DNA of 64,000 nucleotides from Antedon mediterranea (taxonomy: Eukaryota; Echinodermata; Crinoidea; Comatulida; Antedonidae). The stretch spans positions 28,632,001 through 28,696,000 of the forward strand of contig NC_092674.1 of NCBI RefSeq assembly GCF_964355755.1, written 5' to 3'. The notes under the pieces are model-generated. The model did no database searches. It had not been told where the DNA came from and saw only the letters and a program-made list of their open reading frames with translations. Each line of letters starts with the position of its first letter. Position 1 is the stretch's first letter. Of the stretch, positions 1 through 64,000 are shown one piece after another. The position numbers and the translations under genes are program-made.

Positions 1-60
1 ATTGTGATAACTTGTGCAACTACCCCAATTTTTTATAATCATAGGAGCTATCATAAGGCT

Positions 61-223
61 TTAAACTACGTTCACACCGAGTCTAGATTCCGGTCCAGTA
101 GCGGGATAAAAAATTGTTTAAAATCATATGTATAGTGTTTAGGATAGAATAGATGATCATAATATTGCATTCTGGATTCTCTGGTCACCGGATCAAATCC
201 AGGCTTGGTCGGAACGTAGCTAA
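61..223. mobile_element. MITE-like inverted-repeat element
   Basis: The left end (AAACTACGTTCACACCGAG) and the reverse complement of the right end (AGCTACGTTCCGACCAAG) match imperfectly over about 35 bp and enclose about 95 bp of AT-rich DNA. There is no coding potential. It lies beyond the last visible JPT exon, probably in an intron of that gene. Confidence 0.6.
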
Positions 224-333
224 TAGTCTTATAAATGTAAAAGTGCCAAACAAAAATAATATTGTACACAATTCTGAATCCAATGTAATTTTTATTTAGT
301 AAGTAAAGTATTTTTAAGTAAGAAATATCATAC

Positions 334-3300
334 TTCTTGGTTTGGCAGACTGGGCTGGTGTACCAATGATACTAGTGGTTTGTTGCTGTTGCTGAGGGCT
401 TGTCTTCTTTGCCGGGGCAGGAGCAGGCGTGTCATCACCACCAAACATGGAGATATTGCTTTTACCACCAGGTGGATTCAAAACTCTAAAATATAAAAAA
501 TGGTGAAGACAATTATTTAAAATGTAATGGTGTACAGTAAATGAGACGTCAAATATTAATATTTTAAAAAACCAACATGTACACACAAGATACAGTCTTT
601 ATAGGTCTTTTGAGCGTGGGGCGGACACCTGGATTTGAACCAAGGACTTAAGCTCTCAAAAGCGTGTTGTGCCCAAATATGGTAGTGATATGCCCAAATA
701 TGGTAGTGATATGACATCATCATGTTCATATATGGGCACAACACATATAAAGTTTGATAGTGTAGACTGAGCTGTAGATTTGTAGGGAGGAATCTTAACT
801 TACTTTTTATATTTTTAGACCTTACCCACCCAGCACTCCTATACCTGCTGCCACAATAGTTTGTATAAAACACTACATGAACCGTAGTTAATTTATAGTA
901 CCATCATTTTATCATTGGCACAAGAATCATTTTGTTCAAGGCAAGGTTATTTAAAAAACGTGACTAATTACTAACATAAACTACAAAAAATTCCATCAAT
1001 GAACCCATTTGGAAAACACAACATCATTTAAATTTTGCAAGCTTTATCGGTGAACACACAAACCTAATTTAATTTCAAATTTGCCAAGTGTCAAACGAGG
1101 TGTGCGTTCTATTGTAATATTAATGCATGCATGGCTTTGAAGGTATGTGTAATGACAGCTTTCTGAATGAAGTCTATTAGAATACATAGGATAATTTAAC
1201 AACCGACACACTTAGAAAATACTGACTGTGACTGGTAATAAAGAGTATAGTCTACATTAAATGACTTTATGCCACACACAAAATGGCTATTGTTACTTAA
1301 GCTCTGTCTACACTATCAAATTAGTTTGACAAAAAAGTGTGATGTGCCCAAAGGTAGTGATGTGCCAAATATGGTAGTGATGTGCCCAAATATGGTAGTG
1401 ATATGACATCATCATGTCCATATATGGGCACATCGCATTTTTTGTCACATAAAGTTTGATAGTGTAGACCGAGCTTTAGAAAAGACTGGGGTATAAATAG
1501 TAGTCTACATTAAATGACTTTATTCACCAAGTTGTGTACTTCCTATGAATTGGTATTTTAAAACAGTTACAAATAAAATCAGCATATGTTTGAAAAGACC
1601 ACATAGGGCTGGTGTAGTACTGTGAACTAATTTCATCCAAATGTTACTCAAAAAAAGCTTGGGTTAATTTTACGATTCGGAAGTTGACCATTCAAATCAA
1701 AGCCGATAACAATTAGCAGACGACACATGTCAAATCCACATGCATGGTATAAATTGATTTTCACACATAGTGTATACCCTAGGCTTACTAATAAGCATTT
1801 GTTTCATGTGGTGGCAGTTACTGTTACTGATTTTTGTTTTGTGTATAGGTCTATGGATACCTCAATATTTTTAGATCTCCCAAATCTCTTAATAATCTCA
1901 CCGAGTTTCAAGATATTTTTATTCACCCTCTCGCCTTCTACTAAGGGGAAATTTCTGCCGATTATTTGCAATATGGAAAAAATATTCCGATAATCTACAA
2001 TGTCAATGTTTAAAATGAATATAAATAATTGACTTTCAATTATATTTACTTAAAAAAACCTAGGAAACTGGAACCTTACATAAAAGAAAACACAATTGCT
2101 GAATCATAAGTACAGTATGTTTTATTGATCATTACCAACTATCAATAATTGCACAGTGGGATAAATTTAATAAAAAACAGGCTGCAACCAATCAATTATG
2201 TTTATTGGTGAAAACAAAGATAGGAATACTGCTTTATCATGATACACAAATGGAAGACAGTGACAAAATTCAATAGAAAATCCCTTTTTGATAAATAAGG
2301 GAATTATTTATTTATGACTGACAGTTTTCCCCTCCCAAAAACACTAGAGGGCGATAAACATTATTGTTTTAGCATAAAAACATTTAATTGCTACAGAATA
2401 TTTAATACAACAATTTATTAATTAGTTTTGCTAATGCTTGTGTTTTAAAATTGTGTAACGGCCAATACTGAGATTGGATACAAGTACACTACTTTCATCC
2501 GCTTTTCGTCAACCAGCTGGAGGTCTGAGGTGCAAGTATTGGCAACAAAATTATGTAGATCTCCAAAGCAAGAAAAATTTAGCCTATTAGTATTATAATA
2601 TATTATTAATTAATATCAGATTGTTATTTTTTACAGTTCTTACTAACCAGTTGTACCAAAAGACAATGGTAATTGCTCAAGAAAAGCTGTTCTTTTTTTT
2701 TTAAATAACGTACGTAGGAATAGGGGGGAATCTATATCGTAATTAACTCTTTTTGCACTCCATCCATTTGTACTTAATACTCATTCTATTGTTGCATGAT
2801 ACTATAGTTGATACCCAACATGCAACAATAGAATGTTTATATTAAAAAATACTTGTTAAATCATAAGAAGGCAACTTTATCGAAAGTGTACAATGATTCT
2901 TTATCTGGAAAGTTCGACGGGGATTCTAAAAAGTTTGATGGGTAATCTAAAAAACATAGGCCTAGGCCCTAGCCTAAATAAAGTTGTCTAAAAATCTACA
3001 ACAAAAATAGCGTTCCTCCCTCTCACTCAGCTCAGTCGGAGTTTTAAACTTTTTAAAAAAGGTTGACCAACATCTCTTTTTTTACATCGTGACCTAATAA
3101 TAGTAATAAGCCTACTACTATTAACTAGGCCTAGAACCTAGCTAGGCCTAACCAAAAGGTAACATCACACAAAGCAACACGGGCATTCTACACCGTGTGG
3201 CCTGGGCCTTGCTAGGCTTTAGATAGCTGGTGGTGTGGCTGGTTGGTAGGCTAATCATGGTGGTTATGACTTTTTATAATATTCTAATCTAGCTCGTTAA

Positions 3301-3382
3301 ATCGAAAGTCAACAAATTATTAACTTTACCTGGATGATGGTTTGGGACCAGCCATTCCTTGAAAAACATCTGTGGTAGTCAT
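334..3382 (-). CDS. JPT1/JPT2: Jupiter microtubule-associated homologue (JPT/HN1 family), 5' part
   Basis: Two coding exons are visible on the minus strand. Exon 1 is 3382-3330 and starts MTTTDVFQGMAGPKPSS. Exon 2 is 485-334 and reads R-VLNPPGGKSNISMFGG, then an acidic/Pro-Ala-Gln stretch and IIGTPAQSAKPR. The splice phases agree (AG+A gives Arg), with donors GTAAAG and GTATGA. The N-terminus and the 'R-V-L-x-P-P-G-G-x-S-N' motif are diagnostic of the JPT1/JPT2 (HN1/HN1L) family, small disordered proteins linked to microtubules. JPT2 is also an NAADP-binding protein in mammals. The rest of the gene, including the second PPGGKS-type motif, lies beyond the left edge. The 2.8-kb intron carries MITE copies and a short hairpin. 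The gene diverges from CRAMP1. It is probably the single invertebrate pro-orthologue of both vertebrate paralogues (inference). Confidence 0.85.
649..772. mobile_element. Palindromic MITE, family 1 (5' end worn)
   Basis: This copy of the commonest short element here retains the right terminus (AGTTTGATAGTGTAGAC) and the internal GATGACATCATC-type palindrome. The left terminus is reduced to AAGCTCTCAAAAGCG. It lies in JPT intron 1. Confidence 0.75.
1299..1477. mobile_element. Palindromic MITE, family 1
   Basis: Complete copy: it begins AAGCTCTGTCTACACTATC and ends with the reverse complement GATAGTGTAGACCGAGCTT. Repeated ATGGTAGTGATGTGCCC motifs face a complementary GGGCACATC half. It lies in JPT intron 1. 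Confidence 0.85.
2782..2835. repeat. Short perfect hairpin
   Basis: A 17-bp perfect inverted repeat (CATTCTATTGTTGCATG at 2782-2798, its complement at 2819-2835) flanks a 20-nt loop in JPT intron 1. It may be a miniature element remnant or an RNA hairpin; nothing else identifies it. Confidence 0.6.
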
Positions 3383-5047
3383 ACTGGAATGTTGCTTTAG
3401 CAAACGAAATTACAAGAGATATTAAGAAGTCACTTCAATTCTACTACCTGACAACCGGGAACAGCCTGAAAAATGAATGGAAAAATAGAGAGAAGAAACA
3501 TTTTGACTCCCAGAATAAAACGAGCAGTGTGATTCGTCAGATTGTAATTATGCTAATTTTTTATGATGACGACACGACGATTTTGCGTTGGTGCCATTTC
3601 TTTCTGTTTGATTCTAAAAAACTAAAAATTATTTTATTTAAATAAATTAGTTACATTTTTAAAGACCAATAAACCACTATTTATTTTTACAACTCATCAC
3701 ACGAGGAGAGCCCATTCGTAATCTCCCAAAAACCACGAGTTTATTGATTGGACTGATGATGACATCATCACACCAACAGAGTACAGTGTAGGTAAATATA
3801 TTTGTGGTATTTTGTTAACCATTATATAATAACAATTTGAACATTTTTCTATTTACAAATACCTAAAAATGTTCCTTTCATATGGATTATTAATTTCTGA
3901 GATCCACTCTTTCTAAATTAAATTTGAGGGAAGACCACACGTGATTTTACACTGACCAATCAACGAAGGAGTTTCCTAATCTATATTCGCGCCACCATTG
4001 AGTGTCATCATGAGATTTGTTTACATACATTCACTAGCGAGGATTCCCCTGCGTAGTAGTATTGTTGTATTCGTTTGTGTTGAAAAGTTTATGATTCGAT
4101 GTTCGTTTAAAATGTAAGAATATTTTTGGGTGAAATTGTTAAAGGTATATACATTACTTATTATTTAGGAATTGTTTAAAACGTGAAAATCCTTCTCACA
4201 TTCAATATAATTGAAATTTAATTAGGGCCTATTTTATAAAACATTCATTGGAAGGCAATCTAATTCTATTCTGTGTATATAACTCATCAAGGCATGCCTT
4301 TTTGAATTGCTTTCGGAATTTTCGTTTATTTTCTCCTTTAAAAAATGACTTTAAAACAATGTTAGGCTTCATATCTTCTACAAATTGTATATAAAATATG
4401 TTTTAAAAACAAAAATGAATATAATATCATCATCAATCAAATTAAAAGAGTGATCAATACTAGGCCCTATACTAACTAAGAGTATAACAAATAAATAATT
4501 TTTTTTTTTACTCAGTCCACACTGATTTCCAGATACACGAAATAGACCTAAGTATTAGTATTTGTGAAGACTTTTTTACTTAGTTCAATAAAATAATTTA
4601 TTATGCAACCTATCATGGCTTAATTTAAATTAGCTTATAATAATGAACATACATTAATATATTAATATTATGCTTTAGTTTTATTATTCTATGATTGTTG
4701 TATGTGATCCGTCCATCATAATTAAATCAAAAAGTATGACATGACTGTGCTGTCCGTTTTTTTATGGTTTCTAAAAAAATAATGTTTATGAAAACAATAC
4801 TTACAAAGGTATTTATTGTTAGTTAATTAACAAATTAAAAAAATATTGTTAAACAAAGTAAGATCATCTCCTCCATACGCCTGGCCTATCTATCTGTCAA
4901 CTTGGCAGCAGCTGATACCAACGGGTATCGATGCTTTTTTGAGAGAGGAGAATCGTAAACCTGTGTAGTACAGTAACATGTATTGGGTACATTTTACACG
5001 ACATTATGTATGTTTTTCACCTTAAATACGCTTAAAACTCGTATCAA
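3383..5047. other. Intergenic gap between divergent JPT and CRAMP1
   Basis: AT-rich DNA between the two start codons. It should hold the 5'UTRs and promoters of both genes, but no TATA box or other element can be assigned with confidence. No ORF resembling a gene was found. Confidence 0.6.
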
Positions 5048-8000
5048 ATGGTTAAAAGAAAGAGAGCAAGTTTGGACGGAGAATGTACAACAAGTATTGA
5101 CGAAAAGAAAGGGTAACACAAGTTGTTTTTATTTTTCGATTATCGCCGCGATGTCCTTGCCTCGATTTTTTCGTACTGTTCTTTATTTTGTTGTTTTTCT
5201 CTCTTGAAAACACTAATCGGTTATATTTAAATGCAGGTTATATTCATTATTGTAATTATATTACATATTAATAGTTAATAATGTAAATGATATCAATTTA
5301 AATGCTGTAAATTGATGTGTTTTTGTGGATGTTGTTTATCGAGAAAACAACGACTACGTACGGCTACGGCGGCCATATTGAATTTTCTTGAGCTAAAAAT
5401 TAAGTTGAAATTTAATTGTGAAAATACGTTTTATTTTTATGATTTATGAATTTAGCATGCCTGCAGGGTCTCCAACTGTCCCCAAAGTTGATGTTAGTCT
5501 GAAGAGGGCCCGTGAAAGCGATCCAGAGGAGGACAAATCCGAAAATGGTTCATGCCAAAAACAAGGCGGAGACGCTGGATCAACGGAAATTAACACCAAC
5601 AAACCTGAAGTTTGCAATGGACACCACATAATTGAACACCGAGCCAATCTCCCATTTTTGCGTTCCAGTGTGAAAAGACCAAAAAGAGACAATACCCCAC
5701 CACCGAAACCCAAAGAAACAGGTATTTTATACATTTTTCAAAATTCGAAATATTAATTCAATTTAGATGTTATCTACATTGTATTTCATTTTCTGGAACT
5801 TTACCAAAAATAAAGACTGTTTTTTTGATTGCCTCAAAACAATTTTCCCATGACATATTTTTATAAATTTGTACATTTATCATGTTATAAATATATTATT
5901 TCTTTGCATTTTCTTTAATTTATTGCCTTTCTTCTCTTTTAATTATTTTGTAGGAAAAGAAAAAGTTGCCAAGGTAGAACCAAAGGCAGAACGAAAACGA
6001 TGGGAAGCCTGGAGTAACCAGGATAAAAATTATTTCTTTAAATTTCTCAATGAGGTAATAAAAAAAAGTTAAATTCTGATCAATTCTGAAGGTTATAAAT
6101 ATAATGAATTTTTAAAACTATATTTCAATGATTTACTCTTTGCATACAGTAATTGTTTTTGTAATTTGTTTGGTTGTTTTTGTTTTCTTAGCATGGGAAA
6201 GATTTTGATGCTATTCAAAAACACATTGAAATTCAGCATAAAAAGAATGTTGACTCCAGCACCCAAGTGAAAAACAAAGATCAAGTAAGGTGGAAAAATA
6301 ATGTGAAATATTTATATAAATATTTATTATTAAATCATGAGTAAGAGTAAGAGGGTTAATTATGGTGTAATGGTTAGGGATATTTGACTAGCTTTTGAAA
6401 GGCATTGGTTCGATACCTGTTTGTGTTATATTGCTTGTATCCTAGGCAAGATACTTTACCCTTGTTGGTGCACTAGTAGCAAAGAGTAGGGGGATCATAT
6501 CCCTGTGTACTGATCTTCTGGGAGAACAGTCTTACAGAAAAGGTCACTGAAGAAATAAATCAAATCAATTTTTGTTTGGTAAACATTGATTCACTGGTTT
6601 GTATAAAATCTGAGACATTTTATTGCATTTTTAGTTTATAACATTATATTGTTTTCATAGGTACGGCATCTGTACTACAGAACTCTTCATAAAATTGCAA
6701 AATTTATTGAGCCAAAACCAGGTATGTTTAATTTTTGATATACAGTTTAAAATATTCTAAAAATATCCCATTGGCTGGCCGTCATATACTCACTGCTAAT
6801 GGTATTGTATTCACAAAAGTAGATACAACAAATTTTAACTAAAATTCCATTCCAGTACCAATGAGACAACATTACCAAATTTTACAATCGCATTGAATAA
6901 AATAAAAAAAAATCTTATTCACTTTACAGAATTATCCAAGACCGCAAGAGAGTTATATGCTTTGATCAACTATGGCGAATTACGGAAAAAGATCAAGACG
7001 GTGATAAATGTCAAAATTGGACAAAAATTGAATGAATTAGTCAATAATGGGTGAGTATATAGGAAGGAAATGCACCCCTCCTATTGGTTGTCACAAACCA
7101 CATGATACAGCCTTGTGGAAGAACACCTTTCTAGTGTAAAAGAGGTTTTTATAAAGATGTTATAATTATTATGTACTGTGGGAAAAGTTCAATTGTGACA
7201 ACAACATGGCTATTTATACGTTTTTTTGTTGTTTTGGTTGAACTTCTCTATAATTGGCTATAAAGCTTGGTTCCCTTTTAGACGCAACTCAAGGTCATAA
7301 CGGAAGCAAGTTGACCAATGAAAATCTTGTGATTGTTCAAATCACTTGCGGTGTGCTTACGTCTGTGCGTTGTAGTGGGAACCAAGATTTAGTTGTCCCA
7401 ACAATCTCATCACAAACTAAATGTATAAGATTAATTCCTAATATGGTAGTAGGTTCATATAATTCAAAGAATTTTGAAATAACCTTATAATTATCAGCTG
7501 TAGGTGCATCTTTAACGCTCTTTATTTTTTATCGTATATTTAGTGTTACTACAGTCCGGTTTAAAGGCAAGAATGTACGAATCAAAACACCTGTATGTAA
7601 AGCCTTGAAGAAACTGCAAGATGCGGAATGTAAGTGATGTTGTTGACAATAAAGATCAAGAAAAAATATAATTTTAACATTCCAAAATTTACTGCACCTG
7701 TATATGCAGATTCTGTATAATGGAGTATGGCTGCAATATTGTATATGTTGTGCTTTTTTGTTCTGTTCTCTGTATACGTTTTGAACGGTTTAATTTACTT
7801 TCCTATGTATTTGTTAACAAAAGTTTTCAGATAGTTTGTATGTTTGTATACAGTATACTATACCAAATAAATAAATGATATATGTATATGGGTAGCCTAT
7901 GACTACAAATTTGCTCAAGTTTGTGAATATGACAATTTTAGGCATGGGCTTAATTATATCACAGTGTTAGCTTATAAACATGGTATTATTGAAATAATTA

Positions 8001-11000
8001 CATAATGAAAAAATACACCAAAATTGTTTTATAGTTTTGTAATATTCCTTATTTTAAGGTCCGAAAGAAGACAAACCTTTTCGTATACCACTTAAAATAC
8101 TTGTGGACTTTCAACCAAGAAATAATGATGCCTTGGCTACTGTTCAGGGATTAGCCCACAACCCCAGGCTAAGGTGAGTATACAATTAAAATATATATTT
8201 TTTACAAAAAGTAATTCATTAAAATTAAATTAGGGTAAATCAAGGTAAAACAATCATTCTCGTATATAATAACAGAAAATACTAGTGGTTTGACTAGTGG
8301 CGTAATAATTGTTTAATAATGTATATTTTGTTGATACAGGATCGCCGTCCCAGTCCAGAAAGATGTGCGGAGTGTCATCGATTACTTAACCTCTAAGTGG
8401 ACACCAACCACCATTAAACTGGTAACATAATTTCTCTCATACAAATATGTCAATATCTTTTGAAACAACATAATACTGTAGAAAAGTTATAAAAATTAAA
8501 AACAGGGTACAGCCCATATCGCCATTTTATCATCACTTTTGAGTGTGTATTGTTGATAAGCTAACATAAAGCTCTCTCTACACTATCAAACTTTATGTGA
8601 CAAAAACATGTGATGTGCCCATATATCGACATGATGATGTCATAAAACTAGCATATTTGGGTATATCACTACCATGTTTGGCCACATCACACTTTTTTTG
8701 TCAAACTAGTTTGATAGTGTAGACAGAGCTTAAGACAACTATGGATCTTTATGAAATCTACATATTTAAAAAATAACTATCAATTTTTAATTATATTTAT
8801 AGTTGCAGACATTGAAGCCCAGTGAAAAGAATCATGAAACAAATATTATTTTACACATACCGGAAAACTCGGGCATCAAACCTTTACAAGATGTTACTGG
8901 TAAATTTATTCATTGGAGCTCAAAGACCCCATTTACAATGGGCCAAGGACTTACTAGTGTTAGCAACAACAAAAATTGTCAATCAAATTCGTCCAGCCCA
9001 CAATCGACGGCAAAATTGAAACTGCAGGCCAGTAAAATGTTGTCTACCGAAGGGACTATTAAGAACGACAATAAAGGGAAAGGAGTCGATTTAACACGGA
9101 AAAAATGCAATACGGGAGAGGTGTCAAATTGTCTTGAATCGACGACATCGGTTTTAACTAATCATTGTGTTGAGGCTTCGAATGAAGCTGAACTGGACAC
9201 AAGTAAAACTGACCAGTTGCTAACAAGTACAGAGACAATGGCCAACACTGAAGCGATTACTGCTTCTGGAAACCATCAAGAAAATATTGGTTCTGTTACG
9301 GCTAAAACGAAACAAAAGCAAACAAAAGACTTCTGTTTGAGAAGCGGACTCACTTTAGAGAATGCACGGGATATTAATTTTACAGATGTATATTTAATGG
9401 TAAATACAGTACAGGGGTTATTTTAGTCATCCATCTAATATAGTATATCATATACTGTCATATTAGGGAGGTTTCACAACCTTACGAATACGATAACGAA
9501 AACGGATACGTCACACATTTGTGAAACTTTTGAGCTGATTCCCATTTCATATTCGTAAAGCGTATTCGTGTTGACGAATATCACCAGTCATATTCGTAAC
9601 TACAAAACAAGTATAGTTTTTGATGTATTTTGCACATTTTGCATTTGAATCAGGAATGATTCATGATTATAATATAATTATACTTTTTATTGAAAGTAAT
9701 TTACTAAAGTAATTTACTAAAATGCCATGTCAATTTTGATAAATAGCAGTTTTTAAAGTCCTCATTCGCTCAAACTTACCGCAGTCATATTTTGGACGGC
9801 GCCCCTTAATATTTTGTTTCAATTTTTACTGACTTACGAAAAACGAATACGTGTGCGTGATGTATCCGTTATCATATTAGTAAATTGCAAAACCTCCCTA
9901 ATATCAAGATTATCACTACAGTCAACTTTTTCAATGCTGGAGTTTCAGAAAACTGAAAACTCTCTCAAAACCAGACTTTTCTTGAGGTCCAAAAGATCAT
10001 TAAAAACAAATTTTGAATACCAGGCTTTTCAGGATTTAACCAGAAATTAGGCCAGACTATGGGTGTGCGGTATTGGGAGAGTTGACTGTATTACTAGCAT
10101 CAGAATCACCACTATCATAATCACTATCATGATCATCATTATCATCAGAATCACACTATCATCATCATCATCGGGATCATTATTATCATGATCATCACTA
10201 TCTTAAAACATATAATAGAAATGATTTCTTTCTCACAATAATATATTTCTTTTCTACCACTGTAGTTAGGGATGCCGTCAAGATTAAAATTTGAGTATGA
10301 ATTTATTTATGAGGAGAAGGCAGAAAAAGAGAGCACCTTGAAAACACTGCAAAAGCTGGTACATTTGGCAAAAAGTCAGGTTGAACAAATAAATGCACCA
10401 AAAAAGGTAAGTTCCTGCTTCTTAAGCTCTGTCCACACTAGTTTAACAAAAAAAATGTGTGATGTGCCCAAATATGGTAGTGCTATGCCCAAATATGACA
10501 TCATCATGTCCATATATGGGCACATCACATAAAGTTTGATAGTGTAGACAGAGCTTTATACATTATTGACTTTGTGAATACATCAACTACATTAAAAGCT
10601 TTCACATTTAAAATATTTTTGTTTACATTTCCTTTCTAAGTGAATGAAATAATGTCTAGAATATCTTTCTATAACTATTATGCAATCAAAGAAAAATACT
10701 GTTTAATAAATTGGGAATTTATGTACATAAATTAGAATATAATTTAAATAATTATCTTTATAGATGGTGTCGGTAGGCACAGCTACGTCACCGATTCGTG
10801 GCGTTCAACAAGCAGGGAACGGCATAAACAGAAACGACATATTTCCCATCCGAAATACAAACGGTAAAAACGATGCAGCGGATTTGGCATTGAACAAAGG
10901 AATAGTTCGCATCGCGGGAGTGGTCAATCCCGGAAACGTGACTGCAAATGGGTCAATAGTTGATAAGGACACAGGGGTGTTTGTTACACCCAAGGTATCA

Positions 11001-14000
11001 TCGGCGCCATCTGTAGTTAAGAAAAAATTTGGAGGAGAATCAATGTCGCAAATTCAGGATAGACTTTTTATGCAACAGCTCAACTTTCTACATGTAAGTA
11101 CTTGTCTTGTAACAATTCATGATAATTGTAAAATTGAAAATTAATTCCTAACCACACGCAGCTGATGAATAGTTCTTACAAAAATTCTAATTATTATTAT
11201 AAAGATAATCAAATTTTTATTTTGTAACGGAAGCTAGTCCACAAACAGTTGTTTCCATGAGACTGAAAGAAATAAAAATAGTGTTCACAATGAACTAACT
11301 ATCAATTCACATAACTAAAGCTCTGTCTACACTATCAAACTTAATGTGACAAAAAAATGTGATGTGCCCAAATATGGACATGATGTCATATCACTACCAT
11401 ATTTTGGCATAGCACTACCATATTTGGGCACATCACACTTTTTTGGTCAAACTAGTTTGATAGTGTAGACAGAGCTTAAGACTGCTGGATTAACACAGTT
11501 TTTTATATTCAGTGGTTTGAGTATCACAATCAATAAATGTACTAAAAATGTATATTGGTTATATTTACAGAGACAACAATCCCTCAATCAAAGAGGAAGA
11601 AAGATTAAAGCTCCTATTGTTGTACAGGTAAGTTATTTTTACTCCAAATTTTGAGACAAAAATGTGCAATAAACTAGTTGTTGTTTAAAAGAAAGTAATG
11701 ATTTTTTTGTAAAAAATAATTATGTATACATAATGTAATTTTGCAATTCCTCAGCGCCACCTATTGCCAAGACCACAATCTTCTGCCCCAATGCGTAACG
11801 TAATGTCGTTAACATCAACTGGGAAGTTTACACCGGTTGATGCCAGTTCTTTAAAAACAGTAGACCCTTCCAGTGCTAAGGTGAAGATCAAACCAGTTGT
11901 CCGTACACCGGTGAACATCGCTCCTAAAAATCCACCACCAACTCCAGGTAACAAAAATTTTGTTTTTTTGTCTTACTTACCCTATTACAGTCAGGGAAAG
12001 AATGGCAAAAGGCTTCTTACTTTCTAGGAATTTTATCAGATATTCTATATTTTTTTGACAACTTTGTAACGTGACGACAGTGCAGATTTTCAACTAATTG
12101 ATTAAACAAAGTGTACGCAATACTAGGGGTGTCCCCTGAGTAGGGGTTGTCTGCATATACTGCTCTTTGTTAGTTCACAGGAGAGTCTTCTGAATAGGGA
12201 TGTCCCAAATGAGTTACAAAATACAACAAATTGGTTAAAGATATTTTGTAACCCCCTACTCGTCTCGAAAGATGTACTAGTTTCTTTAAATTGCACATGA
12301 GCTACATGTGTGTGCACTGGACCTATGGTTTATAGTCCTTATCTGAGAAGACTTCTACCACCAGAACCATAGAGCGAGTGAGCCTTGAACCCTTGCCGAT
12401 GTTATGGCTATGCAATTATGGTTCCACTGTCTTAACCACTCAGCCACAAACAAATTGGTTAAAAATATTTTGTTATACAGTATATACTGTTATTCATTGC
12501 CATAATACTTTAACTTTCTATTCTTAATAGATTTTAGTTAAATTTCTTTTCTCTTCCAGTTGTTATCAGTCCAATCAACAGTCCTGTGTCGTTTGTTACC
12601 AACTCACCACCGGTAATGATGCAACAATCTATGCAATTATCTACTCCAGTCGCCGTTGTACCTATCTCTAATCCGTCGGTAAGATAGAAATCCAATTTGT
12701 TGATTCTCTTTACTATAATTTAAATGTTTGTCTTGAATAAGTGCCCTATCAGGTTAATGTGAACCTTCGCTGTAAAGTATGTGCTGAAGTAATTTGAATT
12801 TTCTGAATTTGAATATTTATTTATACTGGGCAACCTCTTAGTCAAAGACTGGTCTCCCAGAAGGCCCAGTTATGATCAGTTGCTGTGATGTACTAGTAAA
12901 CCAGGTTAACCCCCTACTTGTCTCGGAAGATGTATTAGTTTCTTTAAAGTGCAAATGAGCTACATCTGTGCACTGGACCTACGGTTTATAGTCCTTATCC
13001 AAGAAGACTTTTACCACCAGAACCATGGAGCGAGTGAGCCTTGAACCCTTGCCAATGTTATGGCTACGTAATTATGGTTCCACTGTCTTAACCGCTTAAC
13101 AACTCACTCGCAATTGTAAAAAGTTTTTTTTATTTTCATTTAGGTGTTGCCAATTGTTGCTGCACCAACTCCGACTTGTTCCATTGTTGCCGTTTCTATG
13201 ACAACAAACCAGAATTTCGCTCCACAGCCAACAATGGTAACGTCTGTTCCTACGACACCTCAAACCAAGGTTACCGATAGCAGTATCCTATGCACTCCTA
13301 GCCCGCCAAAAATGGGTACAAGTTTCACAGAAACTAAGGACAGTCGACCGCCATTTAGCATTTCACCACCACCAAACCTATCCTCGATATTGGATATATC
13401 GTTGCCTTCTGCTGATTGTACGGAACCACCGATTGGATCGGAATCTCTCATTGCCATGGCAATGGACACTGCTGGACTCACTGGTAAGATATTGGAAACT
13501 ACTAGTGACTACAATTATTCGAAGATGAAATTTTGAGATACAAAAGTTGAAATAATTAAAACATGCAAATTATTGTTTTCATTGTAGGTATTGCTGAAAC
13601 ATTGGCGTCTAGTAGTTCATCGATAGATGAGAAATCGGAACAGAATCGAGAAACTGGTGCTTCCACGCCACCTCCCAGTACTGTCGGTTCTACAAACTCC
13701 CCATTTAAACTGACCTCTGACCCTAATTGGCTGAATGCAGAAACGGTATGTAATAAAAAAAGTTTTCTTTACAGATGGTAAGCCATATCAGTGTGAACAC
13801 TGCTTTACACTAGGGCCCTCTAATCACAAAATATGTACCACAAGACAAATTTATAATAACTTTATCAAATACTACTCAAAAACATCTCCAAATTTTGAAA
13901 CCAAGGTTTGAATGTACAATGCTTAGGCACTAGGAACTATATATAAATCCAGGATTTATTATTTGACGAAAACCTTTATATGTTTATATTATAGATTAGA

Positions 14001-14950
14001 TAATTATTAGATTATAGATACACTAACTCATAATTTACTCCAATTGTAGATGGATTTATCCTCTCTAAGTGGATTCCTGAATGGAATTGAATCGCCAGAA
14101 AAGAAGGATAAGACAGTAACATTGAACAGTCTTTGTCCACCGGTCATTCTTTGTGAATCATCTAGGGACTCTATAATGTCAACAAGCAATGTAAGTACAC
14201 ATCCCCTACTCGTCTCGAAAGATGCAGTAGGTTCTTTACATGAGCTAGATGTGTACGCTGGACCTACCGTTTATAGTCCTTAATCGAGAAGACTCATTCT
14301 ACCACCAGAACCATGAAACAAGTGAGGCTCAAACCCTTGCTGATGTTATGGCTAGATATTATGGTTCCTGTCTTAACCACTCGCTACAGCCAACACCCAC
14401 GTTTGACGCGTAATAGACGAGTAATATAGTTATGATTAATAGATAGTACGACACATTTTGACATTACTGCCAACTTCTATTCAGGAGACGTTTGTATTAA
14501 TTTACATTAATAAAATATTGTCAAAATCATCCCTATGTTGTGCGGGCCTTATCTGCTATATTCATTATGTTGAAATACTTGGCGTATGAACTCTCCAGCC
14601 TCATTTTGACACAACACACTCATCTCAATGTTGCACATTTTTACGACAAAATTACTACCAAAAATAAATTTTAACCTTTATAAAATATGTTTTCAATGAT
14701 GTTTTATTTAATCATTTCTATCCAGTTCCAAGTTGATGGTACATTACAGAGTCTAATGAATGAAAACAGCATAGACTACATGGCAAAGTTCGCTGACCTT
14801 GCTGCGCACCTGGACGAAAGCACCGACTTGCCCGTCAACCTAAACGTCAACGAACCAATCACGCAACCCACGCAAGGTAGCGCATCAAAAGCACTCGACT
14901 TCAGTTCTGTGGATTTCGGCAGTGGTAAATTAAATCGCATAGTGTCATGA
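5048..14950 (+). CDS. CRAMP1: Cramped chromatin regulator homologue (SANT-domain protein CRAMP1)
   Basis: Nineteen phase-consistent exons encode about 1096 aa: 5048-5112, 5456-5721, 5954-6054, 6192-6284, 6661-6721, 6930-7050, 7544-7629, 8059-8173, 8340-8421, 8803-9399, 10266-10406, 10764-11093, 11571-11627, 11755-11947, 12560-12678, 13144-13483, 13588-13745, 14050-14190 and 14726-14950. The SANT/Myb-like region (about aa 120-190: RWEAWSNQDKNYFF, HGKDFDAIQKHI, KNKDQVRHLYYRTLHKI) and the following conserved block (ELYALINYGELRKKI, VRFKGKNVRIKTPVCKALKK, QPRNNDALATVQGLAHNPRLR) match Cramped/CRAMP1. 'FLRSSVKRPKRD' before the SANT domain and 'YMAKFADLA' near the C-terminus are also family features. 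The middle is low-complexity Ser/Pro/Thr. The start at 5048 was chosen because exon 1 splices in frame (GG+C) into exon 2; the alternative is the internal ATG at 5457. Cramped is a nuclear chromatin factor, Polycomb-like in flies and tied to linker-histone expression. The first possible AATAAA is at 15110. Confidence 0.93.
6358..6560 (+). mobile_element. tRNA-derived SINE
   Basis: The head has pol III promoter-like boxes: A box around TGGTGTAATGGTTAGG, B box GGTTCGATACC. A central GGCAAGATACTTTACC block typical of several SINEs follows, and the tail is AAATAAATCAAATCAA. It lies in CRAMP1 intron 4. Confidence 0.65.
7262..7391. mobile_element. MITE, 'AAAGCTTGGTTCCC' family
   Basis: The ends AAAGCTTGGTTCCC and TGGGAACCAAGATTT form an inverted repeat with GCAACTCAAGG / GTGCGTTGTAG inside. 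The same family recurs near 61.3 and 62.3 kb. It lies in CRAMP1 intron 6 and overlaps a spurious 78-codon ORF. Confidence 0.7.
8569..8732. mobile_element. Palindromic MITE, family 1
   Basis: Full copy in CRAMP1 intron 9 with both termini (AAAGCTCTCTCTACAC and GTGTAGACAGAGCTTAA). Confidence 0.85.
9463..9902. mobile_element. 440-bp TIR element (TTAGGGAGGTTT ends)
   Basis: The left end TTAGGGAGGTTTCACAAC and right end TGCAAAACCTCCCTAA are inverted, and the similarity runs inward about 50 bp (ACGAATACGATAACG..GGATACGTCACAC against GTGCGTGATGTATCC). The interior is AT-rich and non-coding. It is inserted in CRAMP1 intron 10. Confidence 0.75.
9917..10090. mobile_element. TIR element, 'TACAGTCAACT' family
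   Basis: The ends TACAGTCAACTTTTTC and GGGAGAGTTGACTGTA are inverted. The interior shares CTTGAGRTCC, GAATACCAG and TAGGCCAGA words with the element at 26717, so both belong to one family. Confidence 0.6.
10088..10203. repeat. ATC/ATCATC simple repeat
   Basis: Imperfect (ATC)n microsatellite just before CRAMP1 exon 11, with interspersed GATCATCA motifs. Confidence 0.85.
10423..10556. mobile_element. Palindromic MITE, family 1
   Basis: Copy with both termini, starting 17 bp after the donor of CRAMP1 exon 11. Confidence 0.8.
11327..11477. mobile_element. Palindromic MITE, family 1
   Basis: Near-consensus copy in CRAMP1 intron 12: AAGCTCTGTCTACACTATC at the left, GATAGTGTAGACAGAGCTT at the right. 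Confidence 0.88.
12250..12450 (-). mobile_element. tRNA-derived SINE with target duplication
   Basis: On the minus strand the head reads GTGGCTGAGTGGTTAAGAC (A box, Leu/Ser-tRNA-like), then GGGTTCAAGGCTCACTC (B box) and a unique body ending in AGTAGGGG. A 23-bp direct repeat with one mismatch (12227-12249 and 12451-12473) brackets it as a target-site duplication, which fixes the boundaries. Confidence 0.85.
12908..13100 (-). mobile_element. tRNA-derived SINE, second copy
   Basis: Same family and orientation as the copy at 12250 and similar along its length, in CRAMP1 intron 15. The A-box end is worn (AAGCGGTTAAGACAGTGG). Confidence 0.8.
14203..14390 (-). mobile_element. tRNA-derived SINE, third copy
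   Basis: Third and most diverged copy, starting 12 bp past the donor of CRAMP1 exon 18. The minus-strand A box reads AGCGAGTGGTTAAGACAG and the B-box region GGGTTTGAGCCTCAC. Confidence 0.75.
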
Positions 14951-15247
14951 TTTGTGGAATATAAGTTCATGAAGTTTGAAGAGATTACTCTGTTTTGATT
15001 GGACAATCAAGGTGATATTCAAGAATGTTAACTAGAAGGGAGCTTTTGATTTGCGACGTATTGATCTGTCAGCGGTTGTCGTCTTGAAACCACGAAAACT
15101 GTATTGAGAAATAAAGTGTGGATACACATTTCAACTTTCCTGCAGGCACACAATGAACTAACCTGATACTAGGTCTTCAGTCCCTACATATGTCACTGGA
15201 GTCCCAGAACAACAGTGTACAATGTTTTCAGTGAAAGAAATACCCTA

Positions 15248-15412
15248 AAATCTCTGTCTACACTATCAAACTAGTTTGACAAAAAAGTGTGATGTGCCCA
15301 AATATGGTAGTGATATGCTTAAATATGTTAGTGGAGTATGACATAATCATGTCCATATATGGGCACATCACATTTTTTTGTTACATCAAGTTTGATAGTG
15401 TAGACAGAGCTT
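15248..15412. mobile_element. Palindromic MITE, family 1
   Basis: Full copy downstream of the CRAMP1 stop. If the CRAMP1 3'UTR is long, it would be transcribed as a hairpin. Confidence 0.85.
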
Positions 15413-15899
15413 AATTCAGAGTACAAGTGTCATCGTAAATCAACATGTATTTATTTTTATTATGTTTGGGTTTTTGTTTCTTAAAAGGTAAATTAATGAT
15501 TTTTTATGTCATTTTCATGTTATTTCATTTCAAATTACTTTCTTTAAATGTGTTTTTATTTTATTATGTCCTTTGTGCAATATTACTATTGTATAAAAAA
15601 TATATGTTCTATAAAATGTACATTATATATATATATATGAAAATAACAGAAACAAATACTGTAAAACATATTTGTATACATCTCTGTATAAAGTAAATGT
15701 CTAAAAATCCTTGTATTTTTCAAATTTAGTATTATTACTGATATATGTCCATATTGTGCCAATTTTGTTGTTTGTAGGAATAACATCTCATGGATTTTTA
15801 TTTTAGGAGGCATAATTACATAAAATTTATCTTCAACAAAATATTTACCATTTTGTTCTCCCATGTGTGACTTTTGAACTGTGCATGGTATGAAGGCTA

Positions 15900-16105
15900 A
15901 AGCCTGTTTTCCTGTCGACGTTATTCGACGCTATCGTTAACAATAATCAGCGATCTTCTACGTAAACATTGAAATGGTAACGATTTACAGGAAAAGGTAC
16001 TCGCTATCGTTATCATTTCAACTTGATCGTTTTCAAACGATCGTCGTTGAACTGTTAACGATCAACGACGATAGCGTCGAATAACGTCGACAGGAAAACA
16101 GGCTT
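15900..16105. mobile_element. 206-bp TIR element (AAGCCTGTTTTCCTG ends)
   Basis: A near-perfect inverted repeat of about 40 bp: AAGCCTGTTTTCCTGTCGAC with CGACGCTATCGTTAAC inside, against GTTAACGATC..GACGATAGCGTCG and GTCGACAGGAAAACAGGCTT. The middle repeats AACGAT motifs. It is non-coding. Confidence 0.85.
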
Positions 16106-16132
16106 AAGAAATGCAATGCTCCGATATCAAAA

Positions 16133-16287
16133 TGCCAATTTACACAGACGAGCAGTAACTGTAATAAAAATATAGAATCTGTTTTATTTCCTTATGACCA
16201 TTTACACAGATAGATACAGATTCTATGTGGAACAAGCTAGAAGGTTTTCCGCTTACCGTTAGCGTGCGTCTGTGTAAATTCGCCTTT
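16133..16287. mobile_element. MITE, 'TTTACACAGACGAGC' family
   Basis: Left AATTTACACAGACGAGCAG and right GCGTCTGTGTAAATTCGCC are inverted. The same family occurs at 29026, where the internal GGTCATAAGGAAT-type sequence is shared in inverse. Confidence 0.75.
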
Positions 16288-18095
16288 AAGGCCATTATTA
16301 GTAAATCCTGAGAATTTAACAGTTTTTTCGATGTATTTTATTGGTTTTAGATGATTGCTATTTTTAATTAAGAATTGTTTTGTTCTTATAAGAAATTGAG
16401 GTTTCAAATTACAGTATTATTTTATGACTGATTTATTAATTTGTTTATTTTTGATGTATTTTTAAATTGTGTTTTATGGGACACAAGAAATTCAATTTAA
16501 TGTTTAAAAAATGTTTTCGCTTATAAAATGACAAAATAAACAGTTAAACTCAACCAAAAACCTCAGTTGGCTGGCAGCCAATTTGACCAGTTTTTGCTAT
16601 CAGGTAAATAAAGTGAATAACTATTGTGACATTAAAATGGCATATTCTACAAAACAAAAATTGTCAAAATGATTTTCCAGGGGGACAATACATCTTGAAC
16701 TGTGTGTGCCTAAATGAGATGTTAAATTAACAAATGTGGTTACTTTGGAAAAACTGTTAAAATTACTAATTTTTGTGAAAGAACAAAAACAATATACGAG
16801 GTTTTTTACAATTAGGAAATGATGTATTAAAGACAAAAAATACACTTTTTACAATTTGTTGCCTTTCTGAAGTTGTTTATTTATTACACGTTTTTTACTT
16901 ATTGTACTTCAACATGTATTTCATACAAAGACATTTATATTTAACTAAGCACTGCATTTTAACATTTATTATACAAATTATGCATATATAATATATCAGA
17001 GACATTTATACACAACAATAATATATTTATATACTATTGAAACAAATATTTGTTGATAAAGGATATTACACACTGTAGATACAGTCCAATACCAGACACC
17101 CCTGGGCTGGCCTTATATGCCTGGTTTTCCATAAATTCTGGTACTGTATTCAGAAAATGTGTTTCTTAAATGTATTTAGTATGGAGCGAGTGTAGAATCT
17201 GTTTGGACTTGCGCCTTATTCTCACGCCTGGTTATTTTTCCTTGCTGACCAAATAAATATGTTTAAAAAAGATATTGGGGCCCTTTTGAATTTCAAAGGT
17301 CTGATTTTGTGAGAGTTTCTGGTTTCAAAGAGTATTTATGAAGTTGACTGTATTGCCTAAATTACACATTTCAGAAATTACAAAATCACACTGCATTTTA
17401 CATGAAAACAAAGACAATTGTTTTTATTTTAACAAAGATTAAGAACACAGCAATAATACCATTGAACCATTTGACACTCTGTTTCAACCTGTAACAGGTT
17501 GTAGGAGCATTAGGGAATTCGTTTATGCATTCATCCATGCATAAACATATCATTCTGGGTTATTCACAATAACAGCAGCATCAATTTTGGAATTTCATTT
17601 TCATATTCAATAACAAAAAGAAATGATTTTATAATAGTATCGCAACACACCTTTCTTCTATTAGCAGTTTCTATTAAATTTTTACCCAAAAGTATTTTAT
17701 TAATTTTAACAACTACTTTTTGCATATCAGCAAGTTTTTATTTGACACTTATTCATAACAATAATTCCATCAGCAATTAATAAATAATATTTACAAAAGT
17801 AATAAAAGAACATAGAATTAACAATTATGTATACATCACAATTTTTTTAGCCACTTTCATTTATTTTAGTCCCATTGCTAGTTCTTAACGAAAGAAAATA
17901 ACACCCACAGTTTCTCAAAAGAGAAATTAAAGTCAAAATTTGTAATTTTAGTAAAATTATCAATTTCATTACACTGTAACACATGCAACATTGTGAAAGC
18001 AAATATCCCCCAATGCAACATGCACATAGTCAACTTTTACAGTCAACCAATTGAGGGCGTATGAATTGCAAATGGAAGAATTTATTTATTGGTTA

Positions 18096-19100
18096 TCAAT
18101 CCTCATCAAGATCACTATCATCGTCGTCATAACCGCCTTTTATTGTTTTGTTCTGTCTCTTTTGTTTTAGAATGTTTTTTAGTTTTCCGTCTTCACCTAC
18201 AGGTGGGTCCTGTAAGTTGCCGCTGTAGTTTATGACATCAGCACAGCCTAGTCTCCACTCTAGCATCTCTGTTGGAAAGTCATCTCTGCCTCCAAGATCT
18301 TGGAATCTAAATTTCAAAAACAGGAACACAAATATTTTGAAATAAAGGTTGTACAATAGTAATTGAAAAAACATTTTTTGTTTAATGAGTTATTGAAGCC
18401 AGTTTTCCACTAGGAAACTTTATTCGTGCAAATCGAAAGTATTTTAATCTACTTTTTGTGACGCGCAAACCAATCATTATCACTCAGAAATGTTTGACTT
18501 GCAGGAATATATTCGCTAATAATGGAGATCCGGCCTAAAAATGTATAAAAAAGGTATAATAAAACAAAATAAGTTTTTCCTTAATGTACGATTGTTCTTT
18601 ATTGACGAAAGATTAGTGTATATTTTATTATTTGGTGTAACTTCTTACCCAACAATATAATCTGTTGTTTTGCCTTCCTTGACAATTGCTATTGTAGGCA
18701 TGGTTTTGATTCTCAGTCTCTCTGCAAGGAATGGAGCCTTTTCAGCATTTATTTTTAAGAACCTGGTCTCAATATGTTTTGCTGCTAAAATAGATAAATG
18801 CTTATCGATGATTTTACATCTAAATGTACTGTCCCGATAAAAATGACACAGAGCTTTAGTGCTCTTTTTACACTCTGTAAAGAACTCTTTTTCTCCAGGA
18901 ACTTCTGTGTAAACACCATGTCCGTTGGCTAGCCATGTTTTCTTCTGTTCTTCATGTTTCTTCATGGCGTCTAAGCGACGCCGCCGGATACTTTCTAAAT
19001 CATCTTGATCTAGATGATCGATCTTTTCAATTTCTGCGTCAACTTGTTGTTCGATTATTTCTGTAGCTTTTAGAAGCTGATCTTGTAATGCTGGATTCAT
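18096..19100 (-). CDS. TXNDC9: Thioredoxin domain-containing protein 9 (PhLP3)
   Basis: Two coding exons, 19100-18649 and 18306-18096, give 220 aa (human 226 aa). Order: an N-terminal charged coiled-coil helix (LDQDDLESIRRRRLDAMKK), then a thioredoxin-like fold with CHFYRDSTFRCKIIDKH, KINAEKAPFLAERLRIK and the cis-Pro segment MPTIAIVKEGK. The C-terminus is EMLEWRLGCADVINYSG with an acidic DDDDSDLDED tail. There is no CxxC redox motif, as normal for this phosducin-like family. It acts as a cytosolic co-chaperone that modulates CCT/TRiC folding of tubulin and actin. The acceptor just before the ATG (CTTGCAG on the minus strand) suggests an upstream non-coding exon. An AATAAATAAA signal lies only a few bases after the stop. 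Confidence 0.95.
18392..18536. mobile_element. MITE, 'GTTTTCCACTAGG' family
   Basis: This copy lies inside the TXNDC9 intron and resembles the element at 32376: GTTTTCCACTAGG, GCAAATCGAAAGT, CAACCAATCAT and AATATATTCGCT occur in the same order in both. Confidence 0.65.
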
Positions 19101-20123
19101 CTTTGGTATTTATCTGCAAGAAGTTAGCCACACACAAAAAAATACACTAAATTGTAAAATTTAAACTACTACTACTAGGCCTAGCCTATCTATGTACTAC
19201 TAGTTAATTAGGTAGGCCTGCATATCATTTATCCTCCACTTTAGAGTAATAATGGAGAGGATCAAGTCTCTCCTAGCTAGGCCCTGCTTGAACGTACACT
19301 GCATTGATTCAGTGAGTATCTCCGCGCGCGAGTGTACATTTTTAGACTAAGCTAGCTAGGCCTAGGCTAGCCTCTTTATTTAAATAACTAGGCCTAGCCT
19401 AGGCCCTGGCCTAACCTAAGGCCTAGCCTACTAGCCTAGTTAGGCCTACTACTACTTCGCAAATACACAGTTAGCGTCGTAATAATGCGGATGATTTAGA
19501 CAATAATAAACGCCAACATTTATTTATTCAATCAAAATATAAAGTAACTAAATACATACCTATTTAGACGAAAAAAAACTAACTTTATAAAGATTGTTTT
19601 TTTGTTGGGTGGTGGGGGTAACCACGATGAATTTCAAAATGCATAGCGCCACCACCCACTAAAACCGCTAAAACTAGGAATAATAAGGTATGGGATGACC
19701 AAACTAACTTGTGGTAAAAATGAGTAGACGTTCAAAGCTTTTACTATAAATAACAAATCCTGATAAGCAAAACAGATCAATGAAATATCATTTAGTAGGC
19801 TTATATAATATTCAGTGCTTAACAACATTATGTTACAGGCAATAAGATGTTCTGTAATTATGCAGCTTGTAATGCCAAGTTAACCTTCCATACAAACAAT
19901 TTACCCCCTCTGCTGTCTAAAAACAGACTTCCGTTCATTGTGTTTTTTTCACAGTAAAGTAAAGTCCTTGAGCGGTTGTGTTGAGCAAAGAAAACTTCTA
20001 TCGGGGCTAGCAGCAACATGAGCACACGTGATAAATAAATAAATAAACAGGAAAAGACGTCAATTTTGGCCGATTGTCCTTGACATTTAGTTGGCCGTTA
20101 GTACAGTGAATACAAATCTGGAG
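19101..20123. other. Divergent promoter gap TXNDC9 / IDS
   Basis: About 1 kb between the start codons of the head-to-head pair. It holds a cluster of AGGCCTAG/CTAGGCCT palindromic words (19170-19450), the likely non-coding first exon of TXNDC9, and the short IDS 5'UTR. No TATA box was identified. Confidence 0.55.
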
Positions 20124-23100
20124 ATGTTGGGCTTAACATTTCTAAGCATTGGCCTGGTTTACTTCTGCAGTTTCTTGAGTTTTTGTGGAGGTGTGGGTAA
20201 GTACATTTACGAGAATAGTTCTCTCGTGCGTTGTGATTAGTTAATAGTTTGAAAACAAAAATTCGTTTTGTGTTGGGGAGGAGAGGGGGGTGGTTCTGGG
20301 TCATGTTTTCATATTACTACTAAATTTAACAACTGACCTGCACCATATCAAACTTACAACATTGTTGGGTTGTTAATCAAAACTTTTCAAATAAAAAAAA
20401 GCAAATTCTAGGTAAGCTGTAGTAGTAGCAAAGATTTTTAAGTTATAAAATAAAAAAGGCTAATTATAGATATGCATAATTTATGTAGGCCATCTTCATT
20501 CCTTACTTTTCAGAAACGGCTCAGAAGCCAAATGTTCTTTTTATTGTTATTGATGACCTTCGACCTGCCCTTGGTTGTTTTGATGACAGAATTTTAACTC
20601 CAAATATTGATCAACTTGCAGAAAAGTCAGTTAAATTTACTCAGGCATATGTTCAGGTCAGTATAAATGTTCAGTTCAGGGTCATGAAATCCAGGTGCAA
20701 AATAATATTAATAATGAATACAGAATCGACTGTATCAAAAAGGTAAACCTCCAATGTGACTCTCTTTTTGGATCCCAAAGTTGTCCCCTTAATAGAAGTT
20801 GAAAAACCAGAAATTCCTGCCCATATTATAATAGGCAACAACCAGTTAAAACCAGTTTACAACAGTGGAATTTGGTTAATGGTATTGACAGGTGTCAAGC
20901 TGGAATTTCTCCTGGGACTGTATTATCGTATTTATTATCTTGTTTTTCTTCCAGCAAGCCGTATGTGCCCCAAGCCGCATATCTTTTTTAACAAGCAGAC
21001 GACCGGACACAACAAAGCTTTATAACTTCTGTTACTACTGGCGTACCTTTGCTGGCAACTACACAACATTACCGCAGCATTTCAAACAAAATGGATATTT
21101 TACAGCAAGCGTTGGGAAAATCTTTCACCCAGGTATAATATGAGGGCGCTTTCAATTTGCATCAACCAATGACCGACAAATTAAGTTAATTCTCATTTAA
21201 ACTCATGCAGAAGTTGGTAATTTTTTTAGGTCCAGGTGACTAAACATTAATGTGTAGGTCCTAGAACGCAAATCAAATGGTCCTTCACTTCTCAGAATAA
21301 ATTTTCCAACTACCTCACATTCTCACTTTTATTTTTGTTTAAATAGGTAAGGCGTCAGGTAAGAATGATGACTATCCCTATAGTTGGTCTGTACCAGCCT
21401 ATCATCCACCGACACAACTGAACAAAACATCAAAGGTTGGTATGGTTGATATCACTACAACAATTCACAATTGATGTAGCAGCGAATGCTAATATTTTGA
21501 CTTGCTTGTCAATATGTTAAACGAATCCAATCATAATATACATTCTCAAAATATTTATGTATTTATTGTCATAGGAATTTAGTTCCCTTTTGTGCTTCCT
21601 GCTACTTACTTTGTACAGGTAGTTGTTTGTTTGTTGTTGTTGTTGATTGGCAATAAAGAATAAGAATACCGTATAGGCCCTACTTTATAATTAAATAGAG
21701 CATTTCAGACTATATGTGTTACACAAAATGGATAATAAATCATTATTTCTTAAAATACTAAATAAAATATCAATTTTAAAAAATGCATCATTTAACAAAG
21801 AAAGAACAATAATACTGTTACGTCAAAAAGTCGAGCAGCATTTTTTGTAAGAAGTATTTTTTGTTATTTTTTTTATTTAGGTTTGCGAAAATCCAGATGG
21901 CACTCTTCATGAGAATCTACTCTGTCCCGTTGATGTTGCAAAAATGCCCGAGAAATCGCTACCAGATATTCAGAGCACAAACCATGCGATAGGAATCCTC
22001 AAAAACATCTCTTCAAACACAATTAAAGAACCATTCTTTTTAGCGGTCGGGTACCATAAACCACACGTCCCATTCAAGTATCCGAAGGATTTTAAAAAGT
22101 TGTACCCATTGAGTTCCGTCTGGATGCCATCCAATAACTTCTTTCCTCCAGGTCTTCCAACTGTTGCCTGGGTTCCATATGATGACATGAGAAAAAGAGA
22201 AGATGTAGCAAGTTGGAATGCTAGTTATCCATTTGGTCCAATACCATTAAATTACCAGGTAATTGCAAAATCTATTTTCTTATCATTTTGGTTTAAAATA
22301 AATTTATTTCTAAACAGAAGACATGATGGCTGTGGAAAATGGATATAAGCGCTCGCTGGCTAAACCCAGGGGTCCCGGAGCTTATGGGGGCTCCTGAGCA
22401 GTGCACAGAGGAAAAAACAGGCATTAATATATGTCCAGCGTTGGAGGGCCACTTAGAGATCCTAAACCAGGGGCCTCAAGTCTCTGCGTTACACCACTGT
22501 AGGAGGGCATTAATGTGCATTTGAATTTCAAATTCATGGAATGGGGTGTAGAATAAGATTTCAGAGAAGGTCAGTGGTAAACCCTGATTGCTGTTAACCC
22601 AGTATTACAATTGTCCATAATTTTTTTTTCTACAGCGAATGGTTCGTCAAAACTACTTTGCTTCAACGACTTATATCGATTATGAAGTTGGCCGTCTGCT
22701 ATCAGCATTAGATGAAGCTGGATTGGCAGACAACACTATTATAACATTCAAAGGCGACCATGGTAATTATACAATACTCACCATAGAGTTATTATTAAAC
22801 TAGAGAGTCTATCAACTCAAACAATCACCATTCAAAATTAGAAACTTTATTAAAGTATAAGCAAAGTAAATGTGAATCATTTTGAATTAAAATGACTACA
22901 ATTTGGAATAGGATATTTATAACATCCCTCAGTGGTCTTTATAAGAGTAAATTAAACCAGCATTTTAGGTGAATTTTTTTATTTTTTTAATCTTATCGTT
23001 TTTTTTTTAAAAGGTTGGCAACTTGGCGAACATGAAGATTGGGCAAAATTCAGCCTATTCAACGAGGCAACCAGAGTGCCATTGTTCTTCCACATTCCTG

Positions 23101-23756
23101 GTGTCACCACAAAGAAACAGAAAAAACAAGGAGAAACATTCCAATTTATAAACACACTAAAAGATACAAAACTCAAGGAGAAACATTTAAAACGATTAAA
23201 TGATTTGACAGCGCCTAAAAAATCTTCAATATCGGCTGATCTCACTACAGATGCGTTTGTCGAGCTGGTTGATCTGTTTCCCACTCTTGCGGAACTCGCT
23301 GGTCTTCAGGTTCCACCGACATGTCCTTCAAAGCCCTTCAAGACCATGTTATGCACAGAAGGAACCAGCCTTGTGCCTTTGATCAACCAGACAGTATACG
23401 GAAAAAAAGATTCTAAAATTATCCAATGGAAAAATGCTACGTTCTCGCAATATCCAAGGCCGTCGGATTACCCATGCTCCCTGACAGATTTATCACCCTA
23501 TGAGAACATCACTATTATGGGATATTCGATGCAGACAACTAAGTACCGTTATACAGAGTGGATAGGCTTTGATACAAATGACTTCAGTAAAGACTGGAAC
23601 AAAGTCCATGCAAGAGAGTTGTACATGATGGATTCGGATAAACAAGAAAATTACAACGTTGCCAATAAAGAATCAAATAAAGATCTTATAATAGAATTAT
23701 CAGGACAGTTGAAGGACGGATGGCGAAATAGTTTACCCATTTTAAAAAACGATTGA
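20124..23756 (+). CDS. IDS: Iduronate-2-sulfatase, lysosomal
   Basis: Seven exons (20124-20196, 20514-20656, 20955-21132, 21347-21435, 21881-22258, 22636-22762, 23014-23756) encode about 576 aa (human 550). The N-terminus is a signal peptide ([15 protein letters not shown]..). Metal ligands are in [11 protein letters not shown] (Asp38/39). The sulfatase signature VCAPSR carries Cys76, which would be converted to formylglycine. [13 protein letters not shown] and FKGDHGWQLGEH (Asp328/His329) complete the active site. The C-terminal part has QYPRPSDYP and [16 protein letters not shown] as in IDS. It removes 2-O-sulfate from iduronate in dermatan and heparan sulfate in lysosomes. 'GDHG' replaces human 'SDHG'. 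Divergent from TXNDC9. Confidence 0.96.
22339..22499. mobile_element. CAGTGGCGTAAC-family non-autonomous element (5' worn)
   Basis: The right end GCGTTACACCACTG, the GGCTAAACC / GAGCAGTGC / GGAGGGCCACTTAG body and a degraded left end match the complete copy at 63575. It lies in IDS intron 5. Confidence 0.6.
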
Positions 23757-24924
23757 TCCCTTATTTCTTTTAAAAAAGACAATAGGTCTGTGGTATAAAA
23801 CAAACAAGGAATGTACAGTACAGGAGAACAGGAGAACCTCTATTAAAGGTCTTTCACACCTGTTCCGGCACAGTTTTGGTCTGTGAATCGAACATCAGTG
23901 TTCCATTTTCACGAAACTCCGTGCCAATCGATAAGCGCGTAGCCGTGTGAAAACGTAACATTGATGTTGGGATTTGATTTTCCAGGGCTGGACCGGAACC
24001 GTGCCTGAACAGGTGCGAAAGACCCTTTAAGGGGGGAACCTTTGTCCCCTTAATAGGGTTCCTTTGTCCCCTTAATAGGGTTGTCCCAAAGAAGGGGTTC
24101 TAGACTATGCATATACAGTAATTTTCAGATAGTAAAGAGGTTGTCTGTACTATGTATATTTCATTTGAATGAAAGAATACAATACTGTACAATAGTATAG
24201 GCCTACAGTATTAATTTAGAAGATTATAACGGCGGTTTTATCCATTTTTTTTTGTTTTTCTTTTTATCCATTTTATAACCTTATTTAAATTTACAAATTT
24301 TAGTGCATAAAGCTAAATTATATATTTTTGTATACATTTAAAAATAAAATTTTACCATATAAAATTACAGTGTTCATTTCTTGAATTATCAATGAAAATT
24401 CTTTAAAATGTAAAACAGATTTTCAACAAAATTTAAACTTTATAGAACTACAATCAGTTCATTCTGTAATTGTGATATTTTCACTGATTATCTGTACTCT
24501 ATAATAATAAGGTTATATTTGTATGATACAGGCAGAATATGTGATACATATGTGCCACTGTATCATAGACCTTGCCTTTGAATCTGAATATATTATAGAT
24601 ACAGTACCAATAATTGGCTAATCATAGAGATCACTTAATTTCTCCCTGGTTAAATGTATATTCTGTAGATATACATATTGTAAAAATTAACAAATGTAAG
24701 TGCCAAACCATCTAAAATCATTGGCCAGATTTTTACATATTTTTAGTAATGAATTATGTATTAAATAAAAAGTCAAATAAAGACACTAAATGCTTTTAAA
24801 ATTTAAAATTTAATAGTCATTTGATATAATGAAAGGTACTATTATAATTTTTTAATGATTTTTTATCTCTTGTTAACATAATTTGTTTTATTATTTATTA
24901 TCATTGTCCTTAGGTAATTTGACA
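23757..24924. other. Convergent intergenic gap IDS / SLC25A43
   Basis: 3'UTRs of two convergent genes, AT-rich, with one MITE (23845-24028) and a short duplicated CCTTTGTCCCCTTAATAGGG unit at 24050-24080. Nothing else recognised. Confidence 0.6.
23845..24028. mobile_element. 184-bp MITE (AAAGGTCTTTCACACC ends)
   Basis: AAAGGTCTTTCACACCTGTTCC at the left is the inverse of GAACAGGTGCGAAAGACCCTTT at the right. Flanks read TTAA-like on both sides, suggesting a TTAA or TTA target. Non-coding. Confidence 0.75.
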
Positions 24925-27428
24925 TCATCTATGATGCGCATTCCATTCTCTCAGCTGATTTGGTTTTAGACTTTGATCGACCCCTGCTACAGGTGCATCG
25001 TCCCAGTAGCCCTTTGTGTAACCATTCTGATGTAAGAATCCACGCTTACAAGCCTCAAATGACATGAACATAAGCCCAGCATACGGGACAACCTGAAAGT
25101 TTGAAAACAACAGTTTTTATACTTTTCATTTGAATACAATAGACCCACTGCAGCCTTAACTACTATAGACTCCTATTAAGGAGACACCTTCAGGACACAA
25201 ACAAAATGTTCCCTAATGTCTGTAGTATTATAACATGTACACAGGATGTGTCCCCTTAAAGCTCAGGTATAGGCATGAATTTTAAATATAATATTTGGTT
25301 AATTGTACATAAATCAAATATTTGTAACAGAAATCGAGACGAAAAAACATGAATTTCCCTTAATATGGTCAAATACAAAATTTGGCAAAATTTTTTCAGT
25401 AGTTAGGTAGTTAACCTAATGTAATAACATGTCTGGTGACTCCCTAGACGGTCAAAAAAGATGGTGGATATATGGTGGATAATTTTTGCTATAGCATGAA
25501 AATAAAAATCTGAAGTTGAATAAAAATATCAGAAATGTAATATTCAAGTTATATTACCTATATTTAGTCATCTGATAACATTTTTTACCACACTGTTTAT
25601 TTTCCATAGCTTTTTAAAATGCCTCTCTATTTACAAAATTTGTGTACAAAAGAATAGAGATTTTACCGTGTAATTTGAACTATCCCCCCACTGATAAGAA
25701 AGTGCTTATTTTCAACAAGCTCGTGTAACACAAATAAAATCCCAAAAATTATGAAACATAGGGGAAACTATAGATCGATAATTATTGGAATGTATGATTA
25801 ATAGAAATTTTTTGCCCGTACCTGGCCTTTAAGAGGGTGTCCCCTTACTGTATATTAAACAACATTTTTGTTAAAAGTATATTTAGACTTTGCATTACCT
25901 TACAGATGTTTGCCAAGTTGCCCCGCCATAGTCCCTTATAACCATAAAGTTCAATTGTCTTTGAGAACGCAGAGATCATTCCTCTGAAGTGGACATCAAC
26001 ACCACCACCATTACGCATTACAGAGCTTTGAGCCTAGCATTCATACAAATAACAAATAAATTAATAAATATGCAATTTTACTAGGTAAAGTGAAAAGGGA
26101 AGATAAGGGAAAAAAATTTTAAAGAGAAAAAAAAAGAGAAGTGAAAAGGTGAAAAAGAAGGAAAAGGAGAAAAAGAAGAGAAAAGGAGAGGATAGAAGCA
26201 TAAGAAAAGGCAAGAAAAGATAAATAAGGGAAAGAGAAGAGATGAGGAAAAGAGAAGGGAGAAGGAAAAAGGGAAAGGAAAGGAGAAGGGAACAGGATAA
26301 AGAGAAGAGAAGGAATAAGAAAATGAGATAGATGATGGAAAGAGAAGGTACAGTAGAAGAAAAAAGGAAAAGGGAAGGAAACAGGAGAAGATGTTAGAGG
26401 AAAGAGAGAGTGAGAAGAAGCAAAGATGTTTTTTCAATTGATACCAACCTGTAATTTCTTTCTAATTGTATCAAATGGAAAAGAAACCGTCTGAGCAAAA
26501 GCAGCGGCAACACAGCCGTTGCAGAAGTTTTGCATCGGTGTCAGCATATACCGAGGTTTGTCGCTGAACTGATCCAAGAACTCATAGGTTACAAAAGTAC
26601 AAGCTGTAAACGGAAGTGCTCCTAGAAAAAGAAATATTGGATTTATTGGATGTGTATATAATTTAATTTAGCATTCTTTTATTAACATAATAATGAGCAT
26701 GTGGTAATATTAAAAATTCAACTCTCCCATTAACCCGACTCTCTGAAAACTGGAAATTCTCCCCAAAACTAAATTTTTCTTGAGATCCCATAAGGTTCCA
26801 ATGTGTTTCTACCAAAAAAACACATTCCGAATACCAGAATTTCTGGAAAAGTAGACATAATAGGCCAGAGTGTCTGCGGTATTGGGAGAGTTGACTGTAA
26901 TGTAGTTGACATACCACAAATGGATACAAACATCCCTTTGTAAAGAGCCAATACGCCTTCTTCCTTGACAATCAACGCAAAAGCGTGAATTATACCGCTG
27001 TATCTTGGTTTTTGTGTATGCTGAACGATGAGTCTAGTTTTCACCATATCTGTCGGATAAGTCAGTATACTGGCAACCACTCCTCCTAATGTTCCAGCTG
27101 CCATTGAGCTGTACGGAGCCAATCTACCATGTTGATCCGCAAATAAATGTTTAAATTTGTAATATGATGAAAACTGAATTGCACTGAACGGAGAAAGTCT
27201 TAAACACCCAATTAGATTACCCTTCCAAAATGCCCGCAGCCCCTGGCTTTTATAAACATTCATAAAAGAATTTAAAAATCCATTTCTGGTGTCTGTTGTG
27301 CCAACCTGTGTCAGGATCTTGATGACATCAAGTGGAGAGACAACTGTTCTGCTAACTATACCAGCAACAGCGCCACAAGAAAAATTCTGAAAGTCAGTTA
27401 GTCTGTCATCTCGACCAGCTCTTCCCAT
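24925..27428 (-). CDS. SLC25A43: Mitochondrial carrier, SLC25A43 type
   Basis: Four exons (27428-26915, 26621-26449, 26033-25899, 25092-24925) encode 329 aa (human 341). Three mitochondrial-carrier repeats are visible, each with its P-x-[DE]-x-x-[KR] signature: SPLDVIK, YPTDMVK and FPFDTIR. Other family-specific strings are AFWKGNLIGCLRLSPFSAIQ, GGGVDVHF, LWRGNLAN and QNGY with VAGVDQSLKPNQLRE near the C-terminus. It is an inner-membrane six-helix transporter; the substrate of SLC25A43 is not settled. The start is the ATG at 27428 (MGRAGRDDRLTDFQ). A 340-bp purine tract fills intron 2. It is head-to-head with UFSP2 at 276 bp. Confidence 0.95.
26084..26422. repeat. Polypurine (GA/AAAG) tract
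   Basis: About 340 bp that is almost entirely A and G on the plus strand, in SLC25A43 intron 2. The pyrimidine strand is the transcribed mRNA sense, so the pre-mRNA would carry a long C/U-rich stretch. Confidence 0.9.
26717..26899. mobile_element. TIR element, 'TACAGTCAACT' family
   Basis: Second copy of the element seen at 9917: TCAACTCTCCCA at the left, TGGGAGAGTTGACTGTA at the right. It sits in SLC25A43 intron 1, close to the end of exon 1. Confidence 0.6.
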
Positions 27429-27704
27429 TTTCAACTGTTTTTTATGCGTAAATTCATAACGAATAATTCATGTAAAATTAGTCACCTTTATCTATTCCAA
27501 AAAATAAAAAGATTAACTCTTTTTTAATGAAACTAGGCCAGGTACCTTTCTGGCTCTGCATGCAATTCAACTGAAATCAAGTTTATTTTTCACATGTAAT
27601 GTTTGCTGCCATCTCTTGGTGTTTGTTTGTTAGTAAAATTTACTCCACAGCACATTCATCGTCCACGATTTGTGTGTGTCTCTCTCGCATCCTAATCGAA
27701 CAAG
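27429..27704. promoter_or_regulatory. Bidirectional promoter region SLC25A43 / UFSP2
   Basis: Only 276 bp separate the two start codons on opposite strands, so both 5'UTRs and core promoters must lie here unless an unseen upstream exon exists. No canonical TATA box was recognised. Inference from spacing. Confidence 0.6.
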
Positions 27705-30700
27705 ATGTTGGTACCATATGTTGAAATTTACAAAGAAAATGTTGTAGAGGTACGAATATAAATCTATTTAGTACTGAAAAGTTCAGTTTTTTGTTAACAA
27801 ATAGTTGTTATGAAGCTAAAGGGAACTAGTTTAAGTTGCTGGTCAATTCGTCCCACCTGGACGGAACTGAAAAGCAGTCATACTATATACGCACGGTAGA
27901 CCCGGTGACGCCCGGTAGGCCCGGTCGGTATGCTTGTATGATATCAATATTTAACTTTTTATAATATATTTTTCCAGGAAATACAAGTTAAATATAAAAT
28001 CTAAAAATTATTGGAATATTGTTAAATGTTTCATCATACATTATCATCAACGCAACGTAACGTGTTAAAATGCCACAAAACATCACTTATCACAGAGGGC
28101 GGTCTTCAGTTTTCGTAATAAACCTGGTAATCCTTATTTTCACAGTTTTTCAAATAAAAAATGTCACAAATATCACAATAACATAAATAATTGTAGCATA
28201 CTTTACTTGAGTTGAGTATCATTAAATCCTACCGGCCCCAACTGGCGATACTATGGTTTATGGAAAATAACTGATACAAGAATAATTAACAAGTGGAACT
28301 CGTTGCCCGAATTGATTGTCAATAGCAAGAGTGTAAACTCATTCAAAAACAAACTTGACAAACACTCACACACATATGAGAGAAGAGGCTGAGGCTCCTT
28401 ACGAGTTTAAAAACTCAGTGCCTCTTAACTTTACTAAAGGTAAGAATTACTAAAGGTAAGAATGGTTTATGGAAAATAATTGTGGTTTTTATGAATTATT
28501 TCATTTTTTATTATTGTTAAAAATTCATTCTAATGTACAGTGCCATGATTATTTTAATTTTGCTACAATGAAATACTAATAACAAGTTTTATATATCAAT
28601 ATTCTAATCTAGAGATTAAAATTCAGCAAATCAGAATTTGTGAAGTTTGGTTTCTTACTGGGCAATTACAGGTATGTGGCTTGTGTGCTTTTTCAAAGAC
28701 ATAAAGTACTAACCCACTAGGCCTACTGACTGATATCTTCACAAACAAACACTCTTTGAAGTCAGACGTCCTGTGTACTACAGTGCAGATCACTAACATT
28801 CATTTGTGCACCAGATTTTAAAACATACAGTATTTCAATTCTTTTCCTTAGCAATTATGATGAAGTTTCTATAACAATAAGCTCTTGCAGCAGTGTATGT
28901 GATTCCAATGATGACGTGGTTTCAACACTAGATGCAACTTCACATGTTCTTTCTGGAGGTACTGCATTCATATTGTTTATACATCCAAAAAAAACTGAAT
29001 ATTTCAACAAAGTTATTTTTCTGTTAAGGCCAACTTACACAGACGAGCAGTAACTGTAAGCGGAAAACCGCGTAGCTTGTCGTAGAATCTGTATCTATCC
29101 TGAACAGAAACCACCCGTCCGGTCCGCGTTGTGTGCTAAATGGTCATAAGGAATAACATAATTTCACTATTACCGTTACCGCTCGTCTGTGTAAATTGGC
29201 GTTAATACATTTACTTTATAAAGTGAGTTTCAAAAGAAAATAAGTATTTGATTTCTTTCAATATTTAGATACAAGTATAGTAGGACTTTGGTTTAAAACA
29301 ACAGAAAACGTGGATACTCCTCTCATAGAGAAATTCTGTTTAGAAAAAGTTTCTGATAAATTGAAAGTAAGTTGTACTAATCATACAATATTATTATCAA
29401 TTTTTTTTTTCTATTTAAAGCTCTGTCTACCCTTTCAAACTTTATGTGACAAAAAAATGATGATGACGTCATATCCCTACCGTATTTGAGCATCATAAAT
29501 AAATAGGTTTTATTATAATAATAAAGTTAAAAGATCTCACTAGTTACCTAAATCATTATGGTAATTTTGTAATGAGTATTCATAAATTATCTTTATATTT
29601 TTAGCCATGGAGAAACTTTCTTGTCATATATGCCTTACCTAAAGATGAAGCCATCACCAGTATACATAGTGAGAATATTTTCATTTATAACAAAGTAGAA
29701 CATTCAGTAACACCAGCTTCTGTGAACATCCTACAAACGCCTGATTTTTTGCGGACGTTCCGAATCGCTGCTGATCTACCGGTGATGATGACCCTTAGCA
29801 AGGATACTGGTGAGTTTAGCCGCTGCATAAATTTGAATATTTGACTCCTGCGCAGAATTATATGCTTGAATGATCAGATACAACGAAGTAACCCTATTGT
29901 TAGCACACAAGAGTATCGTCCATTTATTGTTTTCTTTCTCAACTTTTAACACTGTTGATTTGCCTAAATTCAAATTTATTTTTTACATTTATATTGTCTT
30001 TTTTGCTTTTGGACATAAATAAATGTCTTTCAATTGAATAAAACAAAATAAATTCTTTATTCATTGTCTTTTTCAGATATAACACGTACGGCAGTGCAAC
30101 ACATCAAAGACTTAAAGCAACAAATTGATTCGGAGAGGACAGTGTTTCATATTAAGAACAGCAGTGTATTGCTAGGTATAGATAAACCAGTAATTGTTAA
30201 CAATACCAGGATTGATGATGCGACCTCTGCAAAGGAGATATTGAAATACATTGAAGATGATGAGGTGGATAGCTTTAGTGTTAAAAAAGCAAAGAAAACT
30301 AAGAAGAAAATCTCAGATGAAGAGGTATGAAATATATTTTTGGTTCTACTACTAGGAATTATTAATAAGGAAGAGGATAAGGAATCTCAATCTAAAAATG
30401 TCTTAAGCTCTGTCCACACTATCAAACTAGTTTTACAAAAAAAGTGTGAATAAGGTAGTGATATGCCCAAATATGGTAGTGATATGACATCATCATTTCC
30501 ATACAGTATACGGGACATATTTTTGTCACATAACGTTTGATAGTGTAGATAGAGCTTATCAAACTAGTTTGACAAAAAACTGTGATGTTCCAAAATATGA
30601 TAGTGATATACCCAAATATGGTAGTGATATGACATCATCATGTCCATCACATATTTTTGTCACATAAAGGTTGTTAGCTAGACAGAGCTTTAAAGTTCAA

Positions 30701-33700
30701 TTTATTATAATATTGAACCAATGTCGGTTTCTTGTTAGTTCCTTAAATTCCAACTTAATTCTTATGTTTACTTTGTAGGTTGTTGATGTTTCTTTACTGA
30801 CGCGAATAACACATCCAGCACATAGTATAGCTTCACCAGTGGCTTACTACAAATCTGGTAAATTTATTAAAGATGTATATGTAAAAAAACATGAAAAATG
30901 AAGATTAGTTTTCATAAAGTTATTCACTTCTGTAAAAAAACAATTATTTCACATATAAAAAGACAAAAAAAACGTTTAATTTTAACCAAAAAATCTTGTC
31001 ACGTTTGCTAAATATTTTGTTTTATACTATATGCCTCATTGAAGTATACACTTTCATCATTCACCTCATGCCATTATTTGTACCATTGCACTCATAAACA
31101 TTCATTTTTTGTATTTATTACTACATTTGATGAAACATTGTATTTTAATTATGTGTTTTATCTTTTAGGGTTAACACAACAAGTACAGTTCGCTCTACCA
31201 GTAAATGTTGTGGTTCAAGTAAACGAAAACAAAACTCCAGTTTCCAAACTTCCTAAACTTTTTATCAACGCTGTATGTAAACAATTAGCTGCCATGGCAA
31301 CATGTGTGCAAAAGTATTCAACAAATGAGATTTGCATTGTAAGGCCATTCCATTTTCAACCATGGGGGTGTAACCAGTTTGTAACAATTATATACCCAGA
31401 TGGGAAGACTGATAAAGATTTAGGTAGGTTATGTTTTCTTGTCAAAGTATTGACTTACCAAGTATTGATAATTTTCACAAACACACTTTCGATTTGCAAT
31501 GACTAACAGCCAAACTACATGTGCTCATGCAGAAATATTGAGACATGTTTTCTCACTCTCCACTTTGTAAAAAATAACATACATACAAAAGAAATAGAGC
31601 CAACAAATACTAAATTTCCCTTATATCTCTGTTTTTCTAGAATCTGAAAGAAGGACATTACATGAAATGCTGTTACTCCCTCTGGATAAACCGTTACTCA
31701 GAAGAAATAGTGCTTATCGCTTCCCAGCTGATAAAAAGAATATTGTGTACTTAGAAAATACACATATTGGTTTAAAAAATGACGGATGTGAGTTACTTGT
31801 TTATATTTCGTACAAATATAGCCAAAATGTAATATAATATTTTCTTGATCTTGGAAGTCTTAGGCTCTGTCTACACTATCAAACTTTATGTGAAAAAAAA
31901 AGAAGCTAAAATTAGGAATAAAGCAACTGTACATGTCCAATATTACCTCATTGATCTTTAGTAATAATAGTAATAGTAATTGAGTAATAAATGTACATTT
32001 TCTTGTACGTACATAAAAGAACTTTTGATGAGATATCGTAGTAATAAATGTATAAATAAATTTGATACTCATATTTCAATTTTTTCCAAAGCTGACGGCA
32101 GCAAAGTTTACCTCGTGCAGGGAACCTATTCCTATCACCATTACATGCAAGATAAATTTAACGATGATAAATGGGGTTGTGCTTATCGCTCGTTACAAAC
32201 CATTGTATCGTGGTTTCGACATCAAGGCTACACAGACGTGCCAGTACCGAGTCATAGGGTAATCCAACAGACCTTAGTCGATGTTGGGGATAAAGATGCT
32301 AAGTTTGTCGGTTCTAGAAATTGGATTGGATCGATAGAAGTGTGCACTGTTCTTGACCAACTGCTAGAGGTAAAGTCCGTTTTCCACTAGGCAAATTTAT
32401 TTGCGCAAATCGAAAGTGCGCATGCGTATTAATATTTTTCATCTACCTTTTGTGAAGTGGAAAAATGCACAACCAATCATAACTCAAGAATGTTTGATTT
32501 GCGCAAATATATTCGCTGATGAAAACAAGACTAAGGGTCTTGGCTCTTTTCATACTTGTAATAACTACTGAAATATTTATCATTAAAGAAGACAGTATAT
32601 TATATTAGTATGGAACGCCTCCTCTGCCTTCAGTTCACATTTATCATGCAGTACACACCAATCGTCATGCAGTACACACCAATCGTCATGCAGTACACAC
32701 CAATGGTCATGCAGTACACACCAATGGTCATGCAGTACACACCAATCGTCGTTCACATTTATCATGCAGTACACACCAATGGTTATGCAGTACACACCAA
32801 TCGTCATGCAGTACACACCAATGGTCATGCAGTACACACCAATCGTCATGCAGTACACACCAAACATCATGCAGTACACACCAATCGTCATGCAGTACAC
32901 ACCAAACATCATGCAGTACACACCAATGGTCATGCAGTACACACCAATTGTCATGCAGTACACACCAATCGTCATGCAGTACACACCAATCGTCATGCAG
33001 TGAAATATTGCGTAATTTATACCGCCACCTATCGACAAAATCGAATATCACGTGACGTTTATTAGACGGCTGTAAAACTAGGCCATCGACTCTAAGATTT
33101 CTTTTATGTTTGACATACTGTACTTATTTTAACCGCTACACATCTCTGTGAATGCTCTGTTTTTTATATATACAATAATTTATTATGCGAGACACAGGCG
33201 TATGGAACGCCTCCTCTGCCTTCAGTTCACATTTATCATGCAGTACACACCAATCGTCATGCAGTACACACCAATGGTCATGCAGTACACACCAATGGTC
33301 ATGCAGTACACACCAATGGTCATGCAGTACACACCAATCGTCGTTCACATTTATCATGCAGTACACACCAATGGTTATGCAGTACACACCAATCGTCATG
33401 CAGTACACACCAATGGTCATGCAGTACACACCAATCGTCATGCAGTACACACCAAACATCATGCAGTACACACCAATCGTCATGCAGTACACACCAATGG
33501 TCATGCAGTACACACCAATTGTCATCCAGTACACACCAATCGTCATGCAGTACACACCAATCGTCATGCAGTGAAATATTGCGTAATTTATACCGCCACC
33601 TATCGACAAAATCGAATATCACGTGACGTTTATTAGACGGCTGTAAAACTAGGCCATCGACTCTAAGATTTCTTTTATGTTTGACATACTGTACTTATTT

Positions 33701-36700
33701 TAACCGCTACACATCTCTGTGAATGCTCTGTTTTTTATATATACAATAATTTATTATGCGAGACACAGGCGCGGCTAGGAGGCCATTGCAATTATTGAAT
33801 TCCATAAAAGAAGTTTAAATAGTCTTAGTTTTACAGCCGTCTAATAAACCTCACGTGATATTCGATTTTGTCGATAGGTGGCGGTATAAATTACGCAATA
33901 TTTGACTGCATGACGATTGGTGTGTACTGCATGACGATTGGTGTGTACTGCATGACAATTGGTGTGTACTGCATAATGTTTGGTGTGTACTGCATGACGA
34001 TTGGTGTGTACTGCATGACGATTGGTGTGTACTGCATGATAAATGTGAACGACGATTGGTGTGTACTGCATGACAATTGGTGTGTACTGCATGACCATTG
34101 GTGTGTACTGCATGACGATTGGTGTGTACTACATGACGATTGGTGTGTACTGCATGATGTTTGGTGTGTACTGCATGACGATTGGTGTGTACTGCATGAC
34201 GATTGGTGTGTACTGCATGACCATTGGTGTGTACTGCATGACGATTGGTGTGTACTGCATGATAAATGTGAACTGAAGGCAGAGGAGGCGTTCCATACAG
34301 GCGCGGCTAGGAGGCCATTGCAATTATTGAATTCCATAAAAGAAGTTTAAATAGTCTTAGTTTTATGGAACGCCTCCTCTGCCTTCAGTTCACAATGGTC
34401 ATGCAGTACACACCAATGGTCATGCAGTACACACCAATGGTCATGCAGTACACACCAATGGTCATGCAGTACATACCAATGGTCATGCAGTACACACCAA
34501 TCGTCGTTCACATTTATCATGCAGTACACACCAATGGTCATGCAGTACACACCAATGGTCATGCAGTACACACCAATCGTCATGCAGTACACACCAAACA
34601 TCATGCAGTACACACCAATCGTCATGCAGTACACACAAAACATCATGCAGTACACACCAATGGTCATGCAGTACACACCAATTGTCATGCAGTACACACC
34701 AATCGTCATGCAGTACACACCAATCGTCATGCAGTGAAATATTGCGTAATTTATACCGCCACCTATCGACAAAATCGAATATCACGTGACGTTTATTAGA
34801 CGGCTGTAAAACTAGGCCATCGACTCTAAGATTTCTTTTATGTTTGACATACTGTACTTATTTTAACCGCTACACATCTCTGTGAATGCTCTGTTTTTTA
34901 TATGTACAATAATTTACTATGCGAGACACAGGCGCGGCTAGGAGGCCATTGCAATTATTGAATTCCATAAAAGAAGTTTAAATAGTCTTAGTTTTACAGC
35001 CGTCTAATAAACCTCACGTGATATTCGATTTTGTCGATAGGTGGCGGTATAAATTACGCAAGATTTGACTGCATGACGATTGGTGTGTACTGCATGACAA
35101 TTGGTGTGTACTGCATAATGTTTGGTGTGTACTGCATGACGATTGGTGTGTACTGCATGACGATTGGTGTGTACTGCATGATAAATGTGAACGACGATTG
35201 GTGTGTACTGCATGACAATTGGTGTGTACTGCATGACCATTGGTGTGTACTGCATGACGATTGGTGTGTACTGCATGACGATTGGTGTGTACTGCATGAT
35301 GTTTGGTGTGTACTGCATGACGATTGGTGTGTACTGCATGACGATTGGTGTGTACTGCATGACCATTGGTGTGTACTGCATGACGATTGGTGTGTACTGC
35401 ATGACGATTGGTGTGTACTGCATGATAAATGTGAACTGAAGGCAGAGGAGGCGTTCCATATAGTTTTACAGCCGTCTAATAAACCTCACGTGATATTCGA
35501 TTTTGTCGATAGGTGGCGGTATAAATTACGCAATATTTGACTGCATGACGATTGGTGTGTACTGCATGACGATTGGTGTGTACTGCATGACAATTGGTGT
35601 GTACTGCATAATGTTTGGTGTGTACTGCATGACGATTGGTGTGTACTGCATGACGATTGGTGTGTACTGCATGATAAATGTGAACGACGATTGGTGTGTA
35701 CTGCATGACAATTGGTGTGTACTGCATGACCATTGGTGTGTACTGCATGACGATAGGTGTGTACTGCATGACGATTGGTGTGTACTGCATGATGTTTGGT
35801 GTGTACTGCATGACGATTGGTGTGTACTGCATGACGATTGGTGTGTACTGCATGACCATTGGTGTGTACTGCATGACCATTGGTATGTACTGCATGACGA
35901 TTGGTGTGTACTGCATGATAAATGTGAACTGAAGGCAGAGGAGGCGTATGGAACGCCTCCTCTGCCTTCAGTTCACATTTATCATGCAGTACATATGGAA
36001 CGCCTCCTCTGCCTTCAGTTCACATTTATCATGCAGTACACACCAATCGTCATGCAGTACACACCAATCGTCATGCAGTACACACCAATGGTCATGCAGT
36101 ACACACCAATCGTCATGCAGTACACACCAATCGTCATGCAGTACACACCAAACATCATGCAGTACACACCAATCGTCATGCAGTACACACCAATCGTCAT
36201 GCAGTACACACCAATCGTCGTTCACATTTATCATGCAGTACACACCAATCATCATGCAGTACACACCAATCGTCATGCAGTACACACCAAACATCATGCA
36301 GTACACACCAATTGTCATGCAGTACACACCAATCGTCATGCAGTACACACCAATCGTCATGCAGTCAAATATTGCGTAATTTATACCGCCACCTATCGAC
36401 AAAATCGAATATCACGTGAGGTTTATTAGACGGCTGTAAAACTAAGACTATTTAAACTTCTTTTATGGAATTCAATAATTGCAATGGCCTCCTAGCCGCG
36501 CCTGTGTCTCGCATAATAAATTATTGTATATATAAAAAAACAGAGCATTCACAGAGATGTGTAGCGGTTAAAATAAGTACAGTATGTCAAACATAAAAGA
36601 AATCTTAGAGGCGATGGCCTAGTTTTACAGCCGTCTAATAAACGTCACGTGATTTTCGATTTTGTCGATAGGTGGCGGTATAAATTACGCAAAATTTCAC

Positions 36701-39700
36701 TGCATGACGATTGGTGTGTACTGCATGACGATTGGTGTGTACTGCATGACAATTGGTGTGTACTGCATGACCATTGGCGTGTACTGCATGATGTTTGGTG
36801 TGTACTGCATGACGATTGGTGTGTACTGCATGATGTTTGGTGTGTACTGCATGACGATTGGTGTGTACTGCATGACGATTGGTGTGTACTGCATGACGAT
36901 TGGTGTGTACTGCATGACCATTGGTGTGTACTGCATGATAAATGTGAACGACGATTGGTGTGTACTGCATGACCATTGGTGTGTACTGCATGACCATTGG
37001 TGTGTACTGCATGACCATTGGTGTGTACTGCATGACGATTGGTGTGTACTGCATGACCATTGTGAACTGAAGGCAGAGGAGGCGTTCCATAAGTACACAC
37101 CAATCGTAATGCAGTACACACCAATCGTCATGCAGTACACACCAATCGTCATGCAGTACACACCAATCGTCATGCAGTACACACCAAACATCATGCAGTA
37201 CACACCAATCGTCATGCAGTACACACCAATCGTCATGCAGTACACACCAATGGTCATGCAGTACACACCAATTGTCATGCAGTACACACCAATCGTCGTT
37301 CACATTTATCATGCAGTACACACCAATCGTCATGCAGTACACACCAATCGTCATGCAGTACACACCAATCGTCATGCAGTACACACCAAACATCATGCAG
37401 TACACACCAATTGTCATGCAGTACACACCAATCGTCATGCAGTACACACCAATCGTCATGCAGTCAAATATTGCGTAATTTATACCGCCACCTATCGACA
37501 AAATCGAATATCACGTGAGTTTTATTAGACGGCTGTAAAACTATATGGAACGCCTCCTCTGCCTTCAGTTCACATTTATCATGCAGTACACACCAATCGT
37601 CATGCAGTACACACCAATGGTCATGCAGTACACACCAATGGTCATGCAGTACACACCAATGGTCATGCAGTACACACCAATCGTCGTTCACATTTATCAT
37701 GCAGTACACACCAATGGTTATGCAGTACACACCAATCGTCATGCAGTACACACCAATGGTCATGCAGTACACACCAATCGTCATGCAGTACACACCAAAC
37801 ATCATGCAGTACACACCAATCGTCATGCAGTACACACCAAACATCATGCAGTACACACCAATGGTCATGCAGTACACACCAATTGTCATGCAGTACACAC
37901 CAATCGTCATGCAGTACACACCAATCGTCATGCAGTGAAATATTGCGTAATTTATACCGCCACCTATCGACAAAATCGAATATCACGTGACGTTTATTAG
38001 ACGGCTGTAAAACTAGGCCATCGACTCTAAGATTTCTTTTATGTTTGACATACTGTACTTATTTTAACCGCTACACATCTCTGTGAATGCTCTGTTTTTT
38101 ATATATACAATAATTTATTATGCGAGACACAGGCGCGGCTAGGAGGCCATTGCAATTATTGAATTCCATAAAAGAAGTTTAAATAGTCTTAGTTTTACAG
38201 CCGTCTAATAAACCTCACGTGATATTCGATTTTGTCGATAGGTGGCGGTATAAATTACGCAATATTTGACTGCATGACGATTGGTGTGTACTGCATGACG
38301 ATTGGTGTGTACTGCATGACAATTGGTGTGTACTGCATAATGTTTGGTGTGTACTGCATGACGATTGGTGTGTACTGCATGACGATTGGTGTGTACTGCA
38401 TGATAAATGTGAACGACGATTGGTGTGTACTGCATGACAATTGGTGTGTACTGCATGACCATTGGTGTGTACTGCATGACGATTGGTGTGTACTACATGA
38501 CGATTGGTGTGTACTGCATGATGTTTGGTGTGTACTGCATGACGATTGGTGTGTACTGCATGACGATTGGTGTGTACTGCATGACCATTGGTGTGTACTG
38601 CATGACGATTGGTGTGTACTGCATGACGATTGGTGTGTACTGCATGATAAATGTGAACTGAAGGCAGAGGAGGCGTTCCATAAAACTAAGACTATTTAAA
38701 CTTCTTTTATGGAATTCAATAATTGCAATGGCCTCCTAGCCGCGTATGGAACGCCTCCTCTGCCTTCAGTTCACAATGGTCATGCAGTACACACCAGTCG
38801 TCATGCAGTACACACCAATGGTCATGCAGTACACACCAATGGTCATGCAGTACACACCAATGGTCATGCAGTACACACCAATCGTCGTTCACATTTATCA
38901 TGCAGTACACACCAATGGTCATGCAGTACACACCAATTGTCATGCAGTACACACCAATGGTCATGCAGTACACATCAATCGTCATGCAGTACACACCAAA
39001 CATCATGCAGTACACACCAATCGTCATGCAGTACACACCAAACATCATGCAGTACACACCAATGGTCATGCAGTACACACCAATTGTCATGCAGTACACA
39101 CCAATCGTCATGCAGTGAAATATTGCGTAATTTATACCGCCACCTATCGACAAAATCGAATATCACGTGACGTTTATTAGACGGCTGTAAAACTAGGCCA
39201 TCGACTCTAAGATTTCTTTTATGTTTGACATACTGTACTTATTTTAACCGCTACACATCTCTGTGAATGCTCTGTTTTTTATATATACAATAATTTATTA
39301 TGCGAGACACAGGCGTATGGAACGCCTCCTCTGCCTTCAGTTCACAATGGTCATGCAGTACACACCAATCGTCATGCAGTACACACCAATCGTCATGCAG
39401 TACACACCAATGGTCATGCAGTACACACCAATGGTCATGCAGTACACACCAATCGTCGTTCACATTTATCATGCAGTACACACCAATGGTCATGCAGTAC
39501 ACACCAATCGTCATGCAGTACACACCAATGGTCATGCAGTACACACCAATCGTCATGCAGTACACACCAAACCTCATGCAGTACACACCAATCGTCATGC
39601 AGTACACACCAAACATCATGCAGTACACACCAATGGTCATGCAGTACACACCAATTGTCATGCAGTACACACCAATCGTCATGCAGTACACACCAATCGT

Positions 39701-42700
39701 CATGCAGTACACACCAATCGTCATGCAGTGAAATTTTGCGTAATTTATACCGCCACCTATCGACAAAATCGAAAATCACGTGACGTTTATTAGACGGCTG
39801 TAAAACTAGGCCATCGACTCTAAGATTTCTTTTATGTTTGACATACTGTACTTATTTTAACCGCTACACATCTCTGTGAATGCTCTGTTTTTTTATATAT
39901 ACAATCATTTATTATGCGAGACACAGGCGCGGCTAGGAGGCCATTGCAATTATTGAATTCCATAAAAGAAGTTTAAATAGTCTTAGTTTTACAGCCGTCT
40001 AATAAACCTCACGTGATATTCGATTTTGTCGATAGGTGGCGGTATAAATTACGCAATATTTGACTGCATGACGATTGGTGTGTACTGCATGACAATTGGT
40101 GTGTACTGCATGATGTTTGGTGTGTACTGCATGACGATTGGTGTGTACTGCATGACGATTGGTGTGTACTGCATGATAAATGTGAACGACGATTGGTGTG
40201 TACTGCATGACAATTGGTGTGTACTGCATGACCATTGGTGTGTACTGCATGACGATTGGTGTGTACTGCATGACGATTGGTGTGTACTGCATGACGATTG
40301 GTGTGTACTGCATGATGTTTGGTGTGTACTGCATGACGATTGGTGTGTACTGCATGACGATTGGTGTGTACTGCATGACCATTGGTGTGTACTGCATGAC
40401 GATTGGTGTGTACTGCATGACGATTGGTGTGTACTGCATGATAAATGTGAACTGAAGGCAGAGGAGGCGTTCCATACAGGCGCGGCTAGTATGGAACGCC
40501 TCCTCTGCCTTCAGTTCACATTTATCATGCAGTACACACCAATCGTCATGCAGTACACACCAATCGTCATGCAGTACACACCAATGGTCATGCAGTACAC
40601 ACCAATCGTCATGCAGTACACACCAATCGTCATGCAGTACACACCAAACATCATGCAGTACACACCAATCGTCATGTAGTACACACCAATCGTCATGCAG
40701 TACACACCAATGGTCATGCAGTACACACCAATTGTCATGCAGTACACACCAATCGTCGTTCACATTTATCATGCAGTACACACCAATCGTCATGCAGTAC
40801 ACACCAATCGTCATGCAGTACACACCAAACATTATGCAGTACACACCAATTGTCATGCAGTACACACCAATCGTCATGCAGTACACACCAATCGTCATGC
40901 AGTCAAATATTGCGTAATTTATACCGCCACCTATCGACAAAATCGAATATCACGTGAGGTTTATTAGACGGCTGTAAAACTAAGACTATTTAAACTTCTT
41001 TTATGGAATTCAATAATTGCAATGGCCTCCTAGCCGCGCCTGTGTCTCGCATAATAAATTATTGTATATATAAAAAACAGAGCATTCACAGAGATGTGTA
41101 GCGGTTAAAATAAGTACAGTATGTCAAACATAAAAGAAATCTTAGAGTCGATGGCCTAGTTTTACAGCCGTCTAATAAACGTCACGTGATATTCGATTTT
41201 GTCGATAGGTGGCGGTATAAATTACGCAATATTTCACTGCATGACGATTGGTGTGTACTGCATGACGATTGGTGTGTACTGCATGACAATTGGTGTGTAC
41301 TGCATGACCATTGGTGTGTACTGCATGATGTTTGGTGTGTACTGCATGACGATTGGTGTGTACTGCATGATGTTTGGTGTGTACTGCATGACGATTGGTG
41401 TGTACTGCATGACCATTGGTGTGTACTGCATGACGATTGGTGTGTACTGCATAACCATTGGTGTGTACTGCATGATAAATGTGAACGACGATTGGTGTGT
41501 ACTGCATGACCATTGGTGTGTACTGCATGACCATTGGTGTGTACTGCATGACCATTGGTGTGTACTGCATGACGATTGGTGTGTACTGCATGATAAATGT
41601 GAACTGAAGGCAGAGGAGGCATATGGAACGCCTCCTCTGCCTTCAGTTCACATTTATCATGCAGTACACACCAATGGTCATGCAGTACACACCAATGGTC
41701 ATGCAGTACACACCAATCGTCATGCAGTACACACCAATCGTCATGCAGTACACACCAAACATCATGCAGTACACACCAATCGTCATGCAGTACACACCAA
41801 TGGTCATGCAGTACACATCAATCGTCATGCAGTACACACCAATGGTCATGCAGTACACACCAATTGTCATGCAGTACACACCAATCGTCGTTCACATTTA
41901 TCATGCAGTACACACCAATCGTCATGCAGTACACACCAATCGTCATGCAGTACACACCAAACATCATGCAGTACACACCAATCGTCATGCAGTACACACC
42001 AATCGTCATGCAGTCAAATATTGCGTAATTTATACCGCCACCTATCGACAAAATCGAATATCACGTGAGGTTTATTAGACGGCTGTAAAACTAAGACTAT
42101 TTAAACTTCTTTTATGGAATTCAATAATTGCAATGGCCTCCTAGCCGCGCCCGTGTCTCGCATAATAAATTATTGTATATATAAAAAACAGAGCATTCAC
42201 AGAGATGTGTAGCGGTTAAAATAAGTACAGTATGTCAAACATAAAAGAAATCTTAGAGTCGATGGCCTAGTTTTACAGCCGTCTAATAAACGTCACGTGA
42301 TATTCGATTTTGTCGATAGGTGGCGGTATAAATTACGCAATATTTCACTGCATGACGATTGGTGTGTACTGCATGACGATTGGTGTGTACTGCATGACAA
42401 TTGGTGTGTACTGCATGACCATTGGTGTGTACTGCATGATGTTTGGTGTGTACTGCATGACGATTGGTGTGTACTGCATGATGTTTGGTGTGTACTGCAT
42501 GACGATTGGTGTGTACTGCATGACCATTGGTGTGTACTGCATGACGATTGGTGTGTACTGCATGACCATTGGTGTGTACTGCATGATAAATGTGAACGAC
42601 GATTGGTGTGTACTGCATGACCATTGGTGTGTACTGCATGACCATTGGTGTGTACTGCATGACCATTGGTGTGTACTGCATGACGATTGGTGTGTACTGC

Positions 42701-45700
42701 ATGACCATTGTGAACTGAAGGCAGAGGAGGCGTTCCATAGGCTAGGAGGCCATTGCAATTATTGAATTCCATAAAAGAAGTTTAAATAGTCTTAGTTTTA
42801 CAGCCGTCTAATAAACCTCACGTGATATTCGATTTTGTCGATAGGTGGCGGTATAAATTACGCAATATTTGACTGCATGACGATTGGTGTGTACTGCATG
42901 ACGATTGGTGTGTACTGCATGACAATTGGTGTGTACTGCATGATGTTTGGTGTGTACTGCATGACGATTGGTGTGTACTGCATGACGATTGGTGTGTACT
43001 GCATGATAAATGTGAACGACGATTGGTGTGTACTGCATGACAATTGGTGTGTACTGCATGACCATTGGTGTGTACTGCATGACGATTGGTGTGTACTGCA
43101 TGACGATTGGTGTGTACTGCATGACGATTGGTGTGTACTGCATGATGTTTGGTGTGTACTGCATGACGATTGGTGTGTACTGCATGACGATTGGTGTGTA
43201 CTGCATGACCATTGGTGTGTACTGCATGACGATTGGTGTGTACTGCATGACGATTGGTGTGTACTGCATGATAAATGTGAACTGAAGGCAGAGGAGGCGT
43301 TCCATACTCCTCTGCCTTCAGTTCACATTTATCATGCAGTACACACCAATCGTCATGCAGTACACACCAATCGTCATGCAGTACACACCAATGGTCATGC
43401 AGTACACACCAATCATCATGCAGTACACACCAATCGTCATGCAGTACACACCAAACATCATGCAGTACACACCAATCGTCATGCAGTACACACCAATCGT
43501 CATGCAGTACACACCAATCGTCATGCAGTACACACCAATGGTCATGCAGTACACACCAATTGTCATGCAGTACACACCAATCGTCGTTCACATTTATCAT
43601 GCAGTACACACCAATCGTCATGCAGTACACACCAATTGTCATGCAGTACACACCAATCGTCATGCAGTACACACCAATCGTCATGCAGTACACACCAATC
43701 GTCATGCAGTCAAATATTGCGTAATTTATACCGCCACCTATCGACAAAATCGAATATCACGTGAGGTTTATTAGACGGCTGTAAAACTAAGACTATTTAA
43801 ACTTCTTTTATGGAATTCAATAATTGCAATGGCCTCCTAGCCGCGCCTGTGTCTCGCATAATAAATTATTGTATATATAAAAAACAGAGCATTCACAGAG
43901 ATGTGTAGCGGTTAAAATAAGTACAGTATGTCAAACATAAAAGAAATCTTAGAGTCGATGGCCTAGTTTTACAGCCGTCTAATAAAGGTCACGTGATATT
44001 CGATTTTGTCGATAGGTGGCGGTATAAATTAGGCAATATTTCACTGCATGACGATTGGTGCGTACTGCATGACAATTGATGTGTACTGCATGATGTTTGG
44101 TGTGTACTGCATGACGATTGGTGTGTACTGCATGATGTTTGGTGTGTACTGCATGACGATTGATGTGTACTGCATGACCATTGGTGTGTACTGCATGACG
44201 ATTGGTGTGTACTGCATGACCATTGGTGTGTACTGCATGATAAATGTGAACGACGATTGGTGTGTACTGCATGACCATTGGTGTGTACTGCATGACCATT
44301 GGTGTGTACTGCATGACCATTGGTGTGTACTGCATGACCATTGGTGTGTACTGCATGACGACTGGTGTGTACTGCATGACCATTGTGAACTGAAGGCAGA
44401 GGAGGCGTTCCATAGATGGCCTAGTTTTACAGCCGTCTAATAAACGTCACGTGATATTCGATTTTGTCGATAGGTGGCGGTATAAATTATGCAATATTTC
44501 ACTGCATGACGATTGGTGTGTACTGCATGACGATTGGTGTGTACTGCATGACAATTGGTGTGTACTGCATGACCATTGGTGTGTACTGCATGATGTTTGG
44601 TGTGTACTGCATGACGATTGGTGTGTACTGCATGATGTTTGGTGTGTACTGCATGACGATTGGTGTGTACTGCATGACCATTGGTGTGTACTGCATGATA
44701 AATGTGAACGACGATTGGTGTGTACTGCATGACCATTGGTGTGTACTGCATGACCATTGGTGTGTACTGCATGACCATTGGTGTGTACTGCATGACGATT
44801 GGTGTGTACTGCATGACCATTGTGAACTGAAGGCAGAGGAGGCGTTCCATAGAGGCGTTCCATATATTAGTTCATTTAAAATTTGTGTTCAAGTTTTTAT
44901 TTAGTAGAAACCTTATTTATGTATGTTGTATACAAATTGTCTTAAATTAATGTGTTTGTTATTTGTAGGTTACCTCAAAAATAATGTTTGTAAATACTGG
45001 CTCTGAAATGGCTAACAAAGGCAGAGAATTAGCCCACCATTTTGAAACACAGGGAACACCAATCATGATAGGTAAGCACTGTCTACACTATCCAACTTTA
45101 TGTGACAAAAAAATGTGATATGATGTGCTCATATATGGACATGATGATGTCATCACTACCATACTTGTTTTGTAGGGGCCCTCATGAGACAAGCTTATGC
45201 TTCTAGTGCGGGCCCCAGTTGTTGTTGTCATAATAATAACTGAATAAATGTATATGAACTATACTTTAGTATATCACTACCATTTCGGCATGTCACACCC
45301 TTTTTGTCAAACTAGTTTGATAGTGTAGACAGAGCTGTAGTGTCCCCTACCCAAGAATTAGAAGTGTTCTCAACATGTACTTAGCATAAATTATGATTAC
45401 GTCAGAGTAGGGAAAACATCTGACCAATTTATCCTCTCTTACCCACAGGTGGAGGTGTGTTAGCTCACACTATTCTGGGTGTTGACTTCAATGATAAATC
45501 TGGTGCTTTAAAGTTCCTTATTCTAGATCCACATTATACAGGCTCAGAAGACATTAAAATCATACAGGATAAGGTGTGTTAGCATTTTTATTTTTGTTTA
45601 TCACTGGTTGAGTGGCTAAGCTCTTTTGATGTCTTCTCTACTGATATTAAACAAATCGCCTCTCTTTTTCTACCACATCAATATAAACCTCTGGTCTTGG

Positions 45701-46139
45701 TAAAAACTTGTAAGCTTCTTGCCAATATCATTGATCTTCTGCTCTAAAAAGCATTATTTTTTAGCTAAGTAGGTGAGTGGAGTTGTGGTTTAGCAGTTAT
45801 AATGCTTGCGTACCAAGGGTCCTGGGTTCAAGTCCTGTCAGTGTCAGGATTTTTTCTAATGAAAAAAGTTATAACTCCACTCCAAAAGACTTGTAATAAG
45901 ACTTTGTTTATATAGAGCATCTTGTGTTTGTCTTGTGAACAGGATTGCCACCTTTAAGAAGGATAGTGAATAAATTCTCTTATGATTATCATTGGCAATT
46001 TGCCTAAATATATAAAGAAGAAAGAGAATTACTATATTATTTTCTCTACTAGGGCTGGTGTGGATGGAAAGGTAGCGACTTCTGGGATCCAAATGTGTTC
46101 TACAATATGTGTTTACCTCAGAGGCCACATGTTATTTAA
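27705..46139 (+). CDS. UFSP2: UFM1-specific protease 2
   Basis: Thirteen phase-consistent exons: 27705-27749, 28613-28671, 28852-28958, 29269-29366, 29605-29809, 30077-30324, 30779-30857, 31169-31423, 31641-31787, 32092-32369, 44969-45071, 45449-45573 and 46053-46139. They encode about 611 aa, longer than human (469) at the N-terminus. The C-terminal peptidase C78 domain is clear: [22 protein letters not shown] carries catalytic Cys444, then [24 protein letters not shown], and LDPHYTG with Asp568 and His570. The Cys-Asp spacing of 124 residues equals that of mouse UFSP2. A Lys-rich linker KKAKKTKKK precedes the middle domain. The enzyme matures pro-UFM1 and removes UFM1 from ER/ribosome substrates. 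Intron 10 is about 12.6 kb because of a nest of foldback elements; the others are under 1.2 kb. Exons around the nest are intact, so the gene looks functional. Confidence 0.95.
28271..28461 (+). mobile_element. 5'-truncated non-LTR retrotransposon (LINE) tail
   Basis: An 18-bp perfect direct repeat (28253-28270 and 28462-28479, ATGGTTTATGGAAAATAA) brackets it. The inside encodes the C-terminus typical of LINE reverse transcriptases ([19 protein letters not shown], then KNKLDKH..stop at 28390). The 3' end is a duplicated ACTAAAGGTAAGAA unit. Dead on arrival; in UFSP2 intron 1. Confidence 0.88.
29026..29204. mobile_element. MITE, 'TTTACACAGACGAGC' family
   Basis: Left TTAAGGCCAACTTACACAG and right CTGTGTAAATTGGCGTTAA are inverted over about 30 bp. 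Second copy of the family at 16133. In UFSP2 intron 3. Confidence 0.8.
29417..29497. mobile_element. Palindromic MITE, family 1 (left half)
   Basis: Begins AAAGCTCTGTCTACCC and fades after TATTTGAGCATC; the right half is missing. UFSP2 intron 4. Confidence 0.7.
30403..30558. mobile_element. Palindromic MITE, family 1
   Basis: Full copy in UFSP2 intron 6, directly abutted on its right by another copy. Confidence 0.8.
30559..30690. mobile_element. Palindromic MITE, family 1 (tandem neighbour)
   Basis: Starts within the terminus (ATCAAACTAGTTTGAC) immediately after the previous copy and ends CTAGACAGAGCTTTAA. The two form a head-to-tail dimer lacking one terminus at the junction. Confidence 0.75.
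31861..31900. mobile_element. Palindromic MITE, family 1 (terminal fragment)
   Basis: Only the left terminus GGCTCTGTCTACACTATC and a few following bases remain, in UFSP2 intron 9. Confidence 0.65.
32376..32530. mobile_element. MITE, 'GTTTTCCACTAGG' family
   Basis: Starts 6 bp after the donor of UFSP2 exon 10: GTCCGTTTTCCACTAGGC, TTTGCGCAAATC near the left end and GATTTGCGCAAATATATTCGC near the right. Related to the copy at 18392. Confidence 0.7.
33201..34297 (+). mobile_element. Foldback element E2 (inside E0 loop)
   Basis: A complete 1097-bp copy, A arm - loop - B arm, inserted in the loop of E0. Duplication CAGGCG at 33195-33200 and 34298-34303. The resumed E0 loop reads straight across. 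Confidence 0.92.
34364..35460 (+). mobile_element. Foldback element E3 (at E0 loop/B-arm border)
   Basis: A complete 1097-bp copy in A-loop-B order, with duplication TAGTTT at 34358-34363 and 35461-35466. The head of its A arm is the shorter TTCACAATGGTC subtype. Confidence 0.92.
35994..37091 (-). mobile_element. Foldback element E4 (inside E1 array)
   Basis: A complete 1098-bp copy in B-loop-A order on the plus strand. Duplication AGTACA at 35988-35993 and 37092-37097 falls in the first tandem unit of E1. Confidence 0.92.
37544..38682 (+). mobile_element. Foldback element E5 (inside E1)
   Basis: A complete 1139-bp copy in A-loop-B order, with duplication AAACTA at 37538-37543 and 38683-38688. 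Confidence 0.92.
39316..40476 (+). mobile_element. Foldback element E7 (inside E6 loop)
   Basis: A complete 1161-bp copy in A-loop-B order, with duplication CAGGCG at 39310-39315 and 40477-40482. This is the same loop position and orientation as E2 in E0. Confidence 0.92.
40490..42739 (-). mobile_element. Foldback dimer E8a-E8b (inside E6 loop)
   Basis: Two B-loop-A copies (40490-41621 and 41622-42739) fused end to end. The junction is abbreviated (GGAGGCATATGG), where a palindrome of the two ends would be expected. A single duplication GGCTAG (40484-40489 and 42740-42745) surrounds the pair. Confidence 0.85.
43307..44414 (-). mobile_element. Foldback element E9 (truncated by 10 bp)
   Basis: B-loop-A order on the plus strand. 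The first ten bases (TATGGAACGC) are absent at the joint with E6. The right end GTTCCATA at 44414 is followed by GATGGCCTAG of the E1 loop. Confidence 0.85.
45074..45336. mobile_element. Palindromic MITE, family 1, split by a LINE tail
   Basis: The left half (AAGCACTGTCTACACTATC) and right half (GTTTGATAGTGTAGACAG) are separated by about 95 bp of foreign sequence, in UFSP2 intron 11. Confidence 0.8.
45167..45260 (+). mobile_element. LINE 3' tail inside a MITE
   Basis: GGGGCCCTCATGAGACAAGC, a GTGCGGGCCCC complement, then GTTGTTGTT and AATAATAACTGAATAAATG: a 3'-UTR hairpin plus microsatellite tail typical of CR1/L2-like LINEs. ATACTT occurs on both sides as a possible short target duplication. 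Confidence 0.65.
45774..45862 (+). mobile_element. tRNA-derived SINE (second type)
   Basis: A box-like GTGGTTTAGCAGTTATAATG and B box GGGTTCAAGTCCTG are spaced as in a tRNA, but no cloverleaf closes, so this is a SINE head and not a tRNA gene. In UFSP2 intron 12. Confidence 0.6.
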
Positions 46140-46261
46140 AATCAAATCAAGATAAATTCTGGGCATTGTGCATTAAAATATATATATATATATAAATACT
46201 GTTTAATGGCAGAAGACCCAGATAGCAGAGATTAATTTTATCCATAATCCGTGCCTAAGAG

Positions 46262-46420
46262 CTTTTTTTCTCAGGCACCAGAGATCCGTTACACTCCATC
46301 TCTGTTTCAATTCAAACCTCTCCTGAAAACTCACCTATTTCAATAGTTATTCTTTTCATATTGCGCTGTGAGACTCTGGTAAAGAGCGCTTTATAAATCA
46401 ATATTATTATTATTGTTACT
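46262..46420 (+). mobile_element. L2/CR1-like LINE remnant
   Basis: A short frame reading RYTPSLFQFKPLLKTHLFQ-stop, then GCGCTGTGAGACTCTGG, AGCGCTTTATAAAT and an (ATT)n tail. This is the standard 3' end of L2-like elements. Confidence 0.7.
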
Positions 46421-46691
46421 GATTTACAATCTGCTGAATGTTCAGTAACCAAGAAGGTAGTCCACTGTAAACAAATCTTGCTTATAACGCAAAATGCAGG
46501 GCGCCTCTAGTGCAGTAATTGCATTTTTTGCATATATTAAGATACATTAATTTTCATGTGAATTTCAGAATGTTCAATGGTTTGATATAATTGTCTCTTT
46601 CTGTTTAAAATACAGTCAGTTTATTTTATGATCATGTTTAAAAGAAATTATATTTTTAGGTATATTTAGTATTGATATTTTTAGAATAAAC

Positions 46692-46798
46692 CAGTGGCAG
46701 AACAGCTCACTGGCACGACCCGGAGGAAATAGAGGCTTTAAAATATGTTGAAAAATCCCTGAAGCCTCAGAGCCATGGGCCTCAGCGTTACGTCACTG
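46692..46798. mobile_element. 107-bp hAT-type non-autonomous element
   Basis: Ends CAGTGGCAGAAC and GTTACGTCACTG. Perfect 8-bp target duplication GAATAAAC at 46684-46691 and 46799-46806. It is a shortened member of the family at 22339 and 63575. Confidence 0.85.
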
Positions 46799-48167
46799 GA
46801 ATAAACTCTCTTCAATTAAAGAATGTTTATTATGTACATCGTACAAAATAATGAAACTTGTGTTCTTTTTGCTGCTACATAGGTTTATTTCATGTACAGA
46901 TAATAATAGCCATATTATACACAAGAAACATCTATCCCAGGCAATATAATAATATTCAAATAATTCAACCTACATCAGTTGCTTTATATCATGAATTACG
47001 ATTTAAAGTCGTCTCGTACATTTAAACCACCAAACACGCACACTAGTCTTAAAACCACCAGGTTTAGATATATTGTGATTATCAACCATCAACCAAGGCT
47101 GTGTATATTGTACAAAATTAGCTATACCCTTGTCTTTATAGGATATAGCTATAGTAATGTAGTCATACCCTATGCAGACCCGTGCTAAATGTTTCACACG
47201 ATTCGAACAAGGGATTTTAAAAACAGTGGATCACAGCCAATCAGATTTCTGGAAACAACTGCTGTATTTTACTACTGTACATCATATCACACACAATTGC
47301 TTGTGCTTTACAATAGCATAAACAAATCACCTTTTTTTATGTAATTGCAGTTCTTATCTCTTATGTAATAGAAACTTATGATGTGATGTCCTTTAATTTT
47401 CAACAGATTTCAATCTGAAGCTTTTAAAAAAATTGCAGGAAAGTGGTTTTGAGCTTTATTTATATCATAAATAACCACTTTTTGTCTCAAATATCACATT
47501 TTAAATATATCTTCCACCACTTTTGCCATGATTTTCTGTGAATGTTTTAATGGTTTGGTTCAGTATGCTGTGTGTATAGGCAGTTTAATACAAAATCAAA
47601 AAGCTAAAAAATAACACTGTCCCAGTCATCAACATTCCATGCTTTATAATAAACAAAAGCAAAACTAAAATACTTTGAAAAATTACTAATAAAATATTAA
47701 AAAACATAATGTTATTTATAATTATCAAATATTACTTTTAATAATTTAATATGAGATGAAGCATATTGTTCACATGTATATTTAAATATGTTATTAGTGA
47801 ACTCCATGTGTATTGTGCCACAGTGTAGTGTGTTAGTAGTCGTATGTTAGATTATTTATTTTCGTGCGCTGTATTCTGGTCGTTAAATTATTTGTCACAA
47901 ATATTACCGAATGAAAAAAAATGTAGGTACTATAAAAATGATGATGTACATTATACATTATTTGGAACCACAACAAAGAGAAATGTATAATTATAATGTA
48001 TTTCTTTGATCTTTCTACACAACACAGCTTCTGCAAAATACAAAATCTCCAAGCCAAAACCTTTTTGAAATGTTCTTTTTTAAAGATTTCTCATTCTTTC
48101 TCAAAAAACTGCAATGGTAGATTGTGTTTTCTATATCTCGCTACTGTCATAACCTTTGACCTGTCAC

Positions 48168-51100
48168 TCAACTATCCTCCCAGCTGTTTTCTACAACACG
48201 TATGACTTTTTTCTCGTACTCTCGTCGGTTTTCTTGATACAACTGAGCAGCTAGACTATTGGCTGGACTGTTTGGATTCGGTTCATCGAGCAATGACTAA
48301 AAAAAACCAACAAAAAACACAAAATTGGTTAATGGGACACATTCTGGTCAACAAGTGTTTAAATCAGCACAGTTGACCTCAAAAAGAAGGCAATAGACGC
48401 ATACTGTAGGTCTACCATGACGATAGCCACCACACTAACTATTGACTAATTTACTGTACATGCATGGTCAACTGTTCGTATAGAAAACTGTATAGCATGC
48501 ACAGTCGACCATGATTATAGCCACCTAATTATATGATGACTATTGGCACAGTCAACCGTGCTGAAAAGTCGACTGTGCCTATAGCCTCATTCATTTAAAA
48601 TAACACTCACTTGTATTGATGTAAGTATAGCTGAAACATCATATGTTGGGCTCCATCTATTCTGCAAAATATCTAAGCATATTCCACCATCTGCATAAAC
48701 TGAAATATAAAAATAAATTGTTTTCATTAATTTTAAATTCCAATTCATGCATGTACAAAAAATAAAGTAACATTGTAAAAACTGAGTTGAAATGGAACAA
48801 AAAACCCCATAAACAAGCAAAAAATCTTTTACAAAAATAGTGGTACCCTTAAAAAGAAAACATTAAGACTGTTATAATTTTTTTTAAAATTATTATAACT
48901 AAAATGACCAATTGCGGAAATCTTATCAATCATCTCCCATGTCTTAAAAATACATCTGTGTAGTAATTGTAAATTTCAGACGCAATAACAGATGACAAAT
49001 CATAGTTTAAAAATGGAATATCTTCGCTTAAACAGCATTAAAAACAACTTTTCTACTTTCGTTTGAATTTAATAAGAGAACAATTCTTATACAAGATTTA
49101 TAGAAAGAAAGAAGCAAAAGTAAAACTGTTATTTTGATTGATTATCATATTAAATTAATCTTAACAATTACGAATGAAACACTGATTGAAAACACAATAA
49201 TGGTAGTCAGCTGAACCAATAATCTGTGACAAAATTATTGGTTTCAAATGCAATATAGTACTTCCTTTTATTTTTATAGAACTATCTATTTTAGTGTACT
49301 GTATGTGACAATGTATTAAGCTCTGTCTACACTATCAACCTTGATGTGACAACAATATTGGATGTGCTCATTTATGGACATGATGAAGTCATATCACTAC
49401 CATATTTGAGCACATCACACTATTTTGTCACACAAAGTTTTATAGTGTAGACAGAGCTTTATGTCCTTAATTCTCTCCTCCCCCTCCCCCTCTTTTTTTT
49501 TTATACGAGTCACCTCTTTCTCCCAACTTAATTTTATGGCAAGGGAGCTTCTTTAATTTCATTCATAAAAGTTTAGATTATACTAGTTTGATAGTGTAGA
49601 CAGAGCTTTATAACAAAGAATATAGAGTGTATTAATGGAACCCAAAGTTATCATTACAATAGGGAAGGCCATGATATAGTCACAGAATAATAACTGCACT
49701 GTTAAAAAGCAGACAAGTAGTCTTTGTAATCAACAAGATAATAGAAATCATGAATCTGAGCTCCTGTAAATTCAAGTAGTATAGAAAGGTTGTCTACTTT
49801 CAACAATAGTGACTTTACATTTGTCCAGAAATCACAGTTTTATAGTACTGACATTTTTCAGGTTTTTTTACACAACATTAACACATTGTATATCATGGAG
49901 CTAGCTAGCTCCATGGTATACACTAACAGTAAGACATTTCAATTCCAATTAAAATTGTGTTGTTTCACATAGTATTTAAGAATAATACACACAGTATGTT
50001 GGGAGTAGAATTATTTTAAAATAGTGGGGTATGCACTGTGTGGAAGTAGGTAGGCAAGGCTCAGTGTGAATTGCCTGTTGAAGTCCCTATCATATGCTAC
50101 AATCAAGAATCAATAATGTATATTCGCCTATATTGCTATAAGCTCTGTCTACACTATCAAACTTTATGTGACAACAAAAATTTGATGTGCCCATATATGG
50201 ACTATATTTGGGCATATCGCTACCATTTTTGTCAATTTAGCTTGATAGTGTGGACAAAGCTTCAGAGTTCCCCAGCTTGATAAGTCTAATAAAAATGCAG
50301 GTACAAATACAGTACACATAGTGGTGGTGGAACAAAAGGTCTTTGGATTGGGTGTCAACCTTTTTAAGGTGGGTGGAAAAAGGTGTATAAAGAAGGTTTT
50401 GGGATGGGTGCCAGGTGAAAATTTGGGTGGAAGTATACATAAATATTGCACTGATGAAGGGCTAGTGTTGCCCAAAAGCTCTGCTAACTTTTCTGGCTGT
50501 TTTACTTTATCCAGGGCTCGCAGAATCGCTTGCCCGACGTCCCGCGGCAACCAAATAAATACGTCGGGCAACTAAAATTTAACATGTCATGTCCCGACGG
50601 GCAACCTCTTAAAATCACCGAAAATGTCCACGATGTTTTACAGGGGTTGTGAAAAACTGTAACAATGAAAATAATAGTTGCGCACAAACGAATTCTCTTG
50701 ACGTCGAGACCAGTGTAGTGTTTGTTAAGTAAATGTATGGATCGGAATTCGGTGGTATGGAACGTTATCTCCAGGAGCCAAAACACGTGTTTCTATGCAG
50801 TCGGGCGTATCAAGTCGTTGCGTATAGAGTTTCCAGGTCTGTCATATAGCACGCGGTCTCTTGCGGCATCCATTGATCGCGAAATAGGAAGCCTTGAACT
50901 CTCGGCTCTTATTTGAAGTTATTATACCAGGGAGTTTCTAATTAACAACTCCCTAGTTATACTATAAACCAAATAAAATAGGGGCTAGTATGTTTTTGGT
51001 TTTTGTTTTTCTCAATTATCGACATCATTTTACGGTGGTAATAAAATCTGAATCTACTACTAAGTATTAATTATGTGGCCTACAGCCTGATAGTAGATTA

Positions 51101-54100
51101 GGCCTATGTTTAATTACATTCATGTTATGTATTTTGTGTGTAATAAATAATTTGCTGAATTACTGTAATTATTGTTCAAATGTACAATACAGTATATTAT
51201 TAAATTATAATAGATACGTAATTTTAATTGTCTGTGCCAAATAGGCGGCGGCCGATGTTTTTAACACAGGCAAGTAGGCCTACCATTTTTTTTATAAATA
51301 TTACAGAATATAAATTTAATAGGCCTAATAATTTATTTAATAAATACATTGAATACTTAAATAGTTACAGTATATTTTTTATTATCAACATTGAAAATAA
51401 TACACTTCTTCGGGTATCGCCGAGAGTTGAACTTTCAAAAACTCCAACTTGGCGGAGCACGTGGTTTTCACCACAATTCGGCACAGTTGTGTTGTTTTCA
51501 ATCACCAACTTGTGCGAGCAGATGGTTGTTTTTATCCAACCTGTGCGAGCTTCTACTGAAACAACAAGTAAACCTCCACAAGCCCGCACTCTCCACACAC
51601 CGTACCCATGTGCTCCTACTACGTACGGCAGCTGCTGTGAGGTTTTTTGCTATACGCATGCGTATTGTTTTACGTCACGTAGACAGACGTCAGTTGATGT
51701 TTGTTTTTTTTTTCTTCTCTATGATTTCAACGCGTTACAAGCTCATCACCTTCATAAGTACTTTGTTTAAACTTTTTAGGCCTAGGAGGCCTACATTTCT
51801 ATAGGCAATATTTTAGATATATCTATTAAATAATTGTAAGATAATTAGTGCCATGTCTAGGCCACTACATTTTAAATATCGCAAAATAGCTTGATTTTGG
51901 AATTTCATTGCACAATAGAAGCAAAACGTTTTTGCTCCCAAAGTAAACCCACATGAATACGCCTTTTTCATTCACGAAACGGAACACATCTTCGATCGAT
52001 GACAAACAATGCCGTGCAACGAAGCGTAACCAACAGAAATAACATAGCGTTTTCAAGGGATTTCAGGACACCATGTTAATTAAACAATCGCAACTCTTGT
52101 ACGGAGGATCATATGAGAAAATAAATTACTGTAAAATGTTCTTAAAAGATTGGCCTACATCACTGTGTAATTGAAAAAATTTGAAAAATTGTTTTCACTA
52201 CTTTAAAATCCATCGAAAAAAACACCACAGTGTATTAAGCATAGGCGTTTTTCACCGACGTTTTTTCGCGGTGCAGTCGCGGTATAAAACGTTAAAATTA
52301 AGTTAAAATAGTGGGCAAGTAAAAAAATGATGAGGGCAACCAAAATCTAAAACCTACTTGCCCGATAGGCAACCAAATATTTTAGGATTCTGCGAGCCCT
52401 GTTATCGTTTTGATTAGCTTTTCACTGATACCCACAGCACAGCATTGTAATTTTTCAGTATTTTTCCATTGGATTTATAAATATGTATTAACTTTTTTTG
52501 GAAAAAAATTAACACTTGGAATTAATAAGCAGTATACAGTAAATTATACATTGCATAATCAGCGATTATTTAATTTATTTTGAAAATAATGAAATAAAAT
52601 ACTTACCATTTGGATGAAACATGGTGGATACAAATCTAACTATTGGAGGTTTGTTTGGATATTCTTCTGTGAATTCTATTGTTAATTTGAATGTACCTGC
52701 AAAAGAACATACAGTAACAAACATGAAATATTATGTTTAAAAAATCTATAGTTAAAATGCACTAAAACCACTATATTTTATTACATGGTTATTTACTGAT
52801 TACTACAGTAATAATCCTACATTTTTTTATATTTTATTTATTTGTTTTTAACTGTTCTGTATATATCTTTTAAATTAGGCCTACTGTGTATTTATGTTAT
52901 AATTTTTATTTACTTTTAAACTTATAACTGGACCATTTTGGAAAGCAGTACTGCGTTACTGAAAATGCAATCCAGTCAAAAGAAAGAATAAATAAATAAA
53001 TACTCTACTGTATATATGAAATATCCAATATATGGAAGATGAATTTTTAAAATGAATAATTATACATGAAAAAAGAAAGTACACTTATGACAATATAAAC
53101 TGTGAGTACAATAGAACATCTTCTTTTGGACACCCCATTTCAGGGGAAATATGTTTATAATATAAATAAATATAAAACTATGGCCAAACCATATTTAGGG
53201 GCATTTTCTTGGCTCATAAAGGTATCCCTTTAATAGGGGTTAACTGTACTAAACAAACGGGTAATTTCAAAACTGTTTTTAAAATCTTTTGTTGCAGGTT
53301 GTTATATTACAAGTATTCATTTTCTTTACATAAATAGTTGTAAAAAAAACCTCTAGAAATGACAATATACCCCTCTTATGAAATGGTTTGATTCATTGTT
53401 GTTAATTTTTCTTTATGGTATTTTTCACAGATTTCCCTTTAATGAGATACAACAAAATACTCATCATCGTATATTTCCTGCCTATAGTTAAATTTATAAA
53501 CTTACCATTTTCAAATGGTGTGTCATGAGGTCTGAGGAAATGAATTGAGAAAAAATATTTATTATTAGTACAATCATATTATTGATTCTCTATTTTATAT
53601 ACATTGTGAAGTGGTACATTCTACCAGGGACCATTTTCGCCAGTGGCTCGCTTGTGGGTGCTAACTCACTTTCACAATTACTGTAGTGTTACTATTAGTT
53701 ATTACAGTAGTATCTTGTGTATGTACAATACTTACCCAAATATAACTGCATTCCATAACATAATATTATTTTCTGATGGTACACCGCTAACACCTGCAGG
53801 AGGATCTTCTTGTAATCTGAAATTAATAAATTTAATAAGTATTACTGTATAACTTAAATATTCATAAAATCCAAGATGTACTGTAAGTAAGTGACTGTAA
53901 GGTTTAAAAATGACAAAATAATAATTGAAATAATTAAATTATTACAATGTACAGGCATTATAATTAATATACCTAACTAATATATTATAGAAGAAAATAA
54001 TATTAAATAATAACAGAAACTACAATTTTTTTATTGTTAGAAAATTACTGTATATAATAATATCAATCAATAAGCAATTATTTGTTTATTTGAAATAATG

Positions 54101-54596
54101 TATTACTATTAGTATTACCATGGTATTACTAATCTATTAACATTATTTAGGACCTACAGTCAGTAATCATAGCACTACACTACTAGTACTACTACTATAC
54201 TATCTACGAGCTCATGATGCTTTATAGTTCCTATCTTTAATACATTAATATTTAATAATAATTAATTATAAAATGGATGGCTAAATACATTAATAATAAT
54301 AATATATTTAATATAATACATTAATAACGTTTAAATATCCTTAATCTACGTGTCTTAACTGACCAAATAAAATGTGATTTCCTATAATAAGTAACAACTA
54401 TTATGATGAAATCATTTGAGATGACAATCCATCTGGAACGTCCACGGGCTTCAGTCGTGGAGAGAGCTCAGTCTTTCAGTAGCCTAGGCCTGGCTAGCCC
54501 TAACTCGTCGCGAAAACCAAACAAAGAAATCGCTATTAAATTGACTACATACCTTTTAAAATCTCTCATTAATCGCCTCCTCGCGGGTGTAGACAT
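48168..54596 (-). CDS. UBE2A: RAD6-type ubiquitin-conjugating enzyme E2
   Basis: Six exons (54596-54553, 53816-53736, 53531-53506, 52696-52607, 48699-48611, 48296-48168) encode exactly 152 aa, the length of human UBE2A/UBE2B. The N-terminus [21 protein letters not shown], the HPN motif (MFHPNVYADG), catalytic Cys88 in [18 protein letters not shown] and the C-terminal [14 protein letters not shown] are nearly invariant. It charges ubiquitin and, with RNF20/40- and RAD18-type ligases, ubiquitinates histone H2B and PCNA in the nucleus. Serine before Ile-Cys in human is Gly here. The single invertebrate gene is pro-orthologous to UBE2A and UBE2B. Intron 4 (about 3.9 kb) contains several transposable elements. 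Divergent from ANKRD10. Confidence 0.97.
49317..49460. mobile_element. Palindromic MITE, family 1
   Basis: Full copy in UBE2 intron 4 with both termini. Confidence 0.85.
49575..49609. mobile_element. Palindromic MITE, family 1 (right terminus only)
   Basis: ACTAGTTTGATAGTGTAGAC plus AGAGCTTTA stands alone 115 bp after a full copy; the left part is lost or replaced by a C/T-rich stretch. Confidence 0.65.
50139..50261. mobile_element. Palindromic MITE, family 1 (internally deleted)
   Basis: Both termini are present, but the middle is shortened to about 70 bp. UBE2 intron 4. Confidence 0.8.
50512..52401. mobile_element. 1.9-kb TIR DNA element in UBE2 intron
   Basis: A 16-bp perfect terminal inverted repeat, CAGGGCTCGCAGAATC at the left and its complement at the right, is flanked by TTATC on both sides (50507-50511, 52402-52406). 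Subterminal TGCCCGACG / GGGCAACC motifs recur near both ends in inverse. The longest internal ORF (51228-51770, 180 codons) has no recognisable transposase motif, so it is probably non-autonomous. Superfamily unassigned. Confidence 0.75.
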
Positions 54597-54748
54597 ATCT
54601 ATGAACTAATTTTCAGTACTGAATCTAGCAGAATTTCCCTAACAATATATAAATAAAGCGAATAAAAATATTCAAAAAACCGAACTTTCGCTTCCCTCCC
54701 TCTCTCACACACAGCTCTAGCTAATCTTTATCATAAATGTTGTCAAAG

Positions 54749-54801
54749 CTGACGTCACATAACATGTCCCTGTGACTCAGAAGTCGTGACGTCACTAACG
54801 A
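54749..54801. promoter_or_regulatory. Pair of CRE-like TGACGTCA sites
   Basis: Two perfect 8-bp TGACGTCA palindromes, about 40 bp apart, lie 150-200 bp upstream of the UBE2 start codon. CREB/ATF factors bind this sequence; the role here is inferred from motif and position. Confidence 0.5.
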
Positions 54802-55660
54802 ATACAAAAACTGACCACAAAATATAAATACTGTGTCCACCACAACCACCAAAAGTGTCTATAAAATTAATTATATAAATTAAAGCCTATCATAGTCTTA
54901 CGTTTTCTATTTACGGTAAGCAATCGACATTGAAAACAGAACCATTATGTTATTAGCATCACTTTCTGTATTAATTTTGGCGAGCAATTAAATTTTAAAA
55001 ATATTACTTGTGTTTTAAACACATGCTTCTCCCTCAGGTATTCTTTTAAAATACTGTAAATAAATAAATATGATATGACATAACTCAGCCCTAATTTTAT
55101 GTAGATAATAGGTTTATTACTAATTATTGATTGAAAATCATGATCACATTTTGAATAGAATTTCAGGGTCTGGTTGTTAAAAATAAGATTTATTTATTCT
55201 GAAATGAGTTGTTTTAAAACTATTACAGTAGTAGTTTAAAACAAATAGATATCGCTATTTTATAGACATCTCTTCAAAACTATGAATTCTAGTTTTGAAT
55301 ATTTTAATACTATATAAATAGGCCCTACTTATATATCACAACTGATGATATAGAATAATAGATTATTGAAGCAATAGAGTTATGGAGTAAATTTGTAGGC
55401 CTTCACAACAATGACAATGATGATATTTCTAACTAGTAATTAATCTGTAATTTGCTAACAAAAAATCAAGTAATAAAAAGCATAACATAAAGTACTGTTC
55501 AGTGTTATAGTAGTAGTTTATATCTATCTTTTAATTTTTGGCGTAAAAAAAAGTACAGGAGGTATAGAGGGCGGTCTACGACTTGAAAATTAAACAAAAT
55601 AAACAAAAACATTTGAAGAAGGAAAAGCTGCCCTGCGAGAGAGAAAACAACGAACAAAGC

Positions 55661-55708
55661 ATGGCGGCGGGTACATTTTTTAGCCGTTTGAATCTCTTCT
55701 CAAAATAA
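55661..55708 (+). CDS. Possible upstream ORF in ANKRD10 leader
   Basis: ATG in a good context (AAAGCATGGCG) opens a 15-codon frame (MAAGTFFSRLNLFSK) that stops 60 bp before the main start. It cannot splice in frame to the main exon. It could damp translation of the main ORF; whether it lies in the mRNA is unknown. Confidence 0.35.
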   Translation: MAAGTFFSRLNLFSK

Positions 55709-55768
55709 ACATTTCATAGTTTCTCTTTGCTCCCGTGTCTGCCTAAATACATAATAAACATTGTAGAA

Positions 55769-58700
55769 ATGGACGATACGTTCTCGTTTGGATTCTGGGG
55801 GAAATCTAGCGAAGAATTACTTCACTCAAAATTCCCGATGCACCGGGCCTGCCGCGATGGGGATGTGAAGGCTTTGTCTGACTTGCTGCTGTCTTCGGCT
55901 GAGGATCAGCAAGACTTGTTTGCAGAAGATCAGTTCTATGGCTGGACACCAGCACATTGGGCTGCATACTATGGAAAAGTATATATTAAAGCCTTCCTTT
56001 ACACTATGACTAGGCCTAATTTGATTAAGTTCTGTTATTGTTAATAATTATGAATACTGTAGGTAGGCTTTATTATTATATTGAATAACTGTCAAATAAT
56101 TTAATAGTAATAGTTTAATACACCAGCTAGGCCTAGGCCTATATAATAATTATAATATAAAGTATGCATAAAATTAAATACTTTACTACTTAAAGCCTAC
56201 AATACTAGCTCCCTTTTGGCCTGGCCAGGGATGTACTAGGCCTAGTAGCCTAGCTAGTAGTAGGAAGTGGAAAATGATGTTGATACTGTACAATAGGCTT
56301 CTGCATCGAAAGTTATTAGTAATTATAATCAAATAATATTAAATTGATATTTTTGTTATCAGCTTGAATGTTTACAAAAGCTTGTACTGGCTGGAATCAG
56401 CTTTGATGTTGCAACGGAAAGGTTCAACCAAACACCTACACATATTGCTGCATTTGGTAAACAACCACAATGTCTGCTATGGCTTCTACAAAATGGGACT
56501 GCTGTTAATGGACGGGTAACACACATTTAGTGCTTCTAAAGGCTTATCGCAAATAGCGTGAACGATGCATGATGGGAAGGATTTAGAAGCAATAGTACCA
56601 CCACCACCAGGATATAAGTATAAAGAACGATCTTTAGTATACGGTGCAATGACATTCCTCTTGAAATCGAGCTATTTGCGATAACCCTTATTACCTATTG
56701 GTTACAGGAATTATACACATCCCTCAAATCGTTCAATTGATCATCAATCACTACTAACTACAACACATGCTTTAAAAACATTAACCAACTACAAAAAGTG
56801 CATTAAAAATAAACGAAAAGTAACCTTTAATTATATTCCATAGACCTTCCTTAGTTAAACATTTACAGTAAATATTAATTAAGGAACAATACAAAACTAA
56901 TACTGATGGTGAACTCTACCAAAACCCACCCTTTAGCTGGACCAAAATCTCATCTTGGTTAAATGTGAGATAAATAGAATTTTGTTTTACTCTTTTTTGG
57001 TGTAAACTACAACTTTTATTTTTTCATCAAGTATTACAAATACATATTAATAGTTATTAATATTATATATTACTCTGTTTTTTTTATTATTTTTTTTTAA
57101 TTTAGGCTACTCATAATTATAGTATTTAAAATGCATATAACAGCTTATTTTGAAATGTTGGTGACTACTATATGCTTACAGAATATATACCAATACTAAA
57201 TACCCCGGTAGCTAATTTCCAAATGTTGAAAATATCCGAATAGAATAGAATATTTCAATGATTAATTGATTTGTTTATTTCAGGACTATTTAGGAGAGAC
57301 AGCCATGCACAAAGCAGCCAGAAGCGGCAGTATAGAATGCTTGAATCTACTGCAAACGTTTGGAGCAATTCCTAGGTAAAAAGGACAATATTATTATTTT
57401 ATTTAAAATTATGAAATGCTTTGATATTTTGTTAAATTGCTATGTTGTTGTTGTCTTGTGTTACTAAGTGTATTCCACTTCTGTCAGGACCAGTGGGCGT
57501 ATTCATTAATCACACTTGTGAGATATTTCCCTTAAGCACTTAACTCAAAAATATTTAAGTATTTCCCTTAGATTGTATTCACTTAGATTTTTTTTAAATT
57601 TTAAGGGTACAAGTGTTTCCCTTAGTGAGAATGGTGAATACGCCACTGGCTCCCCTCTGTGAAGTGAGAATTGGAATTAAGGTTTCTTTTAAGATTTTGA
57701 CATCAGATGATATTCATGTGACATAATGTATTTGATAGCAGGGACAATTAAAGCTTAAATATAGGCCACCCAAATCGAGCACCTCAACCTAAATGAAGTT
57801 GAAAATTATTTGTTGAAGTTGAACAAATACAATTGTGAAGAATTTTTTATTAAGTCGATCAATACTTTTGTTGTATAGTGTACCAAATAACAATGGCCAA
57901 ACTGCAATGGACTTGGCTGTAACGTGTGGACACCAGCAATGTGCTGAATATCTACAACAAACGGTCAATGGCGGTGTACCTGATGGTCATCATCTAACCA
58001 ATGGTCATGCAACAACTGGACAAGTAAATGGCCATGAAGTCAACGGTCAGACAGACATGGACATGTCGCAGAATTGTTCCAATGGATTTCTCAGTCGGAA
58101 AAGGACATTGATGGATTTGGAGAATAACGATTCAAAGAAAGCAAGGACAGATGGTATGTATATTTTTTTATTTCTTATTCCATTCTTTTCTTTTATCTAT
58201 ACTGCTTTCTTCTTCTTTCTTCATCCATTCTTCCTCAATTTTTCTATAGACTCTAGTAAATCTCTTTTAGGTATATTCTAAGGACATAGGACATTGTCAA
58301 AATTATTATACTGCAGTTACTGCAGTAACTACTATAAATAGTATTTTAACATTGCTTTTTGCAATTTAATGTATTTTTCTTTGTTGTTTTATTGTCTTAA
58401 TTATGCCAAGAAAAATGAATTTCAATTTTGCTTAAGTGGACCAATAAAATGTCTTGAATCTTGTTTATTCCTTAACCTGTTTATGATACTATTATTACAC
58501 ACTTTTTGTGGGTAATCACACATATTGTTTATTGCAGTGACTGCCTGATAAACCATTACATTGAGGTAAAAATAAATCATACATTGCTGCAGTACAAAAA
58601 TGTAGTTACTGCAGTAGAACAATTTTGTCATGATCCATTTCTTCAAATCTGTGTGAATCTTCCTATCTTGTCAATTTCTCCTCCTCTGTACCACTACCAC

Positions 58701-60555
58701 ATTCATTCATTTTTTCTTTGACTATTTTTCCTTCCAAAACTTTTTTTGTGTCTCATTTTGGTTTGTTTATTTTTAATAATATGCATGAAATTGTATTTAA
58801 TAATTTTATTATGAAATTATATGGATAATATATATTTTGGTGTAAGTCGGCTTTTTTTGTGTCCAAGAACCTGGCCATAATCCAGCCCATCTCCTTTCTG
58901 TAGACTCTGTATCGGCTTTCAACTGTGGCGTATCTGCCACGAACATCGCCGGTCATCCTGGTGATTCCATGGTTACCGAACCGACATTAGATAATAATTA
59001 CGAAGCCATGGAGATGGAACCTGTAGTACCTAAACCAAGACCTAAACCAGCACGGTGGAGGTGCCAGGCTTTTGTTATATGAATATTCAACTATAAGCAA
59101 ATAAATATTCATATCCTGATCAACATTTAAATGAAGCTTGTGAATATTCATAATACTGTAATCATCTTTTGAAATTGTGTCTGCAAAATGCGGTGTGATG
59201 TGCTTTTAAAGATAATTGTGTGAAACGTAAAAGGTCTTTTCGATACTAAGGTCTTATTTCCAATGTACACTAGGGGATTCAAGCAATTAGTGACTACTTT
59301 GCAGCAGTATATCAAAGGCTAAAGGTCAAATGTTAAGTTAAGTTGTTGAATAATGTATAGCAAAGTTTCCTGGAAGCAGTAACCACACATTTCTAAAGCT
59401 CTTTAATAATGTAATTAATTAAGTTGATTTAATATTACTCTTAAAACCATGTAATTATTGGAGTAATTCATTGTAGATAATCTCAATGCTGGCCTGAGTG
59501 TTGAGGGCGCTGCACACTCTGAGGAAGAGGAACTAATGGATGATGACTCACTCATGACTAAGGTTAATGTGAATGCGATGAACCATGTCCATTCACGTCC
59601 GATAACAATCCAATGTAGGACTCTGAAAGGACACTACATTTGATAAAGTAGGAAATCTAGAAAATTGATTGATTAATTAAGATTATCCATAAATGATTTA
59701 GTAACTTGTCTAATACAGTAGCTACAGAGAGTCATCAAAGTTATCTTCCTATTATTAAAAATATGTCTAAATTTTCATTTTAATTCACCGCAAGGTATAA
59801 GTCTTTTATGATAGGACAATGTTTAAGTAGAGTTCCGTGTGCGATGCTTACTGTTAATCTCTGTCTACACTACCAAACTTTATGTGACAAAAAAATGTGG
59901 TGTGCTCATATATGGAGATGATGATGTCATAGGCATATCACTACCATATTTGGGCACATCACACTTTTTGTCAAACTAGTTTTATAGTGTAGATTGAGCT
60001 TTTTGTCTAAAAATAGAGCTTTACATTTTGTTATGTGTAATATTTAGCATTAACTGTGGTATCAAAAATCTGCTGAGTAGTGTACGGTATTAATTTTTTG
60101 TATGTGTTTAAGAATAGCAATAATGCGTTTTATATTTATTTATATACCTGTATTGTACAATCTTGCCCTTATTTTGCTTGTTCCTTTTTATGCATGTAGA
60201 TGTCCCTACTCCCCTGCAGTTCACACCAAACCATGCTACCCAACCAGCACAACCAAATCTGGCCAATGGTAGTATACCTCACACTAACACTAACGGAATA
60301 CATGCGTCTTTAGATGTTAACTGCAACTCGGAAACCAATGACATGCAAGTGGATGCTGCTGAACCAATGGTAGAGAATGAAAGTCATTTTATGAACGGTG
60401 TTGATGCGGTATCGTCATCGTCGTCCCCCGAGAAACGGTCCAGCCCAATGTCAAGCATGCTAGAACATCAAAGGTCGGTGGAGCAGGCCGCGGGTTATGA
60501 CAGTATTATGTATGAAGCGCTGTACGGTGGCACTCCATTCTGTCATGCGTATTGA
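55769..60555 (+). CDS. ANKRD10: Ankyrin repeat domain-containing protein 10
   Basis: Exons 55769-55978, 56363-56515, 57284-57375, 57879-58153 and 60200-60555 encode about 361 aa. Four ankyrin repeats are visible: PMHRACRDGDVKALSDLL, GWTPAHWAAYYGKLECLQKL, QTPTHIAAFGKQPQCLLWLL and GETAMHKAARSGSIECLNLL, with a fifth partial QTAMDLAVTCGHQQCAEYL. Then come an Asn/Gly/His-rich linker, a basic SRKRTLMDLEN..KKARTDG nuclear-signal-like stretch, and a C-terminal VEQAAGYDSIMYEALYGGT as in vertebrate ANKRD10. Molecular function is poorly known; probably nuclear. Two further open 3' exons (58868-59082, 59477-59643) share the acceptor phase of the last exon and may be alternative ends. Confidence 0.92.
56538..56689. 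mobile_element. 152-bp MITE (AAAGGCTTATCGC ends)
   Basis: AAAGGCTTATCGCAAATAGC and GCTATTTGCGATAACCCTT are inverted termini. In ANKRD10 intron 2. Confidence 0.75.
57490..57649. mobile_element. 160-bp MITE (CCAGTGGGCGTATTCA ends)
   Basis: CCAGTGGGCGTATTCATTA and TGGTGAATACGCCACTGG are inverted. Inner CACTTGTGAGATATTTCCC pairs with GTACAAGTGTTTCCC less well. In ANKRD10 intron 3. Confidence 0.75.
58868..59082 (+). CDS. Candidate alternative terminal exon a of ANKRD10
   Basis: After a T-rich tract and AG, a phase-1 frame continues the exon-4 reading frame (EPGHNPAHLLSVDSVSAFN..) for about 70 codons to TGA at 59080. Possible donors at 59055 and 59061 are phase 2 and would not join the later exons in frame, so it would act as a last exon. 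Protein similarity to known ANKRD10 was not recognised. Confidence 0.4.
59477..59643 (+). CDS. Candidate alternative terminal exon b of ANKRD10
   Basis: Phase-1 acceptor (TTGTAG). The frame DNLNAGLSVEGAAHSEEEE LMDDDSLMTK.. runs to TGA at 59641. The acidic composition suits the C-terminal region. A strong donor in the matching phase is lacking (GTTAAT after AAG is phase 0). Confidence 0.4.
59855..60002. mobile_element. Palindromic MITE, family 1
   Basis: Full copy between candidate exon b and the last ANKRD10 exon. Confidence 0.83.
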
Positions 60556-60696
60556 GATTGTATTACATTAATACAAAAAAGATAAACATTTTGGCATACA
60601 TGGGGTGTCATAACTGTAGTTGAGCTGGAATTGAGTTACAGACAAAAATCAAAATGCCTGCTGTAAAGAAATAATAAGACTGTAGCAAGTTAACCT

Positions 60697-60825
60697 TAAG
60701 CTCTGTCTACAGTGTCAAACTTTATGTGATGTGCCCATATATGATGATGTCATATCACTACCCTATTTGGGCATATCACTACCCTATTTGGGAACATCAC
60801 ACTTCCTTTGTTTGATAGAGCTTTA
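60697..60825. mobile_element. Palindromic MITE, family 1 (right end worn)
   Basis: The left AAGCTCTGTCTACAGTGTC is clear; the right end is shortened to TTTGATAGAGCTTTA. It lies 140 bp after the ANKRD10 stop, probably in its 3'UTR. Confidence 0.75.
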
Positions 60826-61288
60826 GACCTATATACGATCGATTACATTTGATATTTTCTAGACAGTCAAAAAGCAATATTGGCCAGCATTACATTTTGT
60901 AAAATGTTTATATTTAAACGTCTTATGTATATGGTAGATGATTTTGTAAAAAAAATAATATTCATGAATGTATCTATTTTATTTTCCTATTGCATGGTCA
61001 ACAAGGAATGATAAACATTCTTTACATACTTAAGTCCCGTTTAATGCTATAGTGTGTGAATGCCTTGGTGTCCAGCCAGGATTTGAAACCTGGACGTGGA
61101 AAACAAAAAGTCATAACAAGCAAGGATCATGTGTGTGATATTTTAACAATCTTAATTACTATTACTGTATTCATTTAGTGATGATATTAGTATAAGTACT
61201 GGAATCTTATTATGGATTCCTCCATTCATACAAAGGGTGCCATTCTGCTTTAAATTTTATCAACAGTATATGTAGTAACTCGAAGTAA

Positions 61289-61533
61289 AGCTTGGTTTTC
61301 ACTAGCGACACAACGTAAGAAAATGCCTTTTCATTAATTGTGCTTTCCTCTGCCTGCCTGCGATTTTTACAACAATGGTGCGTCGTCGGTTCCCACTTGT
61401 GATTACGCAATGCATCACTTTGCGTCGATACGTTGCCACGTTGCGTTCTAGTGGGAACCACGCTTTACGCAATACAGCACTTTGCGTCGCTGCGTTGAGT
61501 TGCGTCGCTAGTGGGAACCACGCTTACAGTAAA
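61289..61533. mobile_element. MITE cluster, 'AAAGCTTGGTTCCC' family
   Basis: Opens AAAGCTTGGTTTTCACTAG and contains two inverse ends GTTCTAGTGGGAACCACGC (about 61445) and GTCGCTAGTGGGAACCACGC (about 61510), each with TTGCGTCG repeats, so an element plus an extra half-copy. Confidence 0.65.
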
Positions 61534-61989
61534 AGCTATATGCTTTCGCTAGGCACAACGCAAGGACGTAATCGCAACTGTCGCTTGTCATTGGTCAACT
61601 CACTTTAACTTGTAATTTTTCTTTGAGATATGTATATACATTTAGTGAAAGGTTTTGAGTACTATAGTAATAGTTTTAGCATATTAGCAACTTGCTGTAA
61701 ATATTTGTGAGAACTCCGTCTAGTGTGAGTGAAGTAGAACAAAAGATACAATGTACAATAATTGTAAAAGTTGGAATGATTTTTAATATTTAGTATGTCT
61801 TGTGTAGTGCATATTATTGTTAAACAATGGGCAGAAATAGAGTTTATGTGTATATACTGTTTGGGTGCTATTACTGATTTACAAAAGTATAACAACTATA
61901 CTGTACTCCTAATGCTTAAAACTATTTTTTTTTGTATACAGTAACATTGTATATACAGTATAACATTATTGTGAAATATCATAGTTTTG

Positions 61990-62375
61990 TTGCCACCCAC
62001 TTGGACGTACGCGCGCCGCAAGTAATTTGACCAATCACGACTTGATGGGTCGTTTGTGGACGGTTTTGCGTGCCTACGTCATTGTGTTGCGTCTAAAAGT
62101 GGAAATTGATCACATACCTTACTCGGACGAATTAGCGGTGCAGTTGAATTAGAGCTTTTTACAATCCAATAACTGCCATGCTTTTGGTCAAAGATATTGG
62201 GAAACGTAACGTAACAAGCGAAACCGCGTTCCAAAACTTTGTTCCCACTAGACGCAACGCAAGAACGTAAGCCGCAACGCAAGCAAATGACCAATCACAA
62301 GCGATGGTTTAGTCCAACCGTCGCTTGTGATTGGTCAATTCGCTTGCGTTTCGTCTAATGGGAACCAAGCTTTAT
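61990..62375. mobile_element. MITE, 'AAAGCTTGGTTCCC' family, two overlapping copies
   Basis: From about 62240 a full copy runs TTTGTTCCCACTAGACGC..GTTTCGTCTAATGGGAACC. A worn relative (GCGCCGCAAG, GACCAATCACGA, GTTGCGTCTAAAAGTGG) precedes it. GACCAATCACAAGCGA and its complement form an internal palindrome. Confidence 0.6.
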
Positions 62376-63574
62376 TTCATAATTTACGGTTTTGCTGTAT
62401 TACTTTAGTTGTTATTTTTTAGTTAATTTTGTTTATATGTAATATTTATCATGCTTTTAGATACTATTTGAATGCAATGTCCATAGAGTTTTTCAATGTT
62501 TTATAAGTTTACAACTGTAGTACAGTGTATTATGTTTTTGTATTTTTTGTAGAAAACTTATGCTTTTTAGAATTTGATTTGTTTTATATTAACAAGACTA
62601 ATATTAAAAATTGTTGTGAAAGAATGTCTTTTTTAGTTTAAAAATTATGAATTTAATAAGACTTATTTAACATTTATATTTGTTTTGGTCATAATGGCCG
62701 CCCATATTTTTTTTCAAATTCTAATTTTTAATCATCAGTCGATATATGATTATTTTTAACAATTGTATGTTTTGGCTTGCTTCAATTAGATTGAATTGCC
62801 TTTTATATTATAGAAAATGCTAAAAAAGATACTTAATTAGCAAATAAATTGAAATCAACCAATATGTCTGAGATTTGTTTTGTAAAACGGTTCATCCCAG
62901 GCAACCAACAACAGGACACTGAGCTGACCGCGATGTTTCTTTTCGTACTTAAGTTAGGGACCCCTCATGAAACGTCACAAAATGAACATGAATATTCATT
63001 AGTCATAATATCCATAAGGTGTGACGTAAGAATTGAGCTAACTACAATTCTCTAATGCAAACGCTTTCTGACTAGTCTGGGTTCCAGACGGAGTTTTGTC
63101 TTAATATTAGTAAAAAGATAAATATTTTGGCACATATGGCGTTTCATACGTATACTACTTGATTTTGGATTTTCAGACAAAAATCGCGGTCGAAATAAAA
63201 ACAAATAAATAAAAAAAAAAGATAATACAGACTTGGGGCAAGTCTAGCTTTCTGACGAGCCGTTTGTGTAGTCGAGTGGATAGATTATATGGATTTTACA
63301 TGAGATAGAGATTATTAGGGTTAGGTTTAGCATGGATTAAAGAATAGAAGGATATGCATCGACGTGAGATCAAGGGTTCCTTGACTCTCGCCGACAGACC
63401 GCGGACCGCCCACAATGTTACAGTTTAATTAACCGCATGGTAACAACGAAACGGTCGCGTGCCTAATATATTGTTTACTGCACATGTGCAACGACATTTA
63501 ACCGTGTTGACTACGCTTCTTTCGCGCGTTCTTTGTTGCACTGTATGTATTCATACATATTTGAACAGTATAAT

Positions 63575-63763
63575 CAGTGGCGTAACGGATATGTGCGCTC
63601 ACTGGCTAAACCGAAGCTTGGGGCCCATGAGCAGTGCCCAGAGGAACAGGAATAAAATTTGTCGAAAATGCTAAAAACGTCCGAGGCCTCGATCTTTGAA
63701 AATTTTGGAGGGCCACTTAGGTTTCCTAAACAAGTGGCTTCAGGCCTCTGCCTCACGCCATTG
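63575..63763. mobile_element. CAGTGGCGTAAC-family element, full copy
   Basis: Left CAGTGGCGTAACGG, right CTCACGCCATTG. The body shares GGCTAAACC, GAGCAGTGCCCAGAGG and GGAGGGCCACTTAG with the copy at 22339. Confidence 0.75.
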
Positions 63764-64000
63764 AAAACAGTTATTAAATTACATTTTATGTTATTGTGAA
63801 GACCTTAGTGTAGGCCTACTTCATCAATATACCAGATAAAAACAATACTATATTGTTATTGGCTTAGAATTGTAGATGCTATAATTGTAATTAGTATAGG
63901 TTTCTGCCGCGATTGATCTACGCTAATGTTTTTAGGCCTATGACATTAAAGTAGCATTTTATGACCTGTAGTAGCCCTACATCTGAGACAATAACTATTT

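Follow-up and report, generated by a model that had tools for sequence, protein, structure and literature searches.

A nest of eleven foldback transposon copies with IS3EU-type ends in an intron of UFSP2

The nest and its host intron

The window, the whole 64-kb stretch that was analysed, is C5:28632001-28696000 of a 354-Mb genome. A block of about 12 kb within it, at 32609-44864, was resolved by de-nesting into eleven copies of one non-coding foldback element of about 1.1 kb each, with the ends TATGGAACGC/GCGTTCCATA. The exons on either side match UFSP2, which makes the nest intronic. Rfam and tRNA searches of the 64-kb window gave no match. The features, with the nest copies named L1 to L10 and X, are as follows.

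Within 31980-32390: UFSP2 exon upstream of the nest, matching PF07910 and 3oqc_A
32609-44864, + strand: L1, the outer element (pieces 32609-33200, 34304-34363, 35467-35946 and 44858-44864), 1139 bp de-nested, duplication TATTAG
33201-34297, + strand: L2, 1097 bp, within the L1 loop, duplication CAGGCG
34364-35460, + strand: L3, 1097 bp, at the border of L1 loop and arm, duplication TAGTTT
35947-44851, - strand: L4 with all its contents, in the right terminal repeat of L1, duplication GAGGCG, 111 bp of its own loop missing
35994-37091, - strand: L5, 1098 bp, in the left arm of L4, duplication AGTACA
37544-38682, + strand: L6, the intact reference copy, 1139 bp, inside L4, duplication AAACTA
38745-43306, + strand: L7 with its inserts, 1139 bp de-nested, without a duplication, beside the deletion in the L4 loop
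39316-40476, + strand: L8, 1161 bp, in the L7 loop, duplication CAGGCG, at the element position shared with L2
40490-41621, - strand: L9, in the L7 loop, its right end fused to L10; the pair 40490-42739 has the duplication GGCTAG
41622-42739, - strand: L10, 1118 bp, inserted in L9 at the GAGGCG position of the right terminal repeat, where L4 sits in L1
43307-44414, - strand: X, 1108 bp, first 10 bp missing, right flank GATGGC at the edge of the L4 loop
44969-45071, + strand: UFSP2 exon 3' of the nest, borders set by reading (PF07910, 1.6e-61; 3oqc_A, 5.2e-79)

A scan for ends at 0 mismatches recovered ten left and ten right perfect 10-bp termini inside 32609-44864, and together with de-nesting it reproduced the coordinates and the copy number of the original prediction. 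By BLAST, the inverted arms measure 430-501 bp and are 88.9-92.1% identical in ten of the eleven copies, the loop-deleted L4 not being comparable. In L6 the loop occupies element positions 473-646 (174 bp), and a regular expression counts 16 and 17 of the 21-bp units per arm. The arms of 430-500 bp, the 21-bp unit, the loop of about 175 bp and the ends had all been described beforehand, and these values bear them out. A foldback element is built, as here, of long inverted arms that consist of short tandem repeats and flank a short central part, and the reading of the block as a nest of foldback transposons is supported.

Exact 6-bp duplications flank eight end pairs in the window: TATTAG, CAGGCG, TAGTTT, GAGGCG, AGTACA, AAACTA, CAGGCG and GGCTAG, the last of which (40490-42739) encloses two elements. 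The clean duplications first reported are thus real, although they had been counted at seven insertions. Matching of the 6-bp flanks gives the order of the nest: L1 holds L2, L3 and L4; L4 holds L5, L6, L7 and X; L7 holds L8 and L9; and L10 lies in the right end of L9. L1 is the sole copy inserted in non-element DNA. Once inserts and one copy of each duplicated 6-mer are removed, L1 and L7 are each 1139 bp long, the length of the intact L6. Pairwise identity is 96.5-99.9% among ten of the eleven copies, L4 being left out.

Three of the eleven copies (38745-43306, 41622-42739 and 43307-44414) are irregular through small deletions and have no clean duplication pair. What is missing beside L7 is 111 bp of the loop of its host L4, the left flank and the opening 10 bp of X; a single adjacent deletion would give all of these losses together with the missing duplication of L7. 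Where L4 sits in the right end of L1, a tandem pair of the 13-bp repeat GAGGCGTTCCATA is retained at 44839-44864. At the junction of L9 and L10, one of two 13-bp GAGGCGTTCCATA repeats appears to have been lost, and one base differs.

The family across the genome and its landing positions

The first 20 bases of the element were found at 339 places in the genome with no more than 3 mismatches (177 and 162 by strand), and a reversed control pattern was found at 2. By arithmetic from these 339 ends, the family amounts to about 170 copies, at about 1.1 kb each, and takes up roughly 0.05% of the genome, to which degraded copies would add. About 100 of the 339 ends were listed, all with 0 mismatches and spanning C1 to this window on C5. 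Flanks were fetched at every listed place and, in part, from the other contigs, with the remainder of C5 and C6-C11 covered partly; the fetched loci, numbered with three digits below, were identified because their sequence matched either the element or the pattern of its ends. They include a subfamily, B, with the arms of the main family and a different loop.

Among the fetched loci, 53 of 58 paired flanks are exact 6-bp duplications and none is longer; of the other five, one has 5 bp and four differ at a single base, in a set where pairing required agreement at 6 bp (or nearly) and where segmental duplicates (L042 with L043/44; L045 with L052) are non-independent. A further 39 ends are unpaired, two of them the far ends of one copy split between L043 and L044. 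Since pairing presupposes agreement at about 6 bp, the informative points are that no pair extends past 6 bp and that uncomplicated loci with a single copy, lying on separate chromosomes, have 6 bp. The tabulation at single-copy sites that the original prediction had proposed as a check returned the same length.

Self-insertion is strong. In the window, ten of the eleven copies sit in another copy. Outside it, 7 of 53 items on C1-C5 do so, a denominator inflated by counting L051 and L055 once per unpaired end and by including segmental duplicates. With copies filling about 0.05% of the genome, about 0.03 self-insertions would be expected among 53. In the other fetched loci, which were chosen by match quality, the count is 7 of 31 items.

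Exact positions in the element are also reused. CAGGCG was hit twice in the loop, GGCTAG/CTAGCC twice and TAGTTT/AAACTA twice, the site of L6 in L4 and that of L3 in L1 being the same element position read in opposite directions. GTAGAC was hit twice in the B loop and GAGGCG twice in the terminal repeat, one of these being inferred. The position GTACAC/GTGTAC in the 21-bp unit was hit six times (L009, L013, L036, L054, L061 and L063), and the arm insertion in the window (AGTACA) is shifted from it by one base. L032 is a further likely case of reuse, missed by the test in the script. Duplication of composites was considered as a cause of the reused sites and judged unlikely from a comparison of 38 copies.

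Unique (31) and self (15) target sites have in common an apparent, weak preference for G or C, both at the outermost positions of the duplicated 6-mer and three bases beyond it, in a profile that is symmetric by construction (reverse complements were added) and drawn against an assumed background. A palindromic target was not kept, as single sites matched at 0.74 of 3 base pairs against about 0.8 expected by estimate. Within the 21-bp unit, three other registers agree with the profile as well as GTACAC does, and none agrees better, so local preference alone does not explain the reuse.

The excess of self-insertion might reflect survival instead of targeting, with harmless insertions in intronic copies kept and others purged. 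A copy that codes for nothing can be hit without damage to a gene, and the nest in the window is intronic. Much of the DNA in animal genomes is also non-coding, yet outside the window 7 of 53 insertions fell in the roughly 0.05% of this genome that the copies fill, and exact insertion positions recur. Survival is thus unlikely to be the whole explanation and is better seen as a partial rival to targeting; selection or local hopping could account for part of the excess.

Superfamily assignment and the search for a partner

Published descriptions of IS3EU, consulted in extract, give both a duplication length and a terminal motif. The rust-fungus families 'generate 6 bp TSDs ... end with TAYGG..CCRTA' (PMC12730594), and IS3EU / GingerRoot elements have TA..TA ends and a 6-bp TSD (PMC10045372). 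The copies in the window and at the fetched loci end in TATGG..CCATA, and their duplications are of 6 bp. The original prediction had matched the element to no cut-and-paste family that it could name with certainty; this part is not supported, because the combination of these ends with 6 bp is the signature published for IS3EU. The search for a partner with a transposase, among the copies and hits described below, found none, and membership therefore rests on the ends and the duplication, two of three tests. Judged from sequence features, the block is probably (at about 80%) a foldback DNA-transposon nest whose copies are non-autonomous and are mobilised in trans by a DDE transposase of IS3EU type.

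A longer copy with the same ends and a transposase, for which the original prediction had suggested a search, was not found among the longer copies whose frames were read (L030, L042, L043/44, L045 and L046). These frames were judged by reading, a single one being run against Pfam with no match, and L038 was read as DNA only. By its frames, the 5.9-kb L030 is a foldback copy into which a Gypsy-type retroelement has inserted, and it was rejected as an autonomous copy. L042 and L043/44 (5.1 and 9.6 kb, AATTAT on both sides) were also set aside: they are mutual segmental duplicates, and their interiors could not be tied to a transposase. L045 and L046 have no long frame. L060 is a one-ended copy with a frame of about 137 codons from the first ATG; the frame has no Pfam match at cut-off, and the right end was not found in 5.6 kb further.

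Using the IS481 profile, a search of the genome gave 61 scored hits, none above the family cut-off; the control for this profile gave hits in 9 of 14 genomes, above the cut-off in none. Among the 15 of the 61 hits that were read, 14 look Gypsy-type by their frames, not by profile. The other, L068, carries rve_3 (below the Pfam cut-off) and OTU domains, has sea-urchin relatives up to 61% identical and is accompanied by broken or partial copies elsewhere in the genome. It was rejected as the partner, having no TATGG end pair. In a comparison by eye on C1-C5, no L068-type copy lay within 100 kb of an end among those listed.

Families of hAT with 6-bp TSDs exist (PMC12730594, in extract), and Polinton likewise makes 6-bp duplications (PMC10045372, in extract). 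With no transposase linked to the ends, the nest might then be a foldback family of another superfamily with such duplications (Polinton-related, hAT6 or Dada) or of one not yet described. Such an origin is improbable, as the five terminal bases TATGG..CCATA fit the TAYGG..CCRTA of IS3EU. The termini of Polinton, hAT and Dada differ from these.

The nest family is like IS3EU / GingerRoot in its ends and 6-bp TSD. It differs in its very long arms of 21-bp tandem repeats, and it is known here without a transposase. In the open-access literature, covered in part through titles and the openings of abstracts, no report of a foldback design in IS3EU was found. A foldback variant of IS3EU is thus a candidate for an unreported design, though the family itself may already have a name.

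Arrival of the copies, proposed mechanism and other foldback systems

In the comparison of 38 copies from the nest and elsewhere, seven of the eleven nest copies (L3, L4, L6, L7, L8, L10 and X) have their best match off the nest; L3 is 99.9% identical to a copy on C6, L6 100% to a copy on C1 and L10 99.8% to a copy on C3. The best match of L5 is tied between an off-nest copy and L7, and for L1, L2 and L9 the nest mate L6 and the C1 copy L017 are equally close at one printed decimal. The tree spreads the nest copies over several groups that contain off-nest members, with strong support in 9 of 32 inner branches. Near-identity between chromosomes goes as far as pairs of copies, each with its own duplication and on different chromosomes, that show no difference in the columns compared (L002 and L006; L013 and L022; L025 and L026). 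Since the nest copies belong to several subfamilies whose off-nest members are as close as nest mates or closer, the nest records separate, recent insertions.

That the array grew chiefly through duplication of composites, in tandem or as segments, or that it is an assembly artefact, is very improbable. Segmental duplicates bearing copies do exist in the genome (L042 with L043/44, and L045 with L052 by their shared flanks), and L1, L2, L6 and L9 are mutually close (99.3-99.9%), but the nest draws on several subfamilies that also have members elsewhere, inserts sharing a position are unlike in both length and sequence (L2 and L8, 1097 and 1161 bp, 98.4%), and the eight exact duplications nest in order.

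For the separate insertions, a mechanism can be proposed in which an IS3EU transposase, acting in trans, would cut at TATGG..CCATA and join the element across a 6-bp stagger. The 21-bp units, at two helical turns each, would be arrayed as putative binding sites, making the element more mobile and keeping transposition complexes close to copies already in place. Precisely where an insertion lands would then depend on the weak local preference for G or C in and beside the duplication that is described above, and a host tolerating insertions into an intron-borne copy would let the nest grow. Tentatively, and with the odds against rather than for it, the family may be a foldback lineage within IS3EU whose 21-bp arrays are putative landing pads for the transposase, so that the family would home in on copies of itself and form nests at favoured sites. 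If the landing-pad reading is true, transposition here would target the element itself and so spare genes from insertions. Self-targeting is made directly testable by the near-identity of the copies, their exact duplications and the reuse of landing positions. The locus also illustrates that an intron can gain 12 kb from one element family.

The TU elements of sea urchin have short tandem repeats in their arms, as the nest family does, and a duplication of about 8 bp against 6 bp here. Galileo, to which the original prediction likened the element, shares with Newton and Kepler (P superfamily) long, internally repetitive arms and a first classification as Foldback-like. The likeness in the arms holds, but the 7-bp duplications of Galileo, with the consensus GTAGTAC (PMC2775673, in extract), differ from the 6 bp of the nest family. 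In extracts of PMC3169594, Tm1 of root-knot nematodes (Mutator/Foldback) has arms of short tandem units (13-15 bp) and one described copy of 1080 bp; its ends are other than those of the nest family, its duplications are of 8-10 bp, mostly 9, and some members encode a transposase. Tetris of Drosophila virilis is likewise a foldback element with tandem repeats in its arms and an unknown autonomous partner, with units of about 220 bp and duplications of 8-10 bp (PMC4079207, in extract). Duplication length thus sets Galileo and the Mutator-type elements Tm1 and Tetris apart from the nest family. Separate transposon lineages are considered to have acquired the foldback design independently, most known cases being assigned to Mutator (PMC4079207, in extract); a foldback case in IS3EU would add another lineage and support convergence of the design.

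Short tandem repeats in the window outside the nest

Outside the nest of eleven foldback copies, a short repeat with a unit of ~21 bp like GTGATATGCCCAAATATGGTA is dispersed along the window, with 2-3 units per site and both orientations represented. When compared by eye, its sequence differs from that of the foldback arms. The sites are listed together with a longer tandem pair.

Short tandem repeats outside the nest (window positions)
670-713, 1339-1402, 8647-8690, 11387-11430, 15289-15333, 30582-30630 and 60751-60800; either strand; GTGATATGCCCAAATATGGTA-like repeat
61403-61525; tandem pair of two 62-bp units beginning TTACGCAATACAGCACTTTGCG

Foldback copies joined to other sequences

Elsewhere in the same genome (coordinates locus-internal), the foldback copy of locus L030 (1075-7013) is split by an LTR retroelement, Gypsy-type from a reading of its frames, and the 6-bp duplication TCTATC is still found on both sides of the split copy. 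At L038 (1254-3262), the loop of a foldback copy is split by an insert of ~0.85 kb. From a reading of the DNA, a GTCAACTCGGCC-type repeat forms inverted arrays at the two edges of this insert, which is perhaps another foldback-like element. A segmental duplication on the window's own contig, at 13.23 and 14.11 Mb (~0.9 Mb between), carries a foldback-ended composite of 5-10 kb containing remnants that are LINE-like by reading only.

Open frame and transposase-like gene

Just within a one-ended foldback copy, L060 holds an open frame (833-1330) with two CxxC motifs, which matched no Pfam family at cut-off. On another contig (C7, minus strand), locus L068 carries a transposase-like gene combining an integrase domain (rve_3, below the Pfam cut-off) with an OTU protease domain. 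Its reading frame is broken by a stop, and further copies of this type in the same genome are broken or partial. The nearest named relatives of this gene come from sea urchins.
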